Shown here one piece after another: positions 1-64,000 of a stretch of 64,000 bases of DNA. Position numbers and translations under genes: made by a program. Every line of letters starts with the position of its first letter. Positions within the stretch are counted from its first letter, which is position 1. Location: positions 62,001 through 126,000 of the forward strand of contig FZLS01000002.1 in the NCBI GenBank assembly GCA_900197625.1, given 5' to 3'. The stretch comes from Rhodobacteraceae bacterium Water-Bin34. Its GTDB lineage: Bacteria; Pseudomonadota; Alphaproteobacteria; Rhodobacterales; Rhodobacteraceae. The notes beneath the pieces were generated by a model. The model saw only the letters and a list, made by a program, of their open reading frames with translations. It searched no databases and had not been told where the DNA came from.

Positions 1-3000
1 TTAAAGCCAAAGAAAATCATCAAACGATTGAAGGTTGTTGAAGCATTTATTGACTCAGGTAACCGTCCAGAGTGGATGGTAATGACAGTTTTACCTGTTA
101 TACCGCCAGAGCTTCGTCCTTTGGTGCCACTTGATGGTGGTCGTTTTGCTACGTCAGATTTAAACGATCTTTATCGCCGTGTAATAAATCGGAATAATCG
201 TTTGAAGCGATTGATTGAATTACGAGCTCCAGACATTATTGTTCGCAATGAAAAAAGAATGCTTCAAGAGTCTGTAGATGCATTGTTTGATAATGGACGT
301 CGTGGCAGAGTAATCACTGGTGCCAATAAACGTGCGTTGAAATCACTTTCAGATATGCTCAAAGGCAAACAAGGTCGTTTCAGACAAAACTTATTAGGTA
401 AGCGTGTAGATTTTTCTGGACGTTCTGTAATTGTTACGGGTCCTGAGCTTAAACTACACCAATGTGGGTTACCAAAGAAAATGGCATTAGAACTATTTAA
501 GCCATTTATCTATTCACGCTTGGAAGCAAAGGGGCTATCTTCTACGGTTAAACAAGCAAAAAAAATTGTTGAAAAACAACGTCCAGAAGTATGGGACATC
601 CTGGATGAAGTTATTCGTGAACATCCAGTTATGTTAAATCGTGCGCCTACATTGCACCGTTTGGGTATTCAAGCATTTGAACCTGTATTAATTGAGGGTA
701 AAGCAATACAGTTGCACCCATTGGTTTGCTCAGCCTTTAATGCTGACTTTGATGGTGACCAAATGGCTGTACACGTTCCATTATCATTAGAAGCACAATT
801 AGAAGCACGTGTTTTAATGATGTCGACTAACAACGTCTTGTCACCTGCAAATGGTAAACCAATTATTGTTCCATCTCAGGATATGATTTTAGGTCTCTAT
901 TACGTTACCTTAGAGCGTGAGGGAATGATTGGCCAAGGAATGACATTTGCGAATCCTCAAGAGGTTGAGCATGCATTAGACACAGGGATGGTTCATTTAC
1001 ACTCAAAGATTACTTGTCGTGTTGAGCAAGTAAATGAAGAAGGCGAAGTTGTATGGGAGCGTTTTGAAACAACACCAGGTCGAGTAAAATTAAGTACTGT
1101 TTTGCCATTAAACCATAAAGCACCTTATAGCCTAATTAACCGTTTATTGCGTAAAAAAGAAGTTGGTGAAATAATTGACAGCGTTTATCGATATTGTGGA
1201 CAAAAAGAGTCTGTAATATTTTGTGACCATATCATGACTTTGGGCTTCCGCGAAGCATTCAAGGCGGGTATTTCTTTTGGTAAAGAAGATATGGTAATTC
1301 CTGATACAAAGTGGTCACTAGTTAATGAAACACGTGATTATGTGAAGGGTTTTGAACAACAATATATGGATGGACTGATCACTCAAGGTGAAAAGTACAA
1401 CAAAGTTGTTGATGCTTGGTCAAAAGCAAATGAAAAAGTAACAGATGCAATGATGGATAGTATTTCATCAATGAAGAAGACAGATGATGGTACTGAAATG
1501 GAACCAAACTCTGTTTATATGATGGCACATTCTGGAGCGCGTGGTTCTGTTACTCAGATGAAGCAACTTGGTGGTATGCGGGGACTGATGGCAAAGCCAA
1601 ACGGTGAAATCATCGAAACTCCAATTATCTCCAACTTTAAGGAAGGCCTTTCAGTGCTTGAGTACTTTAACTCAACTCACGGTGCTCGTAAGGGTCTTTC
1701 TGATACCGCATTGAAGACAGCAAATTCAGGTTACCTAACTCGTCGCTTGGTTGATGTTGCTCAAGACTGTATTGTTCGCGAATGGGATTGTGGAACTGAA
1801 AAATCAATTACAGCACGTGCTGCTGTAAATGATGGTGAAGTTGTATCTTCAATGGCTGAACGAATTCTAGGAAGGGTTTTAGCTGAAGATGTGATACATC
1901 CAGTTACTGGCGAAATATTAGGAAAACGCAATGAACTGGTTGATGAACGACAAGCAGACATAATTGATGCTGCTAATTTAGTGTCGCTTCAAATAAGGTC
2001 ACCACTAACCTGTGAGTCAGATGATGGTATATGTGCGGCATGTTATGGCCGTGACTTAGCTCGTGGACATGGTGTTAATCCAGGTGAAGCAGTTGGTATT
2101 ATAGCTGCACAATCTATTGGTGAACCAGGAACACAACTTACAATGCGTACATTCCACATTGGTGGTGTTGCGCAGGGTGGTCAACAATCATTCCAAGACG
2201 CTAGCCAAGCAGGAACAATTGATATTAGAAAATCTAATATACTTATAAATCGAGATGGTGAGCAAATTGTTATGGGCCGTAACGTTGAGTTAGTGGTTGT
2301 TGATGAAAATGGGCAAGATGCTGTGATTCATAAAATGGATTACGGTACTAAAGTATTGGTTAAGTCAGGTGATAAAGTTGCACGTGGTGATAAATTATAC
2401 GAATGGGACCCATATACATTACCAATCATTGCCGACAAAGGTGGTATAGCTAAACTTGTTGATCTTGTTTCTGGTATTTCGGTACGTGATGTAACTGATG
2501 ATGCAACCGGAATTAGCCAAAAAATCGTAACTGATTGGCGTTCAGCAAAACAGGGTTCAGATTTAAAGCCCTCAATAATTGTTGCTGATACTAAGACTGG
2601 AGATCCAGTTATAAATGATGCAGGCAATCCAATCCAATATGCTATGTCTGTAGATGCAATTCTATCTGTAGAAGATGGGCAGGCTATAGAAGCTGGTGAT
2701 GTTGTTGCGCGTATCCCTCGTGAAGGTGCAAAAACAAAAGATATTACAGGTGGTTTGCCGCGTGTTGCAGAACTTTTTGAAGCACGTAGACCAAAAGATC
2801 ACGCAATAATTGCTGAAATGGATGGTTATGTCGAATTTGGACGTGACTTCAAGAACAAGCGACGTGTTAATGTAGTGTCTGCAGATGACGCAGAGATCAA
2901 AACAGAATATATGGTTCCAAAAGGTAAACATATTCCTGTGCAAGAAGGTGACTTTATCCAAAAGGGTGAATACATCATGGATGGTAATCCTGCACCTCAT

Positions 3001-3618
3001 GATATTTTAAATATTATGGGTGTTGAAGCATTAGCCGACTATATGATTGATGAAGTTCAAGACGTTTATCGACTTCAAGGTGTGAAGATTAATGACAAAC
3101 ATATTGAAGTTATAGTTCGTCAAATGTTGCAAAAATGGGAAATCACATCAAGTGGTGGAACAACCTTATTAAAAGGTGAACAAGTAGATAAAGCAGAATT
3201 TGATGAAGCATGTCAAAAAGCTATTGATGCGGGTCGTGAGCCAGCAACAGGTGGGCCAATTCTTTTAGGAATTACAAAAGCATCATTGCAAACACGTTCA
3301 TTTATTTCAGCAGCGTCTTTCCAAGAAACAACTCGCGTACTAACAGATGCTGCAACGCGTGGTAAGAAAGATAAGCTCATCGGCTTAAAAGAAAATGTGA
3401 TTGTTGGTCGTTTGATACCAGCGGGGACAGGTGGGGCAACTCATCAAATTAAGAAAGTAGCTGCTGACCGTGATGCTGTTATCATTGAGGATAAGAGAGC
3501 TGCAGCACAAGAAGCTGCGGCGTTGATGGCTCCCCAAGATTCTGATTTAAATGCAGAATCAGTATTTGATGCTTCATCAAGCGAAAGTTCTGACAATCAA
3601 GAAAACAATAACTTATAA
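1..3618 (+). CDS. rpoC: RNA polymerase beta' subunit, 5'-truncated by the window edge
   Basis: Largest subunit of RNA polymerase, carrying the catalytic Mg site. The frame is open from base 1, so the gene enters from outside; by alignment from memory with E. coli RpoC about 210-220 N-terminal residues, including the first zinc ribbon, are missing. Visible are the double-psi barrel metal motif NADFDGDQM (codons from base 739), the bridge-helix and trigger-loop region ([19 protein letters not shown], near 2100-2160) and the second zinc site (CGT near 1790, then [15 protein letters not shown] near 2010-2055). The C-terminus ends in a Ser/Asp/Asn-rich tail. The TTG at 28 is internal and not the start. 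An intrinsic terminator follows 32 bases downstream. Confidence 0.98.
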
Positions 3619-3650
3619 AAATTATATTTTATATTAATTTTTAATATTAA

Positions 3651-3678
3651 AAGGCTCTGTTAATTCAGGGCCTTTTTT
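3651..3678 (+). terminator. Intrinsic terminator of rpoC
   Basis: AAGGCTCTG (3651-3659) pairs with CAGGGCCTT (3666-3674), 9 bp with one G-T pair and a short TTAATT-type loop, followed by a T run to 3678. It also lies just past the end of the convergent phosphoesterase gene and could serve both strands. Confidence 0.85.
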
Positions 3679-3683
3679 ATTTA

Positions 3684-4436
3684 TTAAAATGTTTGTGTAA
3701 TCTTAACCCGACCTGTTTCAGTTAATTTCCAAACATCCTCACCTATTGTAACAACAGCAGAAAGCTTATCACCCCAAGCGGCACCAGTATCTATATTTAT
3801 ACGATTTCCATAATGAGTGACTTGATCGACAATTGTATGGCCGTGTAAAATCAATTTTGAAGCTTTTTTGGGATTATCTAGCCAGTTCTTACGTATCCAA
3901 AGCATGTCATCTTCTGTCTGATTGTCTAATGGTAAATCAAGATTTATGCCTGCATGAACAAAAAAGATATGTTCGGTATCATAATACAATGGTAGGTTCT
4001 TTATAAAGTTAATATGAGAGCCAGGTACATTTTTTTTCGCCATTTCTAATATCGCGTCTAGGCATTCACGATAGTTTTCTGGGACTTTGACACCATATGA
4101 TGCAAGTGTCTCAACGCCACCAATGCGATGATGAAGCCAGCTATAGTCAGGCTTGAGATTCGGATCATGTTTATGTGGATCATTAAAAAACCACTCCATT
4201 AATCTGTCATGATTTCCTTTAAGCACTTTCCATGGTTTGCCTTTACTCATGCCTGTCATCAAATATTCAATTGTTCCTTTGCTATCTTCACGGCGGTCGA
4301 TTAAATCACCAATATGAACTATTTCATACGAAGTTGATTTAGAGAACAAAAAATCTTCCATAATTAATTCATGAATTGTATGGAGCTGGTGTAAATCACC
4401 ATGTATGTCGCCAACTGCGTATATTAGATGTGTCAT
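3684..4436 (-). CDS. Calcineurin-like metallophosphoesterase (Ser/Thr phosphatase 1 type)
   Basis: About 250 residues. The metallophosphatase motifs are intact: GDIHG (residues 9-13), GDLIDRR (43-49), GNHDR (74-78) and a late GHT, which ligate the two metals. The family includes protein phosphatases PrpA/B and bis(5'-nucleosyl)-tetraphosphatases (ApaH); this one is closest to the PrpA/B type, but the substrate cannot be told. I chose ATG at 4436 over TTG at 4457, because a well-formed promoter ends exactly where the ATG begins, giving a leaderless transcript. It stands alone between rpoC and rpsL, on the opposite strand. Confidence 0.88.
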   Translation of the reverse strand: MTHLIYAVGDIHGDLHQLHTIHELIMEDFLFSKSTSYEIVHIGDLIDRREDSKGTIEYLMTGMSKGKPWKVLKGNHDRLMEWFFNDPHKHDPNLKPDYSWLHHRIGGVETLASYGVKVPENYRECLDAILEMAKKNVPGSHINFIKNLPLYYDTEHIFFVHAGINLDLPLDNQTEDDMLWIRKNWLDNPKKASKLILHGHTIVDQVTHYGNRINIDTGAAWGDKLSAVVTIGEDVWKLTETGRVKITQTF

Positions 4437-4442
4437 ATATAA

Positions 4443-4471
4443 ACTATATATATACAATAATTTACTGACAA
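4443..4471 (-). promoter_or_regulatory. Sigma-70 promoter of the phosphoesterase gene, predicting a leaderless mRNA
   Basis: Read on the minus strand: TTGTCA (4471-4466), 17-bp spacer, TATAGT (4448-4443), then six bases and the ATG at 4436. The expected start point, 7 bases past the -10, is the A of the ATG. No Shine-Dalgarno sequence is present. Confidence 0.6.
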
Positions 4472-4566
4472 CCTATCAGGTCAATGAAGCGGTGAAAATA
4501 TGTACTTAGTGCAATAGGTTGATTCAAAATATTTTAAATTACAACATATGATTTATACAGCCGCTG

Positions 4567-4595
4567 TTGACACGAAACCCGACTCCGCTTATAGC
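4567..4595 (+). promoter_or_regulatory. Promoter of the rpsL-rpsG-fusA-tuf operon
   Basis: TTGACA (4567-4572), 17-bp spacer, TATAGC (4590-4595). This is the best sigma-70 match in the window. It gives a transcript with a leader of about 185 nt before rpsL. The stretch 4437-4785 holds this promoter, the divergent phosphoesterase promoter and the rpsL leader; I see no gene in it. Confidence 0.75.
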
Positions 4596-4656
4596 CGCGT
4601 TACTTGATAGGAGAAGTTTGCTTTTCTTATCATACTAGCCACAATTTGGCGGTCAT

Positions 4657-4750
4657 GATCCAGGTGAAAACCTTGATCCTCTGGAATTATCGCTTCGAGC
4701 TAATGAGGGTTCGTAGCGGTGTCAGGTTTATGATCAGAGATCATAGACCT
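4657..4750 (+). promoter_or_regulatory. Structured rpsL leader with two hairpins
   Basis: Hairpin A: GATCCAGGT (4657-4665) with ACCTTGATC (4670-4678), one mismatch, GAAA tetraloop. Hairpin B: AGGTTTATGATC (4724-4735) with GATCATAGACCT (4739-4750), 12 positions with one mismatch and loop AGA. B ends 35 nt before the rpsL start. Regulation of the str operon by S7 or S12 is known in other bacteria; whether this leader does so is inference. Confidence 0.5.
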
Positions 4751-4785
4751 ATTAATGTTTGAAACGGTAAAATGGGGAACCCAAT

Positions 4786-5157
4786 ATGCCTACAATACAA
4801 CAGCTGATCCGCAAACCGCGCCAGCCAAAAATCAAACGCTCCAAGTCACAGCACTTGGAATCATGCCCGCAGAAACGCGGCGTATGTACACGTGTTTATA
4901 CAACTACACCAAAGAAACCTAACTCCGCTATGCGTAAAGTGGCTAAAGTAAGGCTAACTAATGGTTTTGAAGTCATCTCTTACATCCCTGGTGAAAGCCA
5001 CAACCTCCAAGAACACTCAGTTGTTTTGATACGTGGTGGACGTGTAAAAGACCTTCCAGGTGTTCGTTATCACATCTTGCGCGGTGTATTGGATACCCAA
5101 GGTGTTAAAGATCGTAAGCAACGTCGTTCAAAATACGGCGCGAAGAAACCGAAATAA
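4786..5157 (+). CDS. rpsL: 30S ribosomal protein S12
   Basis: 123 residues, normal length. S12 lines the decoding centre of the 30S subunit. Signature stretches [18 protein letters not shown] and [13 protein letters not shown] are present, with lysines at the positions where substitutions cause streptomycin resistance, so this copy looks wild type. First gene of the str operon, 12 bases before rpsG. Confidence 0.98.
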
Positions 5158-5163
5158 GGGTAG

Positions 5164-5640
<477 letters not shown>

Positions 5641-5661
5641 CAAAGAAAAGGGCGCAAGCAG

Positions 5662-7779
5662 ATGGCACGCGAATATCCTCTCGATCTTTATCGTAATTTT
5701 GGCATCATGGCTCACATTGATGCAGGTAAAACAACTTGTTCTGAACGCATTCTTTACTACACAGGTAAAGAGCACAATATTGGAGAAGTTCATGATGGTG
5801 CTGCAACTATGGATTGGATGGAACAAGAGCAGGAGCGGGGTATAACAATTACTTCTGCTGCTACTACAACATTTTGGGAGCGTACTGAAGACGGTACCAC
5901 TCCAGACACTCCAAAACATCGTCTAAATATCATTGATACACCAGGACACGTTGATTTCACTATTGAAGTTGAGCGTTCTCTTGCTGTTTTGGATGGAGCA
6001 GTTTGCGTTCTTGACGCAAATGCAGGAGTTGAGCCGCAAACAGAAACTGTTTGGCGTCAAGCTGATCGTTATAAAGTTCCACGCATGGTCTTTGTAAACA
6101 AAATGGATAAAATTGGTGCAGATTTCTTTAACTGTGTTGAAATGATTGAAGATCGTACAGGTGCTGTAGCTGTGCCTGTAGCTTTCCCAATTGGAGCAGA
6201 GACAGAATTAGAAGGTTTAGTTGACCTTGTGACTATGGAAGAATGGTTGTGGCAAGGTGAAGATCTTGGTGCAACTTGGGTTAAAGCTCCAATCCGTGAT
6301 GATTTAAAAGACCTCGCAGACACATGGCGTAACAAATTGGTTGAGAATGCTGTTGAGCAAGATGATGAAGCAATGGAAGCTTATCTTGAAGGCAATGAAC
6401 CAGATGTCGAAACACTAAGAAAATTAATCCGCAAGGGTTGCTTGTCTATGGCCTTTGTACCTGTTTTAGGTGGCTCCGCATTTAAAAATAAAGGTGTACA
6501 GCCTCTTTTGAATGCTGTTGTTGATTATTTGCCATCTCCATTAGATGTTGTTGATTATATGGGCTTTAAGCCAGGTGATGAGACTGAAACACGTGACATT
6601 GCTCGAAGAGCAGATGATAACATGGCGTTTTCTGGATTGGCATTCAAAATTATGAATGACCCATTTGTGGGATCATTAACATTTACTCGCATCTACTCAG
6701 GAACATTGAGTAAAGGTGACACGATGTTTAACTCTACAAAAGGAAAAAAAGAGCGCGTTGGACGTATGATGATGATGCACTCTATTGACCGCGAAGAAAT
6801 TACTGAAGCTTTTGCAGGTGACATCATAGCTCTAGCAGGACTTAAAGATACAACAACTGGTGATACAATATGCTCTGTAGCAGACCCTGTTGTACTAGAA
6901 ACTATGACATTTCCAGATCCTGTTATTGAAATTGCGGTTGAACCAAAGACTAAAGCGGACCAAGAAAAAATGTCTCAAGGTCTTGGGCGTCTGGCTGCAG
7001 AAGATCCATCATTCCGTGTTGAGACTGATTTGGAATCTGGTCAAACAATTATGAAGGGTATGGGCGAACTCCACCTTGATATTCTTGTTGATCGTTTGAA
7101 GCGTGAGTTTAAGGTTGAAGCTAATATCGGTGCGCCTCAGGTTGCTTATCGTGAAACAATTTCTCATGAAGCAGAAATTTCGTACACTCACAAAAAGCAA
7201 TCAGGTGGTTCTGGTCAATATGCTGAAGTTAAGATGATCATCAAGCCTACGGAGCCTGGTGAAGGTTATAGCTTCGAATCAAAAATTGTTGGTGGGTCTA
7301 TTCCAAAAGAATACATTCCTGGCGTTGAGAAAGGTATCGAGTCCGTAATGGATAGTGGTCCTTTAGCAGGCTTCCCAGTAATCGATTTTAAAGTTGAGCT
7401 AATTGACGGTAAATATCATGACGTTGACTCAAGTGTAATGGCTTTTGAAATTGCCGGGCGTATGGGAATGCGTGAAGGAATGCGAAAAGCTGGAGCAAAG
7501 ATGCTTGAGCCGATTATGAAGGTAGAGGTAGTAACACCTGAAGAATATACTGGTGGCATTATCGGTGATCTAACTTCACGACGTGGTATGGTTCAAGGCC
7601 AAGATACTAGAGGTAATGCAATAGCAATTGATGCACGTGTACCTTTGGCTAATATGTTTGGTTATATTAATAACCTTCGTTCCATGTCTTCTGGACGTGC
7701 GAACTTTACTATGCAGTTCAGCCACTACGATGCTGTTCCAAGCAATATATCTGAAGAAATCCAGGCGAAATTCGCCTGA
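5662..7779 (+). CDS. fusA: Elongation factor G
   Basis: 705 residues, full length. Translocation GTPase. G1 AHIDAGKTT (residues 17-25), the switch region after RGITITSA, G3 DTPGH and G4 NKMD are all present, followed by domains II-V ending in the FSHYDAVP stretch typical of the C-terminus. A 17-nt hairpin (7762-7778) overlaps the stop codon, 55 bases before tuf. No sign of the paralogous FusA2 type. Confidence 0.98.
7762..7778 (+). other. Hairpin overlapping the fusA stop codon
   Basis: CAGGCGAA (7762-7769), one base, TTCGCCTG (7771-7778): a perfect 8-bp inverted repeat spanning the last codons and the stop of fusA. There is no T run, so it is not a terminator. It may mark mRNA processing or adjust the fusA:tuf ratio (inference). 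Confidence 0.45.
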
Positions 7780-7822
7780 TCTGAAACTAACAGGTCAGGC
7801 ATTGCCGACCGACTTAAACCTA

Positions 7823-9012
7823 GGAGGCCGTTATGGCTAAAGAAAAGTTTGAACGTAATAAACCGCATTGCAACATCGGCACAATTGGCCACGTTGATCA
7901 CGGTAAGACAACATTAACAGCTGCGATTACTAAGCAATATGGTGACTTCAAAGCGTATGATGAGATTGATGGCGCGCCAGAAGAAAAAGCGCGTGGAATT
8001 ACAATTTCTACTGCACACGTTGAGTACGAAACAGAAAACCGTCACTACGCACACGTTGATTGCCCAGGACACGCTGACTATGTGAAAAACATGATCACTG
8101 GTGCTGCTCAAATGGATGGCGCGATTTTAGTTGTTAATGCTGCAGACGGCCCTATGCCACAAACACGTGAGCACATTTTGTTGGGTCGCCAAGTTGGTAT
8201 TCCTTCAATGGTTGTTTTCATGAACAAAGTTGACCAAGTAGACGATGACGAGTTGTTAGAATTGGTTGAAATGGAAATTCGTGAATTGCTAAGTGATTAC
8301 GATTACCCAGGTGATGATATTCCTATCGTTGCTGGTTCAGCTCTTGCTGCATTAGAAGATCGTGATGACAACATTGGTAAAGATAAAATTGCTGAACTAA
8401 TGACTGCTGTTGATGAATTTATTCCACAGCCACCACGTGCAATCGATGAGCCTTTCTTAATGCCAATCGAAGATGTGTTCTCAATTTCTGGCCGTGGTAC
8501 AGTTGTTACTGGTCGTGTTGAGCGTGGCGCTATCAACGTAGGTGATGAGATTGAAATCGTTGGTATCCGTGATACATCAAAAACAACATGTACTGGTGTT
8601 GAAATGTTCCGCAAGCTACTTGATCGTGGTGAAGCAGGTGACAACGTTGGTGCTTTGTTGCGTGGTGTTGATCGTGATGGTGTTGAGCGTGGCCAAGTTT
8701 TAGTTAAGCCAGGTTCAGTAACTCCGCACACAAAATTTGAAGCAGAAGTTTATATTCTGACTAAAGATGAGGGTGGTCGTCACACACCATTCTTTGCAAA
8801 CTACCGTCCACAGTTTTACTTCCGTACAACTGACGTAACTGGAACTGTTGAGCTGCCATCAGGCACAGAAATGGTAATGCCAGGCGATAACTTGAAGTTC
8901 GACGTAGAACTAATCAATCCTATCGCTATGGAGCAAGGTCTACGTTTTGCTATCCGCGAGGGTGGCCGTACTGTAGGCTCTGGTGTGGTTTCTAAAATCC
9001 ACTCTTAATAAA
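7823..9012 (+). repeat. Duplicated tuf unit, copy 1 (1,190 bp)
   Basis: From GGAGGCCGTT before the start codon to TAAA after the stop, this block reads the same as 36055-37244. Both flanks diverge abruptly beyond these limits. The match covers the ribosome-binding site and the whole coding sequence. Confidence 0.9.
7833..9008 (+). CDS. tuf: Elongation factor Tu, copy 1
   Basis: 391 residues. Delivers aminoacyl-tRNA to the ribosome. G1 [10 protein letters not shown]3 DCPGH and G4 NKVD are intact, and the beta-barrel domains II and III are complete. The ribosome-binding site is GGAGG at 7823-7827. It is the last gene of the str operon. The protein is identical to the second copy at 36065-37240 and the DNA appears identical too, which points to ongoing gene conversion. 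Confidence 0.98.
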
Positions 9013-9033
9013 TACGATCCCTTCGGGTTCGAT

Positions 9034-9063
9034 GTGGTCCATTGGAATGATCCAATGGTCCAC
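9034..9063 (+). other. Intercistronic hairpin between tuf and rpsJ
   Basis: GTGGTCCATTGGA (9034-9046) pairs with TCCAATGGTCCAC (9051-9063), with one T-T mismatch and an ATGA loop. There is no T tract. It lies 33 bases before rpsJ and is a candidate leader element of the S10 operon or a processing site. Confidence 0.5.
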
Positions 9064-9095
9064 CTATCAACTCTAACGCCTTGAAAGGCTAAAAA

Positions 9096-9404
9096 ATGCA
9101 AAGTCAAAATATTCGTATTCGGCTGAAAGCTTTTGATTACCGTGTGTTGGATGCCAGCACTGAGGAAATTGTAAACACAGCTAAACGAACAGGTGCACAA
9201 GTACGTGGCCCTATTCCGTTACCAAATAAAATTGAAAAATTCACAGTTTTACGTTCACCACACGTAAATAAAAAATCGCGTGAACAATTTGAAATCCGCA
9301 CACATAAACGTTTGCTAGACATTATTGACCCAACTCCACAAACAGTAGACGCGCTAATGAAGCTCGATCTTGCTGCTGGTGTGGATGTTGAGATCAAGCT
9401 TTAA
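9096..9404 (+). CDS. rpsJ: 30S ribosomal protein S10
   Basis: 102 residues. S10 is part of the 30S head and doubles as NusE, the partner of NusB/NusG in transcription. The sequence opens [19 protein letters not shown] and contains the conserved HKRLLDI. A ribosome-binding site, GAAAGG, precedes it. First gene of the S10 cluster, 13 bases before rplC. Confidence 0.98.
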
Positions 9405-9417
9405 GGGGGTAATTGAT

Positions 9418-10161
9418 ATGCGCTCTGGAGTAATTGCAAAAAAAATAGGAATGACTCGTTTGTTCATGGAGGATGGTAAGCAGATACCGGTAACAGTTCT
9501 TCAAATGGAAAACTTACAAGTTGTGTCCCAAAGAACTAATGAGACAGATGGTTATACAGCTGTTCAATTAGGAGCAGGTGTTGCAAAAGCAAAACGTCAA
9601 TCTGCTGCAATGCGTGGTCACTTTGCGAAAGCAAAAGTTGAACCAAAACGTAAAATTGCAGAATTTCGTGTTTCAGCTGATAACTTAATTGAGGTTGGTG
9701 AAGAAATTGTAGCAAATCATTTCTTAGATGGTCAAAAAGTTGATGTATCAGGTACATCAATTGGTAAAGGCTTTGCCGGAGCCATGAAGCGTCATAACTT
9801 TGGTGGTTTGCGCGCTACACACGGTGTTTCTGTTTCTCACCGGTCACACGGTTCAACAGGCCAGTGTCAGGAGCCAGGTAAAGTCTTTAAAGGTAAGAAG
9901 ATGGCTGGTCACATGGGCTCAGCTCGCGTCACAACGCAAAACCTTGAAGTCGTTCGTACTGATATAGATCGTGGTTTAATCATGATAAAAGGTGCTGTTC
10001 CAGGTTCAAAAGGTGGTTGGGTTACTGTTAAAGATTCTGTGAAGAAGAAAGCTCCTGAGGGACTTCCATTCCCAGCTGCTTTACGATCAGCCATCGCACC
10101 TGCTGTAACGCAAGTAGAAGAAGCTGCTGTTGAAACAGCAACTGAAGGAGGCGCTGAATAA
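9418..10161 (+). CDS. rplC: 50S ribosomal protein L3
   Basis: 247 residues; alphaproteobacterial L3 proteins are longer than the E. coli one because of a C-terminal acidic tail, as here. Start chosen at ATG 9418 ([16 protein letters not shown]), preceded by AAGGGGG; an in-frame ATG at 9370 would add 16 residues lying inside rpsJ. The central [11 protein letters not shown] loop, which reaches toward the peptidyl transferase centre, is present. The stop overlaps the start of rplD by one base. Confidence 0.97.
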
Positions 10162-10781
10162 TGAAAGCCAATGTAATAAAATTAGATGCAAAATCTGCAG
10201 GTTCAATCGACCTAGATGACGCAATCTTTGGTCTAGAGCCACGCGCAGATATTTTGCATCGCGTCGTTCGATATCAATTAGCTAAGCGCCAAGCTGGTAC
10301 ACACAAGGTTAAAACTCGTTCAGAGACTTCTTATTCAACCAAGAAAATATATAACCAAAAAGGTACTGGTGGTGCACGTCATGGTGATAGAAATGCTCCT
10401 ATCTTCCGTGGTGGTGGTGTCTATAAAGGCCCTAAAGTTCGTTCACATGCGCACGATTTAACAAAGAAATTCCGTAAATTGGGATTAAAGCATGCACTTT
10501 CAGCTAAAGCGACTGCTGGAGAACTTATTGTAATTGATACAGTTGAAGCAAAAACATCAAAAACTGCTGATTTAGCCAAAGTTGTTACAAACTTAGGTTG
10601 GAAAAAAGTTTTAATAATCGATGGTACTGATGTTAATGAAAACTTCTTATTAGCATCACGTAATATTGATGGATTAGATGTTTTACCATCAGCGGGTGCT
10701 AATGTTTATGATATATTGAAATCAAATACACTAGTTCTAACGAAAGCTGGAGCAGAAGCATTGGAGGCACGTTTAAAATGA
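10161..10781 (+). CDS. rplD: 50S ribosomal protein L4
   Basis: 206 residues. L4 lines the nascent peptide tunnel. The extended loop region [20 protein letters not shown] is present. It is translationally coupled on both sides (TAATG with rplC, ATGA with rplW). In enterobacteria L4 also represses the S10 operon; that role is not tested by this sequence. Confidence 0.97.
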
Positions 10782-11074
10782 GCGATACAGCCAAACTTTA
10801 TGATATCATCAGAGCACCGATTGTAACTGAAAAAGCTACAATGGCATCTGAACATAATGCTGTTGTTTTTGAAGTGGCAATTGAAGCAAATAAACCACAG
10901 ATTAAAGAAGCAATTGAAACGTTATTTAATGTGAAAGTTAAAGCCGTAAATACAAGTATTACCAAAGGAAAAGTAAAACGTTTCCGAGGAATGCTTGGTA
11001 AACGGAAAGATGTCAAAAAAGCATATGTGACGTTGGAAGAAGGTAATACTATCGACGTTTCGACAGGTCTTTAA
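10778..11074 (+). CDS. rplW: 50S ribosomal protein L23
   Basis: 98 residues. L23 sits at the tunnel exit and is the docking site for trigger factor and SRP. It starts by a 4-base overlap with rplD and carries the typical [13 protein letters not shown] opening and [14 protein letters not shown] loop. A hairpin and 250 non-coding bases follow, so rplW ends the first part of the S10 cluster. Confidence 0.97.
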
Positions 11075-11094
11075 GATCACAAAACAATTTATTT

Positions 11095-11130
11095 AAAGGC
11101 CCCAATAACTTTGTGGCCTTTAATATTTAT
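11095..11130 (+). terminator. Weak terminator-like hairpin after rplW
   Basis: AAAGGCC (11095-11101) pairs with GGCCTTT (11115-11121) around a 13-nt loop, followed by AT-rich sequence with no clean T run. It could attenuate transcription into rplB. Confidence 0.45.
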
Positions 11131-11131
11131 A

Positions 11132-11300
11132 AGGATGTAAGTAAATCAATTATGGATCTTACATCCTATAGACGCCCAGTAATTTATCTGTTACTTGGCA
11201 CAGACTTTGCTTCTCAAGATTCGTAAAGAGGAGCATTTTATTGAGTAACTCATTCGCGGACCTACGGGGCCGCATAACCTTTCAGACCTTAATTGGTCTG
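11132..11300 (+). promoter_or_regulatory. Structured leader upstream of rplB with three hairpins
   Basis: (1) AGGATGTAAG (11132-11141) with CTTACATCCT (11158-11167), 10 bp perfect. (2) GCGG-A-CC (11256-11262), TACG loop, GG-G-CCGC (11267-11273), a UNCG-type tetraloop hairpin. (3) CAGACC (11283-11288), TTAATT, GGTCTG (11295-11300). The 250-bp rplW-rplB gap is unusual, since these genes normally abut. No clear promoter was found in it. Confidence 0.5.
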
Positions 11301-11323
11301 AGCTAAAACGGAAGACAGAAAGA

Positions 11324-12166
11324 ATGGCATTAAAGTCGTACAAACCAACGACGCCAGGCCAACGTGGGTTGGTTCTGATTGACCGTTCCGAGCTTTGGAA
11401 AGGCCGCCCAGTTAAAGCGCTCACTGAAGGTGTGCGCAAAAACGGCGGTCGGAACAATACCGGACGGATCACTATGCGTCGCAAAGGCGGTGGGGCAAGA
11501 CGCCTTTACCGTATAGTGGATTTCAAGCGAAACAAGTTGGACATACCAGCTACTGTTGAGCGTATTGAATATGATCCAAACAGAACAGCATTTATTGCTC
11601 TTATAAAATACGAAGATGGCCAACTTGCATATATCTTAGCACCACAGCGATTGGCTGTTGGTGATACAGTTATTTCAAGTGCAAAAGCTGATGTTAAACC
11701 TGGCAACGCTATGCCGTTTACTGGTTTACCTATTGGTTCAATCATTCATAACATTGAGTTAAAACAAGGCAAAGGTGGGCAAATAGCTCGTGCTGCTGGT
11801 ACTTATGCTCAATTTGTTGGTCGTGACGGTGGATATGCACAAATTAGACTTTCTTCTGGAGAGCTACGATTGGTCCGTCAGGAATGTATGGCAACTGTAG
11901 GTGCTGTATCAAATCCTGATAATTCAAACCAAAACTTTGGTAAGGCTGGTCGAAACAGACACAAAGGCATACGTCCAAGTGTGCGCGGTGTGGTCATGAA
12001 CCCTGTAGATCACCCCCATGGTGGTGGTGAAGGACGTACATCAGGTGGTAGACATCCTGTAACACCTTGGGGCAAGCCAACAAAGGGTGCACGCACTCGA
12101 AATAAAAACAAAGCGTCAAGCAAGCTTATAATTCGCTCGCGCCACGCTAAGAAGAAGGGTCGATAA
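11324..12166 (+). CDS. rplB: 50S ribosomal protein L2
   Basis: 280 residues. L2 is needed for subunit association and peptidyl transfer. The C-terminal [15 protein letters not shown] stretch with the functionally important histidine is intact. Preceded by a 250-base structured gap and followed four bases later by rpsS. Confidence 0.98.
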
Positions 12167-12169
12167 TAT

Positions 12170-12451
12170 ATGTCTCGTTCAGTATGGAAAGGCCCTTTCG
12201 TTGATGCTTACGTGCTTAAAAAAGCCGAAGCAGCTCGCGAATCTGGCCGTAACAATGATGTAATTAAAATTTGGTCACGTCGTTCGACGATTTTGCCACA
12301 ATTTGTTGGTTTAACTTTTGGCGTTTATAACGGCCACAAGCATATTCCGGTAAGTGTTTCAGAGGAAATGATTGGCCAAAAGTTTGGTGAATACAGCCCT
12401 ACACGTACCTATTATGGACATGCGGCTGATAAAAAAGCGAAACGGAAATAA
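12170..12451 (+). CDS. rpsS: 30S ribosomal protein S19
   Basis: 93 residues, standard. Forms the head of the 30S subunit with S13. [12 protein letters not shown] opening and the NGHKHIPV stretch are typical. Three bases separate it from both rplB and rplV. Confidence 0.97.
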
Positions 12452-12454
12452 GTC

Positions 12455-12844
12455 ATGAGTAAATCAAAAAACACTCGACGCGTTGCGGATAACGAAGCTA
12501 TGGCCGTTAACAAAATGCTACGCACAAGTCCTCAGAAGCTTAATCTTGTTGCACAAATGATCCGCAACAAACCTGTAGAAAAAGCTTTGGCTGACTTAAC
12601 GTTTTCAAAAAAACGAATATCTGCTGATGTAAAGAAAACTTTACAATCTGCGATAGCTAATGCTGAGAATAATCATGGTTTGGATGTAGACGAACTAATC
12701 GTAGCAGAAGCCTATGTAGGTAAAAATCTAACAATGAAACGCGGTCGTCCTAGGGCACGTGGTCGATACGGAAAAATTCTGAAGCCATTCGCTCAGTTAA
12801 CAATTCTTGTACGTGTACCAACCGCAAAAGAGGAGCAAGCATAA
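12455..12844 (+). CDS. rplV: 50S ribosomal protein L22
   Basis: 129 residues. Lines the exit tunnel. The beta-hairpin segment [15 protein letters not shown] is present. The N-terminus is slightly extended ([18 protein letters not shown]), as is common in alphaproteobacteria. It overlaps rpsC by one base. Confidence 0.95.
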
Positions 12845-13563
12845 TGGGTCAGAAGATCAATCCAATTGGCTTTCGTTTGCAAGTCAATCGCACATGGGAT
12901 AGCCGGTGGTACGCTGAAGGCGATAAATATGGCAATCTATTACTAGAAGACATTAAAATTCGTGAATATGTTAAAAAAGAATGTGTTCAAGCAGGTGTTG
13001 CTAGAGTAATAGTAGAGCGCCCTCACAAAAAATGTCGTGTAACAATACATTCAGCAAGACCAGGTGTTATTATTGGCAAAAAAGGTGCTGATATAGAAAC
13101 ACTTCGTAAAAAACTTGCTGCATTTACAGACAGTGAACTACATTTAAACATTGTTGAAGTACGTAAGCCAGAAATGGACGCGCAATTGGTTGCAGAGTCA
13201 GTTGCACAACAACTTGAACGTCGTGTTTCGTTCCGCCGTGCAATGAAGCGTGCTGTTCAAAATGCAATGCGTATGGGTGCTCTAGGTATCCGAATTAATG
13301 TTGCGGGTCGTCTAGGCGGTGCAGAAATTGCTCGTACGGAGTGGTACCGAGAAGGCCGAGTTCCATTGCACACATTACGTGCAGATATTGACTATGCTCG
13401 CGCTGAAGGCATGACGGCATATGGTATCATTGGTATAAAGGTATGGATTTTTAAAGGCGAGATTATGGAACATGATCCTGCTGCTCGTGATCGCCGTATC
13501 GAAGAAATACAAAACAGCGGTGGACCACGTCCACAAGGCGGCAATCGTCCGCCGCGCCGTTAA
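12844..13563 (+). CDS. rpsC: 30S ribosomal protein S3
   Basis: 239 residues. S3 forms part of the mRNA entry channel. The KH-domain motif [17 protein letters not shown] and the C-terminal [10 protein letters not shown] are present. The Pro/Arg-rich C-terminus is usual for the family. Coupled to rplV by a one-base overlap. Confidence 0.97.
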
Positions 13564-13580
13564 GATAGGGGAGTTATACT

Positions 13581-13994
13581 ATGCTTTCACCAAAGCGCAC
13601 TAAATTCCGCAAAATGTTTAAAGGCCGTATCAAAGGTCTTGCAAAAGGTGGTTCGGATTTAAATTTCGGTTCATTTGGCTTAAAAGCAACACAACCAGAG
13701 CGTGTTACAGCCCGTCAAATTGAAGCTGCACGTCGTGCTATGACACGTCACATGAAGCGTCAGGGCCGTGTGTGGATTCGGATTTTCCCAGATGTTCCAG
13801 TTACTAATAAGCCTACTGAAGTTCGAATGGGTAAAGGAAAAGGATCTGTTGAATATTGGGCATGTAAAGTTAAACCCGGTCGTGTCATGTTTGAAATTGA
13901 TGGTGTGTCAGAAGCCATTGCAGTTGAAGCCCTTCGTCTTGCCGCAATGAAATTGCCTGTTAAAACACGTGTTGTACAACGTGAAGATTGGTAA
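13581..13994 (+). CDS. rplP: 50S ribosomal protein L16
   Basis: 137 residues. L16 helps position tRNA near the peptidyl transferase centre. The conserved loop [13 protein letters not shown] (from residue 81) contains Arg82, equivalent to E. coli L16 Arg81, the residue hydroxylated by the oxygenase YcfD/RoxA. A strong terminator follows, then a 2OG-Fe(II) oxygenase gene, so the usual rplP-rpmC junction is split by about 960 bases. Confidence 0.98.
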
Positions 13995-14015
13995 AATTAC
14001 ACAAAATATTTAATA

Positions 14016-14046
14016 AAAACCCAACCAGAATATGGTTGGGTTTTTT
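14016..14046 (+). terminator. Strong intrinsic terminator after rplP
   Basis: AAAACCCAACCA (14016-14027), loop GAATA, TGGTTGGGTTTT (14033-14044), continuing as a T run to 14046. A 12-bp perfect stem. It closes the rplB-rplP unit. Confidence 0.9.
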
Positions 14047-14077
14047 ATTTGTAAAATTTCATTAGAATTAATCTTTA

Positions 14078-14106
14078 TTTTCATAATTAGAAAATGCACC
14101 TATGAT
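14078..14106 (+). promoter_or_regulatory. Candidate promoter of the 2OG-Fe(II) oxygenase gene
   Basis: TTTTCA (14078-14083), 17-bp spacer, TATGAT (14101-14106), about 30 bases before the ATG. Both boxes are partial matches. With the terminator upstream, the gene needs its own promoter. Confidence 0.35.
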
Positions 14107-14135
14107 TTTGCAATGTCTTAATATATCAGAGCTCT

Positions 14136-14756
14136 ATGTCAGATATACTAGATCTCTTTATAACTCGTATTTATCATTCACCTATAAATAAGTACGGCAT
14201 AGAAATTAATTCAAGTGAATTAGAAGCAACATGCTATTCAGTTGCTAATGATGACGGTGCTGGACAAGATTGGTGTGAAAAAAATAATTATTCTGGTTAC
14301 ACTAGTTATGCATCTTTAGACGATTTGCCTTGGCGGTTTCCAATTTTTAAAGATTTAGCAAAAGCATTAGATTTGCACGTTGCTGACTTCGCTGATGAAT
14401 TGCAATTTGATCTTGGTGACAGGCCACTTGTTTTAAACGGATTATGGATAAATGTTTTACCAGAAGGTGGAGTGCATACTGGGCACATTCATCCAAATTC
14501 TGTGATTAGTGGCACAGCGTATGTTTCAATGCCAACGGGTGCGAGTGCTATAAAATTTGAGGACCCAAGATTGCCAATGATGATGGCAGCGCCACCAAAA
14601 AAGAATGATGCAAATATTGGATCTCAAATATTCAGCTATATAAAACCCAATGTGGGAGATGTACTGTTATGGGAAAGTTGGCTTCGCCATGAAGTACCTA
14701 TGAATTTAGCGGAAGAAGATCGAATTAGTGTCAGTTTTAATTATGCATGGGCTTAG
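14136..14756 (+). CDS. 2OG-Fe(II) oxygenase-like protein (TIGR02466/PF13759 type)
   Basis: 206 residues. The double-stranded beta-helix half shows GHIHPNSVISGTAYV with candidate iron-ligand histidines, a distal histidine in WLRHEVP, and an arginine in EEDRISVSFNY where 2-oxoglutarate would be bound. Family assignment is from pattern memory; the substrate of this family is unknown to me. It is inserted between rplP and rpmC behind a terminator and has a candidate promoter of its own. Because ribosomal oxygenases such as E. coli YcfD hydroxylate L16, its place next to rplP raises a ribosome-modification role, which is inference only. Alternative: an unrelated small-molecule or peptide hydroxylase. 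Confidence 0.75.
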   Translation: MSDILDLFITRIYHSPINKYGIEINSSELEATCYSVANDDGAGQDWCEKNNYSGYTSYASLDDLPWRFPIFKDLAKALDLHVADFADELQFDLGDRPLVLNGLWINVLPEGGVHTGHIHPNSVISGTAYVSMPTGASAIKFEDPRLPMMMAAPPKKNDANIGSQIFSYIKPNVGDVLLWESWLRHEVPMNLAEEDRISVSFNYAWA

Positions 14757-14842
14757 TATATTATATTTTATTTGCACCTATTGAAGTAAATAAATTGACT
14801 CTAATTATATAATAATGAGGTATTACCCCTTGCCTCATGATT

Positions 14843-14936
14843 GAATCCCCTCTAAAGGGTGCATTCTAATGTACTCCACCGGATTCGTGGTAACCTAAGG
14901 GTGTTAATAAAACACACAAAGTTGGGCCTTCCGGTG
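14843..14936 (+). promoter_or_regulatory. Structured leader upstream of rpmC
   Basis: Hairpin 1: GAAT-CCCT (from 14843) with AGGG-ATTC (to 14866), CTAA loop and a 3-nt bulge. Hairpin 2: CACCGGA (14877-14883) with TCCGGTG (14930-14936), enclosing an inner stem GTGTT (14901-14905) / AACAC (14911-14915). A shorter TGAGG/CCTCA pair lies just before. The structure ends 19 nt before the rpmC ATG, so it is a good candidate for an autoregulatory ribosomal-protein leader. Confidence 0.5.
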
Positions 14937-14955
14937 ATGTTGAAAGGAAATGGCA

Positions 14956-15159
14956 ATGAACGCCAATGAATTACGTGATAAAACACCTGATGAGCTAAGA
15001 GCTGAGCTTGTAACATTGAAAAAAGAGCAATTTAATTTGCGGTTTCAAAAAGCAACAGGTCAAGTTGAATCAACCGTTAGAATGAAAGCTGCTAGAAGAG
15101 AAGCAGCAAGAGTTTTAACAATTTTGAATGAAAAGGCCGCAACAGCGGCTACTGAATAG
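14956..15159 (+). CDS. rpmC: 50S ribosomal protein L29
   Basis: 67 residues. Tunnel-exit protein. I chose ATG 14956 ([14 protein letters not shown]) over ATG 14950, because AAGGAA at 14943-14948 is better spaced for it and the family usually begins MNA-ELR-KT. First gene of a new unit behind a structured leader; rpsQ follows after ten bases. Confidence 0.93.
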
Positions 15160-15169
15160 GAGCCTTAAC

Positions 15170-15400
15170 ATGCCAAAGCGTATTCTAGCCGGCACTGTAA
15201 CAGGTGACCAAAATGAACAAACAATAACAGTGTCTGTACAACGTAGCTTCCAGCACCCTGTATTGAAAAAAACAATCCGTAAGTCAAAGACTTACAGAGC
15301 GCATGATGCGCAAAACGAATTCAAAATTGGTGACAAAGTTCGAATTGAAGAATGTGCACCAATCTCGAAGACTAAGCGCTGGACAGTTTTAACAGACTGA
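15170..15400 (+). CDS. rpsQ: 30S ribosomal protein S17
   Basis: 76 residues, [18 protein letters not shown] through RWTVLTD. OB-fold 16S-binding protein. Start at ATG 15170 with AGGAG upstream (15158-15162); an in-frame upstream ATG at 15128 lies inside rpmC and was rejected. A 60-base gap separates it from rplN. Confidence 0.96.
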
Positions 15401-15460
15401 TCAGTTTAACGAAACCCTGGGGCCGAATTTGCATGGTCCCCAAAGGTCGGAGGAAACTCA

Positions 15461-15829
15461 ATGATCCAGATGCAAACTAATCTGGATGTAGCTGATAACA
15501 GCGGCGCACGCCGTGTTCAGTGCATCAAGGTTTTAGGTGGTTCCAAGCGGAAGTACGCTTCTGTTGGAGACATTATTGTCGTTTCTGTGAAAGAAGCCAT
15601 TCCACGTGGTCGTGTGAAAAAAGGTGATGTTCGCAAAGCGGTAGTTGTACGTACAGCAAAAGAAGTTCGCAGAGATGATGGAACAGCAATTCGTTTTGAC
15701 GGAAACGCTGCTGTAATTCTGAATAATAATAATGAACCTATTGGAACCCGTATATTTGGTCCAGTTGTACGTGAACTACGTGCAAAGAACTTCATGAAAA
15801 TTGTGTCTTTGGCACCGGAGGTTCTGTAA
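15461..15829 (+). CDS. rplN: 50S ribosomal protein L14
   Basis: 122 residues, the standard length. Contacts the 30S subunit and L19. [27 protein letters not shown] is the usual opening. GGAGG precedes it. Overlaps rplX by one base. Confidence 0.98.
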
Positions 15830-16143
15830 TGGCTGCTAAATTAAAAAAAGGTGACAAAATTGTAGTTCTTTCAGGAAAAGATAAGGGTAAAGAGGGCGAA
15901 ATAACTTCTGTAAACCCATCTGCTGGTAAGGCTATCGTATCAGGTGTGAATATTGCCGTACGTCACACAAAGCAATCTCAAACATCACAAGGTGGGCGTG
16001 TTTCCATAGAGATGCCAATTCAATTATCTAATTTGGCACTTGTAGATCCGAAAGAAGGAGGCGCAACACGCGTCGGCTTTAAAATGGATGGAGACAAAAA
16101 AGTTCGTTTTGCAAAAAAATCAGGAGCGTTGATCGATGGCTGA
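15829..16143 (+). CDS. rplX: 50S ribosomal protein L24
   Basis: 104 residues. Assembly-initiator protein for the 50S subunit with a KOW motif ([20 protein letters not shown]) at the N-terminus. Coupled to rplN by one base and to rplE by an 8-base overlap. Confidence 0.97.
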
Positions 16144-16687
16144 TTATACTCCACGCCTGAAGGCGAGCTACAATGAAGTTGTTCGACCTGCGATGAAAGA
16201 AGAATTCGCATATAAGAACGATATGATGATCCCAAAGATCACTAAAATTACTTTAAACATGGGTATTGGTGAAACTGTAAACGATTCCAAAAAGATCCGT
16301 TCTGCAGTGGCTGATATGGCGTCTATATCTGGTCAACAGCCAGTTATAACGAAAGCTAAAAAATCTATTGCTGGTTTCCGTGTTAGAGAAGATATGCCTT
16401 TGGGTTGTAAAGTCACATTGCGTGGCGATCAAATGTACGACTTCCTTGATCGTTTGATCACGGTTGCAATGCCACGTATTCGCGATTTTCGTGGAATATC
16501 GGCAAAAAGTTTTGATGGACGTGGCAATTATGCCATGGGCTTGAAAGAACATATCGTATTCCCAGAGATCGATTATGATAAAATCGACGAAATGTGGGGC
16601 ATGGACATCGCTATCAGCACAAATGCGAAAACAGACGCTGAAGCATTGAGCTTGTTGAAGAATTTCAACATGCCTTTCACCAGTTAA
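16136..16687 (+). CDS. rplE: 50S ribosomal protein L5
   Basis: 183 residues. Binds 5S rRNA and the P-site t[17 protein letters not shown] opening and the ITLNMGIGE and RDFRGIS stretches are conserved. Its start lies inside the end of rplX (8 bases), which suggests translational coupling. Confidence 0.97.
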
Positions 16688-16705
16688 TCGCGAAGGAGAG
16701 AACTT

Positions 16706-17011
16706 ATGGCTAAATCTGCAATGGTTCAACGTCAACTCAAGCGCGAAAAGCTTGTTGTTAAGTATGCTGCAAAGCGTGCTGCGTTGAAAGAAATCGCAAA
16801 TAATCAAGATCTACCGATGGAAGAACGCTTTAAAGCGCGTCTGAAGTTAGCAGAACTTCCTCGTAATTCTTCAGCTACTCGCTTGCACAATAGATGCCAA
16901 GTGACAGGCCGTCCGAAGGGTTATTATCGTAAACTGAAAATGTCTCGTATTGCGTTGCGCCAATTGGCGTCAGACGGTCAAATACCTGGCATGGTCAAAT
17001 CAAGCTGGTAA
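16706..17011 (+). CDS. rpsN: 30S ribosomal protein S14 (zinc-free type)
   Basis: 101 residues, the long C-minus form: the paired CxxC zinc ligands of the short form are absent and only one cysteine ([15 protein letters not shown]) is present. GAAGGAG precedes the start. Lies 18 bases after rplE and 11 before rpsH. Confidence 0.97.
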
Positions 17012-17022
17012 GGAGTAGTAGT

Positions 17023-17415
17023 ATGAACGATCCTATCGGTGATATGCTCACTAGAATTCGCAACGCACATTTGCGTGGCAAATCTACAGTAAAAACACCT
17101 GCTTCAAAGTTACGTGGTTGGGTCCTCGATGTTCTTGCGAACGAGGGCTATATCCGTGGTTATGAAGGTGCAACTTCAGACGCTGGTCACCCAGAGTTGG
17201 AAATTTCTCTGAAATATTTCGATGGTGAACCAGTAATCAAAGAACTAAAACGTGTGTCAAAACCTGGTCGACGAGTTTATTCGGCTTCTTCAGACATTCC
17301 AACTGTTCGACAGGGTCTGGGAATTTCAATTGTATCAACACCTCAGGGTGTGATGTCAGATGCGCAAGCACGAGCGGCCAATGTTGGTGGTGAAGTGTTG
17401 TGCACAGTATTCTAG
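17023..17415 (+). CDS. rpsH: 30S ribosomal protein S8
   Basis: 130 residues. Key 16S-binding protein; in E. coli S8 also represses the spc operon. [16 protein letters not shown] start and the C-terminal [17 protein letters not shown] are typical. GGAG upstream. Confidence 0.98.
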
Positions 17416-17424
17416 GGAGCGGAT

Positions 17425-17958
17425 ATGTCTCGTATTGGTAAAAAACCAGTCGGCCTTCCCAGTGGTGTTACTGCCACTGTCTCTGGCCAAACTGTAGAAA
17501 TCAAAGGCCCAAAAGGTGTACGTACCTTTAAAGCTACTGATGATGTGAGCATTGCTCTTGAAGATAGTGCAGTGTCAATAACACCGCGCGGATCATCAAA
17601 GCGTGCACGTCAACAATGGGGCATGTCTCGAACACAAATCGCTAATTGCGTGACTGGTGTGACAGACGGCTTCAAAAAAGAGCTGGAAATCAACGGTGTT
17701 GGTTACCGTGCTTCAATGCAGGGCGCTGTCCTGAAATTGGCACTTGGCTATTCGCATGATGTATTATTTGAAGTGCCTTCAGGCATAACAGTAACTGCAC
17801 CTAAGCCAACAGAAATTATTGTTGAGGGTATAGATCAACAACAAGTTGGTGAAGTGGCTGCGAAAATTCGTGAATGGCGTAAGCCAGAGCCTTACAAAGG
17901 CAAAGGTATTAAATATAAAGACGAATATATCTTCCGTAAAGAAGGTAAGTCTAAGTAG
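17425..17958 (+). CDS. rplF: 50S ribosomal protein L6
   Basis: 177 residues. Located near the GTPase centre. MSRIGKKPV opening, the LELNGVGYRA-type motif ([10 protein letters not shown]) and the C-terminal [10 protein letters not shown] are present. Nine bases separate it from rpsH. Confidence 0.98.
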
Positions 17959-17969
17959 GAGCGTGTAAA

Positions 17970-18329
17970 ATGGCACAAACTAGAAGAACATTGTTCCTCA
18001 AGCGTCGCATGCGCAACCGGAACAAAATTAAGAAAATGGCAAATGGCCGCCCACGTCTTTGTGTGCACCGTTCGTCAAAAAACATCAGCGTGCAATTGAT
18101 CGATGATGTGAATGGCGTAACAATTGCTTCAGCATCTTCTCTAGAGAAAGCGTTGGGTGTGGTTGGTAAAAATAATGTTGATGCATCAGCTAAAGTGGGT
18201 ACTGCAATTGCAGAACGTGCGAAAAAAGCTGGTGTAGAAGTATGTTATTTTGACCGTGGCGGTTTTATCTACCATGGTAAAGTAAAAGCATTAGCTGACG
18301 CGGCTCGCGAAGGTGGTTTGCAATTCTAA
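17970..18329 (+). CDS. rplR: 50S ribosomal protein L18
   Basis: 119 residues. 5S rRNA-binding protein. The [21 protein letters not shown] and [24 protein letters not shown] stretches are diagnostic. A hairpin and a 96-base gap separate it from rpsE, longer than is usual in the spc operon. Confidence 0.97.
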
Positions 18330-18335
18330 AATTGT

Positions 18336-18355
18336 AGGTGGGCTACTGCCCACCT
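18336..18355 (+). other. Intercistronic hairpin between rplR and rpsE
   Basis: AGGTGGGC (18336-18343), TACT loop, GCCCACCT (18348-18355): 8 bp perfect. Not followed by a T run, so a processing or stability element is more likely than a terminator. Confidence 0.5.
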
Positions 18356-18425
18356 CGATGATCCGGGAGTTTCACTCACTGGGATTGATATTAATAAGGG
18401 CTTTGCCCAAATTCAGGAGGCCAAA

Positions 18426-18962
18426 ATGGCTAGAGAAGATAACCGTAAAGGTCGCGATCGCGACGAAGCACCAGAATTTCAGGATCGTTTAGTTGCGATT
18501 AATCGTGTTTCAAAAACCGTAAAAGGTGGTAAGCGATTTGGTTTTGCTGCTCTTGTAGTAGTTGGGGACCAAAAAGGTAGAGTTGGATACGGTAAGGGTA
18601 AAGCAAAAGAAGTACCTGAAGCTATACGCAAAGCTACAGAACAAGCAAAGCGCCAGATGATAAGAGTGCCTTTACGTGAAGGCCGTACTTTACATCATGA
18701 TGTAAATGGTCGCCATGGTGCAGGTAAAGTTGTTATGAGAACAGCTCCACAAGGTACTGGTATTATTGCTGGTGGTCCGATGCGTGCTGTTTTTGAAATG
18801 CTTGGCGTGCAGGATGTTGTCGCAAAGTCAATAGGTTCACAAAACCCTTATAATATGATTCGTGCGACTATAGATGGTTTAGGTAAAGAAGGATCACCAA
18901 GATCCGTTGCTCAAAGACGTGGTAAAAAAGTTTCTGAAATTCTACCAAAAGAGGAGGCTTAA
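18426..18962 (+). CDS. rpsE: 30S ribosomal protein S5
   Basis: 178 residues. Part of the mRNA entry helicase region with S3 and S4. [21 protein letters not shown] and the glycine-rich [21 protein letters not shown] stretch are present. AGGAGG lies at 18415-18420. Followed three bases later by rpmD. Confidence 0.98.
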
Positions 18963-18965
18963 GTT

Positions 18966-19154
18966 ATGGCTAAAACTATTGTAGTAAAACAAATAGGTTC
19001 ACCTATCCGTCGACCTAAAGACCAACGTGATACATTAATTGGTCTAGGTCTTAATAAAATGCACAAGACACGTGAATTAGAAGATACTCCATCTATACGA
19101 GGTATGGTTCGTAAGGTATCGCACATGGTAGAGATAATTGAAGAAAAAGGCTAA
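18966..19154 (+). CDS. rpmD: 50S ribosomal protein L30
   Basis: 62 residues, typical small L30. Contains [23 protein letters not shown]. It closes the rpmC-rpmD unit: an intrinsic terminator follows within 25 bases, whereas in most bacteria rplO follows directly. Confidence 0.96.
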
Positions 19155-19177
19155 ACTTAGCTTTGATATTTGAGATA

Positions 19178-19211
19178 ATGCGCCCTGTACGATTGTATGG
19201 GGCGTTTTTTT
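19178..19211 (+). terminator. Intrinsic terminator after rpmD
   Basis: GCGCCC (19180-19185) pairs with GGGCGT (19200-19205), with a G-T pair at the base and a 14-nt loop, followed by a seven-T run to 19211. Confidence 0.75.
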
Positions 19212-19287
19212 AAGGTTAAATTTATACTAGGTTAAGAATATAAACGAAAATCTTTATTAAATTAATAAATAATGAATAAGTTAAATT

Positions 19288-19575
19288 ATGATACGACATG
19301 TAGTTTTTTTTAGCGCAACTAATCCAGAAGATATTAGTGCTATATTTGATGGTTTGTCGATACTGGCAGACATTCCACATGCATTGCTATTTGAAGTCAG
19401 GCGTAACCTGAAGGTTGATAAGATAAACGGAAAAGACCCTGATTTTATTGTTTATGCAGAATTTGCTGACCAAGAAGCTTTAGATGCATACAAAGCTCAC
19501 CCTCTTTATGAGAAATCTATATCAATTGTTCGTCCTTTGAGAGACATAAGAATAGCAGCAGATTTTCTTGGCTGA
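19288..19575 (+). CDS. Dabb (stress-responsive alpha/beta barrel) domain protein
   Basis: 95 residues. Opens MIRHVVFFSAT, the first strand and conserved histidine of the Dabb ferredoxin-like fold, and ends with YKAHPLYEKSISIVRPLRDIR, the usual H-P motif. Dabb proteins form dimeric barrels; some are polyketide cyclases or heme-linked, most have no known role. It stands alone between the rpmD terminator and the rplO promoter, splitting the spc operon. Function unknown. Confidence 0.85.
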   Translation: MIRHVVFFSATNPEDISAIFDGLSILADIPHALLFEVRRNLKVDKINGKDPDFIVYAEFADQEALDAYKAHPLYEKSISIVRPLRDIRIAADFLG

Positions 19576-19616
19576 AACGCATTTTTTAATTTTACTACAT
19601 AACAACTTGGATCATC

Positions 19617-19645
19617 TTGCATAAATTAAATCAACGAGTTATACG
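19617..19645 (+). promoter_or_regulatory. Candidate promoter of rplO-secY-adk
   Basis: TTGCAT (19617-19622), 17-bp spacer, TATACG (19640-19645), with the rplO ATG about 95 bases downstream. It fits the break in the spc operon here. Confidence 0.5.
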
Positions 19646-19740
19646 CTCACGTGATGATCAACTGGATCATAGAATCAATTAATGCCGTGTTTGTCCTTTA
19701 TCGCTAATCGGGGGCAATTCCGGCCTAAGGAGATAGCGAT

Positions 19741-20217
19741 ATGAAACTGAATCAACTTTCAGACAACCCAGGTGCAACTAAACGACGAAAACGCATTGGC
19801 CGCGGACCAGGATCTGGTACAGGTAAAATGGGTGGACGAGGCATCAAAGGTCAAAAATCACGTTCCGGTGTAGCAATAAATGGTTATGAGGGTGGTCAAA
19901 TGCCATTATACATGCGTTTACCAAAGCGTGGATTTAACAATATTAATGCAAAAACATATGCAGTTGTAAATCTAGGGCTAATCCAAAAATTTATTGACGC
20001 AAAAAAAATAGACGCAAAAAAACCAATTACTGAACAATCTCTTGTAGAGAGTGGATTAGTTCGTCGAATTAAAGACGGTGTGCGTATTTTAGCTAAAGGT
20101 GATCTTACTTCAAAGTTAGATATTACTGTTACGGGTGCTTCAGCCTCGGCGATTGAAGCAGTTGCAAAGGCTGGTGGCGCACTTAATGTCACAAAGGCGG
20201 CAAAAGTAACTGAATAG
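19741..20217 (+). CDS. rplO: 50S ribosomal protein L15
   Basis: 158 residues. [22 protein letters not shown] and [12 protein letters not shown], the basic N-terminal extension that threads through 23S rRNA, are present. AAGGAG ribosome-binding site at 19727-19732. Followed by an attenuator-like hairpin before secY. Confidence 0.97.
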
Positions 20218-20265
20218 GGTTGTGAGTCGCAAAATCTCGGCTTACAAAAATACTAAAGTTTTTAG

Positions 20266-20300
20266 CGCCGCGGTCTGGAAACGGATTTCGCGGCGTTTTT
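20266..20300 (+). terminator. Attenuator-like terminator between rplO and secY
   Basis: CGCCGCG (20266-20272) pairs with CGCGGCG (20289-20295), 7 bp perfect, followed by five T and AT-rich sequence. It lies 20 bases before secY and may lower translocon expression relative to L15. Confidence 0.7.
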
Positions 20301-20319
20301 ATTCGAAAGGGTCTTAAGC

Positions 20320-21684
20320 ATGGCATCAGCCGCTGAACAAATGGCATCAAATATCTCTTGGGGCGCCTTTGGCAAAGCCAAAGAACTTCAAAGCCGTATC
20401 ATTTTTGCTCTAGGTATGCTGATCGTATACCGTTTAGGTACATTCATACCTGTACCAGGTATTGATGCAGTTGCACTCAAAGCTTTTGTTGAAACCGCTC
20501 AGCAAGGTATAGGTGGAATACTTAACATGTTTACTGGTGGTGCTGTCAGTAGAATGGCAATATTCGCACTTGGTATAATGCCATATATTTCTGCGTCAAT
20601 TATTGTGCAGTTGTTAACTGCAATGGTACCATCTTTAGAGCAACTTAAAAAAGAAGGTGAGCAAGGTCGAAAAAAGATTAATCAATACACACGTTATGGT
20701 ACTGTGGCGCTTGCAATTTTCCAAGCTTATGGCCTTTCAGCTGGTTTGCAGGCAGGTGATTTAGCTACAAATCCTGGTTTCTTATCCTTTCAATTGCCAT
20801 GCATAATTACTCTAGTTGGTGGAACGATGTTCCTCATGTGGATTGGTGAGCAGATTACTGCTCGTGGAATTGGTAATGGGATTTCATTGATAATTTTTGT
20901 TGGTATTGTTGCAGAGCTACCTGCAGCCCTTGCCCAGTTTTTTGTTCAAGGCCGTCAAGGAACTATATCTCCTGCAGTTATATTAGGTGTTATGGTTATG
21001 GTTGTAGTTGTAATTGCATTTGTAGTTTTCATGGAGCGTGCATTAAGAAAAGTCCATATTCAGTATCCAAAACGCCAAGTCGGTATGAAAGTATATGGTG
21101 GTGAAAGCAGCCACTTGCCAATTAAGTTGAACCCAGCAGGAGTAATTCCACCGATATTTGCTTCTGCATTGCTTTTATTGCCTACTACAATTGCTACGTT
21201 TTCAAGCACACAGACATCAGGATTTATGAATACACTTCTGGCTTGGTTTGGGCCTGGTCAACCATTATATTTCGTATTCTTTGTTGTGATGATTGTATTT
21301 TTTAGTTATTTTTATACAGCAAACGTATCTTTCAAGACTGATGAAGTTGCTGATAATCTAAAGAAGCAAAATGGTTTTGTTCCTGGCATTCGCCCAGGTA
21401 AAAATACAGGTTTGTACTTAGATTATGTTGTAGCAAGAATTTTGGTGGTTGGATCTGCCTATTTAGTTGCAGTTTGTTTACTTCCAGAAGTATTAAGATC
21501 GCAGTTTGCAATCCCATTTTATTTTGGTGGAACTAGTTTGTTGATTGTTGTTTCAGTAACAATGGATACTATCCAACAAGTGCAATCCCATCTACTTGCT
21601 CATCAATATGAAGGGTTAATTGAACGCTCTAAATTAACAGGAAAAAATCGAGCAAAAGCTCGTAAGCGAAAAACAAAACGTTAA
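20320..21684 (+). CDS. secY: Preprotein translocase channel subunit SecY
   Basis: 454 residues, inner-membrane protein with ten predicted transmembrane segments; the first (about residues 25-42) precedes a plug region containing FTGGAVSRMAIFALGIMPYISASIIVQLL. The cytoplasmic loop KVHIQYPKRQVG and the C-terminal NGFVPGIRPGKNT region that contacts SecA and the ribosome are present. A short hydrophilic N-terminus precedes TM1. adk follows 14 bases downstream. Confidence 0.98.
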   Translation: MASAAEQMASNISWGAFGKAKELQSRIIFALGMLIVYRLGTFIPVPGIDAVALKAFVETAQQGIGGILNMFTGGAVSRMAIFALGIMPYISASIIVQLLTAMVPSLEQLKKEGEQGRKKINQYTRYGTVALAIFQAYGLSAGLQAGDLATNPGFLSFQLPCIITLVGGTMFLMWIGEQITARGIGNGISLIIFVGIVAELPAALAQFFVQGRQGTISPAVILGVMVMVVVVIAFVVFMERALRKVHIQYPKRQVGMKVYGGESSHLPIKLNPAGVIPPIFASALLLLPTTIATFSSTQTSGFMNTLLAWFGPGQPLYFVFFVVMIVFFSYFYTANVSFKTDEVADNLKKQNGFVPGIRPGKNTGLYLDYVVARILVVGSAYLVAVCLLPEVLRSQFAIPFYFGGTSLLIVVSVTMDTIQQVQSHLLAHQYEGLIERSKLTGKNRAKARKRKTKR

Positions 21685-21698
21685 TTAGGAGATACTAA

Positions 21699-22352
21699 GT
21701 GAATATCATTTTAATTGGTCCTCCGGGCGCGGGTAAGGGTACTCAAGCAGCAACTTTGGTTGAAAATCGCAACATGATTCAATTGTCTACAGGTGATATG
21801 CTAAGAGCGGCACGTACATCAGGAACTGAATTAGGTAAAAAGGTTGCTGGTGTTATGGACCGAGGAGAGCTCGTTACGGACGAGATTGTTATTGGTTTGA
21901 TAGAAGAACAATTAACTTCTAGCAATACAGCTGATGGTTTTATCTTTGATGGCTTCCCAAGAACTTTAGCGCAAGCTGATGCATTGAGTGATTTGTTGTC
22001 AAAAATAGGTCAAAAACTGGACACTGTAATCCAAATGACAGTAGATGATGAAGCCTTGGTTCGTAGAATTACTGGTCGATTTACATGTGGAGTATGTGGT
22101 CAAGGCTATCATGAAGAATTTAAAGCGCCTATTATAAAAGGAAAATGTGATAGCTGTGGCGAAGTTGGTGCTTTTAAGAAGCGTGCTGATGATAATGAAG
22201 AAGCTTTAAAAACTCGCTTGATGGCATATTACAAAGATACTTCACCGCTAATTGGATATTATTATGCAAAGCAACAGCTTCAACAGGTTAATGGATTGAA
22301 TAGTATTGAAGAAGTTGGGGAAGACATATCAGAAGCAATCTCTTCAATTTGA
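21699..22352 (+). CDS. adk: Adenylate kinase
   Basis: 217 residues, GTG start with AGGAGA upstream. Interconverts ATP+AMP and 2 ADP. P-loop [10 protein letters not shown] (residues 7-16), AMP-site [10 protein letters not shown] and FDGFPRT are intact. The LID carries two cysteine pairs (CGVC and CDSC), so this is the long, zinc-binding LID form; many proteobacterial Adk proteins lack these cysteines. It closes the secY unit. Confidence 0.97.
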
Positions 22353-22471
22353 TAAATTATTCTTTGCTATAATAATCTCTACATAATCTTATTAATGATT
22401 TGAAATTAAACCAAGTTACATCATTTTATTATCAGTTATATTTGCTTGACGGGTAACTCTTTTTCGCCTAA

Positions 22472-22500
22472 TTGACAGCCTTCTATGTTAACCATCTGAT
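22472..22500 (+). promoter_or_regulatory. Candidate promoter of rpsM-rpsK-rpoA
   Basis: TTGACA (22472-22477), 17-bp spacer, TCTGAT (22495-22500; 4 of 6 to consensus). It gives a leader of about 110 nt containing small stems such as CTGTT/AACAG and GGTTC/GAACC just before the rpsM start. The adk-rpsM gap has no gene. Confidence 0.45.
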
Positions 22501-22616
22501 ATTTTTAATAAATGATTCGTTAATTTAGATATTATTGGTGTACAGCATAAAATGTTGTCCACTGTTGTGAAAACAGGTTCTGGAAAGACGGAACCGCAAC
22601 TGTAAGGATATATAAC

Positions 22617-22985
22617 TTGGCACGTATTGCTGGCGTTAATCTGCCGACCCATAAACGGGTCCCTATCGCACTAACCTACATTACAGGAATTGGCCCTGCA
22701 TCTGCAGACAAAATCTGTGAAGGAACAAAAATTGATACGGCTCGTCGTATTAATGAACTCTCAGATGCTGAAGTATTATCAATTCGTGAATTTATTGATG
22801 CTAATTTTGAAGTTGAAGGTGATCTACGTAGAGAAGTTTCAATGAACATCAAAAGATTGATGGATTTGGGCTGCTATAGAGGTTTACGCCATCGTCGTGG
22901 GTTGCCTGTTCGTGGTCAACGTACAAGTACAAACGCACGTACTCGCAAAGGTCCTGCAAAGGCCATTGCTGGTAAGAAGAAATAA
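22617..22985 (+). CDS. rpsM: 30S ribosomal protein S13
   Basis: 122 residues. Bridges the subunits and contacts the P-site tRNA. The start is TTG at 22617: the conserved N-terminus (M)ARIAGVNLP aligns exactly there, and AAGGATAT lies nearby upstream. A TTG start on a highly expressed ribosomal protein is uncommon. The C-terminal [20 protein letters not shown] is intact. Confidence 0.96.
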
Positions 22986-22999
22986 GGGGGTTCTGATCA

Positions 23000-23386
23000 A
23001 TGGCACGTGAAGCACGTATGAAAAGAAAAGAACGCAAAAACATCACAGCTGGTGTTGCGCATATAAATTCTTCTTTTAATAACACAAAAATTCTTATCGC
23101 AGACGCACAAGGAAATGCAATTGCATGGTCTTCAGCTGGAACAATGGGTTTTAAGGGGTCTAGAAAATCTACACCTTATGCTGCCCAAATGGCTGCTGAA
23201 GATGCAGGAAAAAAAGCTCAAGAGCATGGTGTAAAAACTTTGGAAGTTGAAGTGCAGGGTCCTGGCTCAGGTCGGGAAAGTGCCCTTCGCGCTCTTGCTG
23301 CAATTGGATTAAACGTTACATCAATTCGTGACGTAACTCCAATGGCACACAATGGTTGTCGCCCACCAAAGCGTCGCCGCGTTTAA
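23000..23386 (+). CDS. rpsK: 30S ribosomal protein S11
   Basis: 128 residues. Platform protein of the 30[25 protein letters not shown] and the C-terminal [16 protein letters not shown] are all typical. Preceded by AAGGGGG. A hairpin with an AT-rich tail follows before rpoA. Confidence 0.98.
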
Positions 23387-23394
23387 TAATTTTT

Positions 23395-23420
23395 TGGTAG
23401 GCGTAAGTGCCTACCATTTT
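23395..23420 (+). terminator. Terminator-like hairpin between rpsK and rpoA
   Basis: TGGTAGGC (23395-23402), loop GTAAGT, GCCTACCA (23409-23416), then TTTT. 8 bp perfect. Probably partial termination or a processing site, since rpoA shows no obvious promoter of its own. Confidence 0.55.
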
Positions 23421-23484
23421 ATAATTTTAACCTCGAGCGTTCGCTAGGCCGGAATCATCCCAGTGGACAAGAATGGAGGCCCTT

Positions 23485-24501
23485 ATGATCCATAAAAATT
23501 GGCAAGAGCTAATAAAGCCAACACAATTAGAAATCAAACCAGGCGCAGACCCATTGCGTATGGCTACAGTTATTGCTGAGCCATTAGAGCGTGGATTTGG
23601 CCTTACTTTAGGAAACGCTTTACGTCGTGTGCTTTTATCTTCACTTCAAGGTTCTGCAATTACATCTGTACAGATTGATAATGTATTGCATGAATTCTCT
23701 TCTGTTGCAGGAGTACGTGAAGATGTAACTGATATGGTCTTGAACCTAAAAGGTGTTGCTATTGCAATGGAAGTTGAAGGTCCAAAGCGTGTTTCAATCT
23801 CAGCCAAAGGCCCTACAATTGTAACTGCCGGTGATATTGCTGAAACTGCTGGAATTGAAGTTTTAAATAAAGATCACATAATTTGCCACTTAGATGATGG
23901 GGCTTCTTTGTTCATGGAGCTAACAGTTGATACTGGCAAAGGCTATGTCGCAGCAGACCAAAACCGTCCTGAAGATGCACCAATTGGTTTAATCCCAATT
24001 GATGCGCTGTATTCTCCTGTTTTGAAAGTTTCATATGATGTTCAGCCGACACGTGAAGGTCAAGTTTTAGATTATGATCAACTAACTTTGAAAATTGAAA
24101 CTGATGGCTCAGTTTCTGCTGAAGATGCAGTAGCATTTGCAGCTCGTATTTTGCAGGATCAATTAGCTACTTTTGTTAACTTTAATGAACCTGAAGCGGC
24201 TCAGCGTCAGGATGAAGAAGATGACTTAGAGTTTAATCCTTTACTTTTGAAGAAAGTGGATGAATTAGAGCTATCTGTACGTTCAGCGAATTGTTTAAAG
24301 AATGATAACATTGTTTACATAGGTGATCTGATACAAAAAACTGAAGCAGAAATGTTAAGAACGCCAAACTTTGGTCGTAAATCGTTAAACGAAATTAAAG
24401 AAGTACTCACAGTAATGGGGCTACATCTTGGTATGGATATCGTTGATTGGCCACCAGAAAATATAGAAGAACTTGCTAAAAAGTTTGAAGATCAATTTTA
24501 A
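23485..24501 (+). CDS. rpoA: RNA polymerase alpha subunit
   Basis: 338 residues. The N-terminal assembly domain contains [21 protein letters not shown] and the C-terminal domain contains [15 protein letters not shown] and [13 protein letters not shown], the DNA- and activator-contact helices. I chose ATG 23485 ([15 protein letters not shown]) over ATG 23473, because GGAGG at 23475-23479 is correctly spaced for it and the family starts this way. Confidence 0.98.
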
Positions 24502-24507
24502 TAAATA

Positions 24508-24551
24508 TGGCTTCCTTAAAAAGGAAGCCAATAAATGCCCACAATAGTGGG
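24508..24551 (+). other. Two hairpins between rpoA and rplQ
   Basis: TGGCTTCCTT (24508-24517), AAA, AAGGAAGCCA (24521-24530): 10 bp perfect. Then CCCAC (24538-24542), AATA, GTGGG (24547-24551). No T run follows either. They occupy the first part of a 163-base rplQ leader. Confidence 0.5.
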
Positions 24552-24664
24552 GAACAGGATTAATTTTCAATTCTGGAATTAGTCCGGGCAATCCCGCCCC
24601 AAGGAGTGTGAGACCCATCGCAGGCTCGCCAGACAAAGTAAAATGAAGAAAAAGGAATATAATT

Positions 24665-25084
24665 ATGCGTCACGCAAAAGGTTACCGTCGATTAAATCGT
24701 ACGCACGAGCATAGAAAAGCTTTATTTGCCAACATGGCTGGATCATTAATCGAGCATGAGCAGATAAAAACAACTTTGCCAAAAGCCAAAGAGCTTAAGC
24801 CAATTATGGAAAAAATGATCACATTAGCCAAACGTGGTGATTTACATGCTCGCAGACAAGCGGCTTCAAAACTTAAGCAAGATCAATATGTTGCAAAATT
24901 ATTTGAAATTTTAGGTCCAAGATATAAAGATCGCCAAGGTGGTTACGTGAGAGTGTTAAAAGCTGGTTTCCGTTATGGAGACATGGCTCCAATGGCAATC
25001 ATTGAATTTGTTGATCGTGACGTAAACGCAAAAGGTGCAGGCGATAAAGCACGACTTGAAGCTGAAGAAGCTTCTGAAAGCTAA
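24665..25084 (+). CDS. rplQ: 50S ribosomal protein L17
   Basis: 139 residues. [29 protein letters not shown] is the diagnostic N-terminus. Last gene of the alpha cluster, ended by a strong terminator. AAAGGA lies just upstream of the start. Confidence 0.98.
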
Positions 25085-25105
25085 ATATAAAATAAAGAAT
25101 TCTAT

Positions 25106-25133
25106 AACGAGCCTTAATGGCTCGTTTTTTTTT
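25106..25133 (+). terminator. Strong intrinsic terminator after rplQ
   Basis: AACGAGCC (25106-25113), loop TTAAT, GGCTCGTT (25119-25126), and a T run to 25133. It ends the ribosomal protein region. Confidence 0.92.
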
Positions 25134-25242
25134 GCATAGATTTAATATAAAATTTAACTTGTAATAAATTAACGCCTGTAATTCTGGTTTTAACAAGAAA
25201 ATTACGAAATAATTATTTATATGAACTAATATTAAAACATTG

Positions 25243-25248
25243 TATAAT
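25243..25248 (+). promoter_or_regulatory. Consensus -10 box abutting rarA, possible leaderless start
   Basis: TATAAT ends six bases before the rarA ATG (25255), so transcription would begin at the ATG itself. The -35 is poor (ATGAAC with a 16-bp spacer) and there is no ribosome-binding site. Confidence 0.35.
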
Positions 25249-25254
25249 TATTCA

Positions 25255-26571
25255 ATGGCAGATTTATTTGATCAAGATTCAATACCGTCGCAGCATAAAG
25301 GAAATCGACCTCTTGCTGATAGATGTAGACCAACAAAAATAATTGATGTTATTGGTCAACAAAAACTCATTGGCCCAGATGGATCGTTGTCCATTATGCT
25401 TGAGAGTGGTAGTTTACCTTCCATCATTTTTTGGGGGCCTCCAGGTGTAGGAAAAACGACTATAGCGCGTCTTTTAGCATCGGAAGTAAACATGCATTTT
25501 GTTCAAATAAGTGCAATATATTCTGGAGTTTCTGATTTAAAAAAACAGTTTGAAGCTGCTAAAATACGCCATTTAAATGGAGGAAGTACATTATTATTTG
25601 TTGATGAAATACATAGATTCAATAAATCTCAACAAGATGGTTTCCTCCCTTTTATCGAAAATGGAACAATTGTGCTTGTTGGTGCAACAACTGAAAACCC
25701 ATCTTTTGAACTAAATTCAGCTTTATTATCTAGAGCTCAAGTAATGCTTCTTGAACGTTTATCTTATAGTGATTTAGAGCTAATTGCTCAGCGTGCAGAA
25801 AAAGAAATGGCCAATTCATTGCCCCTTGATGGAGAGGCGCGTGAGCTTTTGCTTGAAATGGCTGATGGTGATGGACGAAGTCTACTTAACTTAATTGAAC
25901 AAATATTTAATTGGGGAAACGAAGTATTAAATAAAGAACAATTAAGTAGTAGATTGTCTAAGCGTGCGGCGCAGTATGATAAAAATGGAGATGCACATTA
26001 CAATATCATTTCAGCGCTTCATAAATCTGTCAGAGGATCTGATCCAGATGCTGCTTTGTATTGGTTAGCTAGGATGTTAGAGGGTGGAGAAGATCCACGA
26101 TATTTAGCCAGACGCATTACAAGAATGGCTATCGAGGATATTGGATTGGCAGATATAAAAGCTCAAGATGTTTGTTTGCAGGCCTGGCAAACCTACGAAA
26201 GATTAGGATCTCCAGAAGGTGATCTAGCATTAGCGCAAGCAGTATTATACTTAGCTTTAGCACCAAAATCAAATGCATCATATAAAGCTTATAATAATGC
26301 CTTAACTGCGGCCAAAAAAACAGGCTCAAAAATGCCTCCAAAACACATATTAAATGCACCAACAAAATTAATGCGAGATATGTCATTTGGTAGTAACTAT
26401 TTATATGATCATAATGAAGAGGATGGCTTTTCTGGGCAGAATTATTTTCCTGATGATATGCCGCGAGGTATTTATTACTTACCAGTTGAAAGAGGGGAAG
26501 AGCGCGAGTTTAAAAAGAGAATTGAGTTTTTTAGTAAATTACGAGCAAATAAAAACAAATCGACAAAATAA
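25255..26571 (+). CDS. rarA: Replication-associated recombination protein RarA (MgsA)
   Basis: 438 residues. AAA+ ATPase related to clamp loaders and Holliday-junction helicase RuvB, acting at stalled replication forks. N-terminal PLADRCRPTKIIDVIGQ, Walker A GPPGVGKTT, Walker B FVDEIHRFN and sensor region TTENPSFELN are intact; the C-terminal MgsA domain includes HKSVRGSDPDAALYWLARMLEGGEDP. Start is ATG 25255; TTG 25240 overlaps the -10 box and was rejected. Confidence 0.96.
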   Translation: MADLFDQDSIPSQHKGNRPLADRCRPTKIIDVIGQQKLIGPDGSLSIMLESGSLPSIIFWGPPGVGKTTIARLLASEVNMHFVQISAIYSGVSDLKKQFEAAKIRHLNGGSTLLFVDEIHRFNKSQQDGFLPFIENGTIVLVGATTENPSFELNSALLSRAQVMLLERLSYSDLELIAQRAEKEMANSLPLDGEARELLLEMADGDGRSLLNLIEQIFNWGNEVLNKEQLSSRLSKRAAQYDKNGDAHYNIISALHKSVRGSDPDAALYWLARMLEGGEDPRYLARRITRMAIEDIGLADIKAQDVCLQAWQTYERLGSPEGDLALAQAVLYLALAPKSNASYKAYNNALTAAKKTGSKMPPKHILNAPTKLMRDMSFGSNYLYDHNEEDGFSGQNYFPDDMPRGIYYLPVERGEEREFKKRIEFFSKLRANKNKSTK

Positions 26572-26593
26572 TTTTAAGATGTATTAGGTGCAT

Positions 26594-26947
26594 ATGACCT
26601 ATATTTATGTAGCACTAGGTGGGGCCTTTGGCGCTCTAATGAGATACTCATTAATGCTCAGCATTGCTTTTCCAATCGGCACGCTGGTTATTAATGTATT
26701 AGGTTCATTTCTTATGGGAATAGCTTATGTTTGGTTTTCATCTCGGCTAACTGGGCAATGGGGATTATTCTTTATGACTGGAATTTTAGGTGGCTTTACT
26801 ACATTAAGTGCGTTTTCATTGGATGTAGTTCGTCTCTTTGAGGCGGAAAAATATCTTCATGCAGGAAGTTATATCTTAGCGTCAGTAATATTTTCCTTAA
26901 TGGCAATATTTGTGGGAATGTTTTTAATGCGAGTAATAATTACATGA
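26594..26947 (+). CDS. crcB: Fluoride channel CrcB/FluC
   Basis: 117 residues, four predicted membrane helices. Exports fluoride as a dual-topology dimer. NVLGSFLMG and GILGGFTTLSAFSLD correspond to the family pore motifs. ATG 26594 is preferred to GTG 26588. ATGA overlap with rluC. No fluoride riboswitch was seen, as only 22 bases separate it from rarA. Confidence 0.93.
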   Translation: MTYIYVALGGAFGALMRYSLMLSIAFPIGTLVINVLGSFLMGIAYVWFSSRLTGQWGLFFMTGILGGFTTLSAFSLDVVRLFEAEKYLHAGSYILASVIFSLMAIFVGMFLMRVIIT

Positions 26948-27990
26948 GTGGTGTTCAAATAATTGAAGTTGATGAAGATGGTCAAAATCAACGATTAGAT
27001 CGTTTTTTAAGGCGTACGTTCCCTGAATTAGGTCAGGGTCGTATTGAAAAAATGTGTCGCAAGGGTGAGTGTCGTGTGAATGGAGGTCGTGTTAAAGCAT
27101 CTACACGTTTATCCTTCGGGCAATCTGTTCGTGTTCCTCCTCTGCCAGACATAAAAGATATGCCACGAGATACTGCAACTGCCAAAATCACAAAAGCTGA
27201 TGCTCAAATGATAAGAGCCTCTGTTTTGTACAAAGATGATTATATAATTGCGATAAATAAACCTGCTGGATTAGCTGTACAAGGTGGTTCTGGCCAAATG
27301 CGCCACGTCGATGGACTATCTGCTGCTTTGAAATTTGATCTAGAGAATAAACCCAAATTGGTACACCGATTGGATAAAGATACTTCTGGTGTATTATTAT
27401 TAGCTAGAACGGGTTTGGCAGCATCTGGTTTAACTAAGGCATTTCAATCGCGAGAAACGAGAAAGATATATTGGGCGGCTGTTGCTGGATGCCCACATCC
27501 AAAGGTTGGAACAATTAAATATGGCTTAATTAAAGCTAGTGGCCATGGACCAAATGGTTCTGGTGAGAAAATGCAGTGCATCCATCCTAATGAAGTAGCT
27601 GATATGTCTGATGCAAAGCATGCTACAACAGATTACTCAGTACTTGAGGATGTAGGGAAACGCGCTTCATGGGTAGCTTTGGTTCCCATAACTGGTCGAA
27701 CACATCAATTACGAGCACATATGGCTGAACTAGGTAATCCTATTGTTGGAGATGGGAAATATGGCACAAATGCGCAAACAAATGAGGGAGATGGCTGGGG
27801 TGCTCAATTAGGTGGCGACATCAGTAGAAAAATGCATCTTCATGCAAGATCAATTACGTTCACTCATCCCATTACTAAAAAGGAAATTCATGTAACAGCA
27901 GAATTGCCGGATCACATGGAAAAGACATGGGCAACATTTGGCTGGGAAGTTAAATATGCTCCAATTGATCCTTTTGAGGTTTATAAGTGA
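26944..27990 (+). CDS. rluC: 23S rRNA pseudouridine synthase, RluC/RluD family
   Basis: 348 residues. The N-terminal S4 RNA-binding domain (about 15-75) precedes a catalytic domain with HRLDKDTSGVLLLAR, whose Asp is the nucleophile, and GRTHQLRAHMA. Its 4-base overlaps with crcB and with the downstream ATP12 gene show one operon. RluC modifies 23S 955/2504/2580 in E. coli; the exact sites here are inference. Confidence 0.92.
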   Translation: MSGVQIIEVDEDGQNQRLDRFLRRTFPELGQGRIEKMCRKGECRVNGGRVKASTRLSFGQSVRVPPLPDIKDMPRDTATAKITKADAQMIRASVLYKDDYIIAINKPAGLAVQGGSGQMRHVDGLSAALKFDLENKPKLVHRLDKDTSGVLLLARTGLAASGLTKAFQSRETRKIYWAAVAGCPHPKVGTIKYGLIKASGHGPNGSGEKMQCIHPNEVADMSDAKHATTDYSVLEDVGKRASWVALVPITGRTHQLRAHMAELGNPIVGDGKYGTNAQTNEGDGWGAQLGGDISRKMHLHARSITFTHPITKKEIHVTAELPDHMEKTWATFGWEVKYAPIDPFEVYK

Positions 27991-28694
27991 CACCAAGTTT
28001 AAAGAAAAGATTTTGGAAGAACGCTCAGGTTGCAAGTGTGGGTAATGGATTTGTCATTGAATTAGATGGGCAAGTAATAAGAACACCATCTAAAGCATTG
28101 CTTAAAGTTGAGTCACACAAAATTGCGGAAGAAATTGCATTTGAATGGATGGCACAAAAGGAAGTTGTAGATCCAGCTACGATGCCAAATACACGAATGG
28201 CGAATTCAGTAATAGACAAGATTATGGTAAATCGAGAAGCCGTTATTGACATGCTGGCAGAATATGCTGGAAGTGATTTGCTATGCTATCGTGCTACTAC
28301 ACCACAAGGGTTAATAAATCACCAAAATGAGATTTGGAATCCTATATTAAACTGGTCAAAAAATAGCCTCTTAGCGCCAATGTTAACAACATCTGGAGTT
28401 ATGCATATTAAGCAAAGTATTAAATCTATAAGTATATATCAGGATAAGTTAGAAGAAATGAATCCATACCAACTGGCAGGAATGCATGATTTGATTACAA
28501 TAAGTGGTTCGTTTGTGATTTCGATGGCATTAATTTCGAATCAATTAAATGTTTCTGATGCATGGTATGCAGCAACTGTTGATGAAAGATGGCAAGAAAA
28601 ACAGTGGGGTATTGATGATGAAGCTGCTGAAGCTCTTGAAACGAGACGCTTAGATTTTGAATTTGCTTATAAATTTTGGAAAAATGCCACTTGA
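27987..28694 (+). CDS. ATP12 family F1-ATPase assembly chaperone
   Basis: 235 residues, GTG start overlapping the rluC stop (GTGA). ATP12 binds the free alpha subunit during F1 assembly in mitochondria and alphaproteobacteria. The opening FWKNAQV followed by ELDGQVIRTPSKALL, and EWMAQKEVVDPATMPNTRMANSVID, match the family. The restriction of this family to alphaproteobacteria and mitochondria supports the organism call. Confidence 0.92.
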   Translation: MTPSLKKRFWKNAQVASVGNGFVIELDGQVIRTPSKALLKVESHKIAEEIAFEWMAQKEVVDPATMPNTRMANSVIDKIMVNREAVIDMLAEYAGSDLLCYRATTPQGLINHQNEIWNPILNWSKNSLLAPMLTTSGVMHIKQSIKSISIYQDKLEEMNPYQLAGMHDLITISGSFVISMALISNQLNVSDAWYAATVDERWQEKQWGIDDEAAEALETRRLDFEFAYKFWKNAT

Positions 28695-29067
28695 ATAAAT
28701 TAATATAAGATATGCTTCTTATTTAGGTCATACTTATTTACTTATCAGCTTAAAATCAGCATTTTTTGGATATAGTTCTGATTAACGAAGATAATTTTTA
28801 AAGTTTTTATTAATTTTAACACCAAAATTGTATGAATATTATTCTAAATAGTGAAACAGCATTCAATATATGTAAATATTACTTACCTATAATGAATGTG
28901 GTCGCTTTTTTTTTAATAAATATACTGAAAATACAGTTGACGATGCATACATATTTGCCGCAATATCAGTCAGGTTTTGGGTTAACTCCAATACTTTTAT
29001 AAATAGACCCAAATCTGGGTCTAACAAACGCTCTAATTATTAAAGAGCACACAGGATGAGGAAAAAG
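28695..29067. other. Non-coding region upstream of aapJ
   Basis: 373 AT-rich bases with no supported gene. It holds a TATAAT (28888-28893) without a convincing -35, a run of nine T near 28906, and an inverted repeat at 29004-29023. No sigma-54 promoter (TGGCAC-N5-TTGC) was found, although amino-acid transport is often nitrogen-regulated. Confidence 0.5.
29004..29023. promoter_or_regulatory. Inverted repeat upstream of aapJ
   Basis: TAGACCC (29004-29010), AAATCT, GGGTCTA (29017-29023): 7 bp perfect with a 6-nt centre, 44 bases before the aapJ ATG. It could be an operator or an mRNA 5' hairpin. Confidence 0.45.
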
Positions 29068-30087
29068 ATGAAAAAATCTGCTTTTTTTGGCACAATAGCT
29101 GCCGCAACCTTTGCAGCTGGTTTTGCTGCTGCTGGTACACTTGAAGATGTTCAAGCTGCTGGCGAACTTAAATGTGGCGTTACAACTGGTCTAGCCGGTT
29201 TCGCTTTAGCTGATGCCAATGGTGTTTGGGACGGTTTCGACGTAGCTGTATGTCGCGCTGTTGCAGCTGCTGTTCTTGGCGATAGTAATGCTGTTAAATT
29301 TGTTCCAACAACTGGTAAAACACGTTTCACTGCACTAGCTTCTGGTGAAATCGATTTGTTGGCACGTAACACAACATGGACATTTAGCCGTGATGTCGAT
29401 TTAAAATTTGAATTTGTAGGTGTTAACTACTACGACGGACAGGGCTTCATGGCTCCAAAAGCGTTGGGTGTTACTTCAGCTAAGGATTTAGATGGCGCAA
29501 CTGTTTGTATCCAAACTGGTACAACAACAGAGCTCAACTTGGCAGATTTCTTCCGTTCAAATAACATTTCGTACGAGCCAGTTCCAATTGAAACAAATGC
29601 TGAAGCTCAAGCACAATACTTAGCTGGTGCATGTGATGTTTTCACAACTGATGCGTCTGGCTTAGCATCTACTCGTGCAACATTTGAAAATCCAGATGAT
29701 CACGTTGTTTTACCAGAAATCGTATCAAAAGAGCCATTGGGCCCACTAGTGCGTCACGGTGACAACAACTGGGGTGATATCGCTCGTTGGACATTAAATG
29801 CATTGATTACAGCTGAGGAATTAGGTGTGACATCTGCAAACGTTGCTGAGCATACAGCAAATGCTGGAAACAACCCAGAAGTTAACCGCCTATTAGGTAC
29901 AGAAGGTGATCTTGGTGGAATGCTTGGCTTAGACAAGCAATGGGCGTCAAGAGCGATTGCAGTAAATGGAAACTATGGCGAAATCTTTGAGAAAAACATT
30001 GGTGAAAACACACCTATCGGTCTTGCTCGTGGATTAAACGCTTCATACAAAAATGGTGGGTTAATCTACTCAGCTCCATTCCGTTAA
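29068..30087 (+). CDS. aapJ: General L-amino acid ABC transporter, periplasmic binding protein
   Basis: 339 residues. Signal peptide MKKSAFFGTIAAATFAAGFAAA, then SBP_bac_3 domain. GKTRFTALASGEIDLLARNTTWT and FVGVNYYDGQGFM are near-invariant in rhizobial and Rhodobacteraceae AapJ. I chose ATG 29068 because GAGGA at 29058-29062 is well placed; ATG 29056 would add MRKK. A terminator follows, typical where the binding protein is made in excess over the permeases. Confidence 0.96.
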   Translation: MKKSAFFGTIAAATFAAGFAAAGTLEDVQAAGELKCGVTTGLAGFALADANGVWDGFDVAVCRAVAAAVLGDSNAVKFVPTTGKTRFTALASGEIDLLARNTTWTFSRDVDLKFEFVGVNYYDGQGFMAPKALGVTSAKDLDGATVCIQTGTTTELNLADFFRSNNISYEPVPIETNAEAQAQYLAGACDVFTTDASGLASTRATFENPDDHVVLPEIVSKEPLGPLVRHGDNNWGDIARWTLNALITAEELGVTSANVAEHTANAGNNPEVNRLLGTEGDLGGMLGLDKQWASRAIAVNGNYGEIFEKNIGENTPIGLARGLNASYKNGGLIYSAPFR

Positions 30088-30099
30088 TATATAATAATT

Positions 30100-30137
30100 T
30101 TGGGCGCTGTATAATTTGCAGTGCCCAATTTTTTTTT
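30100..30137 (+). terminator. Terminator between aapJ and aapQ
   Basis: TTGGGCGCTG (30100-30109) pairs with CAGTGCCCAA (30119-30128), 10 bp with one G-T pair, followed by a nine-T run. Confidence 0.88.
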
Positions 30138-30155
30138 ATCAAATTTTAGAAATAT

Positions 30156-30194
30156 AATTGCATTTTGCCTATCAGGTTAAGGCAAAATGCAATT
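30156..30194 (+). repeat. Perfect 15-bp inverted repeat between aapJ and aapQ
   Basis: AATTGCATTTTGCCT (30156-30170), 9-nt loop ATCAGGTTA, AGGCAAAATGCAATT (30180-30194). It lies 26 bases before the aapQ start. With no T run it is not a terminator; it may stabilise or process the permease mRNA, or bind a regulator. Confidence 0.75.
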
Positions 30195-30220
30195 GCATTT
30201 AATTAAGGGGACAATAAGTA

Positions 30221-31483
30221 ATGACTGCAATCCCAGATCCAAGTAAACAAGGGTTCAAGCTTAGCCAATTACTTTACGATACTCGTTATAGGTCTATGAC
30301 AATTCAGCTTATAGCATTAATTTCTATTTTATTATTTTTTGGTTGGTTGATTAGTAATACTGCTGCAAATCTTGCTACGCTTGGAAAGCCAATTCAATTT
30401 AAGTTTCTTGGAGAACCATCAAACTATGATATTAACCAAAGACTTTTAGATTATACATCAAGAGATACTCACCTTCGTGCAGGCCTAATGGGCTTGATTA
30501 ATACACTTGTATTAGCATTTATGGGTTGTGTGACTGCAACTATACTAGGTGTTGCAATTGGTGTGATGAGATTATCTAAAAATTGGTTAGTAGCCAGAGT
30601 AATGACTTTGTACATTGAAATGTTCCGTAACATTCCTGTTTTACTTTGGATTATTATTGTTTTTTCAATAATGATTGAAACGATGCCAAGACCTAATCAA
30701 TTTAGATCTGGAGAGGCAGCTATGAAGCTGTTTGACTCAATAGCAATTACAAATCGAGGCGTATACGTTCCAGAGCCATTATTTAATGGTGGGCTAGGTG
30801 ATATTTTCTTACTTGGAGAGTCAAGCTTGAGATTTGGGGTAAGTTTAGACTTGATTGCAATTTTGATTGTACTTTTTGCAGGCTTGTTCTTATCAAAGAA
30901 AATTAAGAAAAATGCTGATCGTATTCAAAATGAAACTGGTACAAGGCCAACAACTTGGTGGAAAAGATTATCAGTAGTTATTCTACCTGTCTTGGTTATT
31001 CTTTGGGCGCTGGGATTTCATCTAGGATATCCTGAGTTGAAAGGTTTCAACTTTAAAGGTGGTATATATATGCGTAATTCACTCATCGCGTTGTGGATAG
31101 CGTTATCACTTTATACGGCAGCTTTCATTGCGGAAAATGTTAGATCTGGGATACAAGCGGTTGAAAAAGGTCAGTCAGAAGCTGCATATGCTCTAGGAAT
31201 CACTCCTGGAAGAACTATGAGCTTAATAATTCTTCCACAAGCTTTAAGAATTATTATACCTCCAATTATTTCACAGTACTTAAATTTAACAAAAAATTCC
31301 TCATTAGCGATTGCTGTTGGTTATATGGATTTAACAGGAACATTAATGGGTATAACTCTTAATCAAACTGGGCGAGAGTTAGAGACCGTGCTAATGGGTA
31401 TGGCTATCTATCTAATAATTTCATTAGCAATTTCGACTGTGATGAATTGGTACAATAATTCAGTAAAATTGGTGGAGCGTTAA
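30221..31483 (+). CDS. aapQ: General L-amino acid ABC transporter permease AapQ
   Basis: 420 residues, inner-membrane permease of the HisMQ type but with the long inserted loop typical of AapQ. The first helix is near 25-45, and the EAA loop (GQSEAAYALGITPGRTMSLIILPQALR) contacts the ATPase. It partners AapM; a single base separates the two genes. Confidence 0.95.
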   Translation: MTAIPDPSKQGFKLSQLLYDTRYRSMTIQLIALISILLFFGWLISNTAANLATLGKPIQFKFLGEPSNYDINQRLLDYTSRDTHLRAGLMGLINTLVLAFMGCVTATILGVAIGVMRLSKNWLVARVMTLYIEMFRNIPVLLWIIIVFSIMIETMPRPNQFRSGEAAMKLFDSIAITNRGVYVPEPLFNGGLGDIFLLGESSLRFGVSLDLIAILIVLFAGLFLSKKIKKNADRIQNETGTRPTTWWKRLSVVILPVLVILWALGFHLGYPELKGFNFKGGIYMRNSLIALWIALSLYTAAFIAENVRSGIQAVEKGQSEAAYALGITPGRTMSLIILPQALRIIIPPIISQYLNLTKNSSLAIAVGYMDLTGTLMGITLNQTGRELETVLMGMAIYLIISLAISTVMNWYNNSVKLVER

Positions 31484-31484
31484 T

Positions 31485-32789
31485 ATGGCTGATCTATCGT
31501 TTGTAAGAAAAGATATTATTCCAGAAAGGGCTGCACCACTTTCTGAAACTGGAGTAATTGGTTGGTTTAGAAAAAACATGTTTTCCGATATTCCAAATAC
31601 AATACTAACCATAATTGTAGCGTATTTTATAATCTCAGTATTGGGAAACATATTGCCATGGGTTTTTTCACCAACATGGAATTCAGGATCTCTAACTGAG
31701 TGTAGAGGAATATTGGCAGAATTAGGTAGAAGTGGCCATGGAGGTGGAGGTGCTTGTTGGGGTGTTATCCGTGAGCGTTGGTTGCAGCTATTATTTGGAT
31801 TTTATCCATCTGAGTTATATTGGCGTCCTATTTTAGCATTTATATTACTTGGTCTCGCTTTAGCACCTGTATTATTTGATAAAGCTTCAAGGAAACTATT
31901 ATACCTTACCGCGATATATCCATTTCTTTGTTTTTGGTTGATTTGGGGTGGCTCTATTTGGTTTCCTATAACAGTATTTTCTGGCTTTATAGTTTCATAC
32001 TTAGGTTACGTTTACGTCAATAAGATATTTGGATCATTAGCTGGTGTGATTGCATCAATTGCATTGCCAATAATTTGGTGGCTTTTCATTACGAGCCCTT
32101 TGTCGACATTATTACAGTCAATTATACCTTTAGGCTCAGAATCTATCGACTCTGATAGATTGGGTGGATTTATGCTAGCGGTTCTAATCGGGGTTACAGG
32201 AATAGCATTATCGCTACCAATAGGGATATTATTAGCACTAGGCCGCCAATCAAACCTTCCAATTTTAAAGGCTGTATGTGTTTGTTTTATAGAGTTTATA
32301 CGCGGTGTACCGCTAATCACATTATTGTTTGTTGCATCAACACTTTTAAATATTTTCTTACCTCCAGGTTCAAATTTTGATTTAATCCTTCGAGTAATGA
32401 TAATGGTTACTTTGTTTGCTGCTGCATACATGGCTGAGGTTGTACGAGGTGGCTTAGCTGCTTTACCCAAAGGTCAATATGAGGCAGCTGATAGTCTTGG
32501 TTTAGATTATTGGAAAGCTCAGAGGCTAATCATCATGCCTCAAGCATTAAAAATATCAATTCCTGGTATTGTATCGACATTTATAGGTCTATTTAAAGAT
32601 ACGACCTTAGTTTCAATCATTGGTTTATTAGATCCGTTAGGGCTTTCTACTAACATCCGTGCAGATATGGCATGGAATGGTATATTGTGGGAGTTATATG
32701 GTTTTGTCGGCCTAATTTTCTTCATTTTCTGTTTTTCTATGTCGCGGTATTCAATGTACTTAGAGCGCAAGCTCGCGACTGGTCACTAA
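31485..32789 (+). CDS. aapM: General L-amino acid ABC transporter permease AapM
   Basis: 434 residues. Multiple hydrophobic segments and the EAA loop [20 protein letters not shown] followed by [28 protein letters not shown]. Contains an early periplasmic loop with two cysteines (ECRGIL and GACWG), often seen in AapM. Seventeen bases before aapP. Confidence 0.95.
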
Positions 32790-32806
32790 TCAAAGGAGCG
32801 TCTGTT

Positions 32807-33577
32807 ATGGCTAACGCAAAAAAGCAATTAAAAGTCAGTGACGAGGTAGCAATCCAAATCACTAAAATGAATAAATGGTTCGGTTCATTTCACGTACTAC
32901 GAGATATTGATTTAACAGTAAATCGTGGAGAAAGAATAGTAATTGCGGGGCCATCTGGCTCAGGTAAATCTACTCTAATTAGATGTATTAATGCGCTTGA
33001 GGAACATCAAGAGGGATTAATTACAGTAGATGGTACAGAGTTATCATCTGACTTAAAGAATATTGATACTATTAGGTCAGAAGTTGGAATGTGCTTTCAA
33101 CATTTTAATTTGTTTCCTCATTTAACTATTTTAGAAAATTGCATGCTGGCTCCTGTATGGGTTCGTAAAACCACTCAGAAAGAAGCAAAAGAAACTGCTA
33201 TGCATTTTTTAGAAAAAGTAAAAATTCCAGAACAAGCAGATAAATATCCTGGGCAATTGTCGGGTGGTCAGCAACAGCGTGTAGCTATTGCAAGGTCATT
33301 GTGCATGAAGCCTCGAATAATGTTATTTGATGAACCAACCTCTGCTTTAGATCCTGAAATGATAAAAGAAGTATTGGATACGATGGTTCAGCTCGCTGAA
33401 GATGGTATGACAATGCTTGTTGTTACTCATGAAATGGGTTTTGCTAGAGAAGTTGCTAATCGCGTCATCTTTATGGATGAAGGGCAAATCATTGAGCAGA
33501 ATGAACCAGCGGAATTCTTTGATAATCCACAAAATGATCGTACAAAATTATTTTTGTCGCAAATTTTGGGGCATTAA
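32807..33577 (+). CDS. aapP: General L-amino acid ABC transporter ATP-binding protein
   Basis: 256 residues. Walker [11 protein letters not shown]-loop [10 protein letters not shown], signature [15 protein letters not shown], Walker [16 protein letters not shown] and H-loop VTHEMGFA are all intact. ATG 32807 has AAGGAG at 32793-32798; an in-frame ATG at 32672 lies inside aapM and was rejected. Confidence 0.96.
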
Positions 33578-33584
33578 AAATAAA

Positions 33585-33618
33585 GTAAAAGGAATTTATA
33601 TTTTATAATTCCTTTTAC
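33585..33618 (+). terminator. Terminator-like hairpin after aapP
   Basis: GTAAAAGGAATT (33585-33596), loop of ten, AATTCCTTTTAC (33607-33618): 12 bp perfect. The T-rich descending arm replaces a classical T tail. Confidence 0.6.
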
Positions 33619-33649
33619 TATTATTAATTTTGATAAAATCTAAAATATA

Positions 33650-33707
33650 AACGAGAATATTCCTTAAAAGTACTGAGAAACTCTAGACGCTGATGTTCAG
33701 TCTCGTT
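33650..33707 (+). other. Possible folded parC leader
   Basis: AACGAGA (33650-33656) can pair with TCTCGTT (33701-33707), and ACTGA (33672-33676) with TCAGT (33697-33701); the two pairings overlap at one base. The last arm ends two bases before the parC ATG, so the fold would bury the start region. Confidence 0.3.
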
Positions 33708-33709
33708 AG

Positions 33710-35965
33710 ATGTCTTTTATGGGTGATTTGATTAACGAACAAAATGAAGATGACGGTGGGAGCAATACCCTGTCAGAGCCATTGCGAAGAGCAATTGGCG
33801 ATAGATATTTAACATATGCACTTTCAACGATAATGCATCGTGCATTGCCTGATGCAAGAGATGGCTTAAAGCCTGTTCACCGAAGAATTTTATACGCAAT
33901 GTATAGACTTAAACTAGTTGCTAGTGGAAAGTTTTTAAAATCAGCAAAAATTTCGGGCGATACCATGGGTGATTTCCATCCCCATGGTGATGCTGCAATT
34001 TATGACGCTATGGCAAGATTGGCACAAGATTTTTCTGTAAGATATCCTATGGTAGATGGGCAGGGGAATTTTGGTAATATCGACGGTGATAATCCAGCCG
34101 CTGCAAGATATACTGAAGCTAGAATGACTGCTATTGCGGAAGCAATGTTGGTTGGTATGGAAGAAAATGCTGTAGATTTTCAGGATAATTATGATGGTAG
34201 ATTAACTGAGCCTTCAGTTTTACCAGCAAGTTTTCCAAACCTACTGGCAAATGGCTCAACAGGTATTGCTGTAGGCATGGCAACAAATATTCCGCCACAT
34301 AATATTGGTGAATTGCTTGATGCTTCTATTCATTTAATAAAAGCGCCAAACGCACGAGACGAAACTTTAATGGATTTTGTACCAGGACCTGATTTCCCAA
34401 CTGGAGGTATTTTAGTTGAGCCAAGAGAGAGTTTGTTGGAAACATATCGTACAGGGCGTGGGCCAATGCGATTACGTTCAAAATGGGAAATTGAAGATTT
34501 GCCACGAGGACTTTGGCAGATTGTCATAACTGAAATACCATATCAAGTTCAAAAATCTAAACTTATTGAAAAAATTGCTGAATTAATTCAATTAAAAAAA
34601 TTGCCAATTTTAGCAGATGTTCGTGATGAAAGTGCTGAAGATATAAGGTTAGTTTTAGAGCCCAGGGCAAAAACTGTTGATCCAACTGTTTTAATGGAAA
34701 CACTATTTCGTATGTCAGATTTAGAAGTGCGATTTAATCTAAATTTGAATACGTTAATTGATGGTAGAACACCCAAAGTATGTTCAATGAAAGAGGTTTT
34801 AAGAGCTTTTATTGACCATAAACGTGACGTTCTCTTGCGTAGATCAAAACATCGAATGGATAAAATTGACCACCGTCTGGAAGTATTAGAAGGTTATATA
34901 GTTGCCTTTTTAAATCTTGATCGAGTGATTGAAATTATACGAAATGAAGATGAACCAAAAAAGATTATGATGAATGAGTTTAGTTTGTCTGATGTCCAGG
35001 TAGAAGCAATCCTAAATATGCGATTAAGAAGTCTCCGGAAACTTGAAGAAATTGAACTAAGAACAGAGTTAGACAGTTTACAGTTGGAAAGAGCAGACCT
35101 TGATGATCTTTTAAGCTCAGAAAAAATGCAATGGGATCGGATAATAAATGAGTTGCGAGACACTCGTAAATTATTTGGGAAAAATAGTGATGGTGGCGCC
35201 CGAAGAACAGAACTAGCTGATGCACCTGATTTTGAAGAAGTACCGATTGAAGCTATGATTGAGAAAGAACCAATAACAATTGTTTGTTCAGCTATGGGTT
35301 GGGTTCGTGCAATGAAAGGTCATGTCGATTTAACTCAAGAACTGAAATATAAAGACGGTGATGAAAAACGATTTGTTTTTCATGCTGAAACTACTGATAA
35401 ATTACTAATGTTTGGTGGTAATGGAAGATTTTACACAATGTCTTGTTCGGAACTGCCAGGTGGCCGTGGCATGGGCGAACCTATTCGGTTGATTGTTGAT
35501 TTGCCAAACGATGCAAATATGATTGACCTTTTTATTCATCAACCAGACCGTAAACTACTATTAGCATCATCTGCAGGAGATGGCTTTATCGTTGAGGAGA
35601 ATGATATAGTTGCTCAAACTCGAACTGGTAAACAGGTTCTAAATGTCAAAAATGATATAACTGCATTAATATGTAAACCAGTAGCAGGAGATTATGTAGC
35701 AACTGTAGGTCAGAATCGTAAAGTTTTAATTTTTCCTATTGATGAACTCCCAATTATGTCTCGTGGTAAGGGTGTTCGGATGCAAAAATATAAAGATGGT
35801 GGCTTGAATGATGCTACTACTTTTAATTTAATAGACGGCCTGTCTTGGTTAGATCCTGCAGGCAGGCGTCGCATTGAATCAGAGCTAGCAGATTGGGTTG
35901 GAAAGCGTGCAGGAGCGGGAAGAATGGCACCACGGGGCTTTCCAAGAGAAAATAAGTTTACATAA
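33710..35965 (+). CDS. parC: DNA topoisomerase IV subunit A
   Basis: 751 residues, ParC length. Decatenates chromosomes with ParE. RYLTYALSTIMHRALPDARDGLKPVHRRILYAM, the catalytic-tyrosine segment ARYTEARM and PNLLANGSTGIAVGMATNIPPHN are present; no GyrA-length C-terminal domain or obvious GyrA box was seen. At the quinolone-contact site it reads HPHGDAAIYDA, with Ala where E. coli ParC has Ser80. ATG 33710 or 33719 could be the start; neither has a clear ribosome-binding site. Confidence 0.93.
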   Translation: MSFMGDLINEQNEDDGGSNTLSEPLRRAIGDRYLTYALSTIMHRALPDARDGLKPVHRRILYAMYRLKLVASGKFLKSAKISGDTMGDFHPHGDAAIYDAMARLAQDFSVRYPMVDGQGNFGNIDGDNPAAARYTEARMTAIAEAMLVGMEENAVDFQDNYDGRLTEPSVLPASFPNLLANGSTGIAVGMATNIPPHNIGELLDASIHLIKAPNARDETLMDFVPGPDFPTGGILVEPRESLLETYRTGRGPMRLRSKWEIEDLPRGLWQIVITEIPYQVQKSKLIEKIAELIQLKKLPILADVRDESAEDIRLVLEPRAKTVDPTVLMETLFRMSDLEVRFNLNLNTLIDGRTPKVCSMKEVLRAFIDHKRDVLLRRSKHRMDKIDHRLEVLEGYIVAFLNLDRVIEIIRNEDEPKKIMMNEFSLSDVQVEAILNMRLRSLRKLEEIELRTELDSLQLERADLDDLLSSEKMQWDRIINELRDTRKLFGKNSDGGARRTELADAPDFEEVPIEAMIEKEPITIVCSAMGWVRAMKGHVDLTQELKYKDGDEKRFVFHAETTDKLLMFGGNGRFYTMSCSELPGGRGMGEPIRLIVDLPNDANMIDLFIHQPDRKLLLASSAGDGFIVEENDIVAQTRTGKQVLNVKNDITALICKPVAGDYVATVGQNRKVLIFPIDELPIMSRGKGVRMQKYKDGGLNDATTFNLIDGLSWLDPAGRRRIESELADWVGKRAGAGRMAPRGFPRENKFT

Positions 35966-36005
35966 AAATAAACTATTTTACTTGATTTTTTACCAAAATC
36001 CATTT

Positions 36006-36033
36006 ACGCGCACACGCGTAACCAACGCGTAAC
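36006..36033. promoter_or_regulatory. ACGCG repeat array upstream of tuf copy 2
   Basis: ACGCG at 36006, then ACGCGTAAC at 36014-36022 and again at 36025-36033, an 11-bp direct repeat (one helical turn). It lies 32 bases before tuf in otherwise AT-rich DNA, and no such array precedes tuf copy 1. Confidence 0.45.
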
Positions 36034-36054
36034 ACGATTTTGCGCAAGTAATAG

Positions 36055-37244
36055 GGAGGCCGTTATGGCTAAAGAAAAGTTTGAACGTAATAAACCGCAT
36101 TGCAACATCGGCACAATTGGCCACGTTGATCACGGTAAGACAACATTAACAGCTGCGATTACTAAGCAATATGGTGACTTCAAAGCGTATGATGAGATTG
36201 ATGGCGCGCCAGAAGAAAAAGCGCGTGGAATTACAATTTCTACTGCACACGTTGAGTACGAAACAGAAAACCGTCACTACGCACACGTTGATTGCCCAGG
36301 ACACGCTGACTATGTGAAAAACATGATCACTGGTGCTGCTCAAATGGATGGCGCGATTTTAGTTGTTAATGCTGCAGACGGCCCTATGCCACAAACACGT
36401 GAGCACATTTTGTTGGGTCGCCAAGTTGGTATTCCTTCAATGGTTGTTTTCATGAACAAAGTTGACCAAGTAGACGATGACGAGTTGTTAGAATTGGTTG
36501 AAATGGAAATTCGTGAATTGCTAAGTGATTACGATTACCCAGGTGATGATATTCCTATCGTTGCTGGTTCAGCTCTTGCTGCATTAGAAGATCGTGATGA
36601 CAACATTGGTAAAGATAAAATTGCTGAACTAATGACTGCTGTTGATGAATTTATTCCACAGCCACCACGTGCAATCGATGAGCCTTTCTTAATGCCAATC
36701 GAAGATGTGTTCTCAATTTCTGGCCGTGGTACAGTTGTTACTGGTCGTGTTGAGCGTGGCGCTATCAACGTAGGTGATGAGATTGAAATCGTTGGTATCC
36801 GTGATACATCAAAAACAACATGTACTGGTGTTGAAATGTTCCGCAAGCTACTTGATCGTGGTGAAGCAGGTGACAACGTTGGTGCTTTGTTGCGTGGTGT
36901 TGATCGTGATGGTGTTGAGCGTGGCCAAGTTTTAGTTAAGCCAGGTTCAGTAACTCCGCACACAAAATTTGAAGCAGAAGTTTATATTCTGACTAAAGAT
37001 GAGGGTGGTCGTCACACACCATTCTTTGCAAACTACCGTCCACAGTTTTACTTCCGTACAACTGACGTAACTGGAACTGTTGAGCTGCCATCAGGCACAG
37101 AAATGGTAATGCCAGGCGATAACTTGAAGTTCGACGTAGAACTAATCAATCCTATCGCTATGGAGCAAGGTCTACGTTTTGCTATCCGCGAGGGTGGCCG
37201 TACTGTAGGCTCTGGTGTGGTTTCTAAAATCCACTCTTAATAAA
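36055..37244 (+). repeat. Duplicated tuf unit, copy 2 (1,190 bp)
   Basis: Matches 7823-9012 from GGAGGCCGTT through the stop codon and TAAA. By eye no base difference was found between the copies. Confidence 0.9.
36065..37240 (+). CDS. tuf: Elongation factor Tu, copy 2
   Basis: 391 residues, identical in protein to the copy in the str operon. This copy stands alone, with its own upstream region and terminator, and a tRNA-Trp gene follows 131 bases later. In many proteobacteria the second tuf and tRNA-Trp precede secE-nusG; here they do not. Confidence 0.98.
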
Positions 37245-37260
37245 AAAATTATATCAAACA

Positions 37261-37292
37261 AAAAGGGTAGCAAAGCTTTGCTGCCCTTTTTT
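37261..37292 (+). terminator. Intrinsic terminator after tuf copy 2
   Basis: AAAAGGGTAGCAAAG pairs with CTTTGCTGCCCTTTT around the centre at about 37275, with one G-T pair, ending in a six-T run at 37287-37292. Confidence 0.9.
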
Positions 37293-37371
37293 GTTACTAA
37301 AAAGCGAATTGTTTTAAAGCAAAGGCTTGCATCTATTCGCAATTCCTTCTAATTGGATTGTACTTTGGTAC

Positions 37372-37447
37372 AGGGGTTTAGCTCAGTTGGTAGAGCATCG
37401 GTCTCCAAAACCGAGGGTCGTGGGTTCGAGTCCCTCAGCCCCTGCCA
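37372..37447 (+). tRNA. tRNA-Trp (anticodon CCA)
   Basis: 76 nt including an encoded CCA tail. The acceptor AGGGGTT pairs with AGCCCCT (one G-T), with discriminator G. The anticodon stem TCGGT/ACCGA holds loop CTCCAAA, anticodon CCA at 37405-37407. The T-arm has GGTTCGAGTCC. D-arm GCTCAGTTGGTAGAGC. Confidence 0.97.
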
Positions 37448-37465
37448 AAGAAATAATATAATCTT

Positions 37466-37813
37466 TTATTCATTGTGATTAACAAATTCATCATATGCCT
37501 CTAAAGCCTTAGCGCTAAAGGCATACGAGGGTCCCCCACCCATAAATGTAGCCATCTCTAAAGCTTCACATACTTCTTCACGGGATGCTTGAAGCCTAAT
37601 AAGAGAACGGATATGAAAGCCAATACAACTATCACATCGTGTTGCCACAGCTATTCCTAATGCAATAAACTCTTTAGATTTTTCATCTAATGCACCATTA
37701 GATTTTGCAGCTGCACCCATAGATGCAAATCCTTTCGCTGTCTGAGGGATCTCTTTCGAAAAAGTAGCAATATTTGCTTCAGTTTCGGCCATAAATTTTT
37801 TCCAGTTCATCAT
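37466..37813 (-). CDS. Carboxymuconolactone decarboxylase family protein, AhpD-like
   Basis: 115 residues. The motif CDSCIGFH is the CxxC-x3-H redox site of AhpD-type alkylhydroperoxidases rather than of true carboxymuconolactone decarboxylases. The ATG at 37810 is an equally good start, with AGGA upstream. It ends 18 bases after tRNA-Trp on the opposite strand, and lies 6 bases downstream of the ABC permease, so it may share that transcript. Substrate unknown. Confidence 0.85.
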   Translation of the reverse strand: MMNWKKFMAETEANIATFSKEIPQTAKGFASMGAAAKSNGALDEKSKEFIALGIAVATRCDSCIGFHIRSLIRLQASREEVCEALEMATFMGGGPSYAFSAKALEAYDEFVNHNE

Positions 37814-37819
37814 ACTATC

Positions 37820-38578
37820 CTATTGATTTTCATTAGAGCCCATTTTTCGTTCAAGCCATCGAACGCCAGCACTTATAATTAAAACAAGAACTAAATATTC
37901 TAGAATTAGTAATGAGTAAATTTCTAGAGGCCTATATTCGGTTACAACAATTTCGTTTGCTCGACGTGTTAGTTCTTGCATTCCAATTACTGAAGCAAAT
38001 GCACTCATTTTCACAATATATATAAACTGATTTGCAAGAGGGGGAAGAATCCGGCGGATTGCTTGAGGCAAAATCACGTAACGCATTGTTTGAGCATATG
38101 TTAGACCAATTGAATGTGCCGCTTCTTTTTGGCCCTTTGCAATTGATTGAATCCCTGACCGGTATATTTCTGCAGTAAATGCGCTATCTGAGATTGCTAA
38201 AGTTATGACTGCTCCCCAAAATGGATCAATAGGTATATTTAACCCCATTGATTTAAATACAATTGGAAGGCCATAAAATACCCAAAACAACATGGGCAAT
38301 AATGGTATGGATCTAATAAATTCTACGTAAACCCGATTTATAATTCGCCAACCTTTTTTAGAAGATTGACCAGGTAAAGCTACAAGTAACCCTAAGTTTA
38401 TTGAGATAAATGCTGCTACAATTGAAATTAAAATAGTGTTTCCAATTCCAGAAACTAAAAATTTTATATTAACCCAACCTGCCGGTGTCGTTGGATTAAT
38501 AACATACCACCCCCAAACGTTAGATGAACAACCAGAAAGAATAATGCATGCTAAACATAAAAGGTAAATTTTTTTCAT
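37820..38578 (-). CDS. Polar amino-acid ABC transporter permease with an N-terminal lipobox-like motif
   Basis: 252 residues, HisM/GlnP-type permease. EAA loop KGQKEAAHSIGLTYAQTMRYVILPQAIRR. The N-terminus, MKKIYLLCLACIILSGCSSN, looks like a lipoprotein signal ending in the lipobox LSGC, followed by a short periplasmic stretch and then the permease helices, which is unusual for a multi-spanning protein. It lies 8 bases downstream of the ATPase gene. Substrate not determinable. Confidence 0.88.
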   Translation of the reverse strand: MKKIYLLCLACIILSGCSSNVWGWYVINPTTPAGWVNIKFLVSGIGNTILISIVAAFISINLGLLVALPGQSSKKGWRIINRVYVEFIRSIPLLPMLFWVFYGLPIVFKSMGLNIPIDPFWGAVITLAISDSAFTAEIYRSGIQSIAKGQKEAAHSIGLTYAQTMRYVILPQAIRRILPPLANQFIYIVKMSAFASVIGMQELTRRANEIVVTEYRPLEIYSLLILEYLVLVLIISAGVRWLERKMGSNENQ

Positions 38579-38586
38579 TTTCTCTC

Positions 38587-39327
38587 TTAATGTTTTAAAA
38601 TTTGATTCAAAAATGTTTTACAACGATCAGTTTTTGGAGATCTGAAAAATTCTTCAGTGTTATTCTGTTCCACAATTTTACCTTGGTCCATGAAAAGAAT
38701 TTTGTCTGCTACTTTACGAGCAAACCCCATTTCATGAGTAACAACTATCATGGTCATTCCATCATGTGCCAACTCAATGATCACGTCGAGAACTTCAGAT
38801 ATCATCTCGGGATCAAGAGATGAAGTAGGCTCATCAAATAGCATTACTTTAGGTTCCATACACAGTGATCGTGCTATTGCAACTCGCTGTTGTTGGCCAC
38901 CTGAGAGTTGGGCAGGCATTTTGTTTGCTTGATCAGGTATGTGAACTCGTTCAAGATAATGCATTGCTATTTTGATTGCTTCATCCCTTGTTTTACCTCG
39001 TGTTTTCATAGGTCCTAAAATTAGATTTTCTAAAACATTTAAATGGGGAAAGAGATTAAACTGTTGAAATACCATTCCAACATTTCCTTGAATTGAGTTG
39101 ATGGACTCCTGTGTATTCTTTAATTCTTTTCCATAAAGTGAGATTGAACCGCTTTGGTGTTCTTCAAGTTTGTTTATGCATCGAACAACAGTAGATTTCC
39201 CAGATCCTGAAGGGCCACAAATCACCACTTTTTCACCTGTATTCACTGTGAGGTTAATATCTTTAAGCACATGAAATTTATCAAACCATTTATTCACGTT
39301 TTTGAGACTTATTGCCTTGGTTTGCAT
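38587..39327 (-). CDS. Polar amino-acid ABC transporter ATP-binding protein
   Basis: 246 residues. Walker [11 protein letters not shown]-loop [24 protein letters not shown] signature, Walker [15 protein letters not shown] and H-loop THEMGFA are intact. Closely similar in layout to AapP in this window, but a distinct paralogue. It is divergent from the binding-protein gene, with 96 bases between them. Confidence 0.94.
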
Positions 39328-39423
39328 TAATAACCTGAATATTAGAGTTTACTTGTTTAAATTTCGTACTACCTTAAATAAATCTAAACTTACATCAAGA
39401 ACATAACATCCAAATAGGAGAAG

Positions 39424-40197
39424 ATGATGAATAAATTTTTTAAAGCAGCAGCAATAGCAATCATGGGGATTGTATTGTCGGGTGCAGTAAATGCGCAGTC
39501 TGCCTTAAACGAAATACTGAGTAACGGTGTTTTAAAAGTTGGTACAACTGGAGATTGGAACCCTATGACTGTGCGTGATCCAGCTACAAACAGTTATAAA
39601 GGTTTTGATATCGACATCATGGAAGAACTAGCCAAAGACTTAGGTGTTGAGATAGAATTCGTACCCACAGATTGGAAAACATTAGTGAATGGTGTGGTAG
39701 CAGGACAATACCATATTACTGGCTCAGCCTCAATTTCACCGGCTAGGATGAAAGCGGCAGGATTTTCAGAGAGTTATATTTCTGTTGAATTTATCCCATT
39801 TACAGCAAAAGAAAATGCTGGAAAGTTCGATGGACATGAGGCCATCAACCAACCTGGGGTCAAAGTTGCAACAACACTTGGTACATCATTCGAAAAATTA
39901 GTTAGGGCTTGGTATCCAAATGCTGATATCAAAGTAGTAGAAGCTCCTGCACGTGGTTATCAAGAAGTTTTGGCTGGAAGAGCTGATGTGTTCATCACTT
40001 CAAATATTGAAGGCGCTACCTTGCAAGAGAAGTTTGGAGTTGTTCGTGTGAAAAATGCTGAAGCACGTTCGCCTACTCCGATTGCAATGCTCTTGCCACA
40101 AACAGATCAAGTTTGGATCAATTATATAAATAATTGGGTAAAAGTAAAAGAAGCTAAAGGATTTTTTGCTGCTAACAAGAAAAAATATGGCCTCTAA
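39424..40197 (+). CDS. Amino-acid-type ABC transporter substrate-binding protein
   Basis: 257 residues. Signal peptide ending near VNAQ, then an SBP_bac_3 fold: LKVGTTGDWNPM, GFDIDIMEELAKDLGVEIEFVPTDWKTLVNGVVAGQYHI. Start is ATG 39424 or 39427; AGGAG at 39416-39420 favours the second. It is divergent from its presumed ATPase and permease. The family includes binding proteins for amino acids and related compounds; the neighbourhood suggests a betaine or related osmolyte, but this is inference. Confidence 0.9.
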   Translation: MMNKFFKAAAIAIMGIVLSGAVNAQSALNEILSNGVLKVGTTGDWNPMTVRDPATNSYKGFDIDIMEELAKDLGVEIEFVPTDWKTLVNGVVAGQYHITGSASISPARMKAAGFSESYISVEFIPFTAKENAGKFDGHEAINQPGVKVATTLGTSFEKLVRAWYPNADIKVVEAPARGYQEVLAGRADVFITSNIEGATLQEKFGVVRVKNAEARSPTPIAMLLPQTDQVWINYINNWVKVKEAKGFFAANKKKYGL

Positions 40198-40208
40198 ATT
40201 TTAATAAA

Positions 40209-40240
40209 AAATGGCAGGAAATTTCCTGCCATTTAATTTT
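40209..40240. terminator. Bidirectional terminator between convergent genes
   Basis: A 26-nt perfect palindrome, AAATGGCAGGAAA (40209-40221) with its complement to 40234, flanked by A-rich and T-rich sequence on either side. It serves the binding-protein gene and the flavin oxidoreductase gene. Confidence 0.8.
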
Positions 40241-42284
40241 ACAAATCTTTGACTAACCTAAGTGCATCATAAATTGCTGCATGGGTATTACGCGATGAAA
40301 CTGCATCGCCTATTCTAAACAATTTAAATTTATTATCCGTATTATTTATTATGTTCTGTTTGACGCCATCAATAAGTGCATCATAATCAACAGCACCATT
40401 ATTGATACTTTTTGATTTTAGATCGAAATATAGATCAGCTAAGGGCATTGTCCCATAGTTAACAATTATCTGGTCATATGTGGCTTCTTTTACAAATTCA
40501 CTATAGTCCGTTCCAATTTTTGCATTTAGTTCATTACCTTTAAGTTCAACATCTAAAAGTCGGTGTGTGACTGTAAATGTCACATCTTTATTTTGAAGAA
40601 CGCGCATGTAAGGTGTTAAGTTCATAGCCATAATCTCTGGAGAAAAAGTGCGATCTGGTGTCATTATTTCTACTTTAGCACCAGTATTAGCAGCAATTTC
40701 AGCAGCTTGAAGGGCAGGGTGATCTCCACTCTCATCATAAATTAATATATTTTTTAAAGGCTTTATATCTCCTGAGATAATATCCCATGTGCTTATGACG
40801 TGCTTTATTTCTTTTCTATTTTCAAATAGTTCTAAATTTGGCAATCCACCCGTCGCTATAATAACTATATCTGGATTTAATGAGATTATATCCTCAGCTT
40901 CAGCCCAATTGTTGAACCTGAATTCAACATTGCGTGCCGCACATTGTGCCATTCGCCAATCAATTATTGACATCATCTCGCGTCGTCGTGGATTTTGAGC
41001 AGTCAATCGAATTTGTCCGCCTGGATTTGATTGTGCTTCGAAGACTATAACCTCATGACCACGTTCCACGGCTACCCTTGCAGCTTCTAATCCAGCAGGC
41101 CCTGCACCAACAATAATAACTTTTTTAAATTTTTTTGCTAAAGTAATTTCATGTGGCATTGTCAGCTCACGACCAGTTGCTGGATTATGAATACATAATG
41201 CATCACCAGCTTGGTATATTCGATCTAAGCAATAGGTTGCTCCAACGCAGGGTCTTATATCATCTTCACGTCCTTCAATAATTTTCTTTACGATATGAGG
41301 GTCTGCCATGTGTGCACGTGTCATTCCAACCATATCTAGTAAATTATTTTCAATTGCATGGCGTGCCGTTGCTACATCTGGAATCCTAGAAGCGTGAAAG
41401 GTGGGCATTCCAGTAAGTTTTTTTACTTCTCCTGCAAAATCTAAATGAGGTGCACTTGGCATTCCCTGAACTGGAATAACATTTGTCAAATCTGCATCTG
41501 TATGTATTCGGCCTCGGATAACATTCAAGAAATCCAATTGCCCTGTTTCTGAAAGTCGTTTGGATATTTCCAATCCATCTTTTGCGGTAATTCCACCTTT
41601 TTGTGCTTCATCTGCAGTATACCGGAATCCAATTATAAATTCATCACCAACTCGCTTTCTAACAGCATCTAGAACATCTAAAGGAAATTTCATTCTGTTT
41701 TCTAGTGTATCATTACCATACGGACCAATAAGATCATTTGTAAGAGGTGACCAAAATTGATCTAATAAATGTCCATAAACTTGTAATTCTATACCATCCA
41801 TTCCACCTGATTTCATTCTTTCTGCTGCATCAGCAAAATCATTTATGATGCGAGCAATATCCCAATCTTCTATTAATTTGGGAAATGCTTTATGTGCAGG
41901 CTCACGATGTTTTGATGATGAAACAACTGGAAGCCAATCATGTTTATTCCAATTTGTTCGACGACCTAAATGAGTTAATTGAATCATAACTGCACAGCCA
42001 TGTTCATGGCATCCGTCAGTTAAGTTTTGTATCCACGGAACAACTTCATCTTTATATGCTAAAACATTATTAAAAACTGGTGGACTATCTTTAGAAACAG
42101 CTGCAGAACCTGCTGTCATAGCAAGAGCAACCCCGGCTTTTGCACGCTCCTCGTGATATGCTCGGTAACGTTCTTTTGGCATACCATCCTCTGGATATGC
42201 TGGCTCATGACTTGTGGTCATGATGCGATTTCTTAAAGTTAAGTTTTTAAGTAAAAAGGGTTGAAGCAACGGATCTTTTGACAT
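40239..42284 (-). CDS. DgcA / N-methylproline demethylase-type flavin oxidoreductase
   Basis: 681 residues. N-terminal old-yellow-enzyme TIM barrel (about 1-340), an iron-sulphur segment, then a C-terminal Rossmann region with VIIVGAGPAGLEAARVAVERGHEV, as in trimethylamine dehydrogenase and 2,4-dienoyl-CoA reductase. HEPAYPEDGMPKERYRAYH closely matches dimethylglycine demethylase DgcA and N-methylproline (stachydrine) demethylases. The cysteine segment reads CVGATYC then C eleven residues later, so one of the four usual Fe-S cysteines is Ala. Likely removes N-methyl groups from a betaine product; which one is inference. Confidence 0.8.
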   Translation of the reverse strand: MSKDPLLQPFLLKNLTLRNRIMTTSHEPAYPEDGMPKERYRAYHEERAKAGVALAMTAGSAAVSKDSPPVFNNVLAYKDEVVPWIQNLTDGCHEHGCAVMIQLTHLGRRTNWNKHDWLPVVSSSKHREPAHKAFPKLIEDWDIARIINDFADAAERMKSGGMDGIELQVYGHLLDQFWSPLTNDLIGPYGNDTLENRMKFPLDVLDAVRKRVGDEFIIGFRYTADEAQKGGITAKDGLEISKRLSETGQLDFLNVIRGRIHTDADLTNVIPVQGMPSAPHLDFAGEVKKLTGMPTFHASRIPDVATARHAIENNLLDMVGMTRAHMADPHIVKKIIEGREDDIRPCVGATYCLDRIYQAGDALCIHNPATGRELTMPHEITLAKKFKKVIIVGAGPAGLEAARVAVERGHEVIVFEAQSNPGGQIRLTAQNPRRREMMSIIDWRMAQCAARNVEFRFNNWAEAEDIISLNPDIVIIATGGLPNLELFENRKEIKHVISTWDIISGDIKPLKNILIYDESGDHPALQAAEIAANTGAKVEIMTPDRTFSPEIMAMNLTPYMRVLQNKDVTFTVTHRLLDVELKGNELNAKIGTDYSEFVKEATYDQIIVNYGTMPLADLYFDLKSKSINNGAVDYDALIDGVKQNIINNTDNKFKLFRIGDAVSSRNTHAAIYDALRLVKDL

Positions 42285-42417
42285 TAAAACCTCTCTGGTT
42301 AATTGAGATTGTTTAAGAAAAGTTTAATTAAACTTTTCAATATGTCTACCGGTAAAAATTTCTATTATTAAAGAACTAATATGTAAAAATTTACTCTCTC
42401 TTAAATTATTCAAAGAT

Positions 42418-43551
42418 TTAATTTTTTGATTGAACTTGAGTCCAAAAATCTCCAATTTCACATAGTCTTGCTTTGCGAATACCTGTTTTAGACTCTACCG
42501 ACACTTCTGTGTCAGCATTTGCATTTGATGCTTCGATCATAGCAAAACCGATGTTACCATTATAATCTGGCGAATAAACTGCAGATGTAACGAAACCTAT
42601 ATTTTTACCACCGATAAGTACTTCTTCTGGCATTGTAAGAGGAGGCATTTCAGATCCGTCTATTACAACTCCCATAAGGCGTTTTTTTATGCCATCTTCA
42701 CGTTGTTTAAGAAGTGCTTGTTTGCCAATAAAATCTACATCACTGTCCAGTGAGATATATTTTTCTAAACCAATTTCTAGTGGTGTATCTTCACGGTTCA
42801 TGTCGTTGCCATAAGAAAGAAGGCCAGCCTCAATTCTTTCAATTAGGTTTGGACAGCCGGCCCTAATGTTATATTTTTTGCCCTTTTCCCATATCGCATC
42901 CCATAATTCTGTTCCAAGCTGAGTGTCGTTAAGATAGATTTCAAATCCACCTTGTTTCGACCAACCTGATCTAGCTATATTTAACATTCGCCCTTTGAAT
43001 GGAAACTCTTTAAAATGAAAGAATTTTACATTTCTGATTTCCTCACCGAAGACATCAGCCATCAAATCTTCAGCCAAAGGCCCTTGTATAGCTAGTGGAG
43101 AGACGTCAGGTTCACAAACCTCTACATTTAAATCTAAACCTAATGCAATGCCTTGAACCCACAACAATAAGTCACTGTCTGCAATCGAAAACCAGTATTT
43201 ATCTTCAGCTAACCTTAGTGCTATTGGATCATTAATTATTGCACCACTTTGGTCGCAGATTGGTGCATAATAACATCTACCTATTTGTGCATTAGTAAGA
43301 TCTCTTGCAGATATCAAGCATGCCAATTTATGAGCATCCTTACCAAGTAATTGTACTTGCCGCTCAACAGATACATCCCAAATTTGAACATTTTCTTTTA
43401 GATGTTTGTAATCTGCTTGCAAATCTTCAAAAACAGTCGGTAACAACATATGATTATAAACTGTATATCCTGAAACACCCGAAGTAGATACTCGAGCTGT
43501 AAATGGCGTTGCTCTCAAACGCCTAGATGGGAAAAGCATTGCTCCAGCCAT
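42418..43551 (-). CDS. dmdA: DMSP demethylase family protein (GcvT-like)
   Basis: 377 residues. Tetrahydrofolate-dependent aminomethyltransferase fold. SRRLRATPFTARV, GYTVYNHMLLPTVF, IWDVSVERQV, CYYAPICDQSGAIINDP, IARSGWSKQGGFEIY and CPNLIERIEAGLLSYGNDM follow DmdA rather than the glycine-cleavage T-protein. DmdA moves a methyl from dimethylsulfoniopropionate to THF. AGGAGA lies 7 bases before the ATG. It is upstream of the flavin demethylase on the same strand and divergent from metY. Some DmdA-like proteins do not act on DMSP, so substrate is not certain. Confidence 0.72.
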   Translation of the reverse strand: MAGAMLFPSRRLRATPFTARVSTSGVSGYTVYNHMLLPTVFEDLQADYKHLKENVQIWDVSVERQVQLLGKDAHKLACLISARDLTNAQIGRCYYAPICDQSGAIINDPIALRLAEDKYWFSIADSDLLLWVQGIALGLDLNVEVCEPDVSPLAIQGPLAEDLMADVFGEEIRNVKFFHFKEFPFKGRMLNIARSGWSKQGGFEIYLNDTQLGTELWDAIWEKGKKYNIRAGCPNLIERIEAGLLSYGNDMNREDTPLEIGLEKYISLDSDVDFIGKQALLKQREDGIKKRLMGVVIDGSEMPPLTMPEEVLIGGKNIGFVTSAVYSPDYNGNIGFAMIEASNANADTEVSVESKTGIRKARLCEIGDFWTQVQSKN

Positions 43552-43804
43552 AAAGAAATCTCCTATAATGCATAAGATATCATTTTTCGTATTACGTATT
43601 TATCAAACTAGCACGGCTTTTTGCGACTTTTTAAGTAACGCGGTCGACTTGGTCCTAAGTTCTGATTTTTTGAGCATTTATCTAAATGAAAGATTCGATC
43701 AATTGTAACGTTGGGTCACTTTAGAAACAAAAATGCTAGGTCTATTGACATAATGTGCTTATAATTGGAATTCGTATGAAGAATTAATCAAATAGGAATA
43801 TACA

Positions 43805-45100
43805 ATGACGGGTGATTATAAATTTGATACCTTAAGTTTACACGCTGGTTTTACACCTGATGAACGCCATGGATCAGCTGCAGTTCCAATTCATCAAACA
43901 ACGTCGTATGTTTTTAAAGACTCAGAACATGCTGCAGCATTATATAATTTAGAAATTGGTGGTCATTTATATTCAAGAATATCAAATCCGACTGTTGCCG
44001 TGCTTGAGCAACGTGTTGCCGCATTAGATGAGGGTATTGGTGCAGTTGCAACATCTTCTGGGATGGCCGCTTTATTTGTCACTGTATTAGCATTATGTTC
44101 TGCTGGAGATCATATTGTATCTTCGTCTCAAATGTATGGAGCTAATATTAATTTATTTCAGCATACACTTTCAAGATATGGAATTACTACTACGTTTGTT
44201 GCTCCCAATGATCCTGAAGCTTTTGCTGATGCTATTCAACCAAATACAAAAATGGTATTTGGTGAAGTCATCGGTAATCCAGGTTTAGATATAATGGATA
44301 TCACGCGAGTTGGTAAGATTGCTAATGATGCTGGAGTTCCATTAGTTATTGATGCAACATTTAATACACCATATTTACTTAAACCATTAAAAAACGGCGC
44401 AAATATAGTCATACATTCTCTTACTAAATGGATGGGTGGCCATGGTGTTGCGTTGGGAGGTATAGTTGTTGATGGTGGTAATTTTGATTGGGGTCAAAAT
44501 GATAGATTTCCGACTTTAACGGAGGCACATTTTGGTTTCCAAGGTGTAAATTTGTATGAAGAGTTTGGTCCTGCAGCATTTATTAATCGTGTGCGAACCG
44601 AAGGTATGTATAATGTTGGACCATGCCTCTCTCCGACAAATGCTTTTCACCTAATGCAAGGTATTGAAACATTAGGGTTACGTATGGATCGTCATATGGA
44701 AAATACTAAAAAAATGTTAGATTTTTTATCAGATCATGAAAGTATTTCCTGGATTAAACATCCAACTTTACCTGACCACCCAGATTTTGAGGTTGCTAAA
44801 CGCTTGATGCCGAAAGGTGCTGGGTCAGTAATAGCATGTGGCCTAAAAGGTGGCCGTGAAGCAGGGCAAGCTTTCATAGAAAGTGTTCAGGTAGCATCAC
44901 ACCTTGCCAATGTTGGTGATGCAAAAACGCTTGTTATACATCCAGGATCAACTACTCAAAGTCATTTGAGTCCTGAAGCTATGAAGGCTGCCGGTTTGAC
45001 CGATGATATGTTGCGAATTTCAGTAGGCTTGGAAGATTTTGGTGATTTGAAATTAGATTTCGAACAGGCATTCAACCGCGCTTCTAAATTAAGGAGCTAA
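43805..45100 (+). CDS. metY: O-acetylhomoserine sulfhydrylase / aminocarboxypropyltransferase
   Basis: 431 residues. Cys/Met-metabolism PLP enzyme: YSRISNPT, TSSGMAAL and SLTKWMGGHG with the PLP lysine. It adds sulfide or methanethiol to O-acetylhomoserine to give homocysteine or methionine. It is the first gene of a four-gene operon and divergent from the DmdA-family gene, so it may capture methanethiol made from DMSP (inference). Confidence 0.9.
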   Translation: MTGDYKFDTLSLHAGFTPDERHGSAAVPIHQTTSYVFKDSEHAAALYNLEIGGHLYSRISNPTVAVLEQRVAALDEGIGAVATSSGMAALFVTVLALCSAGDHIVSSSQMYGANINLFQHTLSRYGITTTFVAPNDPEAFADAIQPNTKMVFGEVIGNPGLDIMDITRVGKIANDAGVPLVIDATFNTPYLLKPLKNGANIVIHSLTKWMGGHGVALGGIVVDGGNFDWGQNDRFPTLTEAHFGFQGVNLYEEFGPAAFINRVRTEGMYNVGPCLSPTNAFHLMQGIETLGLRMDRHMENTKKMLDFLSDHESISWIKHPTLPDHPDFEVAKRLMPKGAGSVIACGLKGGREAGQAFIESVQVASHLANVGDAKTLVIHPGSTTQSHLSPEAMKAAGLTDDMLRISVGLEDFGDLKLDFEQAFNRASKLRS

Positions 45101-45103
45101 GCA

Positions 45104-45901
45104 ATGAAAATTAACCTAAATAATGAAGTAGTGTTTGCATCAACTGGTGGTAGGCCTTTTGAAACTAAAAATGACCCTCTATGGTTCATACATGGATCTG
45201 GACAAAGTCATCTTTCGTTTATTCTGCAAGGACGATTTTTTGCAAACCGAGGTTGGCCTGTTATAGCTGCAGATATGCCTTCTCATGGTTTATCATCAGG
45301 TGTTCCTCTGACTTCTATTCAGGCAATGTCTGATTGGCAAATAGCCTTGATGGATGAAATTGGTATAGAAAGAGTACAAATTATCGGGCATTCTCAAGGT
45401 GGTTTGATTGGTTTGGATATGGCACATCGTTATCCAGATAGAGTTTCACAATTATCATTAGTAGCAACTGCATTATCTATTCCTGTGAATAGTAATTTGA
45501 TTGAAATGGCGAAAAATAAAGAACAATCCGCAATTGATGCAATGATCGATTGGGGTCATGGCCCTGAAGGGCATAATCATGACAATACAATGCCAGGTCA
45601 AAATCATCTTAATTTCGGTGTTCAGTTAATGGCTGCAAACAAATTAGGTGCATTACATGCTGATTTAAAGGCATGCGTTGATTATAAAGATGGCCATATT
45701 GCAGCTGGTAAGATTTCGTGCCCATCACAAATTATCATTGCTCAAAAAGATAAAATGACACCCATGAAATTTGGCCTAAAAGCAGCAGAAGCTCTAAAGA
45801 CAAATAATGTTACTGTAATTAAAAATGCAGGACATATGTTGCCCTCAGAACATCCAGAAGAAGTTAACCGTGCTTTACGTACATTTTTTACTAAGAGTTA
45901 A
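45104..45901 (+). CDS. Alpha/beta hydrolase
   Basis: 265 residues. Nucleophile elbow GHSQGG, oxyanion stretch FIHGSGQSH near the N-terminus, acid in AQKDKMTP and a late catalytic histidine in NAGHMLPSEHPEEV: a complete triad. AAGGAG precedes it. It lies three bases from metY and from the next gene, so it is translated within that operon. Might be a thioesterase or an acyl-homoserine or lactone hydrolase; no substrate can be assigned. Confidence 0.85.
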   Translation: MKINLNNEVVFASTGGRPFETKNDPLWFIHGSGQSHLSFILQGRFFANRGWPVIAADMPSHGLSSGVPLTSIQAMSDWQIALMDEIGIERVQIIGHSQGGLIGLDMAHRYPDRVSQLSLVATALSIPVNSNLIEMAKNKEQSAIDAMIDWGHGPEGHNHDNTMPGQNHLNFGVQLMAANKLGALHADLKACVDYKDGHIAAGKISCPSQIIIAQKDKMTPMKFGLKAAEALKTNNVTVIKNAGHMLPSEHPEEVNRALRTFFTKS

Positions 45902-45904
45902 AAC

Positions 45905-48238
45905 ATGCCAGAATTCAAACAAATTGCAGTTATAGGTGCAGGTACCATGGGAAGCGGTATTGCTGCCCAAATTGCAAATGCAGGAAATAAAGTTTTATTA
46001 ATGGATTTGCCGCGTGACGATGATCCTATTGGAGTATTGGTAGATGCTAAGAAGAGACTCTTAAAATCTGATCCACCTGCACTTGTGCATAAATCTCGCA
46101 TTGATTTAATTGAAGTTGGTAATATTCGTGATGACTTTGATAAATTGGCAAACTGTGATTGGATTGTTGAAGCAGTTGTCGAGCGCTTAGATGTTAAAAA
46201 AGATCTATATAAACGACTTAATGAAGTTATAGATCCTAATTGTGTTGTAACCTCAAATACATCAACAATACCGATTTCTTTGTTGGTTGAAGATATGCCG
46301 GAAGATTTTCAAAAACGATTTGCTATTACGCATTATTTCAACCCAGTTCGATACATGCGTTTACTCGAGCTAGTTCGAGGTGCAAATACTGATGAAAAAA
46401 TAATGGATAGACTCGCAGATTATAATGATCGGGTTATGGGAAAAGGTGTTGTTAGATGTAATGATACTCCTGGATTTTTGGGCAATAGAGTAGGAGTATT
46501 TGCCCTTCAAGTTGGAATGGATGAAGCTTCAAGAAATAAACTTACTGTTGAAGAAGCTGATGCTTTAATGGGTAGGCCAATGGGTATACCTAAAACTGGT
46601 GTTTTTGGATTATACGATCTGATTGGTATCGATTTGATGTCTGATGTTGTAAACACACTGGGTGATATCCTTCCTGAAGATGATTTGTTTCATGAAGTTG
46701 GTACATTAAATAATCCTGTAATGCCTTTAATTAGGGACATGATACAAAATGGATTTACGGGTGATAAAGGTGAAGGTGGTTTTTATCGAATAGAAAACAA
46801 TACAAATTGTGCAGTTGATTTGATCAATGGCGAAATACGCCCTCGACAGAAAAATTTGCCAATAAGCGCTCAGAAAGCTGCTGATGCACAAGCTGTTGGG
46901 GACGAAACTTTAACAATTATGATAAATGGTTCCGATAACCATGTAACTTTCTGTAAACGATTTTTAGCCCGTACTTTAGCTTATGCGGCAGATTTAATTC
47001 CAGCAGTAACATCTAGCCCTCAAGATATTGATGATGCAATGAAGCTTGGTTTTAATTGGGTCCGTGGCCCATTTGAATTGATCGATGCTTTAGGGGCTAA
47101 TGTAGTTGCAAAATTGATTGAAGAGGTAGGTTTAACTGTACCAAAAGCCATATCTTTAAGTGAAGAAATAGGGCCGTTTTATTCTGTAAAAAAATCTAGT
47201 TTAAATGTATTAAATTTTGAAAAACATACATTTTACTCACCTGTTGTTTTGCCTGAAAATACCATTCGTTTTCATATGAGCAAACAAACCTTGACGCCAT
47301 TATTAACTAATTCTGCTGCTAGTCTGTATGAGTTGAAAGGAAATTTACGATTACTTGAATTTCATTCTAAGGCGAATGCACTCACAGCAGAATCTATGGA
47401 AATAGTTCTTGCAGCAGCTAAAAATCATGGTGATGGTATTATAGTTCACAATGATGCACAGCATTTTTCTGCAGGTGTTGATTTGAATCGTTTCCGCTCA
47501 TTTATTGAAGCTTCTGATTGGAATGGAATTGATGATTTTCTAAATAGTTTTCAACAATCTGTTAAAGCTCTTAAATATTCGCCTGTACCTGTTATTGGTG
47601 CACCTTCTGGATTATCTATTGGTGGTGGTTTTGAAGTTTTAGCTCATTGTGACAAACTTATTGCACATACAAATACAGTTTTTGGTTTAGTTGAGACTGG
47701 GGTTGGTGTTGTACCAGGTGGGGGTGGAGTTAAAGAAACTTTATTACGTTGGTATCAATCAACAGGGGATTGGGAGAAAGCATCTTGGAATACTTGGATG
47801 CAAATTGGCTATGGGCAAATTGGCACAAGTCCAGATCTTTCAGCCCGTATGCAATATTATCTAAAAGATAGGGATATTGAAGTTCTTAACCGTGATAAAT
47901 TAATGCATGTCGCTAGTATTGAGATGGTAAAATTACAAAAAGAATATTTACCACCAATTGAACCAGTTTTTGAACTACCTGGATCTCACATGATCAAAAA
48001 AATGTCTGACTTTATGCAAAATGGAATAAATGAAGGTTTATTTTTTCCTCATGATAAAACAGTAGCAATGCAAGTTGCAGAAATTGTAGTTAATAGTGCT
48101 GACGAAAATTCTATTACTGTATCTGAACAAGATATGTATAATCGAGAGCGACGCGCATTTCTAAATTTGGCAAAAACACCAGAGACTATTGCTCGTATTT
48201 CCAGTCTATTGGATACTGGTGAAGCTATAAGAAATTAG
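45905..48238 (+). CDS. 3-hydroxyacyl-CoA dehydrogenase / enoyl-CoA hydratase fusion
   Basis: 777 residues. The dehydrogenase comes first (NAD site VIGAGTMGSGIAAQ, ITHYFNPVRYMRLLE, about residues 1-400) and a crotonase domain follows (about 460-777), with both catalytic glutamates present in GGGFEV and LVETGVG. This order is that of FadN-like proteins, not of FadB/FadJ, where the hydratase is N-terminal. It should act on a CoA-activated hydroxy acid made by the synthetase downstream. Confidence 0.88.
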   Translation: MPEFKQIAVIGAGTMGSGIAAQIANAGNKVLLMDLPRDDDPIGVLVDAKKRLLKSDPPALVHKSRIDLIEVGNIRDDFDKLANCDWIVEAVVERLDVKKDLYKRLNEVIDPNCVVTSNTSTIPISLLVEDMPEDFQKRFAITHYFNPVRYMRLLELVRGANTDEKIMDRLADYNDRVMGKGVVRCNDTPGFLGNRVGVFALQVGMDEASRNKLTVEEADALMGRPMGIPKTGVFGLYDLIGIDLMSDVVNTLGDILPEDDLFHEVGTLNNPVMPLIRDMIQNGFTGDKGEGGFYRIENNTNCAVDLINGEIRPRQKNLPISAQKAADAQAVGDETLTIMINGSDNHVTFCKRFLARTLAYAADLIPAVTSSPQDIDDAMKLGFNWVRGPFELIDALGANVVAKLIEEVGLTVPKAISLSEEIGPFYSVKKSSLNVLNFEKHTFYSPVVLPENTIRFHMSKQTLTPLLTNSAASLYELKGNLRLLEFHSKANALTAESMEIVLAAAKNHGDGIIVHNDAQHFSAGVDLNRFRSFIEASDWNGIDDFLNSFQQSVKALKYSPVPVIGAPSGLSIGGGFEVLAHCDKLIAHTNTVFGLVETGVGVVPGGGGVKETLLRWYQSTGDWEKASWNTWMQIGYGQIGTSPDLSARMQYYLKDRDIEVLNRDKLMHVASIEMVKLQKEYLPPIEPVFELPGSHMIKKMSDFMQNGINEGLFFPHDKTVAMQVAEIVVNSADENSITVSEQDMYNRERRAFLNLAKTPETIARISSLLDTGEAIRN

Positions 48239-48244
48239 GGGGCC

Positions 48245-49849
48245 ATGATGAGCATTTATGACGATTTTGAAAAAAATTCTGCAAACCATGCAGCTTTATC
48301 GCCGCTTTCATTCATAAAACGCACTGCGTTGATGTTTCCAGACCGTGATGCTGTAATTTATGGAAGTCGTAAGTATAGCTGGTCGCAATTATATAAACGA
48401 TCAATTCAATTAGCATCTGCATTAAGTAAGAAGGGTGTTGGTAAAGGTGACACGGTTGCAATACTCGCTGCGAATACTCCCGAGATGATTGAAGCGCATT
48501 TTGGTATTCCTATGTCGGGCGCCATTTTAAATACTATAAATACCCGTTTAGACGCTGATACTATTTCATATATTCTTGGTCATGGAGAAGCTAAGGTTTT
48601 TATTGTTGATGGTGAACTTGCTCCTCAAGCTGCAGAAGCGATTAAAGGTAGAGATATACTTGTAGTTGATATTGCTGATTTGCAAGACAATCTAAATCCA
48701 AATCGGATTGGTACAATCGATTATACTGATTTTATTAAATTAGGTGAGGAAAGTGCAGATTGGGAAATGCCCACAGATGAATGGGATGCAATTGCACTAA
48801 ACTATACCTCAGGCTCTACAGGTCGACCCAAAGGTGTTGTTTATCATCATCGGGGTGCTTATTTGATGTCTATGGGCGTAATTGCTGATTGGGGATTACC
48901 AAGGCATCCAAAATACCTTTATACAGTTCCATTGTTTCACTGTAACGGATGGTGCCATGGGTGGGCTATGGCTGCTTTGGCTGGAACTATTGTATGCACG
49001 CGAGCTATTACACCTTCAGTAATTTACAATGCAATTAGTGAACATGGCATTACGCATTTTGGTGGTGCACCAATAGTTTTAGGAATGATTTTAAATGCAA
49101 ATGATAATGATCGAAAAAATTTCGATTATACAGTAAATGTAATGACAGCAGGTGCACCACCTCCGGCTGCAGTTTTAGAAGGCATTGAAAAACTTGGCTT
49201 TAATGTTACGCAAGTTTATGGATTAACTGAAACATATGGACACACAGTTATGTCTACTTGGAATAGTGATTGGGATGATTTGCCGCAAGATCAACGTGCA
49301 ATTATGAAAGCACGGCAAGGAGCAGGAATGGTCCATACTGATGGTTTGCGTGTAGTTGATACCAACGGAAAAGATGTCCCAGCAGATGGTAAAACATTTG
49401 GAGAAATTCTAATCCGTGGTAACACTGTTATGAAGGGATATTTGAAAAACCCAAAAGCAACATCTGAAGCTTTTACAGATGGATGGTTTAGATCTGAAGA
49501 TTTAGCCGTAATGCATGAAAATGGTTATGTTGAAGTTAAAGATAGATTAAAAGACATAATCATATCAGGCGGAGAGAATATTTCATCTGTTGAAGTTGAG
49601 GGTATTTTACACCGACATGAGGCTGTAGCTTTAGCTGCTGTTGTTGCAATGAAAGATGAAAAGTGGGGTGAAGTACCTTGTGCTTTTATTGAGTTAAAAG
49701 ATGGAAAATCTGTAACCGAAAACGAAATTATATCCTTTTGTCGTGATCATCTTGCTGGCTTTAAGCGCCCTAAAAAGGTTGTATTTGGAGTACTCCCAAA
49801 AACTGCAACAGGTAAGATCCAGAAATATGAATTAAGAAATAATATTTGA
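48245..49849 (+). CDS. AMP-forming acyl-CoA synthetase, DmdB-like
   Basis: 534 residues. Adenylate-forming motifs YTSGSTGRPKGVVYHHRG, GLTETYG and the C-terminal PKTATGKIQKYELR lysine are present. VPLFHCNGW is typical of the medium-chain/DmdB group. DmdB makes 3-methylmercaptopropionyl-CoA in the DMSP demethylation route; the nearby DmdA-family and MetY genes agree, but a general fatty acyl-CoA ligase cannot be excluded. The start may be the second ATG (48248). Last gene of the metY operon. Confidence 0.82.
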   Translation: MMSIYDDFEKNSANHAALSPLSFIKRTALMFPDRDAVIYGSRKYSWSQLYKRSIQLASALSKKGVGKGDTVAILAANTPEMIEAHFGIPMSGAILNTINTRLDADTISYILGHGEAKVFIVDGELAPQAAEAIKGRDILVVDIADLQDNLNPNRIGTIDYTDFIKLGEESADWEMPTDEWDAIALNYTSGSTGRPKGVVYHHRGAYLMSMGVIADWGLPRHPKYLYTVPLFHCNGWCHGWAMAALAGTIVCTRAITPSVIYNAISEHGITHFGGAPIVLGMILNANDNDRKNFDYTVNVMTAGAPPPAAVLEGIEKLGFNVTQVYGLTETYGHTVMSTWNSDWDDLPQDQRAIMKARQGAGMVHTDGLRVVDTNGKDVPADGKTFGEILIRGNTVMKGYLKNPKATSEAFTDGWFRSEDLAVMHENGYVEVKDRLKDIIISGGENISSVEVEGILHRHEAVALAAVVAMKDEKWGEVPCAFIELKDGKSVTENEIISFCRDHLAGFKRPKKVVFGVLPKTATGKIQKYELRNNI

Positions 49850-49886
49850 TTTAAACGCCAAGATTGGTTCTAAAATTTTATTTCTG

Positions 49887-50672
49887 TTACTTGCCTTTCC
49901 AAACTGGTTTGCGCTTTTCTGAAAATGCTTTTGCACCTTCAAGTTGATCCTCTGATGTATAAAGAGTTTTCACAGTGGGAAGCTCACTTGATGTAATAGT
50001 GTTTAATGCATCTTGAAACTTCATATTCTCGGCTTCACGAACGACTTCTTTAATCGCAGCGTAAACTAAAGGTGGCCCAGCGGCCAAAATTTTTGCCATA
50101 TTGCGTGCTTCATCCATTAATTTTTCTGCAGGATGAATTTGATTTATTAATCCCCAACGTGCAGCTTCTTCAGCATCTATCCATCTTCCTGTAAAAAGCA
50201 TTTCCATTGCAATGTGATAAGGAATACGTTTTGGTAACTTTATCGAAGCTGCATCCGCAACTGTTCCTGAGTTTATTTCTGGTAAAGCAAATTGAGCATG
50301 CTCTGCAGAAAGAATAATGTCTGCAGATAATGCCAGCTCTAATCCGCCCCCACAACAAATGCCATTTACTGCAGCAATAACGGGTTTGTTTAGATTTTTT
50401 AATTCTTGAAGACCGCCAAAACCACCTTGGCCATAATCGCCGTCTACTTCATCACCATCAGCAGCAGCTTTCAAATCCCATCCTGGACAGAAAAACTTTG
50501 GACCAGCACCTGTAATTATAGCCACACGGAGTTCTGGATTATCTCTAAAACTTGCAAAAACATCTCCCATAATCCTACTTGTTTTTAGGTCTATGGCATT
50601 AGCTTTTGGCCGATCTAAAATGACTTCTAAAACATGACCTTCTTGTATTGTTTTGATAGGGCTTTCAGTCAT
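49887..50672 (-). CDS. caiD: Carnitinyl-CoA dehydratase (crotonobetainyl-CoA hydratase)
   Basis: 261 residues, crotonase fold. LDRPKANAIDLKTS, RVAIITGAGPKFF, GWDLKAAA and the C-terminal EKRKPVWKGK closely follow E. coli CaiD, and the two catalytic glutamates are Glu112 (GGGLEL) and Glu132 (LPEIN). It interconverts crotonobetainyl-CoA and L-carnitinyl-CoA. It overlaps the CoA ligase by 8 bases and is the last gene of the minus-strand carnitine operon. Confidence 0.85.
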   Translation of the reverse strand: MTESPIKTIQEGHVLEVILDRPKANAIDLKTSRIMGDVFASFRDNPELRVAIITGAGPKFFCPGWDLKAAADGDEVDGDYGQGGFGGLQELKNLNKPVIAAVNGICCGGGLELALSADIILSAEHAQFALPEINSGTVADAASIKLPKRIPYHIAMEMLFTGRWIDAEEAARWGLINQIHPAEKLMDEARNMAKILAAGPPLVYAAIKEVVREAENMKFQDALNTITSSELPTVKTLYTSEDQLEGAKAFSEKRKPVWKGK

Positions 50673-52701
50673 TTTTTTCTCCTATTTTTATTAATGCATC
50701 AGCTACAATGGCATCTGCTTGTCTACATATGAGTGGGTTGATCTCAACTTCTGATATTTTTCCATGATTGGAAATAACGAAATTTTGAACATTTTGAATG
50801 GTTTTTAATATGCTATCTATATCGGGAGATGGTGCTCCCCTATATCCTAAAAATAATGGCCATATTTTGAGTGTTTTTAATGATTTTAAAATGTCTTCAT
50901 TATTTGCTGGAATTAATAAAGAAATTTTATCATCAAATATTTCAGTGAGCTTTCCACCTGAAGCAATTGTTAAAACATAACCATGAGCTTCATCCAAGAC
51001 TACTCCAACTAACAGTTCTAATAAACTATCACCAACCATTTTTTCAATTAAAAATGTATTGCTTGGCATAACTTTTGCTGCACTAAGGATATCAGTTTGA
51101 TTTTGTAAATTTAATGCAACAAGTCCTGCTTCGGTCTTATGGGCGCTACCTTCGCCTTTCAAGACAACTGGATATCCAATTTTATTTGCAGCTTCTTCGA
51201 TATTTTCAAAATTAGCTACAGTTTGTGAAATTGGCAGTTGGATATCAAATTCACCAAGCATTTTTTTTGCTGTCGCTTCAGTTAATACCTTTGCATTTAA
51301 TGGAATGATTGGAGGTAAAATATTTTCAGATTTTATTTTTGAATATGTTGCGAATTTGGCGATAGAGTCTAAAGCACTTTCGATACCCCCAAATGGAATA
51401 ATACCTTTTTCTAATAATTCTTTTGCAATCTTTTCGGGTAAAGTATCTGAAATGGAACCAACAACTCCAATCTGACATCCTGTTTTGTTTTTTGCCTCAA
51501 TAAGAGAGGGGATGACATCAACCCACATTTGTGGGTCACACCGATCAATGCGTGGAAAGTCTAAAACTAATAAGCCAATACAGTCTGTTTCCTTTAGTGC
51601 AGCAATAAAAGTTTGGGTCATTGCCTCCCAATTACCCCATATATAAGTATGGTAATCTAATGGATTTGCTAATTTTACCATTTTTCCCAAAGTATTTCGT
51701 AACCTTGCAGATTGATTTTCGCTCAGTGGTGGAAAATTAATTCCAACTGCCTGGCCTATGTCGGCCATTAAGCTAGCTTCACCTCCAGAACATGACATTG
51801 ATAAGACATTATTATTTGGTTGCTCCCCAACCACATGAGCTAATTTTAATGTTTCTATAAATGTAGTTAGATTTTGTATTTGAACTACACCTAACCGGCT
51901 GAATAGAGCAGTAGCGCCGGCGTTACTGCCAGCGATTGAAGCAGTATGTGAAATCGTCGCAGCCCGTGCCTGATCAGAACTTCCAACTTTTAATATAATT
52001 ATGGGTTTTCCTAGATTATTGGCGATCTGTACCATACTTTCAAATTCAACTACATCTTTGATCCCTTCAATGTGAAGGCCTAAAGCTGTTACACGTGGAT
52101 CTTTCAAAAATTCAGTAGCCATTTCTGCTAAACTGACTTGAGCTTGGTTTCCTACAGAAGAGATAAAAGCAATTGGAAGTCCTCGTGTCTGCATCGTCAA
52201 ATTGATAGCAATGTTTGAGGATTGTGTAATAATGGCTACACCAGTTTCCACCCGTTCGCCACCATGCTGATCTGGCCAAAGAAGTGAACCATCAAGGTAA
52301 TTTATAAATCCATAACAATTTGGACCCAAGATAGCCATTTCGCCAGCTGCCAATAATAACTGATGTTCTAAATCAGCACTCTTTGCATCTTCTGATACAG
52401 ACTCTGAAAACCCACTTGCAAAACAAACAGCGCCTTTGGCTTTTATGGAGTTTAATGATCTTATTACTTCAATTGTTGTGAATCTATTCACGCCTATGAA
52501 ACTTGCATCTGGTCCGTATGGAAGATCTTCCACAGATTTGAAGCAAGGAATTCCATTGATTTCAGAACGTTTTGGATGGACTGCCCATATTGGGCCTTGA
52601 AAATCCATTTTTTTGCATTGTTCAATAACATTCTCACACCATGATCCGCCACCTATTACAGCAATAGATTTTGGATGTAGTAAGCTTCCAAGATTACTCA
52701 T
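50665..52701 (-). CDS. ADP-forming-type acyl-CoA synthetase (acetate--CoA ligase family)
   Basis: 678 residues in the single-chain ACD layout: CoA-binding Rossmann domain (LLHPKSIAVIGGG, about 1-130), succinyl-CoA-ligase-like domains (GPNCYGFINY and SHTASIAGSNAGATALF) and a C-terminal ATP-grasp domain (about 470-678, VVLKGEGSAHKTEAGLV). It abuts the acyl-CoA dehydrogenase and overlaps caiD, so it probably activates gamma-butyrobetaine or a carnitine derivative. Unlike the AMP-forming CaiC, ACD enzymes are readily reversible. Substrate is inference. Confidence 0.82.
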   Translation of the reverse strand: MSNLGSLLHPKSIAVIGGGSWCENVIEQCKKMDFQGPIWAVHPKRSEINGIPCFKSVEDLPYGPDASFIGVNRFTTIEVIRSLNSIKAKGAVCFASGFSESVSEDAKSADLEHQLLLAAGEMAILGPNCYGFINYLDGSLLWPDQHGGERVETGVAIITQSSNIAINLTMQTRGLPIAFISSVGNQAQVSLAEMATEFLKDPRVTALGLHIEGIKDVVEFESMVQIANNLGKPIIILKVGSSDQARAATISHTASIAGSNAGATALFSRLGVVQIQNLTTFIETLKLAHVVGEQPNNNVLSMSCSGGEASLMADIGQAVGINFPPLSENQSARLRNTLGKMVKLANPLDYHTYIWGNWEAMTQTFIAALKETDCIGLLVLDFPRIDRCDPQMWVDVIPSLIEAKNKTGCQIGVVGSISDTLPEKIAKELLEKGIIPFGGIESALDSIAKFATYSKIKSENILPPIIPLNAKVLTEATAKKMLGEFDIQLPISQTVANFENIEEAANKIGYPVVLKGEGSAHKTEAGLVALNLQNQTDILSAAKVMPSNTFLIEKMVGDSLLELLVGVVLDEAHGYVLTIASGGKLTEIFDDKISLLIPANNEDILKSLKTLKIWPLFLGYRGAPSPDIDSILKTIQNVQNFVISNHGKISEVEINPLICRQADAIVADALIKIGEKND

Positions 52702-53862
52702 CTATGCACCCAATGGGCGTAGCAATTCACGACTAATAATATGGCGTTGTATTTCGGATGTTCCATCCCAAATACGTTCTACGCGAGCATCTCTCCAAAA
52801 CCGTTCAATAGGAAAATCATCCATTAAGCCCATGCCACCAAATATTTGCAATGTTTTATCAGTTACACTTGCTAAAGTTTCTGATGCAAATACTTTTGCG
52901 CTTGCGATTTCTCGGTTTGATGGTTGTCCCTGATCAAGCATCCAAGCAGATTTTAATGTCAATAAATCTGCAGCATCTATATCTGTAATCATGTCAGCAA
53001 TTTGAAAGCCTACACCCTGGAATTTTCCAATTGCTTGACCAAATTGTTTTCGTTCTGCAGCATAATTTAGTGCATAATCAAAGCATCTTCTAGCTCGACC
53101 AACTGAAAATGCTGCAACAGTTATTCTTGTTGCATAAAGCCATTCATTCATTACCGCAAATCCACCATCAATTTCGCCTAAAACAGCCTCTTTGGGTAAA
53201 CGACAATTATCAAAATCTAAAATGCAATTTTTATATCCCTTATGGCTAACTGAATTGTACCCATTTCGAACTTCAAAGCCTTTTGTTCCGCGATCTACGA
53301 GAAATGTAGTAATCCGTTTTTTTGGGCCACGTGGTGTTTCGTCAACACCAGTTGCAACAAATACTATGAAGAAATCAGCATGCTCAGCACCAGATATAAA
53401 GTGTTTTGATCCATTAATAATCCAATCTGAACCATCAGATACAGCGCTGCATTTCATTCCACGAACATCACTACCTGCATCTGGCTCAGTCATGGCCAAT
53501 GCATCTGTGATCTCACCTTTTACGGCTGGTAGAAGATAGCGTTCTATTTGCTCATCACGACATGCCATAAGGATATTTTGAGGTCTTCCAAAAAAGTGAG
53601 TTAAAGCCATAGAGCCTCTACCAAGTTCTCTTTCTACAAGTGTAAAATCAAGATGGCTTAAACCTGCGCCGCCTACACTTTCAGGAAAATTACATGCATA
53701 AAACCCCAAATCTATAACTTTTTGCTTTATTGATTGGCCTAATTCTAGAGGAACATTTCCAGTTCGTTCAACTTCAGCTTCATGAGGGTAAATTTCTTTT
53801 TCAACAAAATCACGTACAGTATCAACGATCATTTCTTGCTCTTGTGATAAGCCAAAATTCAT
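52702..53862 (-). CDS. Acyl-CoA dehydrogenase, likely gamma-butyrobetainyl-CoA dehydrogenase
   Basis: 386 residues. ALAMTEPDAGSDVRGM and the FAD-binding QIFGGMG segment are typical. At the catalytic-base position the motif reads IWDGTSEIQRH, with Asp366 where medium-chain dehydrogenases have Glu in YEGT. In this operon it should oxidise gamma-butyrobetainyl-CoA to crotonobetainyl-CoA, passing electrons to ETF. Too short for DmdC (about 590 residues). Overlaps the carnitine dehydrogenase gene by 4 bases. Confidence 0.85.
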   Translation of the reverse strand: MNFGLSQEQEMIVDTVRDFVEKEIYPHEAEVERTGNVPLELGQSIKQKVIDLGFYACNFPESVGGAGLSHLDFTLVERELGRGSMALTHFFGRPQNILMACRDEQIERYLLPAVKGEITDALAMTEPDAGSDVRGMKCSAVSDGSDWIINGSKHFISGAEHADFFIVFVATGVDETPRGPKKRITTFLVDRGTKGFEVRNGYNSVSHKGYKNCILDFDNCRLPKEAVLGEIDGGFAVMNEWLYATRITVAAFSVGRARRCFDYALNYAAERKQFGQAIGKFQGVGFQIADMITDIDAADLLTLKSAWMLDQGQPSNREIASAKVFASETLASVTDKTLQIFGGMGLMDDFPIERFWRDARVERIWDGTSEIQRHIISRELLRPLGA

Positions 53863-55295
53863 TGTTTGCCTCCCCTTGGATCTTCAATTTTACTATGAGC
53901 AGCTGCAATTCTTTCTAAATTGTTGAGAACATCTTTTCGTGGTTCACATGCGCGCCTTGTTTCTAGGCTTACATGTATTAACATTTGCTCCCCAGTAGCC
54001 ATCAATGTGCCATCTTCACCATACATTTGATGGAATAAACGCATTTTTTTTCCTTCTCCCTGTAGAATATATGATTTTACATGAATGTTTGATCCTGCAT
54101 GGGTCTCGGCCAAAAACTTAATTGCAATGTCTACGGTAAAATAGCTTAATCCAGATGCAATGTATGCTTCATTTGCCCCCACCGTTTTCATGATTATATC
54201 AGCAGCATCAGAAAAAATTTGTCCATATCTGCTTTCATTCATATGTCCATTGTAGTCTGTCCAATCGTTTGGAATGACTCTATTGATGGTAGTAATGGGA
54301 TCATCATATTCTGATGGCAATTCTGGTTTTATAGTTTTTTCGTGATTATTAATTAAAGCACCTGCAGCAGTATTTTCATTCTTTAATGATCGAAGTATTG
54401 CTATTAAATTGTTATCACGTAATCTCTCTAGTTCCCGAATAGATTTATGCCCTGATTGCGCATCGGATTGGTTGGCAATTTGCTCAATTAGCTCATCAGT
54501 TAGCTCGGGAACATCCATGAGTTTAGTCCATGGCCATTGTAGACACGGACCGAATTGAGAGATGAAATGTGCCATTCCTTCTTCCCCTCCGGCTATTCTG
54601 TAAGTTTCGAACAATCCCATTTGAGCCCATCGCAAACCAAAACCATATCGAATGGCATCATCAATTTCTTGTGTTGTGGCAATTCCATCTTTTATGAGCC
54701 ATAAACCTTCGCGCCAGACAGCTTCTAAAAACCTATCTGCAATGTGTGCATCAATTTCTTTTCTTACGTGTAATGGGAACATTCCTAAGGAAGTTAATAT
54801 TTCTTTTGCTTTATTTATTATAGTTTCTGAATTTGCAGGGGATGGAACCAATTCAATCAATGGTAATAAATAAACTGGATTAAAAGGGTGTGTAACAATA
54901 ATTGAATCGGGTCTTATAGATCCTTCTTGAAGCTCTGATGGTTTGAAACCTGATGTTGAGGAGCCAATAACTGCATCAGAAGATGCATGATTTATTATTT
55001 CATTAAATACTTTATGTTTAAGGTCTAATCTTTCGGGCACACTTTCTTGGATCCATGTAGCGCCTTCAACTGCGTCTTTTATGCTTTCACAAAAATTAAG
55101 TGATCCTTCAACAGGTAAATTTACATCGTATAACATTGGTAAAGCATGTCGTGCATTTTCCAAAACTGCTTTTATTTTGCGCTCAGACTCAGGATCTGGA
55201 TCATACAAATTTACATCCCATCCATTTAAAAGAAATCGTGCTAACCAGCCTCCACCAATGACGCCACCACCAATTATTGCTGCTATTTTTCTCAT
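53859..55295 (-). CDS. L-carnitine dehydrogenase fused to a hotdog thioesterase
   Basis: 478 residues. N-terminal 3-hydroxyacyl-CoA-dehydrogenase-like domain with NAD site IIGGGVIGGGW (from residue 7), TSGFKPSEL and THPFNPVYLLPLIEL; C-terminal hotdog domain (about 335-460) with DWTDYNGHMNESRYG. It corresponds to P. aeruginosa CdhA and CdhB joined, as in rhizobial carnitine dehydrogenases. The first domain makes 3-dehydrocarnitine from L-carnitine; the second should hydrolyse betainyl-CoA to glycine betaine. Confidence 0.9.
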   Translation of the reverse strand: MRKIAAIIGGGVIGGGWLARFLLNGWDVNLYDPDPESERKIKAVLENARHALPMLYDVNLPVEGSLNFCESIKDAVEGATWIQESVPERLDLKHKVFNEIINHASSDAVIGSSTSGFKPSELQEGSIRPDSIIVTHPFNPVYLLPLIELVPSPANSETIINKAKEILTSLGMFPLHVRKEIDAHIADRFLEAVWREGLWLIKDGIATTQEIDDAIRYGFGLRWAQMGLFETYRIAGGEEGMAHFISQFGPCLQWPWTKLMDVPELTDELIEQIANQSDAQSGHKSIRELERLRDNNLIAILRSLKNENTAAGALINNHEKTIKPELPSEYDDPITTINRVIPNDWTDYNGHMNESRYGQIFSDAADIIMKTVGANEAYIASGLSYFTVDIAIKFLAETHAGSNIHVKSYILQGEGKKMRLFHQMYGEDGTLMATGEQMLIHVSLETRRACEPRKDVLNNLERIAAAHSKIEDPRGGKQ

Positions 55296-55339
55296 TTTTT
55301 TCTCATTTTATAAATGTCTTAATTAAGTTTTGTTTAATG

Positions 55340-56104
55340 CTATGTAATAGCTTCAGTGTGGCCATCAACGGCCAAAGCTTGACCTGAGATTTTTATACCA
55401 GATGGACTATCTAAAAAGTGAATCATGTTCGCGATGTCATCTGCAGTAACCCATGTTTTCAAAGATACAGCTGAAACATAATCATCGCGTACCTTTTGCT
55501 CGTCGACACCTCTGACTTTAGCTTCATTTTGAACAACTCGATCCATCCGATCACCTTCTACAGCTCCAGGACATATACAATTTACACGAATACCATCATT
55601 GCCCATTTCCATTGCTAATGTTTTGGTTAATCCAACAATGCCCCATTTTGCTACAGCATATGGACTGCGATAGGGGTAACCAAACAATCCTGCAGATGAT
55701 GATAAAAGAATTATCAAGCCAGATTTATTTTTGCGCATATGTTTTGCAGCCCACCGAACTAATAAAAAAGTACCGTCCAATGTTGTTGCAATTGTATCTT
55801 TCCAATCTGAATATTTTAAATTTTCAATTAAAGCTGCAGGACCACCTATACCAGCACCAGCGATTACGACATCAACACCATCTAAGAATTCATCACATGC
55901 AGTAAAAAAATCATCCATTTCTTTTTCGTTAGTTACATTTGCGCACACAGCTAGTGAATTGGGGTATGTCTTTTTGAATGATTGGATCGCATTTGGATCA
56001 ATATCACAAATTGCAACTTTTGCTCCTTCTGCAAGATAATTTTTTGCTATGACCAAGCCAATTCCTGCAGCTCCTGCAGTTATGACTACTCGCTTTTCAC
56101 TCAT
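55340..56104 (-). CDS. Short-chain dehydrogenase/reductase
   Basis: 254 residues. Cofactor motif TAGAAGIG, NAG-equivalent AGAG, catalytic Ser in LSSSAG and YAVAK, so an active classical SDR. It overlaps cdhC by 4 bases and belongs to the carnitine operon. Candidate roles, both inference: oxidation of D-carnitine, or reduction of acetoacetate released by the BKACE to 3-hydroxybutyrate. Confidence 0.88.
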   Translation of the reverse strand: MSEKRVVITAGAAGIGLVIAKNYLAEGAKVAICDIDPNAIQSFKKTYPNSLAVCANVTNEKEMDDFFTACDEFLDGVDVVIAGAGIGGPAALIENLKYSDWKDTIATTLDGTFLLVRWAAKHMRKNKSGLIILLSSSAGLFGYPYRSPYAVAKWGIVGLTKTLAMEMGNDGIRVNCICPGAVEGDRMDRVVQNEAKVRGVDEQKVRDDYVSAVSLKTWVTADDIANMIHFLDSPSGIKISGQALAVDGHTEAIT

Positions 56105-57009
56105 TTGGGTAACCGTTTTACAAGGTTTAGTTTTTCACGAGTTTCTTCTGGGGTCATGATTGAGCTGCCCATAGCTTCTATTATAGTTACAGCACGTTCT
56201 ACTAGTGCTTCATTGGTAGCTAATTGGCCCTTAGCCAACCATAAATTATCTTCTAATCCAACACGCACATTACCACCTGCCAATACTGCTGCTGCTACAT
56301 ATGGCAATTCGTTGCGACCAATGGAAAATGCAGACCAATTCCAATCATTCGGTACGTTATTAACCATAGCCATGAATGTATTTAAATCATCTGGTGCACC
56401 CCAAGGGATTCCCATACATAATTGAACAAGTGCTGGAGATTTTAATATTCCTTTTTCCACCAAGTTTTTGGCTAACCATAAATGCCCAGTATCAAAGGCT
56501 TCAATTTCTGGTTTTACTCCTAAACTTTCCATCATTGACCCCATGGCTTCCAACATGCCAGGTGTATTTGTCATTACATAATCTGCTTCTGCAAAGTTCA
56601 TTGTTCCACAATCTAGGGTGCAAATTTCGGGTAGGCATTCAGCTACATGTGCCACACGTTCTTCAGCACTAGCCATGTCTGTTGAATTTGAAAGTGGTAA
56701 TGGGCTGTCGGGAGATCCAAAAACCATATCGCCACCCATTCCTGCTGTTAGATTAAGAACCATATCTACTTCAGATTCTCTAATACGGTCAGTTACTTCA
56801 CGATAAAGCTTTAAGTCACGTGATGGCACACCTGTATCAGGATCCCTAACATGGCAGTGAACAATTGCAGCACCAGCTTTTGCAGCTGCTATAGCACTTT
56901 CTGCAATTTCTTTTGGACTTCTTGGCACATGAGGGCTTCGGTCCTGTGAGCTTCCTGAGCCTGTGATTGCGCAAGTGATGAATACTTTTGAGTTCATTGA
57001 GAGGGGCAT
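56101..57009 (-). CDS. cdhC: BKACE-family dehydrocarnitine cleavage enzyme (DUF849)
   Basis: 302 residues. Beta-keto acid cleavage enzyme fold with zinc ligands His51 and His53 (HCHVRD) and Glu in GLEDNLW. With acetyl-CoA it should cleave 3-dehydrocarnitine to betainyl-CoA and acetoacetate. Start ATG 57009 with AAGGAT 7 bases before. First gene of the carnitine operon, divergent from a GlxA-type regulator, as in the P. aeruginosa cdh locus. Confidence 0.87.
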   Translation of the reverse strand: MPLSMNSKVFITCAITGSGSSQDRSPHVPRSPKEIAESAIAAAKAGAAIVHCHVRDPDTGVPSRDLKLYREVTDRIRESEVDMVLNLTAGMGGDMVFGSPDSPLPLSNSTDMASAEERVAHVAECLPEICTLDCGTMNFAEADYVMTNTPGMLEAMGSMMESLGVKPEIEAFDTGHLWLAKNLVEKGILKSPALVQLCMGIPWGAPDDLNTFMAMVNNVPNDWNWSAFSIGRNELPYVAAAVLAGGNVRVGLEDNLWLAKGQLATNEALVERAVTIIEAMGSSIMTPEETREKLNLVKRLPK

Positions 57010-57049
57010 ATTAATATCCTTTGATTATTATAAATTATCGTAATCCTCT

Positions 57050-57068
57050 TGCATTAAGTAAGTATGCA
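57050..57068. promoter_or_regulatory. Candidate operator between the carnitine operon and its regulator
   Basis: TGCAT (57050-57054), nine-base spacer TAAGTAAGT, ATGCA (57064-57068): an inverted repeat in the 75-bp divergent intergenic region. AraC/GlxA regulators more often use direct repeats, so this is tentative. Confidence 0.35.
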
Positions 57069-57084
57069 CTATTAGACATAATAT

Positions 57085-58035
57085 ATGCAAAATTTACCAA
57101 CTCCCAAATCTTTTCCCATTACAATCGATTTTTTAGTTTATGATCGTTTTTCAAATCATTGTATGGCGAATACCTTAGAACCTTTCAGAGCAGCAAATAC
57201 TTTAAGTGCAAATGATGTTTATGAATGGAATTTTGTAACACTTGATGGATTATCTGTTCAAAGTTCCAGTGAATTGAGATTAATGCCAGATCAAAAATTT
57301 GGTGAAACTAAACGTGCAGATTTTTTATTTATTATCGCTTCATACGATTTTCGAAAGCATGATAATGTTGTTTCCAGGCGAGCTCTTCGTGCATCAGTGA
57401 AGCGCTATAAAAATATTATAGGATTAGATACTGGGCCATGGATGATGGCTGGAGCTGGTATATTAGATAATCATCGTGCCACGGCTCATTGGGATATTAT
57501 TGATGAATTTTCAGAAGAGTTTGTGGATGTTGATGTTGAACGGCAAAAATATATTCTCGATGGAAATATAGGAACTTGTGGAGGCGCTATGGCTGCATTT
57601 GATCTCAGTTTGTCTATTATAAGAGAGATAAATGGGGTCACAGTTGCATTGGATGTTGCCTCAATGTTTTTAAGTGGAACTGACTTACCTCAAGAGTACA
57701 AAAAAAATATTGTTTATAAAATTCCAGAAGTGCAAAAAGCTACTGAAATAATGCATGAAAATATTGAAGATATTCTAACAATACCAAATATTGCAAAAAC
57801 AATACAAATTAGCCCAAAACAATTACACAGATTTTTTTTAAAAGACCTTGGTCAATCACCAAAGCAAGTTTATTCTAATATAAGATTATCATTTAGTAGA
57901 CACCTACTGCAAGCAACAGAGAAGCCAATTCGTGAAGTTGCTCTGAGATCTGGGTATCAAAATGTCAGTGCATTTTCACGTGCTTTTAAAGCTCGCTTTA
58001 ATCAAACGCCAAGTGAATATAAAAATCATTTTTAA
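57085..58035 (+). CDS. cdhR: GlxA/AraC family transcriptional regulator, CdhR-like
   Basis: 316 residues. N-terminal DJ-1/PfpI-like sensor domain (about 10-200; GLDTGPWMMAGAGILDNHRATAHW) and C-terminal double helix-turn-helix (about 220-316; IREVALRSGYQNVSAFSRAFKARFNQTPSEYK). CdhR of Pseudomonas is of this family and activates carnitine catabolism. Divergence from cdhC with 75 bp between makes control of that operon likely. It could also control the trio downstream. Confidence 0.82.
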   Translation: MQNLPTPKSFPITIDFLVYDRFSNHCMANTLEPFRAANTLSANDVYEWNFVTLDGLSVQSSSELRLMPDQKFGETKRADFLFIIASYDFRKHDNVVSRRALRASVKRYKNIIGLDTGPWMMAGAGILDNHRATAHWDIIDEFSEEFVDVDVERQKYILDGNIGTCGGAMAAFDLSLSIIREINGVTVALDVASMFLSGTDLPQEYKKNIVYKIPEVQKATEIMHENIEDILTIPNIAKTIQISPKQLHRFFLKDLGQSPKQVYSNIRLSFSRHLLQATEKPIREVALRSGYQNVSAFSRAFKARFNQTPSEYKNHF

Positions 58036-58134
58036 TATATTTTTGCGTTTGCAGCTTAATCAAGGTCGTTAAGTGACTAGTCAGGTTTGTGGATTTATTC
58101 TATTAATACCATAAGCCAATATGAGGGAATTTTA

Positions 58135-59151
58135 ATGCAACATGTTACTAATCAGTATTTTAAAACTGGCATTCAAATGGCAGGAGTGCCATTACCTAGC
58201 ACAAATAGTGCACGCCCAGTTGGAATGTTAAAAACATGTCCTGCACATTTCCAAACGCCTCTTATATCTGTTGACAGTTTTTCTGAAAGTTTGGGTGTTG
58301 CATCAATTCATGTTAAAGACGAAAGAGATAGAATGAAGCTTGGAAGCTTCAAAGCTCTTGGTGCTGCGTATGTGATAGCAAGCGATGCAGCTGAGGGAGA
58401 TGTTTCAAACACAACTTACATAACTGCATCTGCTGGAAACCATGGCCTTTCTGTTGCTGCTGGAGCGTCAGCATTTGGTGCCAAAGCTGTGGTTTATCTT
58501 TCAGACACTGTACCTGAAGATTTCGCGACGCGATTGACTAAAATTGGAGCAACTGTTGTTAGAGCAGGGGAAAATTACGAAGCTTCAATGGTTGCTGCGC
58601 AAAAAGCTGCTGCTGATAATGATTGGGTTTTACTTTCAGATAGTTCATGGGATGGGTATTTTGACAGACCATGGAGATTGATGGAGGGTTATACTGTGAT
58701 GGCAGCGGAAATTATTCACCAAATAGAGCATGTTCCTACACATATTTATTTACAAGCTGGTGTTGGAGGTTTGGCTGGAGCAATGGCTGCATGCTTTAGA
58801 GCTGCTTGGGGCGATGCACCTATGATCACTGTTGTTGAACCCGCATTCGCACCGGCTTTAACAAATTCAATTATTGAGGGAAAATTTGTTTCTACTTCAG
58901 GCCCAGTTTCTGATATGGGCCGACTTGATTGCAAAGAAGCGTCACTGATAGCATTAGCTGGATTATCAAGAGATGCTAATAGTTTTGTAACTCTTACAGA
59001 AAAAGAATGTTTGGATGCAATAAAAGTACTACCAAAATATAACTTAGATACATCGTCATCAGGAGGTGCAGGCATAGCAGCCATGACGATGTCAGATCTT
59101 CCATCAGATGCACGTGTTCTATGTATATTATCAGAAGGACCAGATGAATAA
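58135..59151 (+). CDS. Fold-type II PLP enzyme, diaminopropionate ammonia-lyase-like
   Basis: 338 residues. KDERDRMKLGSFKALGAAYVI with the PLP lysine at Lys73, TASAGNHGLSVAAGA substrate loop and QAGVGGLAGA phosphate-binding loop. The sequence resembles diaminopropionate ammonia-lyases more than threonine dehydratases or EutB. ATG 58135 has GAGGGA upstream; an in-frame ATG at 58087 was rejected. First gene of a trio coupled by 1- and 4-base overlaps. Substrate unknown. Confidence 0.8.
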   Translation: MQHVTNQYFKTGIQMAGVPLPSTNSARPVGMLKTCPAHFQTPLISVDSFSESLGVASIHVKDERDRMKLGSFKALGAAYVIASDAAEGDVSNTTYITASAGNHGLSVAAGASAFGAKAVVYLSDTVPEDFATRLTKIGATVVRAGENYEASMVAAQKAAADNDWVLLSDSSWDGYFDRPWRLMEGYTVMAAEIIHQIEHVPTHIYLQAGVGGLAGAMAACFRAAWGDAPMITVVEPAFAPALTNSIIEGKFVSTSGPVSDMGRLDCKEASLIALAGLSRDANSFVTLTEKECLDAIKVLPKYNLDTSSSGGAGIAAMTMSDLPSDARVLCILSEGPDE

Positions 59152-60287
59152 TGCAGAGGGGTTTTCTAGATAAAGAATTTCAAAATCGTGTTAGTAACGC
59201 TCAAAGTTTAATGGTTAAAAATGATTTATCAGCTTTGCTGCTCACAACTGAACCTGATGTTCGTTATTTCACAGGATTTCTTACTCAATTCTGGCAAAGT
59301 CCTGCTCGGCCGTGGTTTTTAATCGTTCCAGTCTCTGGAAAGCCAATCGCTGTAATACCAAGTATTGGGCACTCATTGATGAATTCAACTTGGATAGATG
59401 ATATTAGAACTTGGCTTGCTCCAAACATGGTTGATGATGGTATTGGCCTCTTAATTGATACTTTAAACGAAGTTTCTAAAGATGGAAGAATTGGAATTCC
59501 AGATGGATTAGAGTCTCATGTTCGTATGCCTTATGCGGATATGAAAAAGTTATCTGAAAAAGTAAAAATATCATCTGATAATGGGATTGTTCGTCAACTT
59601 CGCATGGTGAAGTCAGAAGCTGAAATAAACAAGATTAGGCATGCATGTAGTATTGCTGACAATGCATTTAATTCAGTTAAAGATTTTGCAGAAATAGGAA
59701 TGACACAATCAAATATAAATCGTAAATTTCAATCTGTGTGTTTGCAGGCAGGTGCGGATAGTGTTCCTTATGTTTCAATGGGACTAGGCGCTGGGGGTTA
59801 CTATGATGTTATTTCTCCAGCTGCAGATATTCAAATTAAGGATGGCGATATTCTTATGTTGGATACTGGTTTAATGTGGGATGGTTACTTTTGTGATTTT
59901 GATAGAAATTTTTCTATGGGTAAGCCAGATCCCCGCGTTATTTCTTGTCATGGTTATTTAGTTGATGCTGTTATGGCAGGATTAGAAGTTGCAAAAAGTG
60001 GATCAACAGCTGCGGATATTTTCCATGCAATGGCAAAAATTACAGGAGCAGGAAAAGCTTTAGAAGCAGGACGATTTGGTCATGGATTGGGAATGCAATT
60101 GACAGAATGGCCATCTTTTATTCCTGATGATCATACCGAAATCGTAGAAGGAATGGTTTTAACATTAGAACCATCAATAGAAACTATAGATGGTCGCATT
60201 ATGGTTCATGAAGAAAATATTGTAATTCGAAAAGACGGTGCAGAAAAGCTTTCAACATTTTATAAAGAGATGGTAATTATTGAATGA
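59151..60287 (+). CDS. M24 family metallohydrolase (creatinase/prolidase fold)
   Basis: 378 residues. An N-terminal creatinase-like domain (about 1-140) and a pita-bread domain with all five metal ligands visible: Asp in MLDTG, Asp in CDFDRN, His in GHGLG, Glu in TLEPS and Glu in VHEENIV. It could be an Xaa-Pro peptidase or an amidohydrolase such as creatinase or ectoine hydrolase; the N-terminus does not match DoeA well. Coupled to both neighbours. Confidence 0.85.
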   Translation: MQRGFLDKEFQNRVSNAQSLMVKNDLSALLLTTEPDVRYFTGFLTQFWQSPARPWFLIVPVSGKPIAVIPSIGHSLMNSTWIDDIRTWLAPNMVDDGIGLLIDTLNEVSKDGRIGIPDGLESHVRMPYADMKKLSEKVKISSDNGIVRQLRMVKSEAEINKIRHACSIADNAFNSVKDFAEIGMTQSNINRKFQSVCLQAGADSVPYVSMGLGAGGYYDVISPAADIQIKDGDILMLDTGLMWDGYFCDFDRNFSMGKPDPRVISCHGYLVDAVMAGLEVAKSGSTAADIFHAMAKITGAGKALEAGRFGHGLGMQLTEWPSFIPDDHTEIVEGMVLTLEPSIETIDGRIMVHEENIVIRKDGAEKLSTFYKEMVIIE

Positions 60288-61015
60288 ATAATTTTTCATA
60301 TAAATTGGAAGAAAATTATAATCTATCGATGGGCTTGATTGTATTGCAAGCTGACCAAAGAATTGAATTAGATGCGCGGCAACAATTTGATCCAAAAGTA
60401 AATCTTCACATCTCGCGAATTCCTTCAGCAGAAACCGTATCTACTGACACTTTAAAACAAATGGAAAGAGATCTACCATTAGCAGTATCCTTATTCCCGA
60501 ATGCGGTTAATTTTGATGTTGTTGGCTATGGATGTACTTCTGGTACGTCTGTTATTGGTGCTGATAATATTGCAAAAATTATAAAAGATAGCTGCAAAAC
60601 TACACATGTTACAGAACCTGTGAGTGCTTTAATAGCTGCTTGTAGATATCTTAATTTAAAGCGAGTTGGTTTTTTATCACCCTATGTTGAAACAGTCAGC
60701 TCTGGGCTTCGCCAAACTTTACTTTTATCAGGTATAGAGACGCCAACATTTGGAAGCTTCAACGAAGAAATAGAAGAAAAAGTTGTCAAAATTAGTACAC
60801 AATCAATTTTTGAAGCTGCTGTAGAGTTAGGGGGGCAAGATATTGATGCTCTTTTCTTATCATGCACGAATTTAAATACTCTTCCAGTGATAAAACGTAT
60901 TGAAGAAAAAATTGGAAAACCTGTATTATCTAGTAATCAGGTATTAACTTGGCATATGGGCCAGTTAGCTAAAGGTGGATTATTAAAAAATTGTGAGGGG
61001 TCTTTATTTAATTGA
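60284..61015 (+). CDS. Asp/Glu racemase superfamily protein (maleate isomerase / EutA-like)
   Basis: 243 residues. Both superfamily cysteines are present, Cys84 in GYGCTSGT and Cys194 in FLSCTNL, which suggests a racemase or isomerase rather than a one-cysteine arylmalonate decarboxylase. ATGA overlap with the M24 gene. Its end is only 3 bases from the end of glnE on the other strand. Substrate unknown. Confidence 0.82.
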   Translation: MNNFSYKLEENYNLSMGLIVLQADQRIELDARQQFDPKVNLHISRIPSAETVSTDTLKQMERDLPLAVSLFPNAVNFDVVGYGCTSGTSVIGADNIAKIIKDSCKTTHVTEPVSALIAACRYLNLKRVGFLSPYVETVSSGLRQTLLLSGIETPTFGSFNEEIEEKVVKISTQSIFEAAVELGGQDIDALFLSCTNLNTLPVIKRIEEKIGKPVLSSNQVLTWHMGQLAKGGLLKNCEGSLFN

Positions 61016-61018
61016 TAT

Positions 61019-63796
61019 TTATTTAAAACCACTCATTACTTTTTCTATTAATTTACAATTACCGCTTAAACTTTTCTCGATTTTTTGCCCAATATATTCA
61101 ATTGATTCAAGGTGGGTATTATTCATAAATAATTCAATAGCTGGAGCACTAAGATTATCTGTATTAAATTTTTTCATACCCAATAATCTTTTCAAATGTT
61201 CAATAGAAGTGAAGAGTTCCAATGCTTCGAATAAAACCTCAAAATCCTTTTGTGAAAGTATTTTTTTACCAAAAGCATTTTTTAGCTGCTTAGCTGGTTT
61301 GTGATTTCTTCCATTAGTTAATAATGTCAGGCTTTGGGCAAGAAGCTCCAAATCTAAGATACCTCCAAGTGGTTTTTTAATTGGCCATTTTTGTTTTTTA
61401 TCAATTTCTAACTTTGAAATCCGTTGCCTCATTTCATTTACTTCAATGGATATTTCTCCTGGATCAAATTTTTTATCAAGAATATCTATCAAGGCTCTAT
61501 TAATCTCATTACAAAGCTTTTGATCTCCTGCTACAACCCGTGCTCTTGTTAAGGCAAGCCTTTCCCATAGCCACGCTTTGGTTTTTTGATAATTTATAAA
61601 GCCGTCTAGACTTGTAGCGACAGTACCAGCTCTACCAGAAGGTCGAAGCCTCATATCAACCTCATATAATCTCCCGTAAGACATTGATGATGATAAACCA
61701 CTTATTAAAGTCCGTGTAACTTTTTGGAAATAAGTTCTTATATCTAACTCTTTAAAGCTAGAAACTGAGTCTGGATTCCCGTCATAAATCACAATTATAT
61801 CTAAATCAGAAGTACAGCTCATTTCTTGAGATCCCATTTTACCCATTGCTAAGATTGCTACAGAACTTCCAGCAATTTCCCCATACCGTCTTTGTGTTTC
61901 AGAAAGTGCTTGTTCTAAGCATAAGTTTAAACATGTTTGTGCTAAATCTGAATAAGCTTGTTCAGCACGTTTTGATGTTATGATTTGGGTTAATTGAGCA
62001 AATACAATTTTAAAGTGCTCTTCAGATTTCCAGGCTCGAGTATTAATTAAAGAGGCTTCAAAATCATTAGAACCCAATAGACGGGCATTTAAACTTTTTT
62101 GAAAATCTTTTAAATTATTTGGTATTGCGTCAGGGCCAGAATCTGCGAGTCCATCTAAAACGTTTATTTGTTTTGACAAAGCATCAGCTAATTCTTTTGA
62201 CAAACTAGTTACATAAATAACTTTTTTCAAAATATCTGGCCTACGTTCGAAAAGTGAAAACAATTGAACACCTGAAGTTAAGCCTGATAAAAAATACTCA
62301 AAATAATCTAATACCTCGTTTGGGTTCTTAGATTCTTGAGCGTAATTCCATATATTTTGTAATTGTGCTTCAAAAACTTCAACTGCTCGTTCAGATTTGA
62401 AGGCCTGTAGTTTCCGCCACTCGTCAAAGCGTATTTTTTGTTGATCAGTCGGTTCTGTATTATTGTTGATTATTCTAGATGAAGTTTCTGTAGCTGAATA
62501 TGTTTTTTGTAATTGAACTTTAATATCTTTTTTGAAGTCTTCTAATTCATTATATCCAGTTAGTGCGCAAAGGTGTTTTAACTCCTCAAGATTATCAGGT
62601 ATTGAATGACTTTGTGTGTCTCTAAGCATTTGGATCCGATGCTCTATTTTCCTATGATGTCGCAATGCTGTGATTAAAGTTTCAGCTATTTTTGGTGTAA
62701 TACGTTTTTGATCAGCTAATGCTTTAAGTGCACCTTGTGTTGTGATTTCTCTCAATTCATGGTGTCTGCCTCCATAAATTAATTGATGGGCTTGAGCAAA
62801 AAATTCAATTTCTCTTATGCCACCTTGGCCAAGTTTGAGATTGTGTCCTTCAACAGTGATCGGACCTGATATTTCTTTATGTTGGCGTGATTGGATTAAA
62901 AGCTGTTCAATCTCTCCAATTGCTGCAAAATCTAACTCTGGTCTCCAAATAAATTTTTGCATCCGAAGTAGGAAATTGTTTCCAATTTTTTTATTTCCAG
63001 CGCAAACACGTGCTTTTATAAATGCCGCACGTTCCCATGTTCTTCCTTCACGTATATAATATGCTTCAGCGCTTTGCATTGTGGGGCAAACTGATGTCAC
63101 TGAAGGGTTTGGACGTAATCGTAAATCAGTTCTAAAAACATATCCATATGCAGTATTTTTGGAAATAAGAGAAAAAACTTTTTGAGTAACTTTGATAAAT
63201 ATGGATCGATACTCTGAAACTTTGTCTACTGGGAATAAGGAGCTATCAAAAAGAAAAATTAAATCTATATCAGATGAATAATTAAGTTCGTGTGCACCCA
63301 TTTTCCCCATTGCTAAAACAAACATTCCAGCTGACTCATTTTCATCAAGAAATTTCTTTTTGATCTTGCCTTGGTTAACACAAATTTCAAGTTCAGCGTT
63401 TAAGGCTGTCTGAACCGCAAAATCAGCAAAATTTGTTAATTTTTCTGTTATCCACTCAAGTGGGCGCAAATGTGATAAATCTATTAATGCTAAAACTAAA
63501 GCTGTTCTTGCTTTGGCAGTTCTCAATGCGATGTTTATATCACCATCTAATTGACGGGCTGCTGTAACAATTTGATCAGGACTGAGTTGCCAATGTTTCA
63601 ATAGCCAATCACTATGTTGTTCTAATAATTTCCTTAAATAGGAACTACTGCCGGCAACACCTTTTAACAAATCTTGAGTTTTAGAGGGTAAGTCAATATA
63701 TTTTGAAGTTATGTTTTCACTGATTATAGGATCAAATGGTATTGGAAAATGCGATATGGGTTCTTTGAAAATCATAAAGTAATCTTGGTATTCCAT
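61019..63796 (-). CDS. glnE: Glutamine synthetase adenylyltransferase / adenylyl-removing enzyme
   Basis: 925 residues (E. coli 946). Two nucleotidyltransferase domains: the N-terminal deadenylylation site LAMGKMGAHELNYSSDIDLIFLFD and the C-terminal adenylylation site LAMGKMGSQEMSCTSDLDIIVIYD. It controls glutamine synthetase by reversible AMP attachment under PII control. ATG 63796 or 63775 (MIFKEPISHF) may be the start; neither has a clear ribosome-binding site. Confidence 0.95.
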   Translation of the reverse strand: MEYQDYFMIFKEPISHFPIPFDPIISENITSKYIDLPSKTQDLLKGVAGSSSYLRKLLEQHSDWLLKHWQLSPDQIVTAARQLDGDINIALRTAKARTALVLALIDLSHLRPLEWITEKLTNFADFAVQTALNAELEICVNQGKIKKKFLDENESAGMFVLAMGKMGAHELNYSSDIDLIFLFDSSLFPVDKVSEYRSIFIKVTQKVFSLISKNTAYGYVFRTDLRLRPNPSVTSVCPTMQSAEAYYIREGRTWERAAFIKARVCAGNKKIGNNFLLRMQKFIWRPELDFAAIGEIEQLLIQSRQHKEISGPITVEGHNLKLGQGGIREIEFFAQAHQLIYGGRHHELREITTQGALKALADQKRITPKIAETLITALRHHRKIEHRIQMLRDTQSHSIPDNLEELKHLCALTGYNELEDFKKDIKVQLQKTYSATETSSRIINNNTEPTDQQKIRFDEWRKLQAFKSERAVEVFEAQLQNIWNYAQESKNPNEVLDYFEYFLSGLTSGVQLFSLFERRPDILKKVIYVTSLSKELADALSKQINVLDGLADSGPDAIPNNLKDFQKSLNARLLGSNDFEASLINTRAWKSEEHFKIVFAQLTQIITSKRAEQAYSDLAQTCLNLCLEQALSETQRRYGEIAGSSVAILAMGKMGSQEMSCTSDLDIIVIYDGNPDSVSSFKELDIRTYFQKVTRTLISGLSSSMSYGRLYEVDMRLRPSGRAGTVATSLDGFINYQKTKAWLWERLALTRARVVAGDQKLCNEINRALIDILDKKFDPGEISIEVNEMRQRISKLEIDKKQKWPIKKPLGGILDLELLAQSLTLLTNGRNHKPAKQLKNAFGKKILSQKDFEVLFEALELFTSIEHLKRLLGMKKFNTDNLSAPAIELFMNNTHLESIEYIGQKIEKSLSGNCKLIEKVMSGFK

Positions 63797-63834
63797 TTGG
63801 CCGTGGTCAATGAAAAAAACTTATATACAAAGCG

Positions 63835-63862
63835 TTGACTCTGCCTTTGTTACCTATATAAG
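63835..63862 (+). promoter_or_regulatory. Promoter of the gene entering at the right edge
   Basis: TTGACT (63835-63840), 16-bp spacer, TATAAG (63857-63862). The leader of about 120 nt to the ATG at 63990 resembles the long leaders of the ribosomal genes on the left. Confidence 0.6.
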
Positions 63863-63989
63863 CCGCTCATCGCTACATAGTGGTGACCATATTGGTGTTT
63901 GTGGCCTTCGTAAGAAGTTGCCTGTCGCCCAAAGCATTTCTGCTAAGGGAAAGGAAAGCGCTCTTATTTTAATTTAAGGAGTCCAGCGT

Positions 63990-64000
63990 ATGACTAAACG
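63990..64000 (+). CDS. Start of a gene cut by the window edge, possibly rpsD
   Basis: Only ATGACTAAACG is visible, giving M-T-K-R, with AAGGAG 8 bases before. Alphaproteobacterial S4 proteins often start MTKR or MSKR, and the strong promoter and long leader suit a ribosomal protein, but eleven bases cannot settle identity. Confidence 0.35.

Follow-up and report, generated by a model that had tools for sequence, protein, structure and literature searches.

A six-gene operon of a Rhodobacteraceae bacterium as a candidate route from gamma-butyrobetaine through carnitine to glycine betaine

The window analysed here is a 64,000-nucleotide stretch of DNA from Rhodobacteraceae bacterium Water-Bin34 (stated contamination of the assembly, 5.1%), on whose minus strand lie six complete open reading frames, all with ATG starts. 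In transcription order they encode BKACE (CdhC, 56101..57009), an SDR oxidoreductase (55340..56104), CdhAB (53859..55295), an acyl-CoA dehydrogenase (52702..53862), an ADP-forming acyl-CoA synthetase (ACD, 50665..52701; hereafter the ligase) and a candidate CaiD-like crotonobetainyl-CoA hydratase (49887..50672). These data confirmed the six-gene operon, gene order and family assignments of the original prediction, whose description of overlapping genes holds at three junctions (4, 4 and 8 nt) but not for the dehydrogenase and ligase genes, which abut, or for those of SDR and CdhAB, which lie 44 nt apart. A GlxA/AraC-type, GbdR-like regulator (57085..58035, plus strand; PF01965 and PF12833), omitted from that prediction, is encoded divergently from BKACE, with 75 nt between them. 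The operon itself contains no transporter gene; ETF alpha is encoded in the window's genome.

For comparison we used 121 genomes of the window's order, described as ‘drawn evenly’, in which ligase presence (at least 540 bits, plus G040 with its split ligase) and CdhAB presence (at least 500 bits) were read off by hand. Besides the window's own, 85 of these genomes carry the ligase; loci were fetched from all but G025, G028, G049, G053 and G106, and these 80 were analysed with the window as 81 order-sample loci. Translations with an internal stop, such as those from L053 and L104, were excluded from comparisons; G052 has internal stops in CdhAB and in two ligases. Alignment match rows were mostly N-terminal, and absences from that list were given no weight.

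CdhAB scored 733.7 bits against NF005716 (‘carnitine 3-dehydrogenase’; equivalog cut-off 592) and, in addition to PF02737 and PF00725, carries a C-terminal 4HBT_2 thioesterase domain (PF13279) at residues 344–460. By these matches it joins an L-carnitine 3-dehydrogenase and a (betainyl-CoA) thioesterase domain of the 4HBT_2 type in one protein; the ‘cdhAB’ of the original prediction was rightly called a carnitine dehydrogenase but is a single fused gene. BKACE, the sole PF05853 match in the window's genome (346.2 bits, cut-off 24.8), has copies 65–86% identical to it in 29 of the 81 order-sample stretches. The SDR (PF13561/PF00106) is nearest to SDRs of the hydroxybutyrate-dehydrogenase/FabG type and perhaps oxidizes D-carnitine or has some other auxiliary role in the carnitine branch. 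It is present in nine of the 81 loci, every one with BKACE and CdhAB, and in Phaeobacter sp. G2 a relative (45% identity) overlaps CdhAB behind BKACE, in a stretch without the dehydrogenase–ligase–CaiD cassette. Counting against a carnitine-branch role is a 48% identical relative in Mesorhizobium, with no BKACE and no CdhAB gene closer than 8 kb.

The three cassette proteins are annotated in the records as ‘acyl-CoA dehydrogenase family protein’, ‘acetate--CoA ligase family protein’ and ‘carnitinyl-CoA dehydratase’. The first (PF02771/02770/00441), a candidate gamma-butyrobetainyl-CoA dehydrogenase, is 29% identical to Escherichia coli CaiA and scored 174.6 bits against the CaiA model NF002885, far below its cut-off of 540, which excludes it from that family. 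At the position of the catalytic base it has Asp366, and Asp was found in 145 of 158 orthologues and Glu in the other 13; that most orthologues lack the Glu customary at this position was counted against the pathway. The CaiD-like protein is 54% identical to E. coli CaiD, and its best NCBIfam family is ‘crotonobetainyl-CoA hydratase’ (NF002936), at 326.1 bits against an equivalog cut-off of 500. The two catalytic glutamates of hydratases are present as E112 and E132: E. coli CaiD has Glu at the aligned positions, and each is conserved in at least 98% of 166 orthologues.

The ligase comprises CoA-binding (CoA_binding_2), succinyl-CoA-ligase-like (Succ_CoA_lig) and ATP-grasp (ATP-grasp_5) domains, as its class requires, and two of its histidines, H252 and H521, are each invariant in all 161 orthologues. 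The first, aligned with the phosphohistidine His292 of the ATP-dependent DMSP lyase DddX, is the phosphohistidine of the swinging loop; the second, in the ATP-grasp part, is likewise a feature of ADP-forming synthetases. Domains, fold and the two invariant histidines together support the ADP-forming class originally proposed, and the protein is a candidate gamma-butyrobetaine:CoA ligase. DddX (7cm9), a member of the ACD superfamily, is its best relative by sequence and by fold and its nearest solved structure, with a co-linear, full-length match. A rival reading has the ligase act as a DddX-type DMSP lyase in a cassette that serves DMSP. ADP-forming ligases, however, reach almost the same Z in the fold comparison (36.2), and the five other DddX active-site residues that were checked are not shared: the lyase base Glu432 is replaced by Q391, the sulfonium contacts Trp391 and Phe435 by H351 and V394, and Y181 and D208 by L141 and L168. 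The position of Glu432 is, moreover, variable across the 161 orthologues. With the phosphohistidine the only checked active-site residue retained, we rejected a DddX-type DMSP lyase and give this reading next to no credence.

The cassette is together in 78 of the 81 order-sample loci (77 by a stricter count), the exceptions being two contig ends and genome G051, where some 16 kb separate the ligase from the dehydrogenase gene, which lies with BKACE and CdhAB. Ligase and CaiD would suffice for crotonobetaine, or for D-carnitine by racemisation through crotonobetainyl-CoA, and the window's SDR may point to the latter. It is nevertheless unlikely that either compound, rather than gamma-butyrobetaine, is the main substrate: the dehydrogenase, superfluous for both, stays with the ligase in those 78 loci and shows the highest conservation among the three proteins (median identity to the window 80%, against 76% for CaiD and 48% for the ligase in the order sample), and the SDR is confined to its nine loci.

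In support of a link to the carnitine branch, BKACE and CdhAB both lie within the stretch in 26 of the 81 loci. The exact six-gene order, sought elsewhere as the original prediction had proposed, was found in six loci, the window included, and seven further loci have the same order without the SDR, so the operon arrangement is beyond chance. Within the 121 genomes, 86 carry both ligase and CdhAB, 13 CdhAB only, 22 neither and none the ligase only (Fisher p=1.9e-15, in a test that ignores kinship); by genus the corresponding counts were 45, 7, 6 and 0 (p=4e-5, kinship again ignored). CdhAB is thus always present in ligase-bearing genomes, mostly not near the ligase. A paralogous copy of the package was present in all three genomes inspected for one. 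This strict co-occurrence, together with the operons shared with CdhAB and BKACE, is left unexplained if the dehydrogenase acts like gut BbuA, converting gamma-butyrobetainyl-CoA to trimethylamine and crotonyl-CoA, which the hydratase would then hydrate. BbuA is an acyl-CoA-dehydrogenase-like enzyme with the same substrate (PMC8364193), but we consider a BbuA-type reaction here very improbable.

From the gene content, order, conservation, catalytic residues and dependence of the ligase on CdhAB, all directly observed, we propose that the operon probably serves the catabolism of trimethylammonium acids, from gamma-butyrobetaine through carnitine to glycine betaine, each substrate and direction being predicted. 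The ligase would use ATP to convert gamma-butyrobetaine to gamma-butyrobetainyl-CoA, which the acyl-CoA dehydrogenase would oxidize to crotonobetainyl-CoA, passing electrons to ETF, and the CaiD-like hydratase would then form L-carnitinyl-CoA. After removal of CoA, free carnitine would be oxidized by CdhA to 3-dehydrocarnitine; BKACE, whose specificity is suggested by its neighbour genes, would convert this with acetyl-CoA to betainyl-CoA and acetoacetate, and the CdhB domain would release glycine betaine from betainyl-CoA. The SDR may route D-carnitine into 3-dehydrocarnitine. Conservation of the cassette and the occurrence of the ligase only with CdhAB strongly support this CoA-linked route, and the original prediction of it is further upheld by homology, by gene order in two bacterial orders and by a published rhizobial ligase. 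Weighing against it are the sub-cut-off CaiD score, a dehydrogenase outside the CaiA family, the lower conservation of the ligase relative to its partners, the divergent neighbours of the Sinorhizobium numidicum genes described below, the lack of a transporter in the operon and the stated contamination of the assembly. Carnitine and related betaines nourish marine roseobacters. In Ruegeria pomeroyi CdhABC is reported to be more abundant on N-osmolytes including carnitine (PMC12478193). The literature surveyed, which lacked the key rhizobial paper, named no roseobacter genes for gamma-butyrobetaine use, and the cassette, with its ligase in 86 of the 121 genomes, offers a clear gene target for roseobacter use of another nitrogen-bearing osmolyte.

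The rhizobial comparison came from the best 80 of 583 matches to Sinorhizobium CaiD (L120–L199), which are not an even sample; the row BKACE–CdhAB–dehydrogenase–ligase–CaiD was found in 65 of these 80 loci, S. medicae (L148) among them, and in Rhizobium sp. NLR16a an ABC transporter follows the same row. Root-nodule bacteria and the window's relatives alike commonly carry the gene set. In S. medicae a single relative of the ligase was detected (L148 7954–9987), inside this operon, so the window's operon is probably the known rhizobial gamma-butyrobetaine/carnitine pathway in another bacterial order; it differs in its extra SDR and in a regulator of the Rhodobacterales group. BcoAB of S. meliloti, of which Bazire 2019 is said to be the source paper, would be the counterpart of the window's ligase, and on S. 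meliloti plasmids we found distant ligase relatives only. BcoAB is a published gamma-butyrobetaine:CoA ligase (PMC8364193), and strain HK4 forms carnitine from gamma-butyrobetaine in a manner analogous to the breakdown of fatty acids (PMC2131755); the dehydrogenase/thioesterase SM2011_c01638 belongs to the same rhizobial system. Pseudomonas-type carnitine catabolism (CdhA, CdhB, CdhC) shares the carnitine dehydrogenase, betainyl-CoA thioesterase, BKACE and a GbdR-like regulator, but in the window the first two are fused and a gamma-butyrobetaine branch is attached. With the enterobacterial cai operon (CaiTABCDE), whose ligase CaiC is of the AMP-forming kind, the window shares its CaiD and the CoA-level chemistry of gamma-butyrobetaine, crotonobetaine and carnitine; it differs in its ADP-forming ligase, its distant dehydrogenase and the lack of a close CaiB, and its pathway would run oxidatively.

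How CoA is removed from carnitinyl-CoA bears on the energetics of this pathway. Reverse action of the ligase, recovering ATP, as the original prediction proposed, is no more than compatible with the data and is a serious though tentative possibility; an equally good alternative is that a thioesterase, the CdhAB domain or a different one, removes the CoA. The ligase would then run forwards only, and the CdhAB domain or a housekeeping thioesterase would hydrolyse carnitinyl-CoA, so that each turn would consume one ATP. Since CdhAB accompanies the ligase in all 86 ligase-bearing genomes, thioesterase activity would always be at hand. On the other hand, matches spanning the domain are also retained in the 13 genomes that carry CdhAB without the ligase, so the domain does not serve carnitinyl-CoA alone, and the S. 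meliloti protein is described as a betainyl-CoA thioesterase (PMC12482172).

We searched 167 loci for a CoA-release partner among the genes that form an unbroken same-strand series with the ligase; in two of these loci, L113 and L114, the ligase is represented by distant relatives only. The non-core genes fell into 80 clusters, of which 18 recurred in two or more loci and 62 were confined to a single locus. Pfam scans of 20 representatives (the 18 recurrent clusters and two of the 62 others) detected no thioesterase or CoA-transferase, seven of the 20 having no Pfam family at 1e-5, although the search could have overlooked thioesterases that are short or atypical; hydrolases of the peptidase-S15/CocE type occurred in six loci and one of the GDSL type in a single locus. 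At 1e-5 the CdhAB thioesterase domain matched nothing else in these loci, and the one match to E. coli CaiB was in L115. This Sinorhizobium numidicum plasmid clouds the picture: a PaaI-type thioesterase gene precedes the ligase by about 3.5 kb, and a CaiB/BaiF gene follows at a distance of about 9 kb; its ligase and CaiD genes lie beside acyl-CoA dehydrogenases 23% identical to the window's, and its BKACE is 31% identical. The original statement that no separate carnitinyl-CoA thioesterase is visible agrees with the finding that none recurs beside the cassette, but the thioesterase domain within CdhAB could perform this step. The window's genome encodes two CaiB-family proteins, one of them cut by a contig end, which were rejected as CaiB-type transferases: they scored 108.5 and 95.9 bits against the CaiB model (cut-off 413) and were nearer to other CoA-transferases, best to succinate–glutarate CoA-transferase (531.5 and 227 bits, cut-off 750). 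Two TauD-family proteins of this genome were likewise rejected as gamma-butyrobetaine dioxygenase: one is nearest to taurine dioxygenase, under the cut-off, and the second matched no NCBIfam family at 1e-20. That the ligase is a two-way CoA carrier, standard in Rhodobacterales and Rhizobiaceae and working with neither a CaiB-type transferase nor a dedicated thioesterase, we hold somewhat more doubtful than not. If true, the activated half of the pathway would be ATP-neutral, a nucleotide-coupled substitute for CoA transfer, and the operon provides a clean test case for an ADP-forming ligase running both ways inside one pathway.

The divergent regulator scored 169 bits against the GbdR model NF052371, below its cut-off of 480, and groups with other Rhodobacterales regulators, not with rhizobial ones. 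Among 48 order-sample regulators, 46 are divergent, with 55–155 nt separating them from the matched dehydrogenase or BKACE gene. TGCA half-site repeats are enriched in these 46 intergenic stretches, the top dyads occurring in 8–10 of them against a shuffle maximum of 3–4, and TGCA half-sites in the window's own intergenic region (57010..57084) form a candidate operator.

Six minus-strand open reading frames occupy 49887-57009 of the window, and their order and tight packing are those of the original prediction. Domain searches identified the products as a BKACE (CdhC), an SDR, a carnitine 3-dehydrogenase-thioesterase fusion (CdhAB), an acyl-CoA dehydrogenase, an ADP-forming acyl-CoA synthetase (the ligase) and a CaiD-like hydratase, the last three genes forming what we call the cassette. 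ETF alpha is also encoded. An AMP-binding acyl-CoA synthetase gene (48245-49849) is convergent with the operon, and a GlxA/AraC regulator starting at 57085 is divergent from it, its nearest model being GbdR with a score below the model cut-off.

We surveyed gene order at 81 Rhodobacterales loci, including that of the window. Dehydrogenase, ligase and CaiD were found together in 78 of these (77 in a second count), the exceptions being two contig ends and genome G051, in which some 16 kb separate the ligase from the dehydrogenase, the latter grouped with BKACE and CdhAB. BKACE and CdhAB fell within the fetched stretch at 26 of the 81 loci, BKACE alone at 3 and neither at 52; the exact six-gene order of the window recurs at 6, a five-gene order at 7 and the cassette followed by BKACE at 14. 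As judged from sequence-search matches in 121 genomes of the order, every ligase-bearing genome also encodes CdhAB (86), with CdhAB only in 13 and neither in 22 (45, 7 and 6 by genus), and both genes are missing from some species within five genera (g3, g4, g6, g7 and g27). This nesting gives a Fisher p of 1.9e-15, or 4e-5 by genus, kinship being ignored in both. Since the cassette is mostly distant from CdhAB, linkage alone is insufficient to explain the nesting, the simplest reading of which is that the cassette supplies CdhAB.

Of 80 loci taken from the best of 583 hits to a Sinorhizobium CaiD, 65 carry BKACE-CdhAB-dehydrogenase-ligase-CaiD consecutively; L157 departs from this order only in its dehydrogenase being matched as two pieces, and among the other 14, contig ends truncate five, all rhizobial, while nine, all from Rhodobacterales, have only the cassette. 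The single relative of the window ligase found in the S. medicae genome lies inside the carnitine operon, and we therefore file the window operon under the rhizobial kind. A rhizobium-like strain, HK4, is described as converting gamma-butyrobetaine to carnitine by a pathway resembling that of fatty acid degradation (PMC2131755), and gamma-butyrobetainyl-CoA has been produced with S. meliloti BcoAB (PMC8364193). We consider BcoAB to be probably the orthologue of the window ligase. Further accounts describe action of S. meliloti carnitine dehydrogenase on betainyl-CoA also (PMC12482172), SAR11 islands combining gamma-butyrobetaine dioxygenase with carnitine dehydrogenase and BKACE (PMC12421898), and, in R. 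pomeroyi, a carnitine transporter (PMC10130141) and raised CdhABC on N-osmolytes (PMC12478193). Cassette conservation and the CdhAB nesting lend good support to the predicted route from gamma-butyrobetaine through carnitine to glycine betaine, which we consider highly probable.

CdhAB uses free carnitine, so carnitinyl-CoA must lose its CoA. The original prediction was that reversal of the ligase could perform this step, no separate carnitinyl-CoA thioesterase being visible. Across 167 loci (two of which, L113 and L114, have distant ligase relatives only), the core co-directional partners of the ligase were CaiD (165), dehydrogenase (147), BKACE (80) and CdhAB (75), followed by ABC transporter parts (35, 21, 14 and 13), a class II aldolase (13), a Pfam-unmatched cluster (11), a peptidase-S15/CocE-type hydrolase (6) and SDR (5). 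No thioesterase or CoA-transferase occurred among the 18 non-core partner clusters present in at least two loci, and of two CaiB-family proteins in the window's genome neither is near CaiB by NCBIfam. The thioesterase domain of CdhAB is always present and is an equally good candidate for hydrolysing carnitinyl-CoA. ADP-forming ligases operate near equilibrium, so that concentrations set their direction; the lack of a recurring partner is compatible with, and favours, CoA release by the ligase. We regard ligase reversal as a good, testable hypothesis rather than a result, appreciably short of an even chance.

Three domains, an AlphaFold2 model (mean pLDDT 86.4) and its fold matches place the ligase in the ADP-forming superfamily, as predicted. 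Its best solved relative, DddX, is co-linear along the full length, and we transferred the DddX residues described in PMC8163506 by alignment. The phosphohistidine is common to both (H292 in DddX, H252 in the ligase), whereas the ligase has no counterpart of the DddX residues Glu432 (the lyase base), Trp391 and Phe435 (sulfonium contacts), Tyr181 or Asp208. All 161 orthologues retain H252 and H521, as they do the aromatics W142, Y350 and W355, with W393 in 150, whereas the Glu432 position is variable; these four aromatics are candidates for holding a trimethylammonium group. Within the order sample the ligase is far less conserved than its partners (median identity to the window 48%, versus 80% for the dehydrogenase and 76% for CaiD). 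In G040 (C1:301740-303763) it lies in two frames joined near residue 307, and in L199 it is matched in two pieces, reflecting decay of the gene or, alternatively, an enzyme of two subunits.

At the catalytic-base position of the dehydrogenase (codon 366, 52765-52767) 145 of 158 orthologues have Asp in place of the usual Glu, which 13 retain; E. coli CaiA has Gly. Within the order sample, a lineage sharing about 80% identity with the window has Asp in 67/67 and one sharing about 60% has Glu in 10/11, the eleventh (L060) being another dehydrogenase picked up.

The SDR, found at nine of the 81 loci and always with BKACE and CdhAB, is most likely a component of the carnitine branch; that it is a D-carnitine dehydrogenase is a guess. 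Phaeobacter sp. G2 has a 45% relative behind BKACE, overlapping CdhAB in a stretch without the cassette, and Mesorhizobium a 48% relative whose neighbourhood includes betI and an ABC transporter but, within 8 kb, neither BKACE nor CdhAB. The window's regulator clusters with other Rhodobacterales cassette regulators, apart from rhizobial ones, and L066 and L075 each have two, preceding the cassette and BKACE-CdhAB respectively. TGCA-type half-site repeats, spaced 15 or 21 nt by eye, recur among the divergent intergenic stretches, and those at 57010-57084 form a candidate operator.

A divergent form on a Sinorhizobium numidicum plasmid (L115; ligase 44%, CaiD 63% identity) has dehydrogenases just 23% identical to the window's downstream, a 31% BKACE upstream, and a PaaI thioesterase and a CaiB/BaiF gene within 10 kb; it is perhaps a variant pathway. 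On a plasmid of Palleronia sp. LCG004 (L119), a TauD-family dioxygenase, a class II aldolase and an ABC transporter precede the cassette and BKACE-CdhAB, possibly bringing together the two known routes to carnitine. A second, paralogous package (L208-L211) occurred in all three genomes looked at, comprising BKACE, dehydrogenase, ligase (35-36%), a CdhA match lacking the thioesterase region, CaiD and its own regulator; in G106 its CdhA and CaiD lie about 180 kb from the remaining genes. A beta-lactamase-family protein follows its ligase in two of the three genomes, and an aldehyde dehydrogenase adjoins CaiD in L209.

In the window, a DMSP demethylase gene, dmdA (42418-43551, minus strand; NF009133, 527.8 bits against a cut-off of 410), lies about 6 kb from the operon, bringing two methylated-osmolyte routes near each other. 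Consecutive plus-strand genes at 58129-61015 encode a PLP lyase, an M24-peptidase-like protein and an EutA-like protein (127.8 bits, below the cut-off of 318), a set resembling that for ectoine utilisation.
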